Program-made: the position numbers and the translations under genes
Notes under the pieces: generated by a model
The model's input: only the letters and a program-made list of their open reading frames with translations
What the model was told of the DNA's origin: nothing
The model's database searches: none
Part shown: positions 1 through 50,799 of the stretch, in pieces
How the letters are laid out: every line of letters begins with the position of its first letter
Position numbering within the stretch: position 1 is the stretch's first letter
Assembly: GCA_007132905.1 (NCBI GenBank)
Contig: SLNR01000079.1
Span: forward strand, 1-50,799
Length of the DNA: 50,799 nt
Source: Candidatus Sumerlaeota bacterium
Lineage (GTDB): Bacteria; Bacillota; SLNR01
Reading direction: 5' to 3'

Positions 1-449
1 GTCAGCAAAGCGAGATGGATAAAAATGCGTTTTTGACGCTTTTGATTACTCAACTTCGTCATCAGGACCCTCTCAATCCCAAGGACAATGGCGAGTTTAT
101 GGCGCAGATGGCCCAATTTTCTTCTCTGGAGCAAATGCAGAACATCAATGGGGGCCTTTCGGATCTAGCAAAGGCGCAGGAAAAAACACAAGCAAAGCTG
201 CTTGGCAGACTTGACGGACTGCAAAGCAGCGTAGAACAGCTCATGCATCTGATCGGGTCTAATCAATCGTATGCTAACAGCCTGCATTTTTCGCTGCTAG
301 GAAAAGAAGCGGTCGTACTTCAAAAAGACAAAACCGAAATAACCGGAAAAATTTCGGCTGTAAAAAGCCAAGGTGGCGAGATTCGCTATGTCATAAACGA
401 TGTATCTTATAGCCTTGACCAAATTGTGAAAGTAAAGGCAGGTGATTAA
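1..449 (+). CDS. flgD: Flagellar hook scaffolding (cap) protein FlgD, 5' partial
   Basis: FlgD caps the growing hook and lets FlgE subunits polymerise. The visible part carries the family signature near its N-terminus: FLTLLITQLRHQDPLNP, then MAQFSSLEQM. The frame is open to base 3 of the window with no stop and no clear ribosome binding site before the ATG at 15, so the gene probably begins upstream. The C-terminal part (about 65 residues after the helical segment) is short and would be the small beta domain that reads ISAVKSQGGEIRYVINDV. It is followed at once by the flagellar operon protein and flgE, the usual order. Confidence 0.9.
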   Translation, partial: QQSEMDKNAFLTLLITQLRHQDPLNPKDNGEFMAQMAQFSSLEQMQNINGGLSDLAKAQEKTQAKLLGRLDGLQSSVEQLMHLIGSNQSYANSLHFSLLGKEAVVLQKDKTEITGKISAVKSQGGEIRYVINDVSYSLDQIVKVKAGD

Positions 450-450
450 A

Positions 451-828
451 GTGGACTCTCATCTAAAAGTTCCTTCGTCTTTGAATCAAACAAAAACGCC
501 AAAGCAAGGTCGGCAAAAAGCGCATGATGCACCGGATTTTCAGCAGGTTTTTAAAGAATCGCTAAACAAGCAGCAAGTCAAATTCTCGCAGCATGCCAAA
601 GAACGCATCGAGCAGCGAAAGATCGACCTTGATGCGACCGATGTACAACGAATCTCCGAAGCTTTGGGCAAGGCAAAGGCCAAAGGAGTCAAATCATCCC
701 TTGTGGTGATGAAAGAGGTTACCTTGGTAGCTAGTACCACCAACCATACCATTGTGACCGCGGTGGATGATAAAAACACCAAAGAGCATATTTTTACCAA
801 CATTGACGGGGCAGTTTTCATTACATAG
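451..828 (+). CDS. Flagellar operon protein (TIGR02530-like) between flgD and flgE
   Basis: Small protein of about 125 residues that matches the flagellar operon protein family found between flgD and flgE in many Firmicutes. Visible hallmarks are FSQHAKERIEQRKIDL in the middle and the ending FTNIDGAVFIT. Its molecular role is not established. The GTG at 451 is preferred because GGTG lies 6 bases upstream; a GTG at 442 is in frame and overlaps the flgD stop but has poor spacing. The N-terminal 35 residues are polar and rich in Lys/Gln, probably disordered. Confidence 0.8.
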   Translation: MDSHLKVPSSLNQTKTPKQGRQKAHDAPDFQQVFKESLNKQQVKFSQHAKERIEQRKIDLDATDVQRISEALGKAKAKGVKSSLVVMKEVTLVASTTNHTIVTAVDDKNTKEHIFTNIDGAVFIT

Positions 829-899
829 GCTGGACCTCTTTGAGGAAGCCAAACGCCGTGGACTGAGCGAAGCGGCGATAAAAAAAGGAGGTTATTTTC

Positions 900-2447
900 A
901 TGCAGAGATCATTATTTACGGCGATTTCCGGGTTGAACAATCACCAAACGAAACTCGATGTGATCGGCAACAACATTGCCAATGTAAACACAACGGCCTT
1001 TAAATCAGGAAGGGTGTTGTTTTCGGATATCTTAAACCAAACGCTTCAAGGGGCGAGCGCTCCTCAAGAAAACCGCGGCGGCATCAACCCCGCGCAGGTA
1101 GGCCTGGGCATGCAGATTGCGGCCGTGGATAACAACCATACCCAGGGAAACTTACAGTCCACCGGACGCGAACTAGACATGGCCATTCAAGGCAGCGGGT
1201 TTTTCGTTGTAAGTGACGGGAATCAACACTTTTACTCTCGAGACGGGTCCTTTTCCCGTGGAACAGACGGAAATTTGGTCAACGCCTCCAACGGGATGCG
1301 AGTCATGGGCTGGATGGCAGGCGATCAAGGAGAAATTGACACCACTCAGCCTACTCAAAACATCAATATCCCGCTAGGTTTCAGGGCAGAAGCAAATGCC
1401 ACGGGTCAGATGGTATTTCGCGGCAATTTAGATGCTTCCGTACAACCTTTTTCTGCCGAAGTGGTGACAGCAAGCGAGGGCAGTCCTACCGAAAATGCGG
1501 TGCAGGAAATTCATGTGAATCACGCACAAGGCGGGTCATTTACCTTAAGCTTCGATGGAGAAACAACCGGTCCCATTCCTTATGATGCCAGCGCTGATCA
1601 AGTGCGCACTGCTTTGGAGGGGCAAATCGGAGTCATCGGAGTCGGGGATATCCAGGTAGAAGGTAATGTCGGCGGTCCTTGGACGGTGGAATTTACAGAG
1701 GATCTCGCCTTGACCGAAGTCGATGAAATCGGCATTGATATCGAAGGACTTCATTATGATTTTCCGCTGGAAATGGACATGTATGATTCGTTGGGGAATG
1801 TGCATACATTACAACTGCGATTTGAAAAGGCCGGCGTGAATCAGTGGACCTGGGAGGCATTCATTCAAGATGGAGCCGAAGCCTTAGGCAGCGGTAGCGG
1901 TGTGATTACTTTCGATAGCCAAGGAGACATCCAAGCCGGACAAGAGGGACTGTTCGTATTAGATCCCATTCCCGCCGGCACTTCTCTTGAAGGGGCCGAT
2001 CCGGTCCAGGTAAGTTTGGATTTTTCGGCTTTAAGCCAGCTAGTCGGAGATACAGATGCGGTGCTGCAGCATCAAAACGGATTTCCCATGGGGATTTTAA
2101 ATGACTTTACGGTGGGTTCCAGCGGAGTCATCACGGGAACCTATTCCAACGGCATGGTCACGGATTTAGGACAAATAGCTTTGGGACGCTTTGAAAACCC
2201 GGAAGGATTGTCAAAAGTTGGGAACAACATGTACCAGACAACTTCCAATTCAGGGGAAGTCCTGCTGGGAAGACCGGGAACACAAGGCAGAGGGATCATC
2301 GAACGATCCACCTTGGAAATGTCGAATGTCAATATTGCTTATGAGTTTACTGAGATCATTACCACTTCCAGGGCTTTTCAAGCCAATTCACGGGTGATTT
2401 CTTCTTCCGATGAGCTTCTCCAAGAAGTGGTTAAATTAAAGCGATAA
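900..2447 (+). CDS. flgE: Flagellar hook protein FlgE
   Basis: FlgE builds the hook that joins the basal body to the filament. The 515-residue product starts with the rod/hook N-terminal signature (LFTAISGLNNHQTKLDVIGN followed by NIANVNTTAFKS) and ends with the matching C-terminal helix (ERSTLEMSNVNIAYEFTEII, then TTSRAFQANSRVI). The internal ELDMAIQGSGFFVV is the hook/basal-body core segment. The centre (about residues 180-380) is a variable D2-like region. A strong AAAAGGAGG lies 9 bases before the ATG. The length is somewhat over the roughly 400 residues of enterobacterial FlgE but within the family range. There is no SwrD/FlbD-like small gene between it and motA. Confidence 0.95.
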   Translation: MQRSLFTAISGLNNHQTKLDVIGNNIANVNTTAFKSGRVLFSDILNQTLQGASAPQENRGGINPAQVGLGMQIAAVDNNHTQGNLQSTGRELDMAIQGSGFFVVSDGNQHFYSRDGSFSRGTDGNLVNASNGMRVMGWMAGDQGEIDTTQPTQNINIPLGFRAEANATGQMVFRGNLDASVQPFSAEVVTASEGSPTENAVQEIHVNHAQGGSFTLSFDGETTGPIPYDASADQVRTALEGQIGVIGVGDIQVEGNVGGPWTVEFTEDLALTEVDEIGIDIEGLHYDFPLEMDMYDSLGNVHTLQLRFEKAGVNQWTWEAFIQDGAEALGSGSGVITFDSQGDIQAGQEGLFVLDPIPAGTSLEGADPVQVSLDFSALSQLVGDTDAVLQHQNGFPMGILNDFTVGSSGVITGTYSNGMVTDLGQIALGRFENPEGLSKVGNNMYQTTSNSGEVLLGRPGTQGRGIIERSTLEMSNVNIAYEFTEIITTSRAFQANSRVISSSDELLQEVVKLKR

Positions 2448-2505
2448 GACAGCAGATCAAGCAGCTTGATGATACCAAGTCGAGGTAAGATGGGAGTGAT
2501 TCTCT

Positions 2506-3324
2506 TTGAAGAAGATGGACATACTTACAGTAATGGGAATTATCACGGGATTAGCACTCGTTGCCGGGGCCATTGTAAGCAGAGGCAGTGTGTCCATCTT
2601 CTTTGATCTCCCTTCTTTTACGATTACCATGGGAGGATCGTTCAGCGCTTTGTTGATTCGGTTTCAAGTGGATCACTTGAAAATGGTCATTCAAGTAACA
2701 AAAAATGCTTTCTTTACAGAAGTGTCTAGCATAGGGGAGGTGAGTTCGGAATTTGTAAGGCTTTGTCAAAAAGCCAGGAAAGAAGGACTTTTGTCTTTGG
2801 AAGATGACATCGAGGATATGGAAGATCCTTTTATCGGCAAGGGGCTGCAGATGGTCGTTGATGGTTTAGACGGAGATATGATTCGCGACATTATGCATAT
2901 TGAGCTCGATTCTCTTGAAACCCGGCATAAACTGGGGCAGGAAATGTTCAAGTTTTGGGGCGCCCTTGCTCCTTCTTTTGGGATGATCGGCACCTTGATC
3001 GGGCTAATTTTTATGCTAGTGAGTCTTGATGATCCGTCGGCACTTGGCCCGGGAATGGCTGTGGCTTTGCTTACCACTTTTTATGGTGCGCTCATGGCCA
3101 ATTTGATTTTTATTCCCATTGCGGGAAAACTCGGGATGAGAAGCGAGGCAGAAATCGCCGTGAAAGAAGCGGCCATCGAAGGGGTGCTGTCCATTCAATC
3201 GGGAATGAATCCAAGAATTCTGCAGGAGAAACTCAAAGCATTCATGTCTCCTCGGGAAAGAGAAGAAATTGAGGCCGAAAAAGATCGTCAAACGCAGGAG
3301 GAAGTGATGACAAATGAAGCCTGA
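2506..3324 (+). CDS. motA: Flagellar stator protein MotA
   Basis: MotA forms the ion-driven stator with MotB around the rotor. The 272-residue protein has four predicted membrane segments: two near the N-terminus (ILTVMGIITGLALVAGAIV and the FTITMGGSFSALLI segment) and two after a cytoplasmic loop. The latter include FGMIGTLIGLIFMLVSL and MAVALLTTFYGALMANLIFI, the MotA/ExbB signature. The start is a TTG, with GGGAG 9 bases upstream; the next ATG (2515) is too far from it. The end overlaps motB by 11 bases, which fits translational coupling. Confidence 0.95.
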   Translation: MKKMDILTVMGIITGLALVAGAIVSRGSVSIFFDLPSFTITMGGSFSALLIRFQVDHLKMVIQVTKNAFFTEVSSIGEVSSEFVRLCQKARKEGLLSLEDDIEDMEDPFIGKGLQMVVDGLDGDMIRDIMHIELDSLETRHKLGQEMFKFWGALAPSFGMIGTLIGLIFMLVSLDDPSALGPGMAVALLTTFYGALMANLIFIPIAGKLGMRSEAEIAVKEAAIEGVLSIQSGMNPRILQEKLKAFMSPREREEIEAEKDRQTQEEVMTNEA

Positions 3325-4069
3325 GCCATCAAAAAGAAGAAAAAAGAAGGCTTTACAGGTCGAAGAAGGGGCTCCGGCCTGGATGACGACCTATTCGGAC
3401 ATGATCACTTTGGTGTTAGCGTTTTTTGTGCTTTTGTTCTCGTTTGCGGTGATTGAAGAGGCTAGGTTTCGGGAGATCATCTCCTCCATCCGAGTTACTT
3501 TTTTGGGGGCTGAAGGGATTTTGCCCGGTTCTCCGGAGCCTTCGGAAATCCCGGACGGTGATTTTGAAGAAGACGAAATAAATGTGGTCGATTCTTACAA
3601 AGTGCTGGCGAAAATCGAGGCTTTCATCAAGGAAGAAGGGCTGGAAGATCGGATGGCTGTCAAGAAAGATGACAGAGGTATTGTCTTGGTGATTTCGGAT
3701 GCCATTATGTTTGATCCCGGCCGAGCCGATTTAAAGGGAGGAGCAAGGGATATCCTGGGGTATGTGGCCGAACTGGTTCGAGTCATACCCAATCAGGTGT
3801 TGGTGGAGGGTCACACAGACAGTATGCCCATCAATACACCGCAGTTTCCCAGCAACTGGGAACTGTCTGCGGCAAGAGCCGTGGTGGTGGTGCGGTATCT
3901 AATCGAAAAAGAGGATCTTGAGCCGGCTCAGCTGGCTGCAGTAGGCTACAGCGAGTATCATCCGGTGGCCACGAACCAAACTTACCAGGGCAGAAGCAAG
4001 AACCGCCGGGTGAATATTATCATATCCGAGGTCTTATATGAAGACCTGTTGAGGAGGCCGACATCGTGA
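3314..4069 (+). CDS. motB: Flagellar stator protein MotB
   Basis: MotB anchors the stator to peptidoglycan and carries the ion-binding aspartate. One membrane helix follows a basic N-terminus, with the essential Asp at residue 29 in YSDMITLVLAFFVLLFSF. Residues about 115-245 form an OmpA-like peptidoglycan-binding domain (VEGHTDSMPI, NWELSAARA, GRSKNRRVNI). The helix has MITLVLAFFVLLFSF, closer by eye to sodium-type MotS/PomB than to proton-type MotB; this is a weak inference. It overlaps motA upstream and fliL downstream. Confidence 0.95.
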   Translation: MKPEPSKRRKKKALQVEEGAPAWMTTYSDMITLVLAFFVLLFSFAVIEEARFREIISSIRVTFLGAEGILPGSPEPSEIPDGDFEEDEINVVDSYKVLAKIEAFIKEEGLEDRMAVKKDDRGIVLVISDAIMFDPGRADLKGGARDILGYVAELVRVIPNQVLVEGHTDSMPINTPQFPSNWELSAARAVVVVRYLIEKEDLEPAQLAAVGYSEYHPVATNQTYQGRSKNRRVNIIISEVLYEDLLRRPTS

Positions 4070-4545
4070 GCCCGAGGGATCAAGGGGAGCCAAAAGAAGG
4101 CCAAAAGGATCTGAGCAAAAACAAAAAAAGAAAGTCCAAAAAAATGATCGCCGTCATAGTGATGATGGTTTTGCTCAGTGGAGCCGGTATTTGGTACTGG
4201 CAGGTGTACGGTCAGGGTCCGCAGGACATGGGAAGAAGCGACCCGCTTGAGGTATCCTCTCCCATGGAGTTTACTGTGAATCTAGCCGATTCCGGACAGC
4301 GGCGGTATCTTAAAGCGACGGTGTCGCTTGCCTACCAGGCGAACGGATTGGAGACGGAGCTTATAAGCCGACAATCCGAGCTGCGTGATTTGATGATCGG
4401 ATTGTTTCGAGCTAGGACAGTATCAGAAATCAGTTGCGAAGAAGGAACCGATACCTTACGACGGGAGATCAAAGAAATGGTCAATGATCGTTTGCAGACC
4501 GGGAAAGTCATTCAAGTTTTCTTCACTGAGTTTATTATTCAATAA
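4066..4545 (+). CDS. fliL: Flagellar basal body-associated protein FliL
   Basis: FliL is a single-pass inner membrane protein that surrounds the stator and supports torque. The 159-residue product has a very basic N-terminal tail, one membrane segment (about residues 26-43, KMIAVIVMMVLLSGAGIWYW) and a periplasmic domain with the typical PMEFTVNLADSGQRRYLKAT start and a C-terminal TGKVIQVFFTEFIIQ. Start is GTG, overlapping the motB stop by 4 bases. The placement directly after motB is standard. Confidence 0.9.
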   Translation: MSPRDQGEPKEGQKDLSKNKKRKSKKMIAVIVMMVLLSGAGIWYWQVYGQGPQDMGRSDPLEVSSPMEFTVNLADSGQRRYLKATVSLAYQANGLETELISRQSELRDLMIGLFRARTVSEISCEEGTDTLRREIKEMVNDRLQTGKVIQVFFTEFIIQ

Positions 4546-4560
4546 CAAGGGGGGGTTAGG

Positions 4561-5088
4561 ATGAGCGAGGCTAGACTTTCACAAGAAGAAATTGAAGCGC
4601 TGGTTCGTCAGGCGAGCGAGAAAGAACCCAGCCAAGAAGCTGGTGTAGAAAAGACCGCCGCCGAAAAAGAAAAACCCGCTGAAGAGAAGTCTGCAAAAGA
4701 ACACGGTCCACCATCTCATCAAACACCCTCGGGGGAAGACGAAGAAACCAGGCAGATTGAGTTTGAGGAGATCACAGCGCATGAAGTCACCGGTCCGCTG
4801 AGCGACATAGAAAACATGCATCACATCAAGTTGAATCTGGAAATTGTTTTGGGAGAAGCCAATCTTACTGTCAAAGAACTGTTGGGAATGAAAAAAGATT
4901 CCGTCATCACCATAAACAAAATGGCCGGCGAGAATGCTCTTTTGTATGCCAACGGCAAACTTCTGTCGGAAGGAGAAATTGTGATCCTCAATGATCGGTT
5001 CTCTTTTCGCATTGGGTCCTTGGAAGATAAAGAGCAGGTAGTAAGACCTGACGCGGCGTCGGAAAAGGAGGATAAAGATCCCTCATGA
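4561..5088 (+). CDS. fliN: FliN-like switch protein with FliM/FliY-type N-terminal motif
   Basis: A C-ring protein of 175 residues. The C-terminal part (about 85-160) is a SpoA/FliN domain: LNLEIVLGEANLTVKELLGM, then the NALLYANGKLLSEGEIVILN strands. The first 15 residues carry RLSQEEIEALVRQ, like the LSQDEIDALL peptide that binds phosphorylated CheY in FliM and FliY. Between them is an acidic, Lys/Glu-rich linker of about 60 residues that looks disordered. There is no CheC-like domain. It sits between fliL and fliO, where Bacillus has fliM-fliY-cheY. A GGGGGG run lies 4-9 bases before the ATG. Two more FliN-domain proteins occur near 19-21 kb. Confidence 0.85.
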   Translation: MSEARLSQEEIEALVRQASEKEPSQEAGVEKTAAEKEKPAEEKSAKEHGPPSHQTPSGEDEETRQIEFEEITAHEVTGPLSDIENMHHIKLNLEIVLGEANLTVKELLGMKKDSVITINKMAGENALLYANGKLLSEGEIVILNDRFSFRIGSLEDKEQVVRPDAASEKEDKDPS

Positions 5089-5489
5089 GCTTACTTTGGG
5101 AAACGGTGAAGATGGTGGTTGTGCTGGGGTGTATTCTGACGGCTGCTGTTTATTTGATCAAACACGGCTCGGCTAAGATTCAACCGAAAATGACCAAAGA
5201 AGACGGTCTTTTGCAGATCGTCGACCGGTTGTCATTGGGCCCGAAAACGGGCGTGATGCTGATCAAAGTCGGATCAAAATATTATCTTTTGGGAATGGGC
5301 GAACAGACAGTCACCCGACTAGACGAAATACAACAAGACGAGCTGACCCTGTCCGAAGAGCTTTTGTCCAAACCAAATGAACCGCAAGGTTTCGCTTCGG
5401 TCCTTGATCGGTTTCAGCAGAGCAAATCCTACTTCGATGAGGTGAAAGGAAAATGGAAGAACCAGGGAGGGCAGGAGCATGAGCGCTAA
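5085..5489 (+). CDS. fliO: Flagellar export apparatus protein FliO
   Basis: FliO helps assemble the FliP ring of the flagellar type III export gate. The 134-residue protein has one N-terminal membrane segment (WETVKMVVVLGCILTAAVYL) and then the FliO beta domain: LLQIVDRLSLGPKTGVMLIK, then GSKYYLLGMGEQTVTRLDEI. It starts inside the last codons of the FliN-like gene (ATGA overlap) and overlaps fliP by 11 bases. FliO is poorly conserved, so the call rests on the motif and on the position before fliP. Confidence 0.87.
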   Translation: MSLLWETVKMVVVLGCILTAAVYLIKHGSAKIQPKMTKEDGLLQIVDRLSLGPKTGVMLIKVGSKYYLLGMGEQTVTRLDEIQQDELTLSEELLSKPNEPQGFASVLDRFQQSKSYFDEVKGKWKNQGGQEHER

Positions 5490-6243
5490 GGATAAAGTTG
5501 TTTGTTTTCTTATCATTGCTTTTTTGGCGGTTTTTGTCAGTGCCCATGCACAAGCTCAGCCTTTGCTGCCCATTCCCGATGTCAATCTTGAAATCGGTCC
5601 CGGAGGCGAAGGAGAGGAAATGGTTTCTTCTCTGCAGCTTTTGCTGCTGCTGACCGTTTTATCCCTTGTCCCGGCGTTTTTGGTTTTAATGACTTCGTTT
5701 ACCCGGGTGGTCATTGTGCTTGGTTTTACACGCAATGCGCTGGCCACTCAAAATTCACCGCCCAACCAGATCATCGTGGGCTTGGCGCTGTTGCTGACGA
5801 TTTTTGTGATGCAGCCAGTCTTTTCTACCATTCAGCAAGAAGCCATTGAACCTCTGTTAGAAGAGGCGATTGACCAGGAGACCGCTTTGGAAATTGCCTC
5901 AGAACCCGTTAGAGAATTTATGTTTCATCACACCAGAGAAAAAGATTTAGCGCTCTTTGTCAACTTATCGGGGATGGAGCAGCCGGCCAGTCGGGCGGAG
6001 ATATCCCTGCCGGTGTTAATTCCCGCTTTTGTTATAAGCGAACTTAAGACAGCCTTCCAGATGGGATTTATGATATTTGTTCCGTTTTTGATCGTCGACA
6101 TGGTGGTGGCTTCAACTTTAATGTCGGTGGGGATGTTCATGCTTCCCCCGGTCATGATTTCGCTGCCGTTTAAAATTCTGCTCTTTATTTTGGTGGACGG
6201 CTGGCATTTGGTGGTCAAATCCATTGTAGAAAGTTTTGTCTAG
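5479..6243 (+). CDS. fliP: Flagellar export gate protein FliP
   Basis: FliP forms the core of the export gate with FliQ and FliR. The 254 residues begin with a cleavable signal sequence (CFLIIAFLAVFVSAHAQA), then membrane helices and the signature FTRVVIVLGFTRNALATQNS with PPNQIIVGLALLLT. The C-terminal PAFVISELKTAFQMGFMIFV, then DMVVASTLMSVGMFMLPP, completes the family pattern. Length is normal. The ATG is preceded by GGGAGGGCAGGAGC within fliO. It forms a tight block with fliO, fliQ, fliR, flhB and flhA. Confidence 0.97.
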   Translation: MSAKDKVVCFLIIAFLAVFVSAHAQAQPLLPIPDVNLEIGPGGEGEEMVSSLQLLLLLTVLSLVPAFLVLMTSFTRVVIVLGFTRNALATQNSPPNQIIVGLALLLTIFVMQPVFSTIQQEAIEPLLEEAIDQETALEIASEPVREFMFHHTREKDLALFVNLSGMEQPASRAEISLPVLIPAFVISELKTAFQMGFMIFVPFLIVDMVVASTLMSVGMFMLPPVMISLPFKILLFILVDGWHLVVKSIVESFV

Positions 6244-6258
6244 TTAGGAGATGAGGTG

Positions 6259-6528
6259 GTGTCTGAACAATTCGTACTGCATTTGGCACGGCAAGCGATT
6301 TTGACGATGCTTTTGGTGGCAGCACCCACTTTGCTGGTAAGCCTGTTAGTGGGGTTAAGCGTAAGTATTTTCCAGGCGACGACACAAATTCAAGAACCAA
6401 CCCTAACTTTTGTTCCCAAAATCATTGCGGTCTTTTTGACACTGCTCATTTTTGGTTCTTGGATGATGAGCATGGTTTTAAGTTTCACCATTCAGCTTTT
6501 TCAGGATATGCCTTTTTTGATTCGATGA
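6259..6528 (+). CDS. fliQ: Flagellar export gate protein FliQ
   Basis: FliQ is a small two-helix component of the export gate. The product is 89 residues if it starts at the GTG at 6259, which has AGGAG 8 bases upstream; the adjacent GTG at 6256 is also in frame. Two hydrophobic segments are clear: AILTMLLVAAPTLLVSLLVG and IIAVFLTLLIFGSWMMSM. Between them is the conserved SIFQATTQIQEPTLTFVPKI. Length and sequence are typical. Confidence 0.96.
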   Translation: MSEQFVLHLARQAILTMLLVAAPTLLVSLLVGLSVSIFQATTQIQEPTLTFVPKIIAVFLTLLIFGSWMMSMVLSFTIQLFQDMPFLIR

Positions 6529-6540
6529 CAGAAACGAGTG

Positions 6541-7311
6541 ATGATGTTGAATGAGCATTGGTTTGGTTTTCTATTGATCTTTATTCGAACCGTCTGTGTG
6601 TTGGTGACTTTCCCTGTGACTAGCTATCAAGGAATTCCTCATCTAATTAAGGTCTGGTTGGCTGCGGTCGTCGCCTACTTGCTGTTTATAAGCGGGTCTA
6701 TAACCCTTCCATCGGCAGCCAATCTTCATACCTTTAGCATCATTATGGCCATCGGAAGCGAAGTTGCGGCCGGTCTGTTGATGGGGTTTGCCGTTTTGAT
6801 GGTGATCAATGGTTTTCGTATGGCGGGTCAGTTTATTGATATCAAAATGGGTCTGGCGGCGGCCGGAATTTTTGATCCGCAGTTTGGCAGCACGACGACA
6901 TTGATCAGCCAATTCTATTACCTTTTTGCGATTATGATCTATTTGGCCATCTACGGACATCACCATCTTTTTATGGCCCTCGGGGAGAGCTTTTCTGTGA
7001 TCCCTTTGGGGCAGATGTCCTGGAGCGGGGCTGCCCTTGACTTATTCTTGCAGAAGTTTGGTCAAGTATGGTTGCTGGCGTTTCAAGTGTCGGCTCCGGT
7101 GGTCGCCACAACGGTCATCACTGATATTTCTTTGGGTCTGATTTCCAAAACGGTGCCACAGCTGCATGTGTTTTTGCTGGGGATGCCTGCTAAGATTTTT
7201 TTGGGACTGCTTATTGTCTATGTAACACTTCCTTATTTAAGCGTGTTGGCCGATGAATCGCTGCAGAGGATTTCTCCTTTCCTTCTGTCGCTGCTGGAGG
7301 GTGTTTTATGA
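6541..7311 (+). CDS. fliR: Flagellar export gate protein FliR
   Basis: FliR completes the FliPQR export gate. The protein has about 256 residues with six predicted membrane segments, including FGFLLIFIRTVCVLVTFPVT at the start and SKTVPQLHVFLLGMPAKIFL near the end, a family hallmark. The exact start is unclear: GTG 6538, ATG 6541 and ATG 6544 are adjacent and none has a strong ribosome binding site, so translation may be coupled to fliQ, which ends 12 bases before. It overlaps flhB by 4 bases (ATGA). Confidence 0.93.
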   Translation: MMLNEHWFGFLLIFIRTVCVLVTFPVTSYQGIPHLIKVWLAAVVAYLLFISGSITLPSAANLHTFSIIMAIGSEVAAGLLMGFAVLMVINGFRMAGQFIDIKMGLAAAGIFDPQFGSTTTLISQFYYLFAIMIYLAIYGHHHLFMALGESFSVIPLGQMSWSGAALDLFLQKFGQVWLLAFQVSAPVVATTVITDISLGLISKTVPQLHVFLLGMPAKIFLGLLIVYVTLPYLSVLADESLQRISPFLLSLLEGVL

Positions 7312-8384
7312 GCGATAAACCTATGGGAGAGAAAACAGAACAGCCCACTCCGCATCGTTTAAGAGAAGCTAGGCGAAAAGGACAGGTTGTCAAAAGTACC
7401 GATCTCTCTTCTGCCTGTACCCTTTTGGCGGCGATTTTGTTTTTTATGTTGATGGGGGATACCTTATTGAACTGGTGCCGGGAATTTGTGTTTGTGATGC
7501 TGCAGGAATACATTTTGTATCCTGTGTCTGCCGGCAACATGGCGCCGCTGATCGGCATCATGGGACTAAACTATTTTAAAACCAGCGGTTTAATTTTCGC
7601 CGTGGTTTTACTAACCGGGCTGGCCGGCAATTATGCACAGGTAGGGTTCGTTTTTACTACAGAAAAGCTATCTCCTACTTTGGAGAAAATCAATCCGCTG
7701 GAAGGCTTTAAGAGAATTTTTTCCAAACGAGCGCTGTTTGAATTAGCAAAGGCCCTTTTCAAAATCGTACTGGTGGGCATCATTGTGTATCTTTTCTTGT
7801 CAAATAGTGTGATGGAAGTAATGGCCTACATGTTTTTGACCCCCCAGCAAGGAGCGAAAGTCTTTGCAGCTAGTGTACTGAATCTTGCCTTGCGGGTAGG
7901 CGCGTTGTTTTTGGTTTTGGCGGTACTCGATTATGTGTACCAGCGGCAAGAACATTTTAAAAACCTCAAAATGACTCGGCAGGAAGTGAAAGAAGAACAC
8001 AAGCAAATGGAAGGCGATCCGCTGATTCGGTCAAAACGAAAAGAAAAACATAAAGCCATGGCCGTGACCCGAATGATGCAAGAAATTCCCGATGCATCGG
8101 TGGTGGTCACCAACCCGACAGAGCTGGCGATTGCTTTAAAATACGATCATGACAAAGAGCCTGTGCCCAAAGTGGTGGCCAAAGGCGCCGGCGTGACGGC
8201 CCAAAAAATCAGAAAATTGGCGAAAGAAAACGGCGTACCTGTTGTGGAAAACCGACCGGTGGCGCAGCTTTTATATAAGAAAGTGGAAATTCACGAAACG
8301 ATCTCGGCCGATTTGTACCAAGCGGTGGCAGAAATCCTGGCACTGGTGTACGAGATCCAACGAAAAAAGCAGAAAGGAAGGTAA
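7308..8384 (+). CDS. flhB: Flagellar export switch protein FlhB (NPTE cleavage site)
   Basis: FlhB changes export specificity from hook to filament by cutting itself between Asn and Pro in a conserved NPTH loop. The 358-residue protein has the usual layout: a cytoplasmic start (KTEQPTPHRLREARRKGQ), four membrane helices over about residues 30-210, and a charged cytoplasmic domain with EEHKQMEGDPLIRSKRKEKH. The cleavage loop reads N269-P270-T271-E272, with Glu in place of the more usual His; Asn and Pro are kept. Length is normal for full FlhB, not a short FlhX paralogue. Confidence 0.96.
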   Translation: MSDKPMGEKTEQPTPHRLREARRKGQVVKSTDLSSACTLLAAILFFMLMGDTLLNWCREFVFVMLQEYILYPVSAGNMAPLIGIMGLNYFKTSGLIFAVVLLTGLAGNYAQVGFVFTTEKLSPTLEKINPLEGFKRIFSKRALFELAKALFKIVLVGIIVYLFLSNSVMEVMAYMFLTPQQGAKVFAASVLNLALRVGALFLVLAVLDYVYQRQEHFKNLKMTRQEVKEEHKQMEGDPLIRSKRKEKHKAMAVTRMMQEIPDASVVVTNPTELAIALKYDHDKEPVPKVVAKGAGVTAQKIRKLAKENGVPVVENRPVAQLLYKKVEIHETISADLYQAVAEILALVYEIQRKKQKGR

Positions 8385-8387
8385 AAC

Positions 8388-10463
8388 ATGGACTGGGTTT
8401 TAAATCACCGCTTTTTTCACCTAATAAAAAACAACCGAGATATGTTCATTTCTTTAGCGATCGTCGGTATGATCTTTATTATCGTTGTACCCATCCCCGC
8501 TTATTTGCTTGATGTGTTGTTTACTCTCAGCATCACTTTAAGCCTGGTGGTATTGCTGCTGACCATGTTTAATACAGAGCCCCTTCAGTTTTCGGTGTTT
8601 CCCTCCCTTTTGCTGGTGGCCACTTTGTTTCGCCTATCCTTGAATGTCTCATCGACCCGCCTTATTCTAAGAGATGCCACCGCCGGCGACATCATCAATG
8701 CGTTTGGACAGGTGGTGGTGGGAGGAAATTATGTGGTGGGGTTTGTCATTTTTGTGATTATCACCGTCATCCAATTTGTTGTCATTACCAACGGGGCCGG
8801 CAGGGTGGCCGAAGTAGCTGCTCGCTTTACTCTCGATGCCTTGCCGGGGAAGCAGATGAGCATTGACGCCGATTTTAACGCCGGCTTGATCGATGAGGAA
8901 ATAGCCAGAAACAGACGGGTGGATCTTCAACAAGAAGCCGATTTTTATGGAGCCATGGACGGAGCGAGCAAGTTTGTCAAAGGAGATGCCATTGCCGGAG
9001 TCATTATTGTCCTGGTGAATATTTTGGGCGGCTTTGCCATAGGGGTCGCCCAAGAAGGCTTATCCATTGACCAGGCCGTCCAGGTGTACACGCTATTGAC
9101 GGTGGGAGATGGGCTTGTGACTCAGATTCCGGCCATCCTTATCTCAACATCGGCGGGGATTTTGGTGACTCGTTCTGCCAACGAGAAAAATTTGGGACAG
9201 GATCTTACCCAGCAATTGTTGAGTTTTCCCAAAGTTATCCTGATGGCTTCCGGGATCACTCTTTTAATGGGATTTGTCCCCGGACTTCCTTTCCTGCCGT
9301 TTTTTATTTTGTCGTTAACTAGCGGAGCAGCTGCTTTTCTCTTAATGAGAGAAGCAACCCGTGAAACAGTCGAACCGGAAGCAGCTTTAGTGCAAGAGCC
9401 TTCAAGATCTTTTGAAGCAGAAGACTTTCTTCGAACCGTAAGTATAGATCTATTGGAAATTGAACTGGGATACAACTTATTGAAAATGACCGAAGAAGAG
9501 TCAAAAGAAGGCGATCTTTTAGAGCGCATTACCGCGGCGAGAAGGCAGATCGCCAGCGAGTTGGGTTTGTTGGTGCAGCCTATACGAGTAAGAGACAACC
9601 TTCAGCTGCCGCCCAACCAGTATGAAATCAAGCTCAAAGATAATACGCTGGCTTGTGGCGAATTAATGATGGGGCACTTACTGGCCATGAACCCGGGCGG
9701 GGTGGCAGAGGAAATGGAAGGGATAGCGACGGTTGAACCTACATTTGGGCTGGAGGCCATTTGGCTCAACGAGGAGACCAAAGACGAGGCGGAAATGGCG
9801 GGGTATACCGTGGTGGAGCCGGCGACCGTGCTGATCACCCATCTTAGCAGCGTAATCAAAAATCACGCGCACGAATTGCTGGGCAGGCAGGAAGTAAAAC
9901 TGCTGGTGGATCATGTCCAAAAAGAATACCCGGCCGTGGTAGAAGAAGTGATTCCCCAGCAGTTGACCATCGGAGAGGTGCAAAAAGTGCTGCAGAATCT
10001 GCTGCGGGAGAAAATTCCCATCCGGGATATGGTCACCATCTTGGAAACATTAGCTGATCAAGCGCCGCAAAACAAAGAGATCGATTATTTAACCGAATCG
10101 GTGCGCCAGTCTTTATCCAGAACTTTATGCCGCATGTGTGCGGATGAAAACGAGAAAATTCATGCGGTGACCATCGATCCAGATTTAGAGCAGAATATTG
10201 TCTCTTCCCTTCATGAGACGGGACAGGGAACTTATCCGATGCTTGATCCGGAAATGACCCAAGAAATAATTCAACGGTTGGCGGGCGAGATTGAAAAAGC
10301 CGGCCTGGAAGGCAAGCAGCCGACGGCTCTGGTTACCCCTAGGATTCGCCTGCCGATGAGACGTCTGGTGGAGAGGGCTCTTCCCCATATGATCCTGCTT
10401 TCGTTTAACGAAGTCGCCCCAGGGTATGAAGTCGAAGTGGCGGGGACGGTGAGTCTATCGTGA
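8388..10463 (+). CDS. flhA: Flagellar export ring protein FlhA
   Basis: FlhA forms the nonameric ring of the export gate and binds export chaperones and substrates. The 691-residue protein has an N-terminal half with about eight membrane helices and the conserved FHIPEP-region motifs (FPSLLLVATLFRLSLNVSST; GQVVVGGNYVVGFVIF; DALPGKQMSIDADFNAGLID). The cytoplasmic C-terminal half ends with LVTPRIRLPMRRLVERALPH, then MILLSFNEVAPGYEVEVAG. GGAAGG lies 8 bases upstream of the ATG. It overlaps flhF by 4 bases. Confidence 0.98.
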   Translation: MDWVLNHRFFHLIKNNRDMFISLAIVGMIFIIVVPIPAYLLDVLFTLSITLSLVVLLLTMFNTEPLQFSVFPSLLLVATLFRLSLNVSSTRLILRDATAGDIINAFGQVVVGGNYVVGFVIFVIITVIQFVVITNGAGRVAEVAARFTLDALPGKQMSIDADFNAGLIDEEIARNRRVDLQQEADFYGAMDGASKFVKGDAIAGVIIVLVNILGGFAIGVAQEGLSIDQAVQVYTLLTVGDGLVTQIPAILISTSAGILVTRSANEKNLGQDLTQQLLSFPKVILMASGITLLMGFVPGLPFLPFFILSLTSGAAAFLLMREATRETVEPEAALVQEPSRSFEAEDFLRTVSIDLLEIELGYNLLKMTEEESKEGDLLERITAARRQIASELGLLVQPIRVRDNLQLPPNQYEIKLKDNTLACGELMMGHLLAMNPGGVAEEMEGIATVEPTFGLEAIWLNEETKDEAEMAGYTVVEPATVLITHLSSVIKNHAHELLGRQEVKLLVDHVQKEYPAVVEEVIPQQLTIGEVQKVLQNLLREKIPIRDMVTILETLADQAPQNKEIDYLTESVRQSLSRTLCRMCADENEKIHAVTIDPDLEQNIVSSLHETGQGTYPMLDPEMTQEIIQRLAGEIEKAGLEGKQPTALVTPRIRLPMRRLVERALPHMILLSFNEVAPGYEVEVAGTVSLS

Positions 10464-11542
10464 GAATACAAACGTACCGAGTAAAAAGCATGCAGGAGGG
10501 AATGGCCCGCATTCGATATGAATTGGGCCCGGACGCGGTTATCATCGACCGCCGAAAAAAAAGACAAAGAGGTTTGATGGGTTGGTTTTTACCTAGGATC
10601 ATTGAGATTACCGCGGCCGTGGACGAAGCTGAAAAAAAAGAACCGCCGCGGGAACCGAAAGAAAAAAAGAGGGATCTGCATCCGGAAAAGGATGCGTTAA
10701 AGGATGAAATCATGGATCTCAAACGCCTGGTGGGGGAAATTCTGTCTCATCATCAGGATGAAGAAATCTCACAAGAAGCTGCTTTTTGGCAACAACAGCT
10801 TCAAAAACAGGATGTGTTTGAAAAGACAGCTTCGGAAATTGTACTGCAGGCTCAAAACAAGGTTGATAAAAGCGAGTCTGTTTCACTGAGCGATCAGATC
10901 TATCAAGAGATGATAAAAAAAATCTCTACCGATACCCTGCCCGAAGAGGCAAAATACATCGCCTTTGTCGGTCCCACCGGGGTCGGAAAGACCACTACCC
11001 TGGCTAAACTAGCGGCCAATTGGGCGTTTCAAAAAAAGAAAAAAGTAGCTATTTTGACATTGGACACTTATCGAATCGGCGCTGTGGAGCAGTTAAAAAA
11101 ATACGCCGATATTGCGGATATTCCACTAAAGACGGTGCTTTCAAAGGATGAACTAAAAGAAGCAAAAGATGAGCTTGAAGGATACGACACGGTGTTTGTG
11201 GATACTGCCGGCCGCAGCCCCGAAAGCATTTTTCACATACACGAGACAAATCAGTATATAAAGATGCTTCCCGGCCTCTATGTCTGCCTTGTCATGAGCG
11301 CTGCTACAAAAAGCAGCGACATCGATCACATCCTTCAGGCTTACCGAAACTGCGATTACGAAAGCCTCATCATCACCAAAATGGATGAAACAAAAACCTA
11401 CGGGATGTTGTTAAACTGCTGCCTTCAATCTCATCGGCCGGTGGTGTATGTGACAAATGGTCAAAATGTCCCGGAGGACATTCAGTCGGCCGAAGCAGGA
11501 AAACTAACGGACCTCATCATGGGAGATGACTCAGATGACTGA
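10460..11542 (+). CDS. flhF: SRP-family GTPase FlhF
   Basis: FlhF is the third SRP-type GTPase and sets where, and how many, flagella are built. The 360-residue protein has a B domain at the start (MRIQTYRVKSMQEGMARIRY), a helical/linker region rich in Lys and Glu, and the NG domain with P-loop GPTGVGKTTTLAKLAANWAF, the LTLDTYRIGAVEQLKKYADI segment and VFVDTAGRSPES. The G4-like region reads LIITKMDETKTYG. Start GTG lies inside the flhA stop; the end overlaps flhG by 8 bases, so the partner pair is coupled. Confidence 0.96.
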   Translation: MRIQTYRVKSMQEGMARIRYELGPDAVIIDRRKKRQRGLMGWFLPRIIEITAAVDEAEKKEPPREPKEKKRDLHPEKDALKDEIMDLKRLVGEILSHHQDEEISQEAAFWQQQLQKQDVFEKTASEIVLQAQNKVDKSESVSLSDQIYQEMIKKISTDTLPEEAKYIAFVGPTGVGKTTTLAKLAANWAFQKKKKVAILTLDTYRIGAVEQLKKYADIADIPLKTVLSKDELKEAKDELEGYDTVFVDTAGRSPESIFHIHETNQYIKMLPGLYVCLVMSAATKSSDIDHILQAYRNCDYESLIITKMDETKTYGMLLNCCLQSHRPVVYVTNGQNVPEDIQSAEAGKLTDLIMGDDSDD

Positions 11543-12404
11543 CCAAGCGGTAGGCTTAAGAAAGTGGCGAGAGGATCAAAGCAGCGTAGAAGACAGAAAA
11601 GATCAGGTGCGGACCATCACCATCACCAGCGGGAAAGGCGGGGTGGGGAAATCAAATGTGACTGTCAACCTCGCTTTGGCATTGGCCAAGCTAAACAAGA
11701 AAGCGCTGGTGTTGGATGCCGATCTTGGTACTGCGAATGTGGATATTTTGTTGGGGATGGACCCGCCCCATAAATTGCATGATGTTCTTTACGGCAAAAA
11801 GCTGCTGACAGACATTATCCTGGAAGGGCCCTTGGGCATCCATTTTATCCCCGGAAGCTCCGGGTTGATGGATATTGCGAGTATCAGTGAAAAAGAGCAG
11901 CAAAAATTCATGAATGAATTTGCGCAACTTAAAGATAGGACCGATTATTTGTTGATTGATACCGGAGCTGGTTTATCTAAGTCGGTACTCGGTTTTATGA
12001 TGGCTTCCGATGAAGTGATCCTTATCACAACACCCGAACCGACTTCCATTGCCGATGCTTACAGCATCGCCAAAACCATCAGTCGCTATCAGCTTCATGC
12101 TTCGGTTCATCTCATTGTGAATCAAGCGAAAGGGCAAGGAGAAGGGACACAGGTGGCAGAGCGCTTTATGAAAGTCGCCGGTAAATTTTTGTCTTTGCAA
12201 ATCAATCACATTGGAACCATTGTCCAAGACCCTCTCGTTGCACGTTCTGTTAGAGAGCAAAGGCCCTTTCTTATTAATTATCCTCAAGCCAAAGCTTCCA
12301 AAGGGGTTTTAGAAACCGCTCGACGGCTTAATGCTTCAGGCAGCTCTCAAAAAAAGGCCGGCTTTCAAGGTTTTTTAGACACATTAGCCCGATTCTTTTC
12401 GTAA
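11535..12404 (+). CDS. flhG: MinD-like ATPase FlhG (YlxH)
   Basis: FlhG is a ParA/MinD-type ATPase that controls flagellar number and stimulates FlhF GTPase. The start is placed at the ATG at 11535 because GGGAG lies 9 bases upstream; the ATG at 11526 abuts that site. With this start the protein begins MTDQAVGLRKW, which contains the DQAxxLR activator motif known to stimulate FlhF. The deviant Walker A is SGKGGVGKSNVTVNLA, followed by VLDADLGTANVDILLGM. About 289 residues. C-terminal residues are basic and aromatic (GFLDTLARFFS), consistent with a membrane-targeting helix. Confidence 0.95.
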   Translation: MTDQAVGLRKWREDQSSVEDRKDQVRTITITSGKGGVGKSNVTVNLALALAKLNKKALVLDADLGTANVDILLGMDPPHKLHDVLYGKKLLTDIILEGPLGIHFIPGSSGLMDIASISEKEQQKFMNEFAQLKDRTDYLLIDTGAGLSKSVLGFMMASDEVILITTPEPTSIADAYSIAKTISRYQLHASVHLIVNQAKGQGEGTQVAERFMKVAGKFLSLQINHIGTIVQDPLVARSVREQRPFLINYPQAKASKGVLETARRLNASGSSQKKAGFQGFLDTLARFFS

Positions 12405-12417
12405 AGGCGGTGACGAT

Positions 12418-13107
12418 ATGAAAAAAAATCCATTTAGGATCAACCAAACCATAGAGATTGCTGAGACTGACGCAAACGATTTTCACAAAGTCTTAATACA
12501 AGATATGAACAGCCGCCTTCTTTATGTAACGATCCCCGTATCCAAAGGCCAAGCACACATTGTTCCTAAGGGCGATGAAATGAAGGGACGCGTGATCGAC
12601 CAAGGCGCTGTCTTTGAATTTCTGACCGTCTCCCATGGAACCAAAACAGGAGCGGACATCCCTCTTCTTATGATAGCCGTTCCTCAAAAATATATTCGAA
12701 ATCAGCGCAGAGACCATTTCCGCCAAGAGGTGGTGATGCCTATTGAATATCAAATAGAAAAGAGCAAACGAGGCGGGACGAAACAAGAAGAAGAGGCAAA
12801 AGAGCATCAGGGCCCCTGGCATAAAGGCAGGATTCTTGATATCAGCGGGGGAGGCATTCGCCTGGCAGCGGATGAACCGATTCCTAACGGAGCCGTGCTG
12901 CGCCTAAGAATCGATCTGCGCGAACAACGAGAGGGTAGACCAAAGTTTTTCTTTTTATCAGGTCGGATTGTGCGAAAGAACCTTTCGCCGCCCTCCCAAG
13001 AACCCAACATGTATAGTCTGGCTTTCGAGGAGATAAGCCAAACGGTGCAGGACAGAATTGTGAATTTTGTTTTCTCAGTGCAGGGAAAAACATTAGGCAG
13101 GAGGTGA
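12418..13107 (+). CDS. PilZ-domain flagellar brake protein (YpfA/YcgR type)
   Basis: A c-di-GMP receptor expected to slow the flagellar motor. The 229-residue protein has an N-terminal YcgR-like domain (about 1-95) and a PilZ domain (about 98-220). The c-di-GMP motifs are intact: R-x3-R in QRRDHFR and D-x-S-x2-G in DISGGGIRLAAD. A Lys/Glu-rich insertion of about 15 residues interrupts the PilZ domain after the first strand. It follows flhG by 13 bases and precedes sigD by 4, so it is co-transcribed with motility genes. Bacillus YpfA and enterobacterial YcgR are the functional models; the role here is inferred. Confidence 0.88.
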   Translation: MKKNPFRINQTIEIAETDANDFHKVLIQDMNSRLLYVTIPVSKGQAHIVPKGDEMKGRVIDQGAVFEFLTVSHGTKTGADIPLLMIAVPQKYIRNQRRDHFRQEVVMPIEYQIEKSKRGGTKQEEEAKEHQGPWHKGRILDISGGGIRLAADEPIPNGAVLRLRIDLREQREGRPKFFFLSGRIVRKNLSPPSQEPNMYSLAFEEISQTVQDRIVNFVFSVQGKTLGRR

Positions 13108-13111
13108 GAGA

Positions 13112-13840
13112 ATGCAGTCATACAGCTTAAAGACCGCCAAATCCAATGCCGATGAACTTGTTGAAAAATATTTGCCATTAGTTGCCAAGATAGCCCATCG
13201 GCTGGCTATGGGACTTCCGGACCATGTCGACAAGGATGATTTGATCAGCAGCGGCACGCTGGGGCTTTTGGATGCGGTGGAAAAATACGACCCCACCAAA
13301 GGAGCGTTGCAAAAATATGTTCCTCTTCGGATCCGAGGCGCTATGCTAGACGAGCTTCGCAAAATGAGCTGGCTGCCACGAAGTCTTATGACCAAAACCC
13401 GGGAAGTGGAAAAAGCGCAGGCTGATTTATCGGGAGAATTGGGACGCACGCCCACCGAAGAGGAGTTGGCCGTTCATCTTGATGTAAGTCCTAAGGAAAT
13501 GAGCCTGATATTGGCAGAAATCAATACAAGGGCGCTGCTTCATTTAGAGGGGTATCTCTTTTCCCATGAAGAGGGCGAAAAAAAAGTCATGGATTTCATT
13601 CCCGATACAAACGAATGGTCCGACCCTGAAGGAATGGTAACCAAAAAAGAAGGTTCTGAGTTGTTATCCGCTGCGATTGAACAGTTGGGAGAAAGAGATC
13701 AGCTGGTTCTGCATCTATACTACCAAGAGGAGATGACCCTAAAAGACATCGGGGAAGTACTGGAGATCTCCGAGTCAAGGGTTTCGCAAATTCACAGCCG
13801 CATTATGCTAAAACTTCGCAAGCTGCTTAAGGAGGATTGA
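13112..13840 (+). CDS. sigD: Motility RNA polymerase sigma factor SigD/FliA
   Basis: Sigma-28 family factor that transcribes late flagellar and chemotaxis genes. The 242-residue protein shows region 2 (LVEKYLPLVAKIAHRLAMGL, DLISSGTLGLLDAVEKYDP, then IRGAMLDELRKMSWLPRS), region 3 (LSGELGRTPTEEELAVHLDV) and region 4 (YYQEEMTLKDIGEVLEISES followed by RVSQIH). GGAGG precedes the ATG. As in Bacillus it sits near the end of the large flagellar operon, followed by a SwrB-like gene. SigD-like promoters are visible at 18221 and 27176. Confidence 0.96.
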   Translation: MQSYSLKTAKSNADELVEKYLPLVAKIAHRLAMGLPDHVDKDDLISSGTLGLLDAVEKYDPTKGALQKYVPLRIRGAMLDELRKMSWLPRSLMTKTREVEKAQADLSGELGRTPTEEELAVHLDVSPKEMSLILAEINTRALLHLEGYLFSHEEGEKKVMDFIPDTNEWSDPEGMVTKKEGSELLSAAIEQLGERDQLVLHLYYQEEMTLKDIGEVLEISESRVSQIHSRIMLKLRKLLKED

Positions 13841-13843
13841 TCA

Positions 13844-14299
13844 ATGGCTTATGTGCTCTTTTTATCCGGACTCATGCTTACAATGTGGGCGGGCAGGATG
13901 TGGTATCGACAGGCAGCAGAAGAGACAGTCGCAAACTTAAATAGCAGTCCTGATATTGTCATGGAAGCAGATGACTACGAAAAGAATACCAAAGACGGGC
14001 ATAACGAGGATTGGGAAGAAATCAGGCAAAGGATCGAAAGCCAAAAAGAAGAGATCGAGAAACAGAAACATCTTCTAGAACAAATGAAAAAGCAGCCCTG
14101 CGCACTGGCGGAACCGGAAAACACGAGAGAAAAGAGAAAGGAGCAGGATCGAAAGAAACTTCACCGAGCAAGACTTTACAATGATGTTTATTTGCTTCAC
14201 GACCAAGGCGTTTCATTGAGCAAAATTGCCAGGCAAATAGGTCGGGGAAAGGGGGAAGTGCAATTAATACTTGGATTAAGGGGCAGCTCCGGGCAATAA
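13844..14299 (+). CDS. SwrB-like membrane protein (DUF6115 type)
   Basis: The 151-residue protein has one N-terminal membrane segment (YVLFLSGLMLTMWAGRMW), a charged region with a predicted coiled coil (about residues 55-85) and a C-terminal helix-turn-helix-like segment (DVYLLHDQGVSLSKIARQIG then RGKGEVQLILGL). This layout and the place directly after sigD match Bacillus SwrB (YlxL), which promotes assembly of the early basal body by acting on the FliP gate. Sequence identity in the middle is likely low, so the functional link is inferred from architecture and position. Confidence 0.7.
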   Translation: MAYVLFLSGLMLTMWAGRMWYRQAAEETVANLNSSPDIVMEADDYEKNTKDGHNEDWEEIRQRIESQKEEIEKQKHLLEQMKKQPCALAEPENTREKRKEQDRKKLHRARLYNDVYLLHDQGVSLSKIARQIGRGKGEVQLILGLRGSSGQ

Positions 14300-14313
14300 A
14301 GTATCCGCTTTTA

Positions 14314-14532
14314 ATGGGTATCGGGATCGGCTGGTTGGCTGCCGCCATTTTGTTTTTTCTTTGGAAACCTTTGTCGATGTCTGACTTTGAAGTAGAAAGA
14401 AAAGCTCGAGACCTAGGCATGGTGTATCAGCACGAATTGGTGGTGTTTAAAGAAGAGCCGGAAGAAAATAAACCGCAAGAGGCAGAAAAGGTGCTAGGAC
14501 ACAATGGGCACGATGGGAGGGAAGACCTATGA
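14314..14532 (+). CDS. Small single-pass membrane protein, unknown role
   Basis: A 72-residue protein not recognised as a named family. It begins with a glycine-rich membrane segment (GIGIGWLAAAILFFLWKPLS) followed by a charged tail (SDFEVERKARDLGMVYQHEL) that is Glu/Lys-rich and ends HNGHDGREDL. The frame is open further upstream, giving IKYPLL before the ATG, but no standard start codon or ribosome binding site is present there. It lies 14 bases after the SwrB-like gene and overlaps flgF by 4 bases (ATGA), so it is probably translated with the motility operon. Confidence 0.6.
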   Translation: MGIGIGWLAAAILFFLWKPLSMSDFEVERKARDLGMVYQHELVVFKEEPEENKPQEAEKVLGHNGHDGREDL

Positions 14533-15293
14533 TGAGAGGGATCTATTATGCCGCCAGGGGAATGGCGCTAGAGAGCAAAAAACAGGAAATTATCAGTAAT
14601 AATCTGGCTAATGCAACAACCGACGGTTTTAAGAAGGATATGGTTGTGGTTCGGTCTTTTCATGATCGATTAAAAGCTGTGCAGCGGGGAAGGCAAAACA
14701 TGTCCATAGGCGAGATGGCGCAAAGTCCTTTGATGGAAACCGTCGTGACCAGCTTTTCTAAGGGGTCCCTTGAACAGACATCCCGTCCGCTGGATTTTGC
14801 CATGGCAGGCGAAGGATTTTTTGGGGTGGAGACCTCAGAAGGGATCCGCTATACCAAAAACGGCCGATTCCAGCTAGACGGCGAGGGATTTTTGGTAACG
14901 GCCCAGGGTCATTGGGTACTCGATGCAGACAGAAATCGGCTGGAGCTTTTAACCAAGGAGATTTTGGTGGACGAGAACGGAGGCATATGGAATCAGCAAG
15001 AAGAACCGCAGCAGCTTATCGGAACGCTCATGGCCGCGGTTTTTGACGAAGAAGGATTATCTCATCTACACAAGCAGGGCAGTCATTTGTTTGTTTTGGA
15101 AGGTGATTTTGAAGCAGTACAGGGACAAGGGCAGGTTCGACAAGGAATGATCGAAAAAAGCAATGTCGATTTAATCAAGGAAATGGTCGATATGATGACG
15201 GTTATGCGTATGTATGAGGCAAATCAAAAATCACTGCAGGCACAGGATGAAATGACAGGCAAAAGCATCAATGAAGTAGGGAAACTGCGCTGA
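14529..15293 (+). CDS. flgF: Flagellar rod/hook-basal body protein FlgF (FlhO-like)
   Basis: Rod protein of the distal basal body. The 254 residues start with the rod signature (AARGMALESKKQEIISNNLA, then NATTDGFKK) and end with the coiled C-terminal helix KSNVDLIKEMVDMMTVMRMY, EANQKSLQAQDEM. The core LDFAMAGEGFFGVET is the hook/basal-body segment. It and the next gene form the flgF-flgG (flhO-flhP) pair. Which of the two is the proximal rod protein is decided by order and by the better FlgG match of the second gene. GGGAGGG lies 7 bases before the ATG. Confidence 0.9.
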   Translation: MMRGIYYAARGMALESKKQEIISNNLANATTDGFKKDMVVVRSFHDRLKAVQRGRQNMSIGEMAQSPLMETVVTSFSKGSLEQTSRPLDFAMAGEGFFGVETSEGIRYTKNGRFQLDGEGFLVTAQGHWVLDADRNRLELLTKEILVDENGGIWNQQEEPQQLIGTLMAAVFDEEGLSHLHKQGSHLFVLEGDFEAVQGQGQVRQGMIEKSNVDLIKEMVDMMTVMRMYEANQKSLQAQDEMTGKSINEVGKLR

Positions 15294-15304
15294 GGAGGGA
15301 AACC

Positions 15305-16084
15305 ATGATCAGAAAAATTCACAATGCTGCTTCCGGACTGAGTGCCCAGGCAGCTAAGATGGACATCATCAGTCATAATGTGGCCAATATGAATACAATC
15401 GGATACAAAAAGAAAGGAATTTCATTTGAGGATTTGTTATACAGAGAGATGGTAGGATCAAGTTCCCCCGTCGCACCCAATGCTTATTCCTTACCTCAAG
15501 GGCAAGGGGTAAAACCCGCTGCGGTGACCACCCATTTTGAGCAGGGGATATTAAGGGAAACAGGAAGAGAGCTAGATTTTGCCATCGAAGGAGAAGGAAT
15601 GTTTCGCCTGCGTCTGCCCCATGGGGAAACGGCGTATACCCGCGCGGGGGCTTTTTATGTAGATGAAAACCGGCATTTGGTATGCAGCCAAGGATATCGG
15701 GTTGAAATCGAAGGCTTTGCGCAAATAGATTCTTTTGCCTCGATGGATGTCAATGAGCAAGGGATGATTGCTTTTTTGGATGAGGATGGTCATGCTGTGG
15801 GGACCGCACAGCTTCTGCTTTATCGCTTTTTGAATCAAGAAGGTCTTATGGCGATAGGAGAAAACTTGTGGCAGCCTTCGGCCAACTCGGGCGCTCTTGA
15901 AGAGGGAGCACCGGGCAAAGAAGGGTTTGGCAAGATACGGCAACGCTATTTGGAAGAGGCCAATGTGAATCTCATCGAGGAGATGGGCAAGCTGATGCTG
16001 GCACAAAGATCGTTTCAAATCAATTCTCGGTCTGTTCAAACAGGAAGCGAAATGTGGGAGTTGGCTAACAACATACGCAGATAA
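15305..16084 (+). CDS. flgG: Flagellar distal rod protein FlgG (FlhP-like)
   Basis: FlgG-type rod protein of 259 residues. N-terminal: IHNAASGLSAQAAKMDIISH, NVANMNTIGYKK. Core: ELDFAIEGEGMFRLRLP. C-terminal: EEANVNLIEEMGKLMLAQRS, FQINSRSVQT. The ATG follows GAGGAGGG by 7 bases and lies 11 bases after flgF. Length and motifs are normal for FlgG; the Bacillus equivalent is FlhP. Confidence 0.9.
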   Translation: MIRKIHNAASGLSAQAAKMDIISHNVANMNTIGYKKKGISFEDLLYREMVGSSSPVAPNAYSLPQGQGVKPAAVTTHFEQGILRETGRELDFAIEGEGMFRLRLPHGETAYTRAGAFYVDENRHLVCSQGYRVEIEGFAQIDSFASMDVNEQGMIAFLDEDGHAVGTAQLLLYRFLNQEGLMAIGENLWQPSANSGALEEGAPGKEGFGKIRQRYLEEANVNLIEEMGKLMLAQRSFQINSRSVQTGSEMWELANNIRR

Positions 16085-16109
16085 ATGAAAATAGGTGGTG
16101 GAATAACTG

Positions 16110-16376
16110 ATGAGGGTGGAAATGATCAAGGAAGATCTTTTTCCGGCCGGTACCGTAGAAAACGGTGTCAATGACAAGGAATTGGAAAAAGCAGCGAAGG
16201 AGTTCTCGTTTTACTTGTTTGGACAGCAATTTATGGAGGGAGTTATGGGAGAAAAAGGAGGTGCGCAGGGCCATATGGATGTCTGGAAAGATATGATGGC
16301 TCGCGATCTCATGTCGCTGCCTCATCCAATTACGCAGCATATCTATGAGATGCTGAAAGAACATGGAAAAAAATAG
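16110..16376 (+). CDS. Rod-binding protein (FlgJ N-terminal domain-like)
   Basis: An 88-residue protein resembling the rod-binding domain of FlgJ, which caps the growing rod. The segment NDKELEKAAKEFSFYLFGQQ, then FMEGVMGEKGG, fits the family start (acidic helix, aromatic residues, Met-rich second helix), and DVWKDMMARDLM fits the second half. There is no muramidase domain, as is usual in Firmicutes. It closes the flagellar operon 25 bases after flgG and converges on fapA. The match is by eye and weak in the C-terminal half. Confidence 0.65.
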   Translation: MRVEMIKEDLFPAGTVENGVNDKELEKAAKEFSFYLFGQQFMEGVMGEKGGAQGHMDVWKDMMARDLMSLPHPITQHIYEMLKEHGKK

Positions 16377-16417
16377 CTTTATTGTTGCGATGAAAAAATC
16401 AACCCAATAGCTTTCTG

Positions 16418-18190
16418 CTATCGAAACGTAATTTGGCGGAGCCGGTTTTCCTTTTTGTCATAGGCGAGACGGACTTGCGTACAAGGTTCCTGGAAGCGGT
16501 GAACATGCGAGCCAATCTTCACATGGGTGTTCTCATAAACGTGACCTAAAGTGACCTGCTGATCATACGGAACCGCAATGTGGGTGGATACCGACGCTTC
16601 TGAACCAACTTCGTGAATGCTCACCGAGTTGTCGGCAGTGATTTGTCCCCCGCGGACGATTCCTTTGACATGGATGGACCCATGTGCCCTCAAGCGGGTA
16701 TGAAAACTGCCTTGTCCATCGACGATAATATCACCACTGGCCTCAATATCTGAATTTAAACAGTAAGGAACTTGAACCTGACTCCTGTCTTGTTCCGTGT
16801 CGTGAAAATGATGAGCCAATTTTTCCAGGCTTTCCAAAAGAGAAATGGCTGATTCGGGATTTTGATAAGCGACCCGACTGAATGCGGTCAGCTTTTCTTG
16901 CAGAGCAGAAATGGTACCGGTCATCTCCTTGGCAAGAACAACTCCTTTGGGGGGATGCAGGTTTTTTTCTAAGCGATGCAGCTGCTTGGGAAAATCCGGA
17001 TACTTATTTTCAATCAGGCGGTCAAGGACATACCCGAAGCGAGGTGTTTTTTTCTGTCTTTTTTCTTTGATCTGACGGTAGCCTTTAAGCAGTGATACTA
17101 ATACCCGGGTAAACTCTTGGAGGTAGGGTAGAGTTTGAAAATGATAAGACTGCTGAGCTCCGGCTAGAATAACGGTATTGATCACATTATCTTGGATGTA
17201 GACCGAGCCTTCGGTGACAATATGAGCATCCGTGACATCTTTGGTGATCGTAATGTCTTGCCCGGCCGTGATCTCCATGTTTTCGCTAACACTTCCCATC
17301 ACTTTAATGCCGCCGTCAAAATGGAGATTGCCGGTTTTCATATTGATATCCTGGTGGATGGAATAAGTCGGCAAGACAGAGGCCTTGACGGTCCGATTGG
17401 ACTTCTCTAGATGTGGATGCCCGAGTACTGCAGAATACAGTGTAAGCTCGTCACTGCTTAGATAAGTGTTTTTACCGGCTTTGAGCGAAAAATCGTTCAC
17501 TTTGTCCGCCGGCAGCTTCTTTGCTTTCACATTCAAACCCTCGATACCGAACGAGGCTGGTTTTTTTGAGAGGAGAAGTTCGTCCTTTGCAACGCAAGGA
17601 ATGCTGCCCTTTTCGCGATAGTTGATTTGAAGTTCGTCTGAGGTTTTATCATGCAGGTTATTCTCCTGCTTAAAATGGACCGTCAGTAAAGCATCGCGAC
17701 CGGGTTGAGGAGGGGTCCCGGTCGCGATATCTACGGGGCGGCCGTCCATTCGTTCATAGGCTTTTTGGACAGCCTCTTGATCGATCCCGTGGGCAAGGCC
17801 TGATGTTTTTAAGAGTGCATCAAGTTCTTCCCGGGTACATATGGAATCAAATACGAACTGTTTTGTCACCTTGGGTTCAAAGATTTCGCCATCACCGGTT
17901 TGATCTTCAAGTTGGTAGCAAATAGACCGTTTTTTTTGAAGAGTTAACGAGGCACTCATCTGATCAGAGGCAATCTGTATGTCGGCGGTGCCCTCTTGGA
18001 TCATTTTTTCTTCTGATTCCCAAGTGATCTTATCGTCTGGACCGACTGGCTGTGCTTCTTTTAATAAGGTGTCGTTGACGAAAAGACGTATACCCTCAAC
18101 CGGAACCAAGACAGGATGTTTGCCGCTGTCCGATGCCTGTATCGAGAAGATTCCTTCTTTGATTGTGATGGATATTTGATTTTTTTCCAT
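16418..18190 (-). CDS. fapA: FapA family protein (DUF342), flagellar assembly protein A
   Basis: The 590-residue protein belongs to the FapA/DUF342 family: a long N-terminal alpha/beta region followed by a right-handed beta-helix of short repeats. The repeats are GGIKVMGSVSENMEITAGQD, ITITKDVTDAHIVTEGSVYI and GDIIVDGQGSFHTRLRAHGS, IHVKGIVRGGQITADNSVSI. Between the helix parts is a coiled region of about 120 residues. The ATG at 18190 is chosen because AAAGGTGG lies 8 bases upstream; the open frame runs 38 codons further without such a site. It is the only clear gene on the minus strand, convergent with flgG and divergent from fliM. A weak hairpin (ATAGC/GCTAT) lies at its stop. Known family members affect polar flagella or cell-surface processes; the role here is inferred. 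Confidence 0.9.
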   Translation of the reverse strand: MEKNQISITIKEGIFSIQASDSGKHPVLVPVEGIRLFVNDTLLKEAQPVGPDDKITWESEEKMIQEGTADIQIASDQMSASLTLQKKRSICYQLEDQTGDGEIFEPKVTKQFVFDSICTREELDALLKTSGLAHGIDQEAVQKAYERMDGRPVDIATGTPPQPGRDALLTVHFKQENNLHDKTSDELQINYREKGSIPCVAKDELLLSKKPASFGIEGLNVKAKKLPADKVNDFSLKAGKNTYLSSDELTLYSAVLGHPHLEKSNRTVKASVLPTYSIHQDINMKTGNLHFDGGIKVMGSVSENMEITAGQDITITKDVTDAHIVTEGSVYIQDNVINTVILAGAQQSYHFQTLPYLQEFTRVLVSLLKGYRQIKEKRQKKTPRFGYVLDRLIENKYPDFPKQLHRLEKNLHPPKGVVLAKEMTGTISALQEKLTAFSRVAYQNPESAISLLESLEKLAHHFHDTEQDRSQVQVPYCLNSDIEASGDIIVDGQGSFHTRLRAHGSIHVKGIVRGGQITADNSVSIHEVGSEASVSTHIAVPYDQQVTLGHVYENTHVKIGSHVHRFQEPCTQVRLAYDKKENRLRQITFR

Positions 18191-18220
18191 GAAGATCGCC
18201 ACCTTTATTTGAGAATGTCT

Positions 18221-18247
18221 TAAGTTTTGGCTTGTTTTTACCGAAAA
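18221..18247 (+). promoter_or_regulatory. SigD-like promoter upstream of fliM
   Basis: TAAG at 18221-18224, a 15-base spacer, then ACCGAAAA at 18240-18247. The sigma-28 consensus in Bacillus is TAAA, 14-16 bases, GCCGATAA, so this has 3 of 4 and 6 of 8 matches with ideal spacing. The site lies 34 bases before the fliM ATG in the divergent fapA/fliM spacer and would drive the switch/chemotaxis block separately from the upstream operon. No clear vegetative promoter was seen in this spacer. Confidence 0.5.
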
Positions 18248-18280
18248 AGACCATAAGGAAGAACAGCTAGGGGGATGGAA

Positions 18281-19285
18281 ATGGGCAAAGATGTTTTGTC
18301 TCAATCAGAAATCGATTCTATCATCACTGCGCTAGGTTCAGGAGATATTTCCACACAAGAAGAAAGCGCAGAACAAGTAAGTGAAGATGAAGTGACTATA
18401 TATGATTTTCGGCGTCCGAATAAGTTTTCTAAAGACCAAATGAGAACATTAAAAAATATTCATGAAAATTTTGCGAGAATGCTGACGAATTTCTTAACTG
18501 CCTATTTGCGAGTGCCGGTGGCTGTAAAACTCGAATCGTCAAGCCAGGTTAGTTATGAAGAATTTATGAATTCCCTTCCTCTCCCCACCTTGGTAACCGT
18601 GTTTTCTTTTTCTGAGCTAGGAGGAAGAGCTTTTATGGAAATGAATCCGTATTTCTCTTTTCCTATTATTGGCATTCTTTTCGGCGGCGAGGGCAAATTG
18701 ATCAACAAGATGAGAGAGCTTACGGAAATAGAACTGAGTGTGATGCGAAGAATTAATGAAAAAATTCTTGATAATTTGCGTTATACTTGGGAAGATTTTG
18801 CCGATATAGATCCTGTGATTGAAAATTTAGATACTAATCCCCAATTTAGCCAGCTTATTGCTTCCAATGAAGCGGTAGTGCTGCTCAGTTTTTCCACACA
18901 AGTAGAAGGAAACGAAGGATTTATTAATCTTTGTCTTCCCTATATAACGCTTGAGCCTATGTTGGGACAGCTGTCTGTGCAAAACTGGCATACACGCCAG
19001 GGTAAAAAAGATCAAGATGAGGAGCAGAGTTTGGAAAAACTAAAAAAGCGCTTAAAAGGCGCCGAGGTGGAACTGACAGCCTTGATAGGAAAGACGGACA
19101 TAACCGTGGCTGACTTTCTTCAGTTTGAAGAGGGCGACATCATTATGCTGGATAAATCCGTGGAGGATCCGATTGAGCTTTGCCTGGAAGGACGGCCGAA
19201 GTTTGGCATGAACCTGGGAAAAGTGGGAAAAAAAGTGGCGGGCGTTATCGTGGACCGGGCCGAGGATGAGGAGGATGCCGTGTGA
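18281..19285 (+). CDS. fliM: Flagellar motor switch protein FliM
   Basis: FliM is the C-ring protein that binds phosphorylated CheY and sets rotation direction. The 334-residue protein begins with the CheY-binding peptide VLSQSEIDSIITALGSGD, then the CheC-like middle domain (PNKFSKDQMRTLKNIHENFA; ETRVPVA-type strand YLRVPVAVKLESSSQVSYEE; GGEG loop FGGEGKLIN), and a C-terminal SpoA domain (VELTALIGKTDITVADFLQF). The ATG at 18281 is preferred over 18275 because AGGGGG sits 6 bases before it. It ends overlapping the next FliN gene by 4 bases. Confidence 0.96.
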   Translation: MGKDVLSQSEIDSIITALGSGDISTQEESAEQVSEDEVTIYDFRRPNKFSKDQMRTLKNIHENFARMLTNFLTAYLRVPVAVKLESSSQVSYEEFMNSLPLPTLVTVFSFSELGGRAFMEMNPYFSFPIIGILFGGEGKLINKMRELTEIELSVMRRINEKILDNLRYTWEDFADIDPVIENLDTNPQFSQLIASNEAVVLLSFSTQVEGNEGFINLCLPYITLEPMLGQLSVQNWHTRQGKKDQDEEQSLEKLKKRLKGAEVELTALIGKTDITVADFLQFEEGDIIMLDKSVEDPIELCLEGRPKFGMNLGKVGKKVAGVIVDRAEDEEDAV

Positions 19286-19656
19286 GCAAAGACATATCAC
19301 CGCAAGAATGGGACGAACTGGTCAATGGACATTCGACAAATAAAGATTCCAGTGGGGCAGATTCAGATCGCCAAGAAAGCGAGATCGATAAGGAAAAGCT
19401 AAACCTTATTTTAGATGTTCCGATTCAATGCCAGGTGGTGGTCGGCCGAACCGAAAAACAACTACAGGAACTTTTGCACATGAGGCCGGGAAGAATTTTG
19501 GAAACAGAACACATGGCTTCGCAGCACATTGAACTGCGCATAAACAACCGGCTGGTCGCTCTGGGCGAAGTAGTGGTGGTGGGAGAATTTTACGGACTGA
19601 GAATTAAACAGATAGCAAAGCCGGTTGATATTATCGAAAAATTGAAAGAAGAGTAG
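19282..19656 (+). CDS. fliN: Second short FliN-type switch protein
   Basis: A 124-residue C-ring protein consisting of a short acidic N-terminal tail and a SpoA/FliN domain (about residues 38-115): LNLILDVPIQCQVVVGRTEK, LQELLHMRPGRI, INNRLVALGEVVVVGEFYGL. The first residues, ISPQEWDELVNG, resemble the FliM/FliY CheY-binding peptide with Trp in place of Ile. The start GTG lies in the fliM stop and has GAGGAGG upstream. It differs clearly from the FliN-like protein at 4561, so the genome carries at least two short FliN proteins plus the FliY-like one that follows. Confidence 0.9.
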   Translation: MSKDISPQEWDELVNGHSTNKDSSGADSDRQESEIDKEKLNLILDVPIQCQVVVGRTEKQLQELLHMRPGRILETEHMASQHIELRINNRLVALGEVVVVGEFYGLRIKQIAKPVDIIEKLKEE

Positions 19657-19675
19657 ATGAAAGGTGGTTTGCCAG

Positions 19676-21259
19676 GTGAGGCAGCACGATGATCAAGGCA
19701 GTCCTTTACATGATTTCAGTGATATAGAAAAAGATACCCTCAAAGAAGTAGGGAATATTTCGTTGGGTTCTTCGGCGACGATCCTCTCACAGCTTATCAA
19801 CCGTCCGGTACGGATTACGACTCCCAGCCTTTCCTACCGCACTGTCGAGGAAATTAAAAATGGTTTCCCCACCCCGTGTGTCATGGTAGGGGTGGAATAC
19901 ACAGAGGGTTTGGCGGGCAAAAATCTTTTGATCATCGATACGCAAGACGCGGCGATCATCGGACAGCTTATGATGATGGAAGATCCGGATCCAAAAGTGG
20001 AACTATCAGAGATTCATTTGAGCGCAGTGAGCGAATCAATGAATCAAATGATGGGGGCGGCGGCGACTTCCATGTCCGATATGTTTGACCGGAAAATCAA
20101 CATCTCGTTTCCTCAAACCCAATACCAAAAACCGGGCGAGCTGCTGGAAAGCCAAAGTCTATTGGAAGGAGAGACAGGTTTTATCCAAGTTTCTTTTAGG
20201 CTGGAGGTTCCTGATTTGATTGATAGCGAGCTTTTGCAGCTTATGCCGGTTTCTTTTGCCCGTTTGGCCGTTGACTATTTGCTGGACAATTACAGACAAA
20301 ACAATGAAGAGAAAACGAAAGCCTCTCATGAGCGTGGTTGGGGGAAAATAGAAAAAGCAAGGTGCCGCGATATGATCGTCATGTTGATGGACTCAGCAGC
20401 AAAGACTTTATCCGATATGACAAGCAAAGAAATGGAATATGAAATTGACTCTACCGTTTTAATCGAAGGACATACGATCCATGAAGAGCAAAACGCAAAT
20501 GGGGTGATAGTGCAAGCCGAATTAAAAGATGGATTGGTGGGCGAGAAAACGATTTTTCTCGACGAGAAAGAAGCAGCCCTGATCGGTCAGTTGATGATGG
20601 GTGAAGAGCCTACTGGGGAAAGTGAATTAAACGAGATGTATTTGAGTGCGCTAAATGAAGCGTTCAATATGATGTTCGGGGCCTTTGCAACCGAATTATC
20701 CAAGCAGGTCGGCCGTGAGGTGTCTTTGGGTGCCCCCCGACTGCATCATATGACCGAAAACGATCGCTGGCCTGATGGTTTGGAGTGGGACAAAGACAGT
20801 TGTTATGTAAAAACAGCCTGCTCTTTTGCTTTACCCGGCGGCTTTGTTGCCAAGATGATGCATTTGTTACCATTGTTCCTTGTTAAAGAGGTAGCCGAAG
20901 TTTTCACAAGTGAAGAGGAGGCGCTTTACCCGGAGGCTCAAGGTAATGAAGAAAAAGAGCCGCAAGGACCTGCTTTTTCCGATGCAGCGTTAGCTGGTGG
21001 GCTGTCTGTAGAGCCGCCCGAAGACGAGGAACTAAGCTTGGTAAAGCACATCAAATTAGAAGTCTCAGGAATAGCCGGCTGTGCGAAGATGCCTTTGGCC
21101 AAGGTGCTTCGTCTAGGGACAGGATCGGTGGTGGAGCTAGATAAAGAGGTAGGGGAAGATGTGGATGTGTTAGTAAACGGAAAACAAGTGGCCAAGGCAG
21201 AGATTGTGGCCGTAGGCCAACAGTACGGGCTTCGAGTAACAAAAATATATCGTTCTTAA
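19676..21259 (+). CDS. fliY: FliY-type switch phosphatase with two CheC-like modules
   Basis: FliY is a C-ring protein that dephosphorylates CheY-P. This one is 527 residues, against about 380 in Bacillus. It contains a first CheC-like module (about 15-205), a second (about 215-415) and a C-terminal SpoA/FliN domain (about 445-527, GIAGCAKMPLAKVLRLGTGS). The phosphatase pattern [DS]-x3-E-x2-N-x22-P is intact three times: D20/E24/N27/P50 and the copy with SAVSESMN in module 1, and the copy with SALNEAFN in module 2. The first site of module 2 has lost Glu and Asn. No EIDALL-type CheY-binding peptide is seen at its N-terminus. The GTG at 19676 is preferred, with AAAGGTGG 8 bases upstream. Confidence 0.88.
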   Translation: MRQHDDQGSPLHDFSDIEKDTLKEVGNISLGSSATILSQLINRPVRITTPSLSYRTVEEIKNGFPTPCVMVGVEYTEGLAGKNLLIIDTQDAAIIGQLMMMEDPDPKVELSEIHLSAVSESMNQMMGAAATSMSDMFDRKINISFPQTQYQKPGELLESQSLLEGETGFIQVSFRLEVPDLIDSELLQLMPVSFARLAVDYLLDNYRQNNEEKTKASHERGWGKIEKARCRDMIVMLMDSAAKTLSDMTSKEMEYEIDSTVLIEGHTIHEEQNANGVIVQAELKDGLVGEKTIFLDEKEAALIGQLMMGEEPTGESELNEMYLSALNEAFNMMFGAFATELSKQVGREVSLGAPRLHHMTENDRWPDGLEWDKDSCYVKTACSFALPGGFVAKMMHLLPLFLVKEVAEVFTSEEEALYPEAQGNEEKEPQGPAFSDAALAGGLSVEPPEDEELSLVKHIKLEVSGIAGCAKMPLAKVLRLGTGSVVELDKEVGEDVDVLVNGKQVAKAEIVAVGQQYGLRVTKIYRS

Positions 21260-21272
21260 GGAGGCAGTGACT

Positions 21273-21770
21273 ATGAGTGAACAAAAAGAAAAAAAAGATC
21301 TGCAAGTCGTGGCTTTTTGCTTGGGGGAAGAAGAATACGCGGTGGACATCCAAAAGCTTCGCGAGGTCGTTAAATATGTAAATATCACCCCCCTTCCCCA
21401 TGCGGCCGATTTTATCGAAGGGATTATCAATTTGCGTGGAGATGTGATTCCGGTCATCGATCTGAGAAAACGATTTGGAATTGGCACTTATGAAGTGGAT
21501 ACTAAGACAAGAATCATTATTGTCGAGATTTTTGGAAATCTATTGGGCTTTGTAGTGGATGAAGTGACGGAGGTACTGCATTTTGCCGGTGAGCAAATTC
21601 AAGATCCCCCCCAAGGGATGCTGGAAGAAGACAATGACTATATTGAAGGAATAGGCAAGCAGGACAGCCGGCTCATTATCATCCTGGATCCCGAGAAAAT
21701 CATCAACAGCGAAGAACAGGCCGATTTGGACCTGGCCGAAAAAGAAGGGACAGAGAAAGCGACCGCCTAA
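21273..21770 (+). CDS. cheW: Chemotaxis coupling protein CheW
   Basis: CheW links chemoreceptors to the CheA kinase. The 165-residue protein is a single CheW domain: FCLGEEEYAVDIQKLREVVK, then FIEGIINLRGDVIPVIDLRK and LGFVVDEVTEVL. A Glu/Lys-rich tail of about 20 residues follows. The ATG at 21273 is chosen because AAGGAGG lies 8 bases upstream; the in-frame GTG at 21267 is too close. No chemoreceptor gene lies in the window. Confidence 0.96.
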   Translation: MSEQKEKKDLQVVAFCLGEEEYAVDIQKLREVVKYVNITPLPHAADFIEGIINLRGDVIPVIDLRKRFGIGTYEVDTKTRIIIVEIFGNLLGFVVDEVTEVLHFAGEQIQDPPQGMLEEDNDYIEGIGKQDSRLIIILDPEKIINSEEQADLDLAEKEGTEKATA

Positions 21771-21798
21771 ACCGAGGAGCTGACAGGAGGCGAAACCG

Positions 21799-23841
21799 TT
21801 GGACCAAAATGAATACCAAGACATATTTATGGCCGAATCCCGGGAATATTTGCAGTACTTGAATGAAGCTTTGCTTTCGTTGGAAAAAGATCCCAATGAC
21901 GAGGAAGCTGTCCAGCAGATGTTTCGATCCGCCCATAGTCTAAAAGGGATGGCAGCCACCATGGGGTATGACAGCATTGCTAGTCTCACCCACACCATGG
22001 AGAATGTACTGCAGCGATTGCGAGATAAAACGCTGGCTGCCAGCGAGAGTTTGGCAGATATCTTATTTCACTCCCTTGATACCTTAGAAAAGCTTTTGGC
22101 CCACCTTGAGACACCAAAAGAAGAGGAACCGCAAGTGGATTCATTGGTCAAAAAGCTAGAACAGATTCAAGAAGGCCGACCAATCGATACAAAAACTGAC
22201 GAGAAGGCAGTCAGCGCTACAGCAGGAGAGGATCGTTTTCAAATGGAGCAGTTGGCCGTAGATGCTTATGAGCAAGAGATTATAAAGGAAGCCAAAATGA
22301 AAGGCGAGTCTGTCTATGCCGCTGAAATATTTCTTAAAAAGGATGCTTTACTGAAATCTGTCAGAGCGTTTATGGTGCTTCGGAGCATCGAAGAGCTAGG
22401 TGTATTAATCAAGACATACCCTTCAGCACAAGATTTGGAAGAAGACCGCTTTGCAGAATCATTTGTGATTCTCTTGCACACCGGCAGACAGGCGGATGAA
22501 ATCAAAAATAAGATTGTAAAAACGCCCGATATTGAATCAATCGAGATACATGAGTTTCCAAGTGGTTTGGCCGAAGAGAATGATGAAGCAAGCCAAAAAG
22601 CAGATAAGGCGCTAGAAAGGGATCCTGGGATGGAACTTGCTACAAAAACGAATGGCAATAAGAGTAACCACCCGGTTTCTGCCTCCAAAAAAGAGAAAAC
22701 CGTCCGTGTCGAGACCGAGAAGCTCGACAGGCTGATTAATTTGGTGGGCGAACTGGTGATTAATCGAACCCGATTGGTGGGCATGGCGGATTCTCAAGAA
22801 AAGGGTGGTCTCAAAGAGGCTACAGAACAGCTTGATCGGATCACTTCTGATCTGCAAAATGCGATTATGAAGTTAAGGATGGTTCCGATCAAGCAGGTTT
22901 TTGACCGTTTCCCGAGAATGGTCAGAGATCTTGCCAAAGAAGAACACAAAAGGATCAACTTGGTGATTCAAGGAGAAGATACAGAATTGGATCGTTCCAT
23001 TGTAAATCAAATAGGCGATCCGCTGGTCCATCTTTTGCGAAACGCCGTGGATCACGGCATCGAAACAGAGGAAGACCGACTTCAAAAAGGAAAAGAAGCG
23101 GTGGCAAAAATCCTGTTGGAAGCAAGACATGAAGGAAGCTATGTGGCCATCGAAGTAAGTGATGATGGCAGCGGTCTCGATCCTAAAAAGCTTAAAGATA
23201 CCGCTGTGAAAAAAGGAATCATTACTCAAGAGGAAGCGGCTTCCATGGATGAACGGGAAGCTTTTCATCTTATGTTCAAAAACGGATTCAGCACTTCTGA
23301 AACGATCACCGATGTTTCAGGACGAGGGGTTGGCATGGATGCGGTAAAAAAAATCATCGAAGGATTAAATGGGCTGGTTGATGTGCAGTCTGCGGCGGGA
23401 GAAGGAACCAACATCATTATTCGCCTACCCCTTACACTGGCCATCATCAAAGCGTTGCTCGTCAAAACCAACCAGCAGGTCATGGCCATCCCGCTGGAAA
23501 ATGTCAAAGAGAACCTCTTGGTCAAAGCAGAGGATATTCGCTATGTAAAAGGGGAAAAAGCCATTTCGGTGCGGGATGAAATTGTTCCTTTGGCTTCACT
23601 GCATGAAAAGCTGTCCTCTTTAAAAGAACCTAAAGAACTATCCGATAAGGATGTTTCTGTTGTGGTGATGCATGTGGGGGATAAAAAGGCCGGCTTCATC
23701 GTGGACCAAATGGTCGGGCAACAGGAAGTAGTGATTAAGCCGCTAGGAGATATGCTGGGCAAATTGAAGGGGATTGCGGGTGCCACGGTACTAGGAAATG
23801 GAGAGGTTGCCTTGATATTAAATGTGGCGACGTTGATATGA
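21799..23841 (+). CDS. cheA: Chemotaxis histidine kinase CheA
   Basis: CheA phosphorylates CheY and CheB in response to receptors. The 680-residue protein has the full domain set: Hpt (P1, about 1-105) with phosphorylated His46 in RSAHSLKGMAATMG; a P2-like CheY-binding domain (about 165-255); dimerisation P3 (KLDRLINLVGELVINRTRLV); ATPase P4 with the N box LLRNAVDHGIET, and G boxes EVSDDGSGLDP and DVSGRGVGMDAVKKI; and a CheW-like P5 ending VALILNVATLI. Start is TTG with GACAGGAGG upstream. Confidence 0.97.
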   Translation: MDQNEYQDIFMAESREYLQYLNEALLSLEKDPNDEEAVQQMFRSAHSLKGMAATMGYDSIASLTHTMENVLQRLRDKTLAASESLADILFHSLDTLEKLLAHLETPKEEEPQVDSLVKKLEQIQEGRPIDTKTDEKAVSATAGEDRFQMEQLAVDAYEQEIIKEAKMKGESVYAAEIFLKKDALLKSVRAFMVLRSIEELGVLIKTYPSAQDLEEDRFAESFVILLHTGRQADEIKNKIVKTPDIESIEIHEFPSGLAEENDEASQKADKALERDPGMELATKTNGNKSNHPVSASKKEKTVRVETEKLDRLINLVGELVINRTRLVGMADSQEKGGLKEATEQLDRITSDLQNAIMKLRMVPIKQVFDRFPRMVRDLAKEEHKRINLVIQGEDTELDRSIVNQIGDPLVHLLRNAVDHGIETEEDRLQKGKEAVAKILLEARHEGSYVAIEVSDDGSGLDPKKLKDTAVKKGIITQEEAASMDEREAFHLMFKNGFSTSETITDVSGRGVGMDAVKKIIEGLNGLVDVQSAAGEGTNIIIRLPLTLAIIKALLVKTNQQVMAIPLENVKENLLVKAEDIRYVKGEKAISVRDEIVPLASLHEKLSSLKEPKELSDKDVSVVVMHVGDKKAGFIVDQMVGQQEVVIKPLGDMLGKLKGIAGATVLGNGEVALILNVATLI

Positions 23842-23853
23842 GGAGGGAAAGTT

Positions 23854-24216
23854 ATGTCAGGAATTTTGATAACCGATGATACAGCTTTTATGCGCATGAC
23901 ACTGAAAAATATTCTTTCAAAAAACGGCTTTGACATAGTGGCAGAAGCCCAAGACGGGGTGGAGGCTGTCAGCAAATACAAAGAAGAAAAGCCAGATCTT
24001 GTTACCATGGACATCACCATGCCGAACATGGATGGGATCGAAGCCATCAAGGAGATAATGGAATTCGATGGAGGGGCAAAAATCATTGTCTGCAGCGCCA
24101 TGGGACAAAAGTCGCTGGTGATCGAAGCTCTCGGAGCCGGGGCAAAAGATTTTATCGTGAAACCTTTTGAACCTGATCGAATCTTGGAGGCTGTCCAAAA
24201 GGCTTTGGAGGAGTGA
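23854..24216 (+). CDS. cheY: Chemotaxis response regulator CheY
   Basis: Single receiver domain of 120 residues that carries the signal from CheA to the motor switch. The acidic pocket is D8-D9 (ILITDDTAFMR), the phosphorylated Asp is D53 (VTMDITMPNMDG), then the switch Ser in CSAMGQKSLV and Lys in FIVKPFEPDRI. GAGGAGGG precedes the ATG. It sits between cheA and cheC, so kinase, messenger and phosphatase are neighbours. Confidence 0.97.
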   Translation: MSGILITDDTAFMRMTLKNILSKNGFDIVAEAQDGVEAVSKYKEEKPDLVTMDITMPNMDGIEAIKEIMEFDGGAKIIVCSAMGQKSLVIEALGAGAKDFIVKPFEPDRILEAVQKALEE

Positions 24217-24220
24217 TGAT

Positions 24221-24829
24221 GTGGATAAAGCAATCAGTCAACGCCAAGAAGATGTATTAACAGAAATCGGCAATATCGGCATGGGAAATGCAGCTTCTTC
24301 CTTGTCGGAGTTGTTGAAGGAACAGGTGAGGATTAGCGTTCCAAGTGTGGATATTGTTTCTTTGGGAGATTTACCCTACCACATGGGAGGGGCAGCCGAT
24401 CATGTGGTAGGCATTTATGTTCCGGTCCATGGGGATGTTTACATGCATATGATCTTCATTCTCCCGTTGAAAAGCGCTTCTGTTATCGTATTAAATATAA
24501 CCGATGGATTGGCACAAGAAATGGATGAACTCGGGCAATCGGCCATCGCAGAAGTAGGGAACATAGTGGTAGCAGGGTATGTTAATGCTTTTGCTCATCT
24601 GACGGATTTGCGATTGCTGCTGCAGCCACCTGTTTTGGCCATTGATATAACAGAAGCCATACTGGGTTCTGTATTAGCGGGAATACAAATTCCTGAGAAT
24701 TTTGTCATTAACATAAAAGCTTCGTTTGAAACCGGCAGTTCTAAAGCAGAAGGGTATTTGTGTATGATTCCGGCCGAAGATTCCTTTCCGTCCGTTTATG
24801 AAGCTTTGCTCGAGGGATTGGGTGATTAA
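24221..24829 (+). CDS. cheC: CheY-P phosphatase CheC
   Basis: CheC removes phosphate from CheY-P and binds CheD. The 202-residue protein has both catalytic motifs intact: D-x3-E-x2-N-x22-P in EDVLTEIGNIGMGN, and S-x3-E-x2-N-x22-P in QSAIAEVGNIVVAG. It has no C-terminal FliN domain. The GTG at 24221 is the start, 7 bases after GGAGGAG; the open frame extends upstream into cheY but without a suitable site. The stop overlaps the cheD start by one base (TAATG). Confidence 0.95.
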   Translation: MDKAISQRQEDVLTEIGNIGMGNAASSLSELLKEQVRISVPSVDIVSLGDLPYHMGGAADHVVGIYVPVHGDVYMHMIFILPLKSASVIVLNITDGLAQEMDELGQSAIAEVGNIVVAGYVNAFAHLTDLRLLLQPPVLAIDITEAILGSVLAGIQIPENFVINIKASFETGSSKAEGYLCMIPAEDSFPSVYEALLEGLGD

Positions 24830-25314
24830 TGGTGGGAAAAGTGGTCAAGGTCAAGATTGCAGAGTATCATGTATTAAAAGGAGAGGGAATCCTTATGACC
24901 ATCGGGTTAGGGTCTTGTGTAGGGATTGCACTGTATGATGCAAAAGCCAAAGTAGCAGGCTTAGCTCATATTTTGCTGCCCGACAGCCAGCAGTTTGTAA
25001 AAAGAGATAATCTAGGGAAATATGCGGACACAGCGATTCCTCTATTAATCCAGGAAATGAAAAAGCTGGGGGCGGATATCCGCTCAATACAATCCAAAAT
25101 TGCCGGAGGGAGTGCTTTGTTTCAATCGCAAAACAACCATATCAATGGAATCGGCATTAGAAATGTGGAAGCAGTCAAAACAGCTCTTCAAGAACTAGAA
25201 CTCCCTTTAGTTGGTTCTGATACGGGGGGAAGCGCAGGAAGAACCATGCAGTTGTTTTCAAAAGACGGGAAAGTTTTAGTGAAAGCCGTCGGGTCTGGTC
25301 CGATCAAAATTTAG
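24829..25314 (+). CDS. cheD: Chemoreceptor glutamine deamidase CheD
   Basis: CheD deamidates receptor glutamines and stimulates CheC. The 161-residue protein has the cysteine-hydrolase triad: Cys30 in GLGSCVGIALYD, His47 in AGLAHILLP, and Thr24 just before in MTIGLGS. The C-terminal DTGGSAGRTMQLFSKDGKVL is typical. One-base overlap with cheC supports joint translation of the interacting pair. Confidence 0.96.
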   Translation: MVGKVVKVKIAEYHVLKGEGILMTIGLGSCVGIALYDAKAKVAGLAHILLPDSQQFVKRDNLGKYADTAIPLLIQEMKKLGADIRSIQSKIAGGSALFQSQNNHINGIGIRNVEAVKTALQELELPLVGSDTGGSAGRTMQLFSKDGKVLVKAVGSGPIKI

Positions 25315-25330
25315 TTATACGGAGGAGCTT

Positions 25331-26371
25331 ATGGGTAAGATACGTGTTTTGATAGCGGATGATTCCGCCTTTATGAGACAAGTCATTAACGATATGTTGA
25401 GTGGTGATGAGGTAATTCAGGTGATCGGAACCGCAAGAGATGGGAAAGATGCTTTGGCAAAAATTAGGGATTTTAAGCCGGATGTAATTACACTCGATGT
25501 TGAAATGCCCCGCTTAAATGGCCTGGAAGTACTTAAAATAGTAATGAAAGAAAATAACCGGCCGGTGATCATGCTGAGCAGTCATACCCAGTCAGGAAGC
25601 GAAATCACCTTGACAGCCCTTTCAATGGGCGCCGTGGATTTTGTTGCAAAACCGAGCTCTCCATCGGATCTCGGGTCGATAAAGGCGGAATTAAAAGAAA
25701 AGATTGTCGCGGCAGCCAATGCGGCTAGAAAAAAACAAGGGCCGGGAAAAGAAGGTTTGCAGCCTCAAAAAAGTGTAAGCGCCAGTGTCAAGAAAAAACG
25801 AAGGCCTTCACTTATCGGTATTGGTTCTTCTACGGGAGGCCCCAAGGCCTTGGAAAGCCTTATTTCCCAATTGGAAGAAGATTTCACGGTCCCGATTTTG
25901 ATCACGCAGCATATGCCGGCTGGTTTTACAAAGACATTTGCCAAACGCCTAGATTCAGTCAGCCACCTGTGCGTAAAAGAAGCGGCGGATGGAGATCACA
26001 TAGAGCCGGGAAAAGTGTATCTCGCTCCCGGCGGGCACCATATGTGTCTTAGGGAAAAACGGGTCATATCTTTAAATCAAGATCCACCTGTCGAGCATGT
26101 TCGGCCTTCAATCAATGTCATGCTCGAGTCGGCCGTTTCGCATTATGGTGATCAACTGATAGGGATTATCCTAACAGGCATGGGCAAAGACGGCGCCAAA
26201 GGGATGTTCAGGCTTAAAGAAAAAGGCGGCTTGACAATGGTTCAAGATGAACATTCTTCCGTCATTTTCAGTATGCCCAAAGCAGTGATCGATCAAAAGG
26301 CAGCTGATATTGTCGCTCCCATCGATGAAATGGCCGGTATTATAAAAGAAGCAGTGGACAGTTGCAGGTAG
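25331..26371 (+). CDS. cheB: Receptor methylesterase/deamidase CheB
   Basis: CheB removes methyl groups from chemoreceptors during adaptation. The 346-residue protein has an N-terminal receiver domain with phosphorylated Asp56 (VITLDVEMPRLNG), a linker rich in Lys (about 125-160) and a C-terminal esterase domain with catalytic Ser in GIGSSTGGPKAL, His in ITQHMPAGFT and Asp in LTGMGKDGAKGM. GGAGG lies upstream of the ATG. Here cheB comes before cheR, after cheC-cheD. Confidence 0.97.
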   Translation: MGKIRVLIADDSAFMRQVINDMLSGDEVIQVIGTARDGKDALAKIRDFKPDVITLDVEMPRLNGLEVLKIVMKENNRPVIMLSSHTQSGSEITLTALSMGAVDFVAKPSSPSDLGSIKAELKEKIVAAANAARKKQGPGKEGLQPQKSVSASVKKKRRPSLIGIGSSTGGPKALESLISQLEEDFTVPILITQHMPAGFTKTFAKRLDSVSHLCVKEAADGDHIEPGKVYLAPGGHHMCLREKRVISLNQDPPVEHVRPSINVMLESAVSHYGDQLIGIILTGMGKDGAKGMFRLKEKGGLTMVQDEHSSVIFSMPKAVIDQKAADIVAPIDEMAGIIKEAVDSCR

Positions 26372-26381
26372 GGGGTAAACC

Positions 26382-27152
26382 ATGATGACTTTTGAAGAAT
26401 TCACAGCAAAAATTCACAAAACCATTGATCTGGATCTAAGCAAATACAAAGAAAACCAATTAAAAAGGCGCGTCACTCAGTTTATGAATCGTTATGAACT
26501 TGCCTCTTTTTCCTCTTTTTTTGATTTGCTGGAAAAAGATGCTCATGTACTGTCCAAATTCAGAGACTATATCACTATTAACACCTCGGAATTTTTCCGA
26601 GACACAAAAGTGTATCGATACATTGAAAAGCACATCCTTGCCCACCATCATTCTCGCAAACCGACTTATAAAATTTGGAGTGCAGGCTGTTCAGTGGGAG
26701 CCGAACCTTATACTTTAGCTATGCTGGCTATGGAGAAAAAAATTTCTCGTATTAACATAACGGCCACCGATTACGATCGGTCCGTGCTAAAAAAAGCCAA
26801 AGAGGGAATCTACACAAAAAGCTATTTAAAGAATGTACCGGATCAATATTTACGCAAGTATTTTACAGAGGATAAAAAACAATACCGAATTCTACCTGAA
26901 GTAAAGAAAAATGTGACATTCCAAGAACACAACCTTTTAAGCGACCGCTTTTTAACATCAAATCATCTCATTCTATGCCGAAATGTTTTTATCTATTTTA
27001 CCTATGAAGTTCAAATGGAACTTGTACGAAAATTTGCCGCAGCACTCCAGCCGGGGGGTTACTTGATTATTGGCAGTTCAGAATTCATCCCTGTTCCCGA
27101 GACATTCGGCTTCGAAAAGGAATATTATTCCATATACAAAAAAGCCTTGTGA
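26382..27152 (+). CDS. cheR: Chemoreceptor methyltransferase CheR
   Basis: CheR methylates receptor glutamates with SAM. The 256-residue protein has the N-terminal helical domain (YKENQLKRRVTQFMNRYELA) and the methyltransferase domain with the SAM site IWSAGCSVGAEPYTLAMLAM, ATDYDRSVLKKAKEGIY and LILCRNVFIYF. The pair ATGATG at 26382 leaves two possible starts one codon apart. It ends the chemotaxis block; 95 bases later comes a SigD-like promoter and the EAL-HDOD gene. Confidence 0.96.
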   Translation: MMTFEEFTAKIHKTIDLDLSKYKENQLKRRVTQFMNRYELASFSSFFDLLEKDAHVLSKFRDYITINTSEFFRDTKVYRYIEKHILAHHHSRKPTYKIWSAGCSVGAEPYTLAMLAMEKKISRINITATDYDRSVLKKAKEGIYTKSYLKNVPDQYLRKYFTEDKKQYRILPEVKKNVTFQEHNLLSDRFLTSNHLILCRNVFIYFTYEVQMELVRKFAAALQPGGYLIIGSSEFIPVPETFGFEKEYYSIYKKAL

Positions 27153-27175
27153 AATCGTATTTTTTGTCTTGCAAA

Positions 27176-27202
27176 TCAAGTTTTTGTCCGACCGGTCGAT
27201 AC
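27176..27202 (+). promoter_or_regulatory. SigD-like promoter upstream of the EAL-HDOD gene
   Basis: TCAA at 27176-27179, a 15-base spacer, then GTCGATAC at 27195-27202. It matches the sigma-28 consensus TAAA-N15-GCCGATAA at 3 of 4 and 6 of 8 positions with the ideal spacer. The gene start is 45 bases downstream, with AGAGAAGAGGG as the likely ribosome binding region. It would place the EAL-HDOD protein in the motility regulon. Confidence 0.5.
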
Positions 27203-27247
27203 AAAAGTAGTGGCTTCTTTAAACTTTAAAGAGAAGAGGGCTGATGC

Positions 27248-28471
27248 ATGGATATTTTTGTTGCCCGCCAACCCATATTTGACCAATATCAAAAAGTAAT
27301 CGGCTATGAGATTTTGCATAGGTCAGGACCGGACAATCATTTTATCAAAACGAGCGAATACGGTGTCGATGAAACCGAAGAAGTGATTATGAATAGTTTT
27401 CTTGTGATCGGGTTGCAAACATTAACAAGGGGAAAAAGAGCCTTTATTAATTTCCCCATGCAGTCTCTCATCAAACAAGCTCCTACCCTTTTACCTAATA
27501 ATACAGTCGTCATAGAAGTCCTCAGTGATTATTTAGTGGATGGAGAAGTCATTGAGGCTTTAGAACATTTAAAAGGAAAGGGGTATATTTTGGCATTGGA
27601 CGATTTTGTTTTCCGGCCGGATATGATTCCCATCCTTGATCTGATGGATATTGTGAAGGTTTGCTTTTTGAGTCACAACAGCAAAGAAAGAAAAGATATT
27701 GCTAAGCTTATGCGCTACAAGGATGCCCGCTTGCTAGCTGAAAAAATAGAGACTATGGAAGATTTTGAGGAAGCGAAAGAGCTCGGATATACCTACTTTC
27801 AAGGTCATTTCTTTGCTCGACCTTTGCTTTTGAAAGGAAAAGATATCGAAGCTTTTAATCCCACACTTTTAGAACTGCTTAAGGAAGTGAATCAAAAAGA
27901 AATACATTATGAAAAACTAGAATCATTGATCAAAAGGGATGTTTCTCTTTCCTATAAACTGCTTCGATACATAAATTCACTTTCGTTTGGCTTGATGTCG
28001 GAGGTTCACTCCATTCGCCATGCCATTTCCTATTTAGGGCAAAACGGGCTGAAAAAATGGTTGTCCATCATGTCGTTGCGTAGGTTTGGGAAGGGGAAAG
28101 CCAATGAATTGTTTGTGTCAGCCGTTTGCAGGGCCAGCTTTTGTGAAGCGATGGCTACGCAGGTGAATTTAGATAACAAACGGGGAGACCTCTTTTTGGT
28201 CGGACTGTTTTCTCATCTAGATGCTTTTTTAGACCAACCTATGAACAAGATTATTGAGCAGCTTCCTGTATCGAAAGAAGTGAAAGATGCCTTGGCTGGC
28301 GAAAGCGGAGTCATGAAAGATGTTTATGACCTAGTGGTGCATTATGAGAAAGGAAACTGGGAACTGTTTTCTAAACAGGCGAGGAAACTGCAGTTAAAAG
28401 AGGATAAAGTGGCCAAAGAATATTTTCACTGCCTTAGAGAGGCTGATGTTATATTTGGCATCATGGAATAA
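27248..28471 (+). CDS. EAL-HDOD (YuxH-type) signalling protein with degenerate EAL
   Basis: The 407-residue protein has an N-terminal EAL-like domain (about 1-200) and a C-terminal HDOD domain (about 205-400). The EAL domain is degenerate: the signature position reads IGYEILHRSG, and later sites read VVIEVLSDY, LALDDFVF and YFQGHFFARP, so several metal-binding acidic residues of active phosphodiesterases are missing. HDOD features are VSLSYKLLRYINSLSF and IRHAISYLGQNGLKKW. Such proteins are thought to act as signalling scaffolds, not enzymes. A SigD-like promoter lies upstream. Confidence 0.85.
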   Translation: MDIFVARQPIFDQYQKVIGYEILHRSGPDNHFIKTSEYGVDETEEVIMNSFLVIGLQTLTRGKRAFINFPMQSLIKQAPTLLPNNTVVIEVLSDYLVDGEVIEALEHLKGKGYILALDDFVFRPDMIPILDLMDIVKVCFLSHNSKERKDIAKLMRYKDARLLAEKIETMEDFEEAKELGYTYFQGHFFARPLLLKGKDIEAFNPTLLELLKEVNQKEIHYEKLESLIKRDVSLSYKLLRYINSLSFGLMSEVHSIRHAISYLGQNGLKKWLSIMSLRRFGKGKANELFVSAVCRASFCEAMATQVNLDNKRGDLFLVGLFSHLDAFLDQPMNKIIEQLPVSKEVKDALAGESGVMKDVYDLVVHYEKGNWELFSKQARKLQLKEDKVAKEYFHCLREADVIFGIME

Positions 28472-28561
28472 ATCAGTTCAATCCTATGTCCTTATAGAAG
28501 AATCGTAAGGGCCGCTGTTATGATAGATGCTCAATCCGATTACATGGAGGTGCGGCAATGA

Positions 28562-28861
28562 ATGAAGAAAAAATTATGGTCTACAATGTCTAGTGATCTG
28601 CATGAGAAAGTAAAGGAATATCAAAAAGAGGAAGGATTTCCAACAGCGACCAAAGCGGTGATGAATATACTCGATAGCCACAACGAAGTGAAAATTGATT
28701 TTCGCTATAGTGGGTACGAGGCGAAAAAGATCGTCATGACAGTTCCCGAAACCCTGTACAACCGATATCGAAAAAAAGCGGAGAAGGCAAAATTGAGTAA
28801 TTCTGAATGGGTCCGATGTGTTTTGAATTCATTCTTCGCCAAAGAAGGTACAGGTACCTAA
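28562..28861 (+). CDS. Small protein with two ribbon-helix-helix-like halves
   Basis: A 99-residue protein not assigned to a named family. Both halves look like a ribbon-helix-helix unit: a short strand, two helices and a Ser/Thr-led turn. Half one is LWSTMSSDLHEKVKEYQKEE then FPTATKAVMNIL; half two is KIVMTVPETLYNRYRKKAEK then LSNSEWVRCVLNSFF. If right, it is a single-chain pair of a fold that normally dimerises to bind DNA. TGGAGGTG precedes it; the ATG at 28558 opens only a short out-of-frame peptide, so 28562 is used. It stands alone between the EAL-HDOD gene and a terminator. Confidence 0.6.
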   Translation: MKKKLWSTMSSDLHEKVKEYQKEEGFPTATKAVMNILDSHNEVKIDFRYSGYEAKKIVMTVPETLYNRYRKKAEKAKLSNSEWVRCVLNSFFAKEGTGT

Positions 28862-29194
28862 GAAGAACTTTCTAAGAGATTGCAAGCAAGAATCGCAAAT
28901 CCGGTGATGGATGTTGGTCGCTATAGAAAAAAGAGTTGTTTTCATTTAATGAATCATCTGCTTCAGTTTAGCCCAGCCGCCACTAAGGCTGGTTTTTTTT
29001 GCACGGCACCGCAAGGGTGACGGATAAAAAAATCCGATCAAAAACATATGATAACAGGAAATGAGCCAAAAAAGTGCAATAGAAAAGATAGTCTTTTCTT
29101 TATGGAACGGTTCATAACTTGTGTATCAGAAAATGCCAAAGAGGGAAAACCAACTTATAACAGAGAAATGAGCAGGATAAAGGAGTGTGTCATA
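28862..29194 (+). other. Intergenic stretch with intrinsic terminator
   Basis: This 333-base gap has no convincing gene. It contains CCGGTGATG at 28901, a short palindrome TTCATTTAATGAA at about 28942-28954, an intrinsic terminator at 28971-29000 and a small hairpin CGGAT/ATCCG near 29021-29037. The same CCGGTGATG nonamer occurs in the gap at 30607-31005, also about 70-85 bases ahead of a terminator. A known riboswitch class could not be matched. No clear promoter was found for the following gene. Confidence 0.4.
28971..29000 (+). terminator. Rho-independent terminator
   Basis: Stem CCAGCC (28973-28978) with GGCTGG (28987-28992), an 8-base loop, and a run of eight T at 28993-29000. It lies about 110 bases after the ribbon-helix-helix-like gene and probably ends its transcript. 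Confidence 0.8.
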
Positions 29195-29557
29195 ATGAGC
29201 AAAGAAAGTCTTCTCTGCCGCCACTGCGGCAAAAACATCCTAGAGCATCAAGGGCTTATTGTGTTTGTAAGAGGCATGCGATTGGGCAAGATTGTGGACG
29301 TGTATGGATGCTGCCGAGGTGACTGCGAGGCCGCATTGAAAGAATCAAGAGGGGGAAAAGAAGAAATCGCTTTTTCAATTGAAGTAGCGGATGTGAAAGA
29401 GCCATGGAAGTTTTACGAATATGCAGTTGGTCTTATGGACCGTCTTTATCAAGGATTGAAAATAGACAAAGCAGCCTACAAAAAACTAAGGGAAATGATG
29501 GACGCGGCTGCTCCTCAAGTGTTTGGCTGGAAAGAGCAGGACAAATATGCAAAATAG
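29195..29557 (+). CDS. Small cysteine-rich protein, possible zinc-binding, unknown role
   Basis: Not recognised as a named family. The 120-residue product starts LLCRHCGKNILEHQGLIVFV and contains VYGCCRGDCEAAL, so a Cys-x2-Cys knuckle is paired about 27 residues later with a Cys-Cys-x3-Cys cluster, a likely zinc site. The remainder is helical and acidic or basic (FYEYAVGLMDRLYQGLKIDK). The ATG at 29195 is chosen because AAAGGAGTG precedes it; the open frame runs 49 codons further upstream, with no comparable site at its first ATG (29048). Confidence 0.6.
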   Translation: MSKESLLCRHCGKNILEHQGLIVFVRGMRLGKIVDVYGCCRGDCEAALKESRGGKEEIAFSIEVADVKEPWKFYEYAVGLMDRLYQGLKIDKAAYKKLREMMDAAAPQVFGWKEQDKYAK

Positions 29558-29655
29558 ATCGACGCAATAATGAAAGGACTTGTTAATCTTCGTTATGTTG
29601 ATTATGAGTAGTTGAAAACAAATGAAAAGACTAAGACGATTCGGGAGTGCTGAAT

Positions 29656-30606
29656 ATGGAGATAACGATTCGCACGATGGAAAAAAAAGATGTCGAAGCT
29701 GTTCGGCAGTTAATCCCCGCCGTGTTTGCCCATCTCTTTGCCCAAGAAACAGGGCGGCCGCAGCATCTGCCGTTGCGCCTAGAAAAAGAGATTTTGTTTT
29801 ATTTGGGAAACAATCCCGAGGGTTGTTTCCTTGCTGCCACAGCAAAAGGAAAAGTGATGGGTTGTTGTTTTGGTCATATCTGGGGAGAGACTGGTTGGTT
29901 AGGTCCTATGGTTGTGGCCCCCTCTTATCAAGGACGAGGGATAGGCAGCCGTTTGCTAGAGAGGGGCACTTATTATTTAGAAAATAGTGGATGCAAAGTG
30001 ATTGGCCTTGAGACGATGCCTCAGACTACGGCAAATGTTGGGCTTTATCTTCGAAACAACTATTACCCTAAGAATCTGCGAATTCGCTTTTATAAGAACA
30101 TGGATAGCCATCAAATAAAAACGGACGGTCGTTTTATGCTTCCATCCACTTGGTCACAGGCGAGTGCCTTTTTAGAGGATGTAAAAAGAATAAGTCGTGA
30201 GGTAGATCCTTTTATCGACTATCAAAAAGAGTTTGCAGGAGTGTATCAGCACGACTTAGGAAAGGCCATCTTTATGAAAGAGGGACACACGGTACGTGGG
30301 TTTGCGATCTATCATGAAATCCCGGCGACGGGGAGAATAATGATTAAGGCTTTGGCGGCGGCGCCAAAAGAGATCGAAGAAGAGGAATTCTTTTTGGGGA
30401 TGATGGCAGGTATGGAGTCCATGCTCTCTTCAAAAAGCTTTAGACAAATTGTGGCCCCTGTATACGGGGAGCATGAACTAGTATGCAAAGTACTATTGGA
30501 AAACGGCTACCAGGTTCAGCATGCTGGGGTGAGAATGTTTTATAAGAAGGGGAAAAACAAAAAAGATTTGAGCCGTGTTATTCATCTAGCCCAATGGTCC
30601 GGATAG
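29656..30606 (+). CDS. GNAT family N-acetyltransferase
   Basis: The 316-residue protein has an N-terminal GNAT domain (about 1-150) with acetyl-CoA motif A in MVVAPSYQGRGIGSRLLERG and motif B-like GLYLRNNYYP. The second half (about 160-316) resembles a further, degenerate GNAT fold (AIFMKEGHTVRGFAIYHEIP, then LLENGYQVQHAGVRMFY) that lacks the QxxGxG loop. The substrate cannot be told. The ATG at 29656 has GGGAG 8 bases upstream; a GTG at 29647 is in frame. It is not linked to neighbours by overlap. Confidence 0.8.
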   Translation: MEITIRTMEKKDVEAVRQLIPAVFAHLFAQETGRPQHLPLRLEKEILFYLGNNPEGCFLAATAKGKVMGCCFGHIWGETGWLGPMVVAPSYQGRGIGSRLLERGTYYLENSGCKVIGLETMPQTTANVGLYLRNNYYPKNLRIRFYKNMDSHQIKTDGRFMLPSTWSQASAFLEDVKRISREVDPFIDYQKEFAGVYQHDLGKAIFMKEGHTVRGFAIYHEIPATGRIMIKALAAAPKEIEEEEFFLGMMAGMESMLSSKSFRQIVAPVYGEHELVCKVLLENGYQVQHAGVRMFYKKGKNKKDLSRVIHLAQWSG

Positions 30607-30676
30607 AGGTATTTGCATTGCATAAACACGCGGCGGCGACGCTTTGTTCTGTTTTTTTGCCGCTTTAGAGCAAAAA

Positions 30677-30748
30677 GCCGGTGATGTTTGTGTCTATGGC
30701 AGTGCAATGTGATTTTTTTAGACAAGGTTTTACCCTTAATGCATCGGC
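30677..30748 (+). ncRNA. Possible structured RNA element ahead of a terminator
   Basis: GCCGGTG (30677-30683) can pair over 7 bp, one wobble, with CATCGGC (30742-30748). Inside, TGTCTA (30691-30696) pairs with TAGACA (30719-30724), and a short AGG/CCT hairpin follows at 30725-30736. This gives a junction-like fold 13 bases before the terminator at 30762. It does not match a riboswitch class that could be recognised. It may equally be a terminator leader without ligand. Confidence 0.3.
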
Positions 30749-30761
30749 AGCATGACCGAAC

Positions 30762-30788
30762 AAAGCAGCCTCACTTTGCTGCTTTTTT
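30762..30788 (+). terminator. Rho-independent terminator upstream of mraZ
   Basis: Stem AAAGCAGC (30762-30769) with GCTGCTTT (30778-30785), 8-base loop, then T run to 30788. It faces the division cluster about 220 bases upstream of mraZ and could insulate that operon or act with the preceding fold. Confidence 0.75.
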
Positions 30789-30948
30789 ATTTTGTCTTTT
30801 TTGCCAAAGATAACGATCAAGAAGAACCAGCTTTGTCTTTTTTGAAAGAATAGGGGCATGAAAATATTCGCACTATTTCGAAAAAAAAATGTTAAAAAGT
30901 TTGCGAATAGGCAGGAATATCTACCCGGCAAGCGAAATACATACCTTC

Positions 30949-30974
30949 AAGTGGGGGAAAGTGGGGAAAAGTGG
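30949..30974 (+). promoter_or_regulatory. MraZ operator (three direct repeats)
   Basis: AAGTGG occurs at 30949, 30959 and 30969, an exact 10-base period, with a further GTGGGA at 30992. MraZ is known to bind GTGG/TGGG-containing direct repeats of about one helical turn spacing upstream of its own operon, so autoregulation is expected. The array lies 32-57 bases before the mraZ start. Confidence 0.75.
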
Positions 30975-31005
30975 TACGATTTTAACTACAGGTGGGATGG
31001 CATCC

Positions 31006-31437
31006 ATGTTTATGGGAGAATACAAACACACCCTTGATTCAAAAAACAGAATGATTATCCCAGCCAAGCTTCGAGATTCTCTGGGGGAACGGTTCATTAT
31101 GACCAAGGGTCTAGATGGATGTTTATTCCTATATCCAATGGATGAGTGGAAGATTCTTGAGGAGAAACTAAAATCCCTGCCTTTCACCAAATCAGATGCC
31201 CGAGCTTTTGTGAGATTCTTTTTTTCGGGAGCAACCGAATGTGAACTTGACCGGCAAGGCCGGATTCTCTTACCCAATGGGCTAAAAGATTTTGGAAAAA
31301 TTGAAAAAGAAGTGGTTATTATTGGTGTTTCGACCAGAGTGGAAATATGGAGCGAGGAAGTTTGGAATGGTTACAGTGAAGAAGCAGAAACGGCTTATGA
31401 GGAGATCGCCGAAAACATGGTTGATTTGGGACTTTGA
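31006..31437 (+). CDS. mraZ: Transcriptional regulator MraZ
   Basis: MraZ is an AbrB-fold DNA-binding protein that regulates the division and cell wall operon. With the ATG at 31006 the protein has 143 residues, the family norm, and begins [20 protein letters not shown]. Two DXXXR repeats are seen: D in LDSKNR of the first half and [10 protein letters not shown] in the second. The frame is open upstream for 39 codons but those residues are not family-like. The triple operator lies just upstream. Confidence 0.95.
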
Positions 31438-31449
31438 TAAAGGACGGAT

Positions 31450-32394
31450 GTGGGTAAATTGAGTTTTCAGCATATTCCAGTACTTCTTGAAAAGACTCTG
31501 GAAGGGCTCAATCCCCGGCCGGGAGATTGGATCGCTGACTGCACGATCGGCGGAGGAGGCCACGCAGAGGAAATACTCAAACGCATTTCGCCCGGGGGTT
31601 TCTTATTAGGGATCGATAGAGATCCCGCAGCCGTCAAAGCTGCTTGCGACAGACTTTCCAAATACAAAGATATCATTACATTAGTTAATGACCGGAATGT
31701 TCATTTGCCAGAAATTGCGGAAAAATTTGAAATTAAAAGTTTCGACGGCATATTGTTTGATTTAGGGGTATCCTCTTTCCAACTGGATGAGGCTCGTCGG
31801 GGATTTAGCTATCAAACGGACGCACCACTTGATATGAGAATGAACCCTAACGACAAGACTACGGCCAAAGATATTGTCAATCATTACAGCAAAGAAGAAC
31901 TTATCAGCATTGTATCTAATTATGGCGAGGAAAGATGGGCGGCTCGGATTGCACAGAGAATTGTCAAAGAAAGAGAAAACAAGCCAATTGAAACAACCGC
32001 TGAACTAGTGAAAATTATTAAGCAAGCTATACCAGCAGGGGCAAGAAGATCCGGGCCTCATCCAGCTAAAAGAACTTTTCAAGCGATTCGGATTGAAGTG
32101 AATAGCGAACTGAGTGAATTGGAACAAGCTTTGGAAAATGGCATAAAGATGCTTCATAAAAAAGGGCGGATCTGCGTTATATCCTTTCATTCGCTGGAGG
32201 ATCGAATTGTAAAACAGGTATTTCAAAAGGCTGCTAAAGGATGTGTCTGTCCTCCCGACTTTCCGGTGTGCAACTGCGGTATAGAGCCGAGTTTAAAGAT
32301 GGTGAACCGAAAACCGATTGAAGCTTCGGATCAAGAAGTATCCGACAATCCAAGAGCTAGAAGCGCTAAGCTGCGCGTAGGTGAAAGAATATAG
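31450..32394 (+). CDS. rsmH: 16S rRNA (cytosine(1402)-N(4))-methyltransferase RsmH
   Basis: RsmH methylates C1402 of 16S rRNA using SAM. The 314-residue protein starts LSFQHIPVLLEKTLEGLNPR and has the SAM site IADCTIGGGGHAEEIL, GIDRDPAAVKAA, and the family segments LFDLGVSSFQLDEARRGFSY and VISFHSLEDRIVKQVFQ. A cysteine cluster (CVCPPDFPVCNC) sits near the C-terminus. GTG start with AAAGGACGG upstream, 12 bases after mraZ. Confidence 0.97.
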   Translation: MGKLSFQHIPVLLEKTLEGLNPRPGDWIADCTIGGGGHAEEILKRISPGGFLLGIDRDPAAVKAACDRLSKYKDIITLVNDRNVHLPEIAEKFEIKSFDGILFDLGVSSFQLDEARRGFSYQTDAPLDMRMNPNDKTTAKDIVNHYSKEELISIVSNYGEERWAARIAQRIVKERENKPIETTAELVKIIKQAIPAGARRSGPHPAKRTFQAIRIEVNSELSELEQALENGIKMLHKKGRICVISFHSLEDRIVKQVFQKAAKGCVCPPDFPVCNCGIEPSLKMVNRKPIEASDQEVSDNPRARSAKLRVGERI

Positions 32395-32411
32395 GATAAG
32401 AGGTGAAAGCA

Positions 32412-32924
32412 ATGGGACTGCAGGAACGAGCTTATGATGTTAAAGAACCTGCTTATAAGCCTTATCAACGAACCCGTAAGCGTCAAAAAAAAGATCTTAG
32501 CCAAAAACGAATGGCAGCCAGGCAAAACCGTTCTGTTCCTGCAAGTCGTTATGTTATAATGATTGTAGCTGTGGTCCTTGTTAATGTTTTTCTGGTAGGA
32601 CAGCACAACACGGTTCTCCAACGAGGTTATGAATTGAGCCGAATGAATCAAGAATTAAGCGCACTTAAAGCTGAAAATGAACGTTTGGCTGTGACAATAG
32701 GCCAGCTAGAGTCGCTTGATAGGATCGAGCAGGTGGCTGTAACCGAATTAGGCATGGTGCGAGCCGACCAGATTCGTCTGGTTGCTTTTCATGATTCAGG
32801 TGCGGTTTACGATGAGGAGCTAGTTGTTGCGGCAGAGACAGACAGACAGCCTTTATTCGGGAAGATCTCCGCTGCGTTTTGGGGCCGGTCTACCCGCGTA
32901 GAAGCAGGAGGAACCCAGCCGTAG
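32412..32924 (+). CDS. ftsL: Cell division protein FtsL
   Basis: FtsL is a small bitopic protein of the divisome that works with FtsQ/DivIB and DivIC. The 170-residue product has a basic N-terminal tail of about 45 residues, one membrane helix (YVIMIVAVVLVNVFLVG) and an extracellular leucine-zipper coiled coil (LSRMNQELSALKAENERLAV) followed by RIEQVAVTELGMVRA. The ATG at 32412 has AGAGGTG 6 bases upstream. Sequence conservation is low; topology and place between rsmH and the transpeptidase support the call. Confidence 0.85.
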   Translation: MGLQERAYDVKEPAYKPYQRTRKRQKKDLSQKRMAARQNRSVPASRYVIMIVAVVLVNVFLVGQHNTVLQRGYELSRMNQELSALKAENERLAVTIGQLESLDRIEQVAVTELGMVRADQIRLVAFHDSGAVYDEELVVAAETDRQPLFGKISAAFWGRSTRVEAGGTQP

Positions 32925-32954
32925 GCTATTCCATTTAGGAAGGGGAATTCCGGC

Positions 32955-35039
32955 GTGGCTGTTTTACAAAATCATCTCATTAAAAAAAGAGTACCCTATA
33001 TTTTTGCTTTCATTTTGCTTTGTTTTCTGGCGTTGGCTGTTCGCCTTCTATGGGTTCAAGTTGTTCGCGGGACTCATTACAGCGATCTTGCCATGAGCAC
33101 CAGAACAAAGGGAGTTAAAGTGGAAGCAAAAAGAGGAGATATTTTGGACCGGAACGGTAAAGTGCTGGCAGTGAGCATTAACACCGATTCGGTCTATGCT
33201 ATTCCCGGGGAAATCAAGAATCCGGAAGAAACAGCCGAAAAGCTTGCCGGGATATTAAATATTTCTCAAGGGGATGTGCTTCGACGTATCACCCTCCAGC
33301 AGTTTCATGTCTATATCGCCCATAAAGTGACGCCAGAGCAGTCAGAGAAGATTTCCGAGGCGGATCTTTCTGGTATCGGTCTTGAAGGCAGAAATCAGAG
33401 ATTTTACCCAATGGACAACCGGGCTTCTCATGTAGTCGGTTTTGCAGGAACCGACAACCAAGGCTTATACGGAATTGAAGTTGCTTATGAAGATTACCTC
33501 AGAGGAGAAGACGGGCGACTAGCGGCAGAATTTGATAATCGGGGCCGAGAAATACCCGGAGGAGTGAGAACTTATTCTCCCCCTGAGCCCGGACACACAC
33601 TTAGATTGACCCTTGATGAGACCATTCAATACATTGTAGAACGAGAACTCAGCCAGGCGGTAGAGGAGCATCAGGCTAAGCGGGGGACAGCCATTGTTAT
33701 GGATACGAAATCAGGTGAAATTTTAGCTATGGCCAACTATCCTGACTTTAATCCAAACGACCCCTTTGCCTCATCGGCCGATCAATGGAGAAATCCAGCA
33801 ATTTCGGATACGTACGAACCGGGATCTACTTTTAAAATCGTAACTTTAGCCGCTGTACTAAACGAAAAAGAAGTGGATCTGAATGAAACCTTTGAATGTC
33901 AGGGTAGGATTGAAATCCCCGGTGCAAGTATCCGCTGCATTCGAAATCATGGTCCGCAGACTGTACTGCAAGGGATTGAAAATTCCTGTAACGTGGTCTT
34001 TGTTAATCTAGGGTTAAGACTAGGAGTGGATAGATTATATGAATATATGCAGGCCTTTTCCTTCGGAGAAAAGACAGGAATTGATTTCCCCGGGGAGGCA
34101 AATGGAATCCTTATCCCTTTAGAAAACACAAAGCGGGTGGATTTGGCAAGGATTTCTTTCGGCCAGGCCTTTACAGCTACGCCTTTGCAGATGGTGGCAG
34201 CTACTTCTGCTATAGCCAATGACGGAATATATCAAACCCCCCGTTTGGTAAAAGAAGTTATCGACAGCGATAATGGGGAAGTGGTGGAAGTGCATGATGC
34301 GGATTCGGCTGGCAGCCGGGTCATCTCTACAAAAACGGCTGGAAGGTTGCAGGCGATGTTGGAGAGTGCGGTTGAAAACGGAACCGGACGCAATGCATAT
34401 ATTGATGGCTATCGAATTGCAGGAAAAACCGGAACAGCACAGAAAATAATTGACGGAAGTTATGCCTCCGGAAAATTCGTAGCTTCCTTCCTGGGGTTTG
34501 CCCCTGCAGATCAGCCGAGCATTGCCGTAATTGTGGTTATGGATGAACCTTCGGGCAGCTTGTATCAAGGGGGACAGGTAGCTGCCCCTGTTTTTCAGGC
34601 TGTGGTCCGTGACACACTTCAATATTTAGGCAAACTGCCTTCCTTTGACGAGAATGATACCGAGGTAAAAGAGGAGAAGGAAAAGGTGGTAGTTCCCGGG
34701 ACCATAAACTTAAGCAGGGAGGATGCCGAGAAAAAGATAAAGGCAGCCGGTTTAGAATTACGATGGCAGGGGAGAGGAGATGTGGTTAAAAAGCAATTTC
34801 CGGCAGAGGGAGAAGTGGTTCAAGAGGGCAATTTGGTTACCTTATATATGCCAGGCAGCCTGGATGAGAAAATCATTGTCCCCGATGTGAGAGGGTTAAA
34901 CATCCGGATGAGTGCTGAAATATTGGAGATGTATGGTCTAAAAATGTCCCCTGAAGGCTCAGGATCTGCTAAAGAGCAGAGCCCTAAACCAGGTGCAGAG
35001 GTAGAGGCAGGCGCAACAGTGGAGATTTTATTTGAATGA
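32955..35039 (+). CDS. ftsI: Class B penicillin-binding protein FtsI/SpoVD-type with two PASTA domains
   Basis: A peptidoglycan transpeptidase needed for septum formation. The 694-residue protein has an N-terminal membrane anchor (IFAFILLCFLALAVRLLWVQ), a dimerisation domain with KRGDILDRNGKVLAVS, and a transpeptidase domain with Ser291 in YEPGSTFKIV, the SCN motif in IENSCNVVF, and KTG at 491-493 in AGKTGTAQK. Two PASTA domains follow (from about residue 575; PGTINLSREDAEKKIKAAGL and PDVRGLNIRMSAEILEMYGL). Two PASTA domains resemble Bacillus PbpB more than SpoVD, which has one. GTG start after GGAAGGGG. Confidence 0.93.
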   Translation: MAVLQNHLIKKRVPYIFAFILLCFLALAVRLLWVQVVRGTHYSDLAMSTRTKGVKVEAKRGDILDRNGKVLAVSINTDSVYAIPGEIKNPEETAEKLAGILNISQGDVLRRITLQQFHVYIAHKVTPEQSEKISEADLSGIGLEGRNQRFYPMDNRASHVVGFAGTDNQGLYGIEVAYEDYLRGEDGRLAAEFDNRGREIPGGVRTYSPPEPGHTLRLTLDETIQYIVERELSQAVEEHQAKRGTAIVMDTKSGEILAMANYPDFNPNDPFASSADQWRNPAISDTYEPGSTFKIVTLAAVLNEKEVDLNETFECQGRIEIPGASIRCIRNHGPQTVLQGIENSCNVVFVNLGLRLGVDRLYEYMQAFSFGEKTGIDFPGEANGILIPLENTKRVDLARISFGQAFTATPLQMVAATSAIANDGIYQTPRLVKEVIDSDNGEVVEVHDADSAGSRVISTKTAGRLQAMLESAVENGTGRNAYIDGYRIAGKTGTAQKIIDGSYASGKFVASFLGFAPADQPSIAVIVVMDEPSGSLYQGGQVAAPVFQAVVRDTLQYLGKLPSFDENDTEVKEEKEKVVVPGTINLSREDAEKKIKAAGLELRWQGRGDVVKKQFPAEGEVVQEGNLVTLYMPGSLDEKIIVPDVRGLNIRMSAEILEMYGLKMSPEGSGSAKEQSPKPGAEVEAGATVEILFE

Positions 35040-35054
35040 AAGCAGGTGTAGGAT

Positions 35055-36548
35055 ATGAGAGAGGTTTCTTTAAAAGAACTAATGGATGTTTTACCGAAAC
35101 GGACAAGCTTATCAGTCGATTATGATAAAAAGATTACCGGGATTGCTTATGATTCCCGTAAAGTAAAACCCGGTTATCTTTTCGTTTGTATAAAAGGGGA
35201 GAAAACAGACGGACACTTATTTATCTCTGAGGCATTAGAAAATGGAGCGGCTGCCCTGATTACCGATAGAGAAGTTGATACAAAAGCTCTGTACATCCGG
35301 GTTGAGAATACCCGGCAGGCGGCAAGTTTACTAGCGGACGCTTTTTACGGTTTTCCGACGAGAAAGTTGAGAGTCTTTGGAGTCACGGGTACTAATGGAA
35401 AAACAACCACTACATATTTGATTGAGTCGATCCTAAGAGAGGCAGGGAAAAAGACAGGCCTTACCGGGACAATCCGCTCCAGAATTGGCGGGAAAGACTA
35501 TCAAGTCGCAAGAACCACGCCAGAAGGGGTGGACTTACACGCCATGGCTCGCAACATGGTTGATTGCGGAGATGAATATCTAATCATGGAGGTTTCCTCT
35601 CACGCTCTAGATATGCACAGAGTGGATGGATGCGAATTTGATATTGGGGTGTTTACTAATTTGACACAAGATCATTTGGATTACCACAAGACCATGGACC
35701 AATACAGAGAAGCAAAAATGAAGTTGTTTTCGGGACTGGTGAACAGTTGGCATGAAAGTGAATTAAAAAAGAAAAAAGGGGCCGTGATCAACTGGGACGA
35801 TGCCGCCGGCAGGCAGTTTGCCTCCGCAGCGGATGTTCCTGTCGTCAAATACGGCACACACGAAGAAGCCGATGTTCGGGCGGAGGATATTTGCATTGAC
35901 AGTCAAGGAACAAATTACACTTTGGTAGTCGGAAAAGACAAAATACCCCTGCAGCTTAAGATCACAGGCAGATTTAATATTTACAATACCTTAGCGGCAG
36001 CGGGAGCGGCTTATCTGGAAGGAATTCCACTTGATATAATCAAAACTGCTTTGGAGAATTTTTCCGGTGTGCCGGGGCGGTTTGAGTTGGTCCAAGGAGG
36101 ACAGCCTTTTGCCGTCATCATTGATTATGCGCATAGTCCCGATGGACTGGAAAACTTACTGCAATCAGCCAAGGCCATCTGTGAAGGATCCCTTATTACG
36201 GTTTTCGGGTGTGGTGGCGACCGTGATAGAGGGAAGAGACCAATAATGGGAAAAATTGCAGGCAGATACAGTGATCTGGCTGTGATCACTTCAGACAATC
36301 CCCGCAGCGAAGATCCCAAAAGCATCATCAAAGAAATAGAAGAGGGGATGAAGATGGAAAACACAGAGTATAAGGTGGAAACCGACAGGAAGAAAGCAAT
36401 AGAAATGGCGATAAAAACAGCCAATCCCAAAGATGTTGTTGTTATTGCCGGCAAAGGCCATGAAACGGATCAAGTAATCAAAGACAAGGTGATTCATTTT
36501 GATGACAAAGAAGTGGCTTTAGCTGCGATACAGGGGGTTATAAAGTGA
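35055..36548 (+). CDS. murE: UDP-MurNAc-tripeptide synthetase MurE
   Basis: MurE adds the third amino acid to the peptidoglycan stem peptide in the cytoplasm. The 497-residue protein has the N-terminal Mur ligase domain (IAYDSRKVKPGYLFVCIKGE), the ATP loop GVTGTNGKTTTTYLIESIL, the central domain (HMEVSSHALDMHR-like stretch EVSSHALDMHRVDG) and the C-terminal domain. The DNPR motif in ITSDNPRSEDP is the marker for meso-diaminopimelate as substrate, so the wall is probably DAP-type. Confidence 0.96.
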   Translation: MREVSLKELMDVLPKRTSLSVDYDKKITGIAYDSRKVKPGYLFVCIKGEKTDGHLFISEALENGAAALITDREVDTKALYIRVENTRQAASLLADAFYGFPTRKLRVFGVTGTNGKTTTTYLIESILREAGKKTGLTGTIRSRIGGKDYQVARTTPEGVDLHAMARNMVDCGDEYLIMEVSSHALDMHRVDGCEFDIGVFTNLTQDHLDYHKTMDQYREAKMKLFSGLVNSWHESELKKKKGAVINWDDAAGRQFASAADVPVVKYGTHEEADVRAEDICIDSQGTNYTLVVGKDKIPLQLKITGRFNIYNTLAAAGAAYLEGIPLDIIKTALENFSGVPGRFELVQGGQPFAVIIDYAHSPDGLENLLQSAKAICEGSLITVFGCGGDRDRGKRPIMGKIAGRYSDLAVITSDNPRSEDPKSIIKEIEEGMKMENTEYKVETDRKKAIEMAIKTANPKDVVVIAGKGHETDQVIKDKVIHFDDKEVALAAIQGVIK

Positions 36549-37954
36549 AGCCGATTACTTTTGGTGAAGCCGCTTGTTTTGTAAAAACCCGGGTTTGGCG
36601 CGGGGACCGTCAGCGCATAATAACAGGGGCCGCAGTGGATTCTAGAAGAGTGAAAAAAGGCGACTTGTTTTTTGCTCTGATCGGGGAGAAAACGGACGGT
36701 CATACTTTTGTTTCCCATGCTCTTCAAAAAGGAGCCGCCGGGATTGTTTCAAGCCGTTCTTTAGAAGAATTATCACTGCCGCCGGAGGTGCCTGTGTTCA
36801 TAGTTGACGACCCGCTGAAGGCGCTTTGGGAACTGGCAAATGGCTATCTTCATGTTATTGGTCCTACGGTGATTGGCGTGACCGGCAGTGTGGGCAAAAC
36901 AACCTCAAAGGACATGATTGCTTCGGTGTTAAGCTCGGATTATCAAGTTCATAAAAACCAAGGGAATTTAAACACAGAGATAGGCCTTCCCTTAAGCATA
37001 CTGGAAATGAAAGAAGATGATGAAATAGCTGTTTTGGAGATGGCCATGAGAGGACAAGGCCAGATTGCTGAACTAGCGGCGATTGCCGAACCAAAAGTTG
37101 GGGTTGTCACCAATATCGGCGAGACCCATATTGAAATATTGGGTTCGATTGAAAATATTGCCAAGGCGAAAGGGGAGCTGTTGCGTGCTCTGCCTGCCGA
37201 TGGTGTAGCTGCAGTAAATGGTGACGATCCTTGGTGCAGGAAAATTGCACAGGAACTTGAGTGCCAGGTTTATTATTTCAGCAAAGAAGGTAATGGTGAT
37301 GTTTTGGCAGAGGAGATAGTGAATTTGAAGGACCAAGGGATTTCGTTTACCATAGCCTCAGGAGAGAGACGTTTTCCCGTCCATATTCCCCTCCCCGGCA
37401 TGCATAATGTAGAAAACGCCCTAGCAGCGGTCACCGTGGGACTTTTTTTCGGCGTTGACCCTTCGGCAATTGCCAAACAATTTAGTCGTTTTACTTCCTC
37501 TTCTATGCGAATGGAAATTATTCGGCGAGAGGATTTTACAGTGATAAACGATACCTATAATGCTAGCCCTCGTTCAACAGAAGCGGCTTTGGATGTGTTA
37601 AAAGATATGAAAGGAAAAGGAAGTACGATGGCTATATTGGGGGATATGCTGGAGCTAGGCGAAAGGGAAGAAGAAGGACACCGGGAAATTGGATCAAAAG
37701 TGGCGGCAAAGGGCATCGATAGGCTGATCACGGTGGGCGATCGCGCAAAATTCATTGCAAAAGCTGCCGTGGAGGCAGGAATGGCCGAAAGTTCTGTTTT
37801 TGCAGGCAGCTCCAAGGAGGAAGCTTTGGAGGCCTTAAGAGACAACCTAGATGAGGGGGATACCATTTTGGTGAAAGGCTCTAGGGGGATGGCCATGGAG
37901 GATATTGTAGAAGCCATGCTGGAGATCCCTTCGCTTCATGAAGGGGGAGGGTAA
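36545..37954 (+). CDS. murF: UDP-MurNAc-tripeptide:D-Ala-D-Ala ligase MurF
   Basis: MurF adds the D-Ala-D-Ala dipeptide to complete the stem peptide. The 469-residue protein has the Mur ligase layout: N-terminal domain (AAVDSRRVKKGDLFFALIGE), P-loop GVTGSVGKTTSKDMIASVL, NLNTEIGLPLSIL, VVTNIGETHIEILGSIENIA and NDTYNASPRSTEAALDVL. GTG start overlapping the murE stop by 4 bases. It abuts mraY with no gap. Confidence 0.96.
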   Translation: MKPITFGEAACFVKTRVWRGDRQRIITGAAVDSRRVKKGDLFFALIGEKTDGHTFVSHALQKGAAGIVSSRSLEELSLPPEVPVFIVDDPLKALWELANGYLHVIGPTVIGVTGSVGKTTSKDMIASVLSSDYQVHKNQGNLNTEIGLPLSILEMKEDDEIAVLEMAMRGQGQIAELAAIAEPKVGVVTNIGETHIEILGSIENIAKAKGELLRALPADGVAAVNGDDPWCRKIAQELECQVYYFSKEGNGDVLAEEIVNLKDQGISFTIASGERRFPVHIPLPGMHNVENALAAVTVGLFFGVDPSAIAKQFSRFTSSSMRMEIIRREDFTVINDTYNASPRSTEAALDVLKDMKGKGSTMAILGDMLELGEREEEGHREIGSKVAAKGIDRLITVGDRAKFIAKAAVEAGMAESSVFAGSSKEEALEALRDNLDEGDTILVKGSRGMAMEDIVEAMLEIPSLHEGGG

Positions 37955-38920
37955 ATGAGCAGCGGTTTTTTAGCAATGGCTCTTTCCTTTTTGGTCGTAT
38001 CCTTTTCGGGACCGGCTGTGATTCCTCTATTAAGAAAACTGCGCTTTGGGCAGCAGGTAAGAGATGATGGTCCCAAAAAACATTTGGAGAAAATGGGCAC
38101 GCCCACCATGGGAGGTGTCCTCATAGTAGGCGGGATTTTTATTTCTGGTTTCATCATCGGTCCGCGAGATTCTTTTTTGATCACCGCTTTATTGACAATG
38201 CTGTTTTTTGGTCTTATTGGTTTTGCCGATGATTATATTAAAGTGGTTTTGAAAAGGCCGCTGGGACTAAAGGCTCGTTATAAGCTTACGGCGCAGCTGA
38301 TCGGAGCGGCACTGCTGGCTTATACTGTCACCGGCCCTTTGGATCTAGGAACGCAGTTAGTTGTCCCTTTTATATATTTAGAGATATCCCTTGGATGGCT
38401 GTATTATCCTTTTGTAATGGCACTGGTCATCGGGACAGTCAATGGCGTGAATCTTACCGATGGTTTAGATGGCCTTGCCGCCGGCACAATGATATTTCCT
38501 ATGTTTGTTTACGGGCTCTTCTCCTTTATGGCGGGAGGAGTGGAAATCCTGGTATTTTCATGGGCGACGCTAGGGGCTTGTGCGGCTTTTTTGGTCTATA
38601 ATATGTATCCTGCCAAAATTTTCATGGGCGATACAGGCTCTTTTGCTTTGGGGTCTTCTTTGGCAGTTGTGGCCCTTTTGACCAAAAACGAACTTCTGTT
38701 GCTGGTGTTAGGCGGTGTGTACGTGATAGAAACCATCTCAGTGATTTTGCAAGTCTTGATTCTTCGCTGGACAGGGAAACGAATCTTTAAAATGGCGCCG
38801 TTGCACCATCATTATGAATTGTCGGGATTAGACGAAACCAAAGTTGTACGGCTTTTTTGGTCAGTTTCGGCAGTTTTGGCTGTGATTGGCTATTTCGGGA
38901 TGAATCGCGGGGTATGGTGA
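37955..38920 (+). CDS. mraY: Phospho-MurNAc-pentapeptide transferase MraY
   Basis: MraY makes lipid I at the membrane. The 321-residue protein is an integral membrane enzyme with about ten helices. Signatures are DDGPKKHLEKMGTPTMGGVL, FADDYIKVVLKR, NGVNLTDGLDGLAAG, KIFMGDTGSFALG and FKMAPLHHHYELSG, all catalytic or substrate-binding loops of the family. The ATG follows the murF stop directly. The next gene is ftsW; murD, usually here, is missing. Confidence 0.97.
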   Translation: MSSGFLAMALSFLVVSFSGPAVIPLLRKLRFGQQVRDDGPKKHLEKMGTPTMGGVLIVGGIFISGFIIGPRDSFLITALLTMLFFGLIGFADDYIKVVLKRPLGLKARYKLTAQLIGAALLAYTVTGPLDLGTQLVVPFIYLEISLGWLYYPFVMALVIGTVNGVNLTDGLDGLAAGTMIFPMFVYGLFSFMAGGVEILVFSWATLGACAAFLVYNMYPAKIFMGDTGSFALGSSLAVVALLTKNELLLLVLGGVYVIETISVILQVLILRWTGKRIFKMAPLHHHYELSGLDETKVVRLFWSVSAVLAVIGYFGMNRGVW

Positions 38921-38939
38921 GTAGGAAAGGTGATGTTTT

Positions 38940-40058
38940 ATGGGTAAGAAAAACAAAGGCAAACCGGATTATTTGCTCCTTCTTTCTGTGCTCGCTTTAT
39001 TAGGAATCGGGCTGGTTATGATTTACAGCGCAAGCTCGGTTGCTACTTTGACGGATTACAACGATCCTTATTATTATCTTAATAGACAAGGATTATGGGC
39101 GGGACTCGGTCTTTTTGCGATGGCGATCATGTCTCGGATTTCTTATCGTCAATGGAACCGGTGGGCCCTGCCTGTTATGGGAGTCAGTATTATTCTGTTA
39201 CTATGCGTCCTTCATCCCAGCATCGGCCGTGTTGTCAACGGAGCAAGACGCTGGATTGAAATAGGTGGACAGCGTTTTCAACCTTCTGAATTTGCCAAGC
39301 TGGCGCTCATAATTTTTACGGCTTCCGGATTGTCAAAAAATCGGCATAAATTGAAAAATGTGATTACGGGAAGATTATCCTATGTTATACTAGCAGGAGG
39401 TATTTGCGGACTAATTCTTCTTCAGCCTGATTTGGGCACGGCCGTTGCGATCGGGGGGACAGCTTTTATCATGTGGTTTGCTGCGGGTTTCCCAATCCTG
39501 TATCTAGGCGGACTGGTTTTTTTAAGTGTTCCCGTTTTACGACATACCATCTTGATGGAAGAGTACCGCAGAAACCGTTTGCTGTCTTTTCTTGATCCGT
39601 GGGCGGATCCTTTGGGAGATGGGTATCATATTATCCAATCGCTTCTTGCTCTGGGGTCTGGAGGCCTTTTCGGGGTAGGTTTGGGAAACAGCCGGCAGAA
39701 ATTGTTTTATCTACCGGAGAGGCATACTGATTTTATATTCTCTATTTTGGGGGAAGAACTGGGGCTTTTGGGGGCTGCAGGTGTCATCTTGTTATTTTTG
39801 CTTTTTGCTTTTCGGGGTTATCGGATTGCGGTCATGGCCCCCAATATGTTTTCAAGTCTTCTGGCTGTCGGGATCACCACTATGATTTGCCTGCAGGCCG
39901 GCGTTAATATAGGGGTTGTCTCAGGGTCAATTCCCATCACTGGCATAACACTACCATTTATTAGTTACGGAGGGTCGTCTCTTATCCCGGCTTTAGCTGG
40001 GGTGGGTATTTTGTTGAATATTTCGCAGCATACCAAAGCTGCGGAAGAAAATGAATGA
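38940..40058 (+). CDS. ftsW: Septal peptidoglycan polymerase FtsW (SEDS family)
   Basis: FtsW polymerises glycan strands at the septum with its partner transpeptidase. The 372-residue protein has ten predicted membrane helices and SEDS signatures: LGIGLVMIYSASS, LNRQGLWAGLGLF, RRWIEIGGQRFQPSEFAKLA, LLQPDLGTA, YHIIQSLLALGSGG and ITLPFISYGGSSL. AAAGGTGATG lies upstream. SpoVE is the sporulation paralogue in Bacillus; the sequence alone does not separate the two. Confidence 0.93.
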   Translation: MGKKNKGKPDYLLLLSVLALLGIGLVMIYSASSVATLTDYNDPYYYLNRQGLWAGLGLFAMAIMSRISYRQWNRWALPVMGVSIILLLCVLHPSIGRVVNGARRWIEIGGQRFQPSEFAKLALIIFTASGLSKNRHKLKNVITGRLSYVILAGGICGLILLQPDLGTAVAIGGTAFIMWFAAGFPILYLGGLVFLSVPVLRHTILMEEYRRNRLLSFLDPWADPLGDGYHIIQSLLALGSGGLFGVGLGNSRQKLFYLPERHTDFIFSILGEELGLLGAAGVILLFLLFAFRGYRIAVMAPNMFSSLLAVGITTMICLQAGVNIGVVSGSIPITGITLPFISYGGSSLIPALAGVGILLNISQHTKAAEENE

Positions 40059-40071
40059 AGGAAGTGGTTTT

Positions 40072-41232
40072 GTGCGAGTAATCATTGCCGGGGGCGGGAC
40101 GGGCGGACATGTTTATCCGGGCATATCGGTGGCGGATGCTTTTAAGGACAAGGACAAGGCGACGGATATCCTTTTTGTGGGCACAAAAAAAGGAATGGAA
40201 GCTGAACTCATCCCAAAGACAGGCTATCCATTTGAAACCATAAGGGTGTCTGGTTTTCAGCGAAAAATTTCACCGGCGTTGTTAAAAAGTGCGGGGGATG
40301 CCTTGGCCGGTTTCTCGCAAGCAGGGAAAATTGTGGAAAGTTTTTCTCCCGATTTGGTTATCGGTACGGGCGGATATGTTTGCGGGCCAGTCGTCGGCGC
40401 TGCCTGGAGAAAAAAGATTTCCACCATGATTTTGGAACAAAATGTCATCCCGGGGGTAACAAACCGACTATTGGGACGGCTTGTCGATGGGGTGGCTGTT
40501 ACTTATGATAAATCACGGGAATATTTCCCCGGCCGCAGGCAGGTGGTGGTCACAGGAAACCCGGTGCGAAAGCAGATCTTATCCGCGGACAGGAAAATGG
40601 GCAGGGAAAACCTCAAAATTGGCGAGGACAAGATGGTAGTGATGGGTTTTGGAGGAAGCATCGGGGCTAAAAAAATCAATGAAGCCATGGTACATTTCAT
40701 AAAAGAATATGCTTTAAAAAACCATTTGACGGTGATCCTTATCACAGGAAAAGATAAATACGAAGAAACAAAAAAGCAAATAGGCGAGGCTGAAAAGGAT
40801 ATCTTAGACAACGGAAAAACTGAAAAAAAGGCAGGAGATATCATCTTAAAACCGTATTTACATAACATTGAGGATGCTTATGGAGCTGCCGATCTTATTG
40901 TCTGCCGGGCGGGAGGCATATCATTGTCTGAACTGACGGCCATTGGGCGTCCGGCAGTGGTGATTCCCTATCCTTATGCGACGAATCAGCATCAAGACCA
41001 TAATGCTCGCTACTTGACAGAGGTAGGGGCGGCTGTAAGTATCTCGGACGGAGATCTAGACGGGCCATGCTTGACAGAAACCATCAAGGATTTGGTTGAA
41101 AACGAAACGAATCTGCAGAACATGGCTCAAAAGAGCAAGGAATTGGGGCGGCCGGATGCAGCTGAGAGTATAATAACCTTGGCAGAAGACATAGTTCGGC
41201 GGCGAAGACCAAAGAGACAAAGAAGGAGCTGA
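40072..41232 (+). CDS. murG: Lipid II synthase MurG
   Basis: MurG transfers GlcNAc to lipid I to form lipid II at the inner face of the membrane. With the GTG at 40072 the protein is 386 residues and begins RVIIAGGGTGGHVYPGISVA, the glycine-rich donor-binding loop. Later motifs are ILEQNVIPGVTNRLLG, VTGNPVRKQ, GGSIGAKKINEAM, CRAGGISLSELTAIGRPAVV, IPYPYATNQHQDHNA. AAGGAAG lies 7 bases upstream of that GTG; the ATG at 40051 overlaps ftsW and has no such site. The tail is very basic (RRRRPKRQRRS). Confidence 0.96.
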   Translation: MRVIIAGGGTGGHVYPGISVADAFKDKDKATDILFVGTKKGMEAELIPKTGYPFETIRVSGFQRKISPALLKSAGDALAGFSQAGKIVESFSPDLVIGTGGYVCGPVVGAAWRKKISTMILEQNVIPGVTNRLLGRLVDGVAVTYDKSREYFPGRRQVVVTGNPVRKQILSADRKMGRENLKIGEDKMVVMGFGGSIGAKKINEAMVHFIKEYALKNHLTVILITGKDKYEETKKQIGEAEKDILDNGKTEKKAGDIILKPYLHNIEDAYGAADLIVCRAGGISLSELTAIGRPAVVIPYPYATNQHQDHNARYLTEVGAAVSISDGDLDGPCLTETIKDLVENETNLQNMAQKSKELGRPDAAESIITLAEDIVRRRRPKRQRRS

Positions 41233-41239
41233 AAGCGGG

Positions 41240-42625
41240 ATGCTGGAAAGGATAAAACACGTACATTTTGTCGGTATCGGCGGGGCAGGCATGAGCGGGA
41301 TTGCCAAGGTGCTAAGTGATCTTGGCTATAAGGTCTCGGGCTCAGATCTTAAGCCTACCGATGTAACGGAGCGTCTTGAAAAATCAGGGGTGACCATTTT
41401 CATTGGACATAGGAAAGGGCAGATGGGCAGGGCCGATGTGGTGGTGGTATCCACTGCGATCCCCAACGAAAACGAAGAAATCTGTGAGGCAAGGGAAAAA
41501 GAGATTCCGATCTGGCCGAGAGCAAAGATGCTGGGTGCTGTCATGGGTCTGCAAAAAGGGATTGCGGTGGCTGGCGCTCATGGAAAAACAACGACCACTT
41601 CCATGATTTCACTGGTACTTGAAAGGGCAGGCAAGGATCCCTCGGTGGTCGTAGGCGGGGAATTAGACGACATCGGCGGGAATGCTAAACTTGGCAAAGG
41701 GGAGTATTTAGTGGCTGAAGCCGATGAAAGTGACGGTTCTTTGTTAAATTTGGATCCAGAAATTCTTGTTGTCACCAATATCGATGATGATCATCTTGAC
41801 CATTATGGTTCATTGGATAAAATCTTGGAAACTTTTCAAAACATGATCAACAAACTTGATGAAGAGGATTTAGCTGTTTTGTGTATTGACGATGAAAATA
41901 TTCGGTCGGTATCAGGTTGTATTAAATCAAGAACTTGCACATATGGAATCCATCCTGATGCTAATATTAGGGCCGTAAATATAAAATGGCTACCGTTAGG
42001 TTCTGAGTTTGAACTCCTTAAAAACGGACACTTTTTAGGAAAGATGAGACTTCATGTACCCGGAATTCACAATGTGAGGAATTCTTTAGCATCACTCGCG
42101 GTTTGTTTGGAAGCGGGTTTAAGTTTTGATCAGGCAGCGAGCGCCATTTCACAGTTTAGAGGTGTTCACCGGAGGTTTCAACTTATAGGCGAAATCGACG
42201 GTATTCGTGTTTTCGATGATTATGCCCACCACCCTTCCGAGTTAAAGGCGACCTTAAGCGCAGCGAAATTAGAGAACCCGGGGCGAGTCATTGCCGTGTT
42301 TCAGCCGCATCGTTATACAAGAACCAAATTTTTACAAAAAGGATTTGGCAGTGCTTTTCTCGATGCTGATCAGATTATTCTTACCGATATTTACAGCGCA
42401 GGGGAGCAACCGATTGAAGGCATTGACTCTCAATTATTGGAAAAACATATTATAACTAACGGGCACAAAAATGTTTCCTTTATTCGGGATTTGGAGCAAA
42501 TAGCGCAGACCTTGGCCTCCCAGGTGCAGTCCGGGGATATTATTTTAACTTTGGGGGCAGGAAATATTTGGCAAGTGGGTCCGGCGCTGATTCGAGAGTT
42601 GGGAAAAGAAAAGGCCGTAATGTAA
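41240..42625 (+). CDS. murC: UDP-MurNAc-L-alanine ligase MurC
   Basis: MurC adds L-Ala to UDP-MurNAc, the first stem-peptide step. The 461-residue protein starts with the nucleotide-binding loop HFVGIGGAGMSGIAKVLSDL and has the ATP loop VAGAHGKTTTTSMISLVL, VAEADESDGSLLNLDP and FDDYAHHPSELKATLSAAK, VFQPHRYTRT. It follows murG by 7 bases. A hairpin with weak T tract follows, then a 127-base gap to ftsQ in which no murB is found. Confidence 0.97.
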   Translation: MLERIKHVHFVGIGGAGMSGIAKVLSDLGYKVSGSDLKPTDVTERLEKSGVTIFIGHRKGQMGRADVVVVSTAIPNENEEICEAREKEIPIWPRAKMLGAVMGLQKGIAVAGAHGKTTTTSMISLVLERAGKDPSVVVGGELDDIGGNAKLGKGEYLVAEADESDGSLLNLDPEILVVTNIDDDHLDHYGSLDKILETFQNMINKLDEEDLAVLCIDDENIRSVSGCIKSRTCTYGIHPDANIRAVNIKWLPLGSEFELLKNGHFLGKMRLHVPGIHNVRNSLASLAVCLEAGLSFDQAASAISQFRGVHRRFQLIGEIDGIRVFDDYAHHPSELKATLSAAKLENPGRVIAVFQPHRYTRTKFLQKGFGSAFLDADQIILTDIYSAGEQPIEGIDSQLLEKHIITNGHKNVSFIRDLEQIAQTLASQVQSGDIILTLGAGNIWQVGPALIRELGKEKAVM

Positions 42626-42630
42626 CTTCA

Positions 42631-42661
42631 AAAACTCCTGCCCTTGCAGAAAGGAGTTTTA
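42631..42661 (+). terminator. Hairpin, possible terminator after murC
   Basis: AAAACTCCT (42631-42639) pairs with AGGAGTTTT (42652-42660), with an inner TGC/GCA pair around CCTT. The following bases are TTTTATTGGTTT, so the T tract is imperfect and termination may be partial, separating the mur genes from ftsQ onward. Confidence 0.55.
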
Positions 42662-42727
42662 TTGGTTTAAAAAAATCTGCGACCGAAAAAAATTGAGATA
42701 CTAAATATTTTCCCGTTCCATCCGATG

Positions 42728-42736
42728 TGTTATACT
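42728..42736 (+). promoter_or_regulatory. Extended -10 promoter candidate before ftsQ
   Basis: TGT followed by TATACT forms an extended -10 element. The -35 region 17 bases upstream (TTTTCC) is poor. Transcription would start about 10 bases before the ftsQ GTG, leaving a very short leader, which weakens the call. It fits with the terminator-like hairpin just upstream. Confidence 0.35.
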
Positions 42737-42752
42737 GAGATGAGGTGGTGCT

Positions 42753-43538
42753 GTGGTAAAAGCGCAGAAGGGAAGAATCCGAAAAACACCTGTTTTTAGA
42801 GAGCCTCCTTTAGAATTAAAACATAAATTCAGGTTTGTTTTTTTTCTTCTCTTGTTCTTTGTTTTAGCAGGAAGCGGTTATTGGTTTGTTCGTTCTGACT
42901 ATTTTTCGGTACAAGCTCTCATCGTCGAGGGAAACGACCGTCTTTCGGATAATGAGATTGTCCTTCAAACGGGGGTTTGCGAAGGACAAAATATCTGGGA
43001 TGTGGATGTCAGCCGCTTAGAAGGGAATCTTGAAGAGAGTCATCTTATCAAAGAAGTATTTGTACAGAAATACTTGCCTGACACCATCGTTTTTCGTATC
43101 ACAGAATATGCCCCCCTTGCTTTGGCAGCGGGAGAAGGGCGTTTCATAGAAATCAATGAAAACGGAGCCGTGATGGGACTGCCCACGTCGATCGCCGGTA
43201 AAGGGCTCCCCATTATTACGGGCCTTTCTTTTGAGGATGTGTCCAGAGGAGAGCTTGTTGAGGGGAAAGGGGCTAATCTGGCTTTGTGTTGGGCAGCTGA
43301 GATTAGAAAAGAAGAAAGAGTTAATCTAACAGAGATTCGTTTGAACGAAGACCAACAGGCAGTCTTGGTAACAGACGATGGCTTTGAAATATTGATGGGG
43401 CCGCAGGAAGATTTGCTGCAAGTTAAACTTGACATTGTTATTCCCATCATTGAAGACCTAAGAGCGAGTGGTATACAAGCATTGTTTGTCGATATGCGGG
43501 TACCTGAAAAACCAGTGGTGATAAAACAAGATGGATAA
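42753..43538 (+). CDS. ftsQ: Cell division protein FtsQ/DivIB
   Basis: FtsQ (DivIB) is a bitopic divisome protein that regulates FtsL and the septal synthase. The 261-residue protein has a basic N-terminal tail, one membrane helix (FRFVFFLLLFFVLAGSGYWF), the POTRA domain (YFSVQALIVEGNDRLSDNEI, then ENIW-like GQNIWDVDVSRLEGNL) and the FtsQ beta domain (VFRITEYAPLALAAGEGRFI). GTG start after GAGGTGG. It precedes sbp and ftsA, as in related bacteria. Confidence 0.92.
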   Translation: MVKAQKGRIRKTPVFREPPLELKHKFRFVFFLLLFFVLAGSGYWFVRSDYFSVQALIVEGNDRLSDNEIVLQTGVCEGQNIWDVDVSRLEGNLEESHLIKEVFVQKYLPDTIVFRITEYAPLALAAGEGRFIEINENGAVMGLPTSIAGKGLPIITGLSFEDVSRGELVEGKGANLALCWAAEIRKEERVNLTEIRLNEDQQAVLVTDDGFEILMGPQEDLLQVKLDIVIPIIEDLRASGIQALFVDMRVPEKPVVIKQDG

Positions 43539-43564
43539 TAAGGAATGGTTATGGGGGTAATGTT

Positions 43565-43939
43565 ATGTGGCTGCCAATGGTAGGTCTTCTGGTGGGTGTT
43601 TTAATCGGTATGTTTTTCCCTATCGTTTTGTCTCCTTTTTATGCCCGCTATATGTCAGTGGCTATTTTAGCGGCCATGGATTCAATATTTGGGGGTGTAA
43701 AAGCGGGCTTGGAAGGAGTTTTTAATGCTCATGTATTCATTACGGGTTTTTTCGGTAACATGATTTTGGCGGCTTTGCTCACCTACATTGGCGACCGTCT
43801 TGGTGTGGAGCTTTACTATGCGGCGCTGTTTGCCTTCGGAGTGAGGTTGTTTCAAAACCTCGGAATCATTCGCAGGATTATCCTGGGGTATTATTTGCCT
43901 GAAACTCGTTTGCAAAAGGGTGAAGACGGTCTCTCTTAA
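43565..43939 (+). CDS. sbp: Small basic family protein Sbp (DUF1290)
   Basis: A 124-residue membrane protein with three or four predicted helices: VGLLVGVLIGMFFPIVL, ITGFFGNMILAALLTYIGDR and YYAALFAFGVRLFQNLG. The pattern and the location between ftsQ/divIB and ftsA match the Sbp family (DUF1290), whose function is not settled. Here it follows ftsQ without the ylxW/ylxX genes found in Bacillus. Confidence 0.88.
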   Translation: MWLPMVGLLVGVLIGMFFPIVLSPFYARYMSVAILAAMDSIFGGVKAGLEGVFNAHVFITGFFGNMILAALLTYIGDRLGVELYYAALFAFGVRLFQNLGIIRRIILGYYLPETRLQKGEDGLS

Positions 43940-43985
43940 TAGAGGTTATGCCTTAGAAGCCGGATAGAAAGGATGGAATCCATGC

Positions 43986-45233
43986 ATGAAAAACCGGCAG
44001 ATTTGTGCTCTGGATGTGGGAACAGGAACCATACGTGCGGCTACCGCAGAAGTCTTGGGCAAAGATAATATAAAGATCATTAAAAAAGGAACAGCTCCCT
44101 CAGCAGGAATGAAAGGAGGAGCTGTTGTTGATATGGACGACCTCGCCATGGCGGTGAGAAAAGCTTTGGACCAGGCGGAAGTTTCTCCAGGGCCAAAAAT
44201 CAAAGAAGTGTATGCGAGTATGATCGGTGGGCGGCTCAGAACAACAGAAAGATATGGGGTTGTGATGGTTAAAAACGACGCGTCGGGAGTTACTGATTCA
44301 GATGTGGACAGAGTACTTCAAAAAGCAAGAGAGGAGCCGATACCTAGTGATGAGGAGGTTATCCATTTAACGCCAAGTGAATTTGCCGTTGATGGAGTGG
44401 GAGGAGTTAGGCAGCCGGCCGGCATGGCTGGTCAAAGGCTTGATGTAAAAGCGATTTTGCTTTTGGCCAAAAAGGCTCCTGCAGAAAACCTTCTGCGCAG
44501 TATAGATGGAAGCGTTGTGAAAGTGAAAGCCCTTGGGGTGCAGCCTTTTATGGCGGCCGAGGCGGTGTTGGACGGTGTCGAAAAAAAGGATGGAGTGATT
44601 TTGATTGATATGGGAGCCGGAACGACAGATGTAGCCGTTTTTGGCGGGGGCAGTCTAAGGCAGGCATCGATGATAAGAATGGGAGGGAATCATCTTACCC
44701 GAGATATCTCTGTTGGACTAAGAATCCCCTGGCCTCAAGCGGAAGAAATAAAAGTAAAAGACGGAACCGTTTCCCGGCTTGATGCTTCAAAGAAGACAGA
44801 TTCCATTTATCTTTCTGCGTTAGGCGGAAAAGAGAACAGGAAAATTTCACATACTACTGTAGCCGAAATTTTAGAAGCTAGGGTGCAAGAAATAAGCAGC
44901 GAGGTGAAACAACAGCTGGGCGAAGTGGACTTTAATGACTATTTCCCTCGAAAGTTTGTTTTAACAGGAGGAGGGTCTTACCTGTCGGGAATCAAAGAGT
45001 ACCTGGAAAGAGAGCTGCGGCTCCCGGGACGAATCGGCCTGCCGAAGATGCCGGGAGGACTGCCGGCTGAGTTAGTAAAACCTGAAAATGCGGTTTTGGT
45101 CGGATTAATGTGCTTCGGGCAAAAGCATTTTCTCAATGAAGTGTCGAAAGAAAACCAGAGGGAAGAAATGAAACTCGTAGACAGAAATATTTTGTCGAGA
45201 ATCAAAACGATTTGGCAGGACTTTTTGAGATAG
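43986..45233 (+). CDS. ftsA: Cell division protein FtsA
   Basis: FtsA is an actin-like protein that tethers FtsZ to the membrane. The 415-residue protein has the phosphate loops ICALDVGTGTIRAATAEVLG and ILIDMGAGTTDVAVFGGGSL, the adenosine site FVLTGGGSYLSGIKEYLE, the SHS2/1C subdomain (about 85-165), and a C-terminal amphipathic helix ILSRIKTIWQDFLR for membrane binding. GAAAGGATGG lies upstream of the ATG. It is followed by a vegetative promoter for ftsZ. Confidence 0.93.
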   Translation: MKNRQICALDVGTGTIRAATAEVLGKDNIKIIKKGTAPSAGMKGGAVVDMDDLAMAVRKALDQAEVSPGPKIKEVYASMIGGRLRTTERYGVVMVKNDASGVTDSDVDRVLQKAREEPIPSDEEVIHLTPSEFAVDGVGGVRQPAGMAGQRLDVKAILLLAKKAPAENLLRSIDGSVVKVKALGVQPFMAAEAVLDGVEKKDGVILIDMGAGTTDVAVFGGGSLRQASMIRMGGNHLTRDISVGLRIPWPQAEEIKVKDGTVSRLDASKKTDSIYLSALGGKENRKISHTTVAEILEARVQEISSEVKQQLGEVDFNDYFPRKFVLTGGGSYLSGIKEYLERELRLPGRIGLPKMPGGLPAELVKPENAVLVGLMCFGQKHFLNEVSKENQREEMKLVDRNILSRIKTIWQDFLR

Positions 45234-45253
45234 ATACGAAATATGCTTATAAT
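45225..45253 (+). promoter_or_regulatory. SigA-type promoter upstream of ftsZ
   Basis: TTGAGA at 45225-45230, exactly 17 bases, then TATAAT at 45248-45253. This is one mismatch from the full vegetative consensus with ideal spacing. It begins within the last codons of ftsA; transcription would start near 45260, about 32 bases before the TTG start of ftsZ, giving ftsZ a supply independent of the upstream operon. Confidence 0.8.
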
Positions 45254-45291
45254 CAATGACAAGTATTGCAGCGGTTAAGGAGGTTACGAAT

Positions 45292-46368
45292 TTGTTAGAA
45301 CTGGATTTAGATTCAGAACAGTTTGCACAGATAAAAGTCATCGGTGTTGGCGGCGGAGGAAGCAATGCGGTTAATAGAATGATCCATGCCAGCCTTCAGG
45401 GTGTCGAATTTGTGGCCGTCAACACAGACGGGCAGGCTTTGTTTTTGTCGAATGCGGAACAAAAAATTCAAATCGGTGAAAAACTGACCAAAGGCTTAGG
45501 AGCGGGCGGCGACCCCGAAATCGGGGAAAAAGCCGCCGAAGAAAGCAAAGGAGAAATTCACGAGGCACTCAAAGGCGCTGACATGGTATTTATTACGGCC
45601 GGTATGGGAGGCGGCACGGGAACTGGTGCCACGCCTGTGGTAGCTGAGGTAGCTAAAGATTTGGGCGCTTTGACGGTAGGGGTGGTAACAAAACCGTTTA
45701 CTTTTGAGGGCCGAAAACGTATGGAGCAAGCTGAGCAGGGCATCGGAGATCTCCGGGAAAAGGTGGATACATTGATCACCATTCCAAATGACCGTCTTTT
45801 GCAGGTGGTTGATAAAAAGACTTCCATCACCGAAGCATTTAAGGTAGCGGATGACATTCTTCGACAAGGGGTACAGGGAATTTCTGATTTGATTGCTATT
45901 CCCGGTCTGGTGAATCTTGATTTCGCAGATGTGAAGACCATTATGGTAGGGACCGGCTCGGCATTGATGGGCATTGGAGTTGGCAACGGAGATGCCCGCG
46001 CCTCTGATGCCGCTCAGACCGCTATATCAAGTCCCTTACTAGAGACATCGATTGAGGGCGCTCGCGGCGTTCTTTTGAATATTACCGGCGGTGCTAACCT
46101 GGGATTGTTTGAAGTGAATGAGGCGGCTGAGGTTATTTCCCAGGCTGCAGACCCTGAAGCTAACATCATCTTTGGTGCGGTAATCGACGAGGAGTTGGAT
46201 GATGAGGTCAGGGTCACGGTTATTGCCACAGGGTTTGATCATTTACCTTTCGGCAGGGACAAAAAACCGAAGAGGGAAAAGGAAGAGGAAGAGAAAGAAG
46301 ATGAAATGGAAGTGAAAACGTTTGAAGAGGACGACTTGGATATCCCTGCCTTCTTGCGCCGTAAATAA
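45292..46368 (+). CDS. ftsZ: Cell division protein FtsZ
   Basis: FtsZ is the tubulin-like GTPase that forms the division ring. With the TTG at 45292 the protein has 358 residues and begins [20 protein letters not shown], matching Firmicute FtsZ. Glycine-rich loops are [13 protein letters not shown] and the tubulin signature [13 protein letters not shown]. The C-terminal peptide [12 protein letters not shown] binds FtsA and SepF. AAGGAGG lies 8 bases before the TTG; an upstream ATG at 45256 falls before the likely transcription start and is rejected. Confidence 0.97.
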
Positions 46369-46386
46369 GGCAGGTATCAAAGGGAG

Positions 46387-46415
46387 AAGAGCGCTCTTTT
46401 CATAAGGGCGCTCTT
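46387..46415 (+). terminator. Terminator hairpin after ftsZ
   Basis: AAGAGCGCTCTT (46387-46398) pairs with AAGGGCGCTCTT (46404-46415), a 12-bp stem with one G-T wobble and loop TTCAT. The downstream ATTATAAAGG has few T residues, so it may be an incomplete or bidirectional terminator. It ends the ftsA-ftsZ unit before nrdR. Confidence 0.65.
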
Positions 46416-46461
46416 ATTATAAAGGCACTTACCCAGTTTTTAAAAAAAGGGAGGGGCGGTT

Positions 46462-46920
46462 ATGAAATGCCCTTTTTGCGGCTGTTTGGAGAGCAAAGTA
46501 TTGGATTCTCGCCCGACAGAAGAGGGAACCTCGATAAGAAGGAGACGAGAATGCATCGAGTGTCAAAAGCGATTCACCACCTACGAAAAGATAGAAGAGA
46601 TTCCTTTGGTTGTGGTTAAAAAAGACGGAAGAAGAGAGCCTTTTGATCGAAATAAAATCCTGAGCGGATTCCTTAAGGCTTGCGAAAAAAGACCTGTGTC
46701 AGTAGATGAGCTGGAAAAAGCAGCCGATGAGATAGAAAGAGAAATCCGAAATACGCTTGATCGAGAAGTAAACAGCAAAGAGATTGGTGAGATGGTGATG
46801 GAGAAATTGAAGGAGATTGACGAGGTGGCTTATGTCCGCTTCGCTTCAGTGTACAGGCAGTTTAAAGACATCAATCGATTTAAGGAAGAATTAGAAAAAC
46901 TGCTGGAGCAGTCGAAATGA
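46462..46920 (+). CDS. nrdR: Transcriptional repressor NrdR
   Basis: NrdR represses ribonucleotide reductase genes in response to (d)ATP. The 152-residue protein has a zinc ribbon ([37 protein letters not shown]) and an ATP-cone ([60 protein letters not shown]). GGGAGGGG precedes the ATG. No nrd gene lies in the window. Confidence 0.96.
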
Positions 46921-46932
46921 AGGGGGCGCTTT

Positions 46933-47790
46933 ATGAAAGATAGGTTTGGTCAGGAAAATGTCATTTTGCACGAGACCGGTGGAGAGTCCTTGTATTATAC
47001 CTTTTCTCATTTTGACCGGGCTGGGGGCTGTGTTCATGCAGTAACCACGCGATTAGGCGGTGCAAGTCAGGGAAAATGGGCCTCCCTCAATTTGGGATTT
47101 GCTGCCGGCGATGACCCGAGGGCAGTCAAAAAGAACCGATCTTTAGTGTGCCGGTCTCTGGGGTTTGACCTAGCCAGCTGGACAAATGCGAGGCAAGCGC
47201 ATACGGATTCTATCCGCATTGTTGACGATTATGATCGAGGCCGGGGATCAGTAGATCCTAAAGAAGCATTTCCGGCAACAGACGGGATGCTGACAAATAA
47301 AGAAAATGTGCTGCTGGCAGTTTTTTTTGCTGACTGTGTTCCTCTTTTGTTTTATGATCCTAAAAAAAAGGTGATTGGAGCAGTTCATGCCGGCTGGAGA
47401 GGGACAGCCGCGAAAATTGCCGGGAAAGCAGCTGCGATGATGGTAAGTAGTTTTTCTTCCCGACCAGAGGATTTGCTTGTCGGAATGGGTCCGGCAATCG
47501 GTCCTTGCTGTTATGAAGTAGACAACCCGGTAGCGAAGGCATTTGAGAACTGGTCTCAGACAGACGGATTTCTTCTGCCGACCGGGCAGGACAAGTGGAA
47601 CCTCGATCTGCTCGAAGCCAACCGGCAGCTTTTGATAAAGCGCGGGGTGCTGTCTAAAAATATTCAAAAGGTTAAAATGTGCACGGCCTGCCGCAATGAT
47701 TTGTTTTTTTCTCATCGTAAAGAGGAAGGGAAAACAGGTCGCCTCGCTTCTGTTATTGCGCTGACAAGTAAGGAGCACGAATCAAAATAG
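46933..47790 (+). CDS. pgeF: Peptidoglycan editing factor PgeF (YlmD, YfiH/laccase-like)
   Basis: The family forms a copper-free, zinc-binding nucleosidase/laccase-like fold and has been linked to purine nucleoside phosphorylase/deaminase activity and to peptidoglycan fidelity. The 285-residue protein has the metal ligands: His in ARQAHTDSIRIV, Cys in AVFFADCVPLLFYD and His in GAVHAGWRGTAAKIAG, plus GPAIGPCCYEV. In many Firmicutes ylmE follows it before sepF; here sepF comes next directly, 72 bases later. Confidence 0.92.
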   Translation: MKDRFGQENVILHETGGESLYYTFSHFDRAGGCVHAVTTRLGGASQGKWASLNLGFAAGDDPRAVKKNRSLVCRSLGFDLASWTNARQAHTDSIRIVDDYDRGRGSVDPKEAFPATDGMLTNKENVLLAVFFADCVPLLFYDPKKKVIGAVHAGWRGTAAKIAGKAAAMMVSSFSSRPEDLLVGMGPAIGPCCYEVDNPVAKAFENWSQTDGFLLPTGQDKWNLDLLEANRQLLIKRGVLSKNIQKVKMCTACRNDLFFSHRKEEGKTGRLASVIALTSKEHESK

Positions 47791-47862
47791 CAGGATCTAG
47801 CTGAAATCAGTCCGCCAACAATTTTCTGTTTTGAGAGTTTTTACTAGAAAGGGGTGAGGATC

Positions 47863-48312
47863 GTGGCGAATAGGATAATGGACAAACTGCTAGGGCTAAT
47901 GGGATACGAAGAAACTGACCCAGTCGATGACATGGAAGAAGATTATATCGATGTTGATGAGCCGGCTAGAAGAGAAAAAAAGGCGCCCGTTGTAAATCTG
48001 CACTCCCAAAAACAGCTTCGAATTGTTGTGAAAGAACCGAAAGAATACGATGAATCGCAAGAAATTGTAGACCACATCAAAAATCGGCGGCCAGTCATTT
48101 TAAATATTGAAGAGGTTGATGGAGAGACAGCTCGCAGGTTAATTGATTTTCTCAGCGGAGCAACTTATGCTTTGGGAGGACATATGCAGAAGGTTAATCC
48201 AGGGGTTTTCCTGTTTGCGCCAAACAATGTGGAGATCACCCTCGAGCTGCAGCAAGAGTTATCTGAGAAATTTGGCGATAGGAGTTTGTTTTTCAGGAAT
48301 AAAAAAACGTAA
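47863..48312 (+). CDS. sepF: Cell division protein SepF
   Basis: SepF bundles FtsZ filaments and anchors them to the membrane. The 149-residue protein has an N-terminal amphipathic helix (MANRIMDKLLGLMGY), an acidic linker and the SepF domain (about 60-145): IVDHIKNRRPVILNIEEVDG, then RLIDFLSGATYALGGHMQKV, NPGVFLFAPNNVEI. GTG at 47863 is preferred with GGGG 8 bases upstream; a GTG at 47854 is in frame. Confidence 0.95.
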   Translation: MANRIMDKLLGLMGYEETDPVDDMEEDYIDVDEPARREKKAPVVNLHSQKQLRIVVKEPKEYDESQEIVDHIKNRRPVILNIEEVDGETARRLIDFLSGATYALGGHMQKVNPGVFLFAPNNVEITLELQQELSEKFGDRSLFFRNKKT

Positions 48313-48342
48313 GGCTTAAAGTATTGCGAAAGGAGGCGGGGT

Positions 48343-48609
48343 ATGACTCTTGTACGAGCTGTAGATACAATTTACAGGCTGCTGTCAATGGCCATTTTAA
48401 TCAGAGTATTGGTGTCTTTAATCCGCCCTCAAGGGAGCAGTGTTTTTTACAGGCGATTTATGCGCATCATATATATCGTCACGGAGCCTTTGCTAGAGCC
48501 CGTTAGAAATCTTTTACCAACTTCAAGCATGGGAATCGACTTTTCTCCGATTATTGTGATGATACTGCTTCGTATCATGCGAAACATTCTTTGGGGCGTC
48601 ATGTTCTGA
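48343..48609 (+). CDS. YggT family membrane protein (YlmG)
   Basis: An 88-residue membrane protein with two hydrophobic segments (VDTIYRLLSMAILIRVLVSL and FSPIIVMILLRIMRNILWGV) and the family segment YIVTEPLLEPVRNLLPTSSM. YggT proteins lie next to sepF and affect cell division or chromosome distribution in some bacteria. AAAGGAGG lies upstream of the ATG. ylmH, usual between yggT and divIVA, is absent. Confidence 0.9.
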   Translation: MTLVRAVDTIYRLLSMAILIRVLVSLIRPQGSSVFYRRFMRIIYIVTEPLLEPVRNLLPTSSMGIDFSPIIVMILLRIMRNILWGVMF

Positions 48610-48651
48610 TGAAGAATTTTATAAATACAACAATAAGATGGAGGTGGATTT

Positions 48652-49170
48652 ATGGCTCTTACTCCTCTTGACGTTCACAACAAAGAATTTGGACGAGCGT
48701 TCCGCGGTTATAAAGAGGATGAAGTTGATGAGTTTCTTGATGAGATTGTAAAAGATATGGAAGGTTATATTAAAGAGAATGTGCGGTTAAAAGAGGAAGT
48801 GGACAAAAACCGCGCCAATGTGGATCAGTATAAAAAACTTGAGCAGACTTTGAATAATACTTTGCTTGTAGCGCAAGAAACGGCGGATGAGGTGAAGGCT
48901 TCCGCAAAGAAAGAAGCGGATATGATCATTCGCGAAACAGAAATGAAAGCAGAAAAAATTATTGATGAGGCGAAAGAACAGGCAAAGAAAATCGCGGAGC
49001 AAAACGAGGTAGTCCGATTGGAGACAGAACTGTTAAAAACCAGGCTTCGGACTTTGCTGCAATCGCAGTTAGACTTACTTGAATCCAAAGATACCCCCTC
49101 AGACGAAGAGGCAGCAAATAGTTTAGAGAAAGAGCCAGAAGGCCAGGCTTTGGATAATGAGACGGAGTAA
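48652..49170 (+). CDS. divIVA: Cell division/polarity protein DivIVA
   Basis: DivIVA recognises curved membrane at poles and septa. The 172-residue protein begins with the family lipid-binding part (LTPLDVHNKEFGRAFRGYKE, then DEVDEFLDEIVKDME) and continues as a long coiled coil (about residues 35-150) with an Ala/Lys/Glu-rich stretch. The acidic C-terminal tail of about 20 residues is probably disordered. GGAGGTGG precedes the ATG. Confidence 0.95.
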   Translation: MALTPLDVHNKEFGRAFRGYKEDEVDEFLDEIVKDMEGYIKENVRLKEEVDKNRANVDQYKKLEQTLNNTLLVAQETADEVKASAKKEADMIIRETEMKAEKIIDEAKEQAKKIAEQNEVVRLETELLKTRLRTLLQSQLDLLESKDTPSDEEAANSLEKEPEGQALDNETE

Positions 49171-49227
49171 TCAGTGTGAATATAGAGTTTGTGCTTTGCC
49201 TATGATTGCTTCCCAGGGGGGTCATGA

Positions 49228-49938
49228 TTGAAAATCGGTTTGATTGGAGCAATGAACGAAGAAATTTCTGCTTTTTTAAAAGTCATGGAGAACTCAAAAA
49301 AAATCCGTTGGGGCAAGATTGATTTTTATGAAGGCAGCATTGAAAATCAGAAGGTAGTGATGGCCTGCAGCGGAATTGGGAAAGTAAATGCCGCTGCTTG
49401 TGTGCAAATGATGGCCGACCGTTTTGCCATTGATGCATTGATATTCACCGGGATTGCAGGAGGATTAGACCCTCGGTTGAATGTGGGAGATGTAGTCATT
49501 TCAGAGGATGCCGTCCAATACGATTTCGACTCTTCTCAGTTTGGGTATGATGTAGGTATGGTACCTCGTCTTTGGAAAAAATATTTTTATGGAGATAGGG
49601 CTTTGATTGTGCTGTTTCGAAAGGCCGCCGAGGTTGTTTTCAAGGAAGATCCCAAAACGCAAGCAGTTATAGGCCGTGTGTTGTCCGGAGACAGCTTTGT
49701 TTCAAGCGCGGGTAAAGCTGAATTCTTACGCAAGAATTTTCAAGGACACTGCGTTGAAATGGAGGGAGCGGCTGCCGCACAAATCTGTTATCTAAATAAT
49801 ATCCCCTTTGTCATCATTCGTTCGATATCAGATAGAGCTGATCAGTCGGCTCAAGTGGATTACAAAACTTTTACTTCACTGGCTGTCTACAATTCAACGG
49901 TTCTGGTCAAAGAGGTATTTAAGGGATTGGATTCATAA
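49228..49938 (+). CDS. mtnN: 5'-methylthioadenosine/S-adenosylhomocysteine nucleosidase
   Basis: The enzyme cleaves adenine from MTA and SAH in the methyl cycle. The 236-residue protein starts KIGLIGAMNEEISAFLKVME (catalytic Glu in the NEE segment), and has GIAGGLDPRLNVGDVVISED, the CVEMEGAAAAQIC loop with catalytic Glu, and IIRSISDRAD with catalytic Asp. TTG start with AGGGGGG 6 bases upstream; the ATG at 49224 is out of frame. Confidence 0.95.
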   Translation: MKIGLIGAMNEEISAFLKVMENSKKIRWGKIDFYEGSIENQKVVMACSGIGKVNAAACVQMMADRFAIDALIFTGIAGGLDPRLNVGDVVISEDAVQYDFDSSQFGYDVGMVPRLWKKYFYGDRALIVLFRKAAEVVFKEDPKTQAVIGRVLSGDSFVSSAGKAEFLRKNFQGHCVEMEGAAAAQICYLNNIPFVIIRSISDRADQSAQVDYKTFTSLAVYNSTVLVKEVFKGLDS

Positions 49939-49998
49939 ATAGGACAAAGGTTTTTGTTTATGGCAGTGTTAGTGAACAAGGCGAAAAATGATTTTCTC

Positions 49999-50081
49999 TC
50001 AAGGGCAGACCTGTCGAAAGGCAGTGCCGCAAAACTACAGGGGCTAAGGTACCACAGGTATTAGGCCAGCCAGCTGCCGCC
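49999..50081 (+). ncRNA. c-di-GMP-I (GEMM) riboswitch candidate, diverged
   Basis: The layout matches GEMM-I: GGGCAGACC, then a hairpin CTGTC/GGCAG with a GAAA tetraloop (50011-50024), then GCCGCAAAACTACAGGGG and CTAAGG, a second hairpin built on TACC/GGTA and CTAA/TTAG, and CAGCTGCC closing with GGCAG. The usual core is GCAAACC, GACGCAAAGC and CTAAGG; this copy has GCAGACC and GCCGCAAAAC, so two core positions differ. The GGGC that precedes the first hairpin is kept, which would favour c-di-GMP over cGAMP. No gene directly follows, so its target is uncertain. Confidence 0.65.
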
Positions 50082-50105
50082 AAACCATCCGTCTAGGATG
50101 GTTTT
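50082..50105 (+). terminator. Terminator hairpin after the riboswitch candidate
   Basis: AAACCATCC (50082-50090) pairs with GGATGGTTT (50096-50104), loop GTCTA, followed by TGTGATTGTCTTTTCTT. The stem is perfect over 9 bp, but the T tract is broken. It starts right after the aptamer's closing stem, the place of an expression platform. Confidence 0.7.
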
Positions 50106-50222
50106 GTGATTGTCTTTTCTTAATAATCAATTGCTAAATATCGCAGTTGGCGAAACCAAACAGCAGCAAATCAATATTATGAAAACGATGGGTTTTGCAG
50201 GCCCTGTATGTGATGGCAGAAT

Positions 50223-50251
50223 TTGACACAGGAAATGCCTTCGTATATAAT
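50223..50251 (+). promoter_or_regulatory. Consensus SigA-type promoter
   Basis: TTGACA at 50223-50228, 17 bases, TATAAT at 50246-50251: all twelve consensus positions and the ideal spacer. Transcription should start near 50258, leaving a leader of about 93 bases before the coiled-coil gene. It lies downstream of the riboswitch hairpin, so this start would bypass the aptamer. Confidence 0.88.
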
Positions 50252-50350
50252 TAAGGCAAACATGAAATTAAATAGACATATAAGGTGGTTCTTTTAGTCC
50301 ATGATAAAATTCATTGATCACAGCTAATAATCCTGGGAGGGGTGTTGGAT

Positions 50351-50614
50351 ATGCTGATCGGCAGCAGAAGCGCATTTCTCGATGAATTAAAAGGAAGAAT
50401 CAATGAGATGGAAAAAGAAATGGATGAGATGAAAAGGAAAGCCAAAGGTGCCGCCGAAGAGGAAAGACTAAAGCTTGAATCCCGCATGGGTAATTTGCAA
50501 GAAAAAATGGAGACCGGCAAACAAAAACTCGAAAACCTTAAAGATATAAGCGAAGTGGTTTGGGAGGGGTTAGAAGAAGAGCTTGAAGAATTCTGGGCTG
50601 AATTTTCAAAATGA
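50351..50614 (+). CDS. Small coiled-coil protein (sll1863-like stress family resemblance)
   Basis: An 87-residue, strongly charged helical protein: AFLDELKGRINEMEKEMDEM, then RLKLESRMGNLQEKMETGKQ, ending KLENLKDISEVVWEGLEEEL. Long heptads with a C-terminal Trp-containing segment resemble small sll1863-type stress-response coiled-coil proteins, a match made by eye only. The ATG at 50351 has GGGAGGGG 8 bases upstream. It is under a strong promoter and is followed by a second similar gene. Confidence 0.6.
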   Translation: MLIGSRSAFLDELKGRINEMEKEMDEMKRKAKGAAEEERLKLESRMGNLQEKMETGKQKLENLKDISEVVWEGLEEELEEFWAEFSK

Positions 50615-50691
50615 TTGCGGATATACGACTTTTGCATGTTTATCACTCGCATTATTTTTTGGCATCATAGATCAAAAAAGGAGTGAGCGAA

Positions 50692-50799
50692 ATGGTATTT
50701 CCTGAAAAGCAAGAATTCATTGACAAGCTAGAGAAGAAGTTAGAAGAGGTCAAGGCGGAATTAAAGGAGACTAAAGAGGAACTAGAAAGCGCATCAGAA
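50692..50799 (+). CDS. Second coiled-coil protein, 3' partial
   Basis: The gene starts at ATG 50692 after AAAAAGGAGTGAG and is cut by the window end after 36 codons. It reads KQEFIDKLEKKLEEVKAELK, then a further charged heptad run. It resembles the start of the preceding protein (helical, Lys/Glu-rich, Phe-Ile/Leu-Asp opening), so the two may be tandem paralogues. The gap of 77 bases between them carries no clear terminator. Confidence 0.6.
   Translation, partial: MVFPEKQEFIDKLEKKLEEVKAELKETKEELESASE

Follow-up and report, generated by a model that had tools for sequence, protein, structure and literature searches.

CheC, CheX and FliY act through a long helix whose Glu-Asn pair enters the active site of CheY and positions the attacking water; in CheX, one such helix per module suffices. 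FliY as represented by the family model NF005995, by Bacillus subtilis and by Thermotoga maritima (4hyn) consists of a CheC module with two half-sites followed by a SpoA domain, and its gene adjoins fliM. A second model, NF005275 (PRK06782, 516 aa), which we take to be a family of the Bacillus cereus group, was matched by one-module FliYs over positions of about 187-516 and by two-module FliYs over about 4-516, indicating that it contains two CheC modules ahead of SpoA. Tandem CheC domains in one protein are also known from Halobacterium CheC3, which, unlike the protein studied here, is archaeal, is not described as a rotor part and has no SpoA domain mentioned (PMC3579733). FliN and FliY are mutually exclusive in most bacteria, with exceptions (PMC6946799).

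The DNA analyzed here, referred to as the window, is a stretch of 50,799 nucleotides from a Candidatus Sumerlaeota bacterium (contig SLNR01000079.1), in which fliM, fliN, fliY and cheC, with all their parts described below, lie on the forward strand. The reading frame of fliY is open from a GTG at 19664, giving 531 aa (P0001, whose residue numbers are used throughout). The GTG at 19676, giving 527 aa, is preferred as the start, being preceded by AAAGGTGG at 19660-19667, and the coordinates 19676-21259 of the first-pass annotation are correct. The encoded protein showed, from the N to the C terminus, CheC module 1, CheC module 2, a linker and the FliN (SpoA) domain, and the Pfam search returned CheC in three stretches, CheX and FliMN_C. 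Compared with 71 one-module FliYs from named genomes (366-454 aa, median 398), it had rightly been described as about 150 residues longer. A frameshift artefact was rejected, as was the reading of the protein as a misread CheC fusion.

The full chain passed the cut-off of NF005995 (383.5 bits against 218) and matched 4hyn with an E-value of 4.9e-31. Module 1 with both Glu-Asn half-sites and a C-terminal SpoA domain (PF01052, 67.5 bits; 21029-21256), both features of FliY, were present. Inspection by eye ahead of the SpoA domain revealed no ribosome-binding site paired with an internal start, and the AGGAGG near 20916 is not followed by a start codon. Compared with an ordinary FliY, the window protein has an extra CheC module before SpoA, lacks the N-terminal EIDALL peptide and is preceded by a separate fliN. 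The layout of two CheC modules and a SpoA domain on a single chain is shared with NF005275. Residues 21-528 aligned to positions 10-515 of this model, and the score of 287.6 bits was under the cut-off of 681, so that by score the window protein is not a member. The order of the modules also differs, since the module resembling an ordinary FliY is nearest to FliN in NF005275 and comes first in the window protein.

CheC module 1 (19709-20308) scored 232 bits and CheC module 2 (20330-20959) 80.5 bits in the HMM searches. Module 2 by itself was over the Pfam cut-offs for both CheC and CheX, and the best of its scores was that for NF005995 (81 bits, against 36 for CheC and 25 for CheX). Among solved structures it matched T. 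maritima FliY (4hyn) with an E-value of 3.6e-15, against 0.13 for CheC. A closer kinship of module 2 to free CheC or CheX than to FliY was rejected on these scores. The AlphaFold (AF2) model of module 2 alone, built from 45 sequences, reached a pLDDT of 88 and a pTM of 0.82, and superposed on 4hyn with a TM-score of 0.84-0.88. The full-chain model (8 sequences) had a pLDDT of 67, with the linker (20960-21028) and the SpoA domain poorly modeled, and showed helices and strands in the same order in modules 1 and 2. Alignments A2 and A4 were used for folding; A3, in which one- and two-module FliYs were mixed, set module 2 against gaps and was left out. Both the separate search with module 2 and the full-chain prediction proposed earlier have therefore been run, and module 2 matches the CheC family and is predicted to fold as CheC.

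The strict motif [DS]x3Ex2Nx22P occurred three times in FliY, at residues 24, 120 and 328. Chance occurrence was rejected, as shuffled FliY gave 0.008 strict motifs per sequence. Two of the motifs form half-sites 1A (D24-x3-E28-x2-N31-x22-P54; 19733-19825) and 1B (S120-x3-E124-x2-N127-x22-P150; 20021-20113) of module 1, and the third forms half-site 2B (S328-x3-E332-x2-N335-x22-P358; 20645-20737) of module 2. At the position of half-site 2A (20357-20449), A232, D236, V239 and D262 replace D, E, N and P; these residues were read from alignment A1, as this half-site was partly clipped in the motif-by-module parsing. The motif pattern first described, with two sites in module 1, one in module 2 and loss of Glu (to Asp) and Asn (to Val) in the other half of module 2, was thus borne out. 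The cheC gene (24167-24829) encodes two intact half-sites in profile matches and the motif scan. Across the whole draft genome (completeness 94%, contamination 6%), no further CheC, CheX or FliY above cut-off was found, and the count of five motifs in two proteins therefore stands.

These results are best explained, with a probability of roughly 0.55, by an enlarged FliY that works in the rotor as a phosphatase of CheY-P and combines a full module with a one-site module of likely weak activity. Because relatives have two or three modules, such a protein would be a variant of the known rotor phosphatase and no new kind of machine. The CheC module of FliY would have been duplicated in tandem, and module 1, with both Glu-Asn half-sites, would be the main enzyme. 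Module 2, with its CheC fold and half-site 2B, most likely binds CheY-P and hydrolyzes it weakly, and it would make the protein bulkier in the stretch that separates module 1 from SpoA. As CheX works with one helix per module, module 2 with its single site is not necessarily inactive. The Glu-Asn pair is by itself no proof that module 2 is catalytic, and the module evolves fast.

The reverse case, in which module 2 is a decaying duplicate without an important role, agrees with its being the longest branch in the module tree, with its odd composition, its identity of 25% to module 1 and the loss of one half-site. The intact reading frame and the full and confidently predicted CheC fold argue against decay and, together with the purifying selection on analogous damaged modules elsewhere, make it improbable. 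That selection was estimated in relatives from two informative protein pairs, the CheC modules of a third pair (L082/L092) being saturated. By the NG86 method, dN/dS was 0.23 for the damaged module 2 of L094/L096 and 0.27 for the damaged module 1 of L066/L080, against 0.10-0.14 for the intact modules in the same protein pairs. Damaged modules in sister genomes are accordingly under relaxed, non-neutral, purifying selection, and module 2 of the window is most likely under weaker selection than a full module.

It is also conceivable, and rather unlikely, that module 2 serves as a spacer or scaffold within the C-ring, comparable to the CheC-like domain in the middle of FliM, which is inactive, and that its half-site is incidental. 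FliM middle domains were among the fold matches to module 2, and two relatives with the module order of the window (G463/L096 and G464/L094) have lost both Asn residues of module 2, which is still under purifying selection. Set against a pure scaffold, the catalytic helix that survives in module 2 shows stronger conservation than the remainder (12/22 consensus positions versus 26/95 elsewhere, Fisher p 0.016; 7 of those 26 belong to the first helix and were counted by eye, as the alignment had clipped it), and most multi-module FliYs have at least two complete modules. The helix conservation and these complete modules (in 20 of 28 proteins) suggest that retained CheY-P chemistry is favored at least as much as geometry. 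Docking of another partner on module 2, such as CheD or FlhG, is very improbable. The cheD gene lies in the same gene cluster, binding of CheC to CheD is known, the solved complex 2f9z was among the fold matches to module 2, and FlhG is reported to interact with FliY in B. subtilis (PMC12327844), but a specific interface signature was not found in module 2.

A phylum survey with NF005275 detected FliY in 282 of 399 genomes, and the whole two-module model was spanned in at least six genomes other than that of the window, which is the sole member of its class among the genomes compared. Many further multi-module FliYs came from searching one related class. In total, at least 28 distinct ones were parsed, that is, at least 27 from related Bacillota besides the window protein (loci L034-L039, L080-L096, L099, L103, L104 and L110), with carriers including Syntrophomonadaceae MAGs, UBA7523 and CROMO_A_104. 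Like the window, these uncultured Bacillota have two or three CheC modules with SpoA, an upstream fliN and a FliY without the docking peptide. The FliY of G474 (L093) shares 42% identity with the window protein over the chain. Three modules were found in 3 of the 28 (G259/L036, G443/L080 and G456/L099), and L066 (6268-8682, reverse strand), L080 (787-3210) and L099 (1489-3945, reverse strand) encode FliYs in which three CheC modules and SpoA add up to 804-818 aa. The layout is rare but not unique: two- and three-module FliYs exist and NF005275 covers a two-CheC FliY. A literature search, with most subscription papers outside its scope, found no paper describing a multi-module FliY, and a scan of the genome contigs with a single protein gave no match.

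Every one of the 28 multi-module FliYs retains a module in which both Glu-Asn pairs are intact, and two or more complete modules were present in 20, among which G259 and G443 add a damaged third. Both half-sites had Glu-Asn in 123 of 124 one-module FliYs. Most multi-module relatives retain all half-sites, whereas the window protein has lost 2A. The site of damage differs by lineage, being in the first half in module 2 of the window and in G448, in the second half of the N-terminal module in members of family f53, which have up to three modules, and in both halves of module 2 in G463 and G464, the two relatives in which, as in the window, the intact module comes first and the damaged one is beside SpoA.

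In a tree of 89 rows, module 1 of the window joined both modules of G474 (support 100/93; 57% identity) and then G307. The multi-module label required about six changes on the tree, and in family f11 and in G474 the modules within each pair grouped with one another, so that tandem duplication (or gene conversion) has occurred repeatedly. Module 2 of the window was too divergent to place. Three groupings of it were tried and none was rejected, with p-AU values of 0.42 for a lineage-specific duplication and 0.55 for joining the damaged module of another lineage. The third, a swapped module order in which module 2 of the window resembles module 1 of G307 (p-AU 0.31), was neither supported nor rejected and was dropped. 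Duplication followed by loss of one half-site, as put forward in the first-pass annotation, fits the data, since module 2, which is 25% identical to module 1 (E-value 2e-23), descends from a CheC module of FliY.

The gene fliM (18275-19285; TIGR01397, 307 bits) encodes LSQSEIDSI near the N terminus. Between it and fliY lies a separate fliN of 124 aa (19282-19656; PF01052, 68 bits), starting with MSKDISPQEWDELVNG, and the N-terminal ISPQEWDELVNG of its product (19294-19329) resembles the CheY-docking peptide LSQEEIDALLNG by sequence and by comparison with relatives, although the match is weak (QEWDELV). No EIDALL-type CheY-docking peptide was found in the first 50 residues of the window FliY, and none within any of the 28 multi-module FliYs; the peptide is a frequent trait of FliYs and no strict hallmark, and as it is absent across these proteins, its lack was not used to exclude the window protein from FliY. 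A fliN is upstream in 27 of the 28, with the 28th at a locus edge, and this small fliN usually bears the docking peptide. Among one-module FliYs, all six with an upstream fliN lack the peptide, whereas it was present in 107 of the 118 without an upstream fliN and not detected in 11, where in some cases the start may be wrongly called or the N terminus extended. The split between docking and hydrolysis is also seen without module doubling. The association of fliN with peptide loss is strong, yet largely reflects shared ancestry, as most cases are from one class plus the window, and its Fisher value should not be read as counting independent events. The two- and three-module relatives, the separate upstream fliN and its coupling to peptide loss in FliY are points absent from the first-pass annotation.

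In the enlarged rotor phosphatase favored above, the SpoA domain would anchor FliY, probably assembled with FliN, in the C-ring, and peptides on FliM and the separate FliN would capture CheY-P close to the rotor, docking being left to these because FliY has lost its own. FliN and FliY stand side by side here, with docking peptide and enzyme on separate proteins. Because CheY-P is cleared by FliY right at the motor, the rate at which a motor forgets a signal should be set by how many active sites each rotor subunit carries. The series of rotors that nature offers, with one to three CheC modules of which some are disabled at identified residues, would put this to the test and reveal how the C-ring accommodates an additional domain. 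This series, with docking apparently moved to FliN, is the more interesting point. We tentatively suggest, at well below even odds, that the rotor phosphatase of these Bacillota is tuned by the number of CheC modules (one to three per FliY, through repeated tandem duplication) in connection with this split between FliN and FliY, and that the window captures a stage with one full and one one-site module.

Several other features were observed. A further FliN-like protein of 175 aa, with SpoA and an N-terminal LSQEEIEALV, is encoded at 4561-5088 of the window, just before fliO. The window therefore encodes FliM, FliY and two small FliN-like proteins, and docking-like peptides are present on three of these four. 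In several other genomes, similar small FliN genes are located at a distance of about 13-17 kb from fliY. GMMPGAP repeats make up the extended linker in the one-module FliY of G049 (L022/L076, 515 aa). The flagellar and chemotaxis cluster of the window includes genes for a YcgR-like PilZ protein (12418-13107) and an EAL and HDOD protein (27248-28471). The flagellar assembly protein FapA (16418-18304, reverse strand) lies between two flagellar gene blocks, and its listed reading frame overlaps the start of fliM, so that translation probably begins at a more internal position. The chemotaxis genes are followed at a short distance by mraZ (30889-31437 onward), and a c-di-GMP-I riboswitch was detected at 49994-50081 (61 bits).
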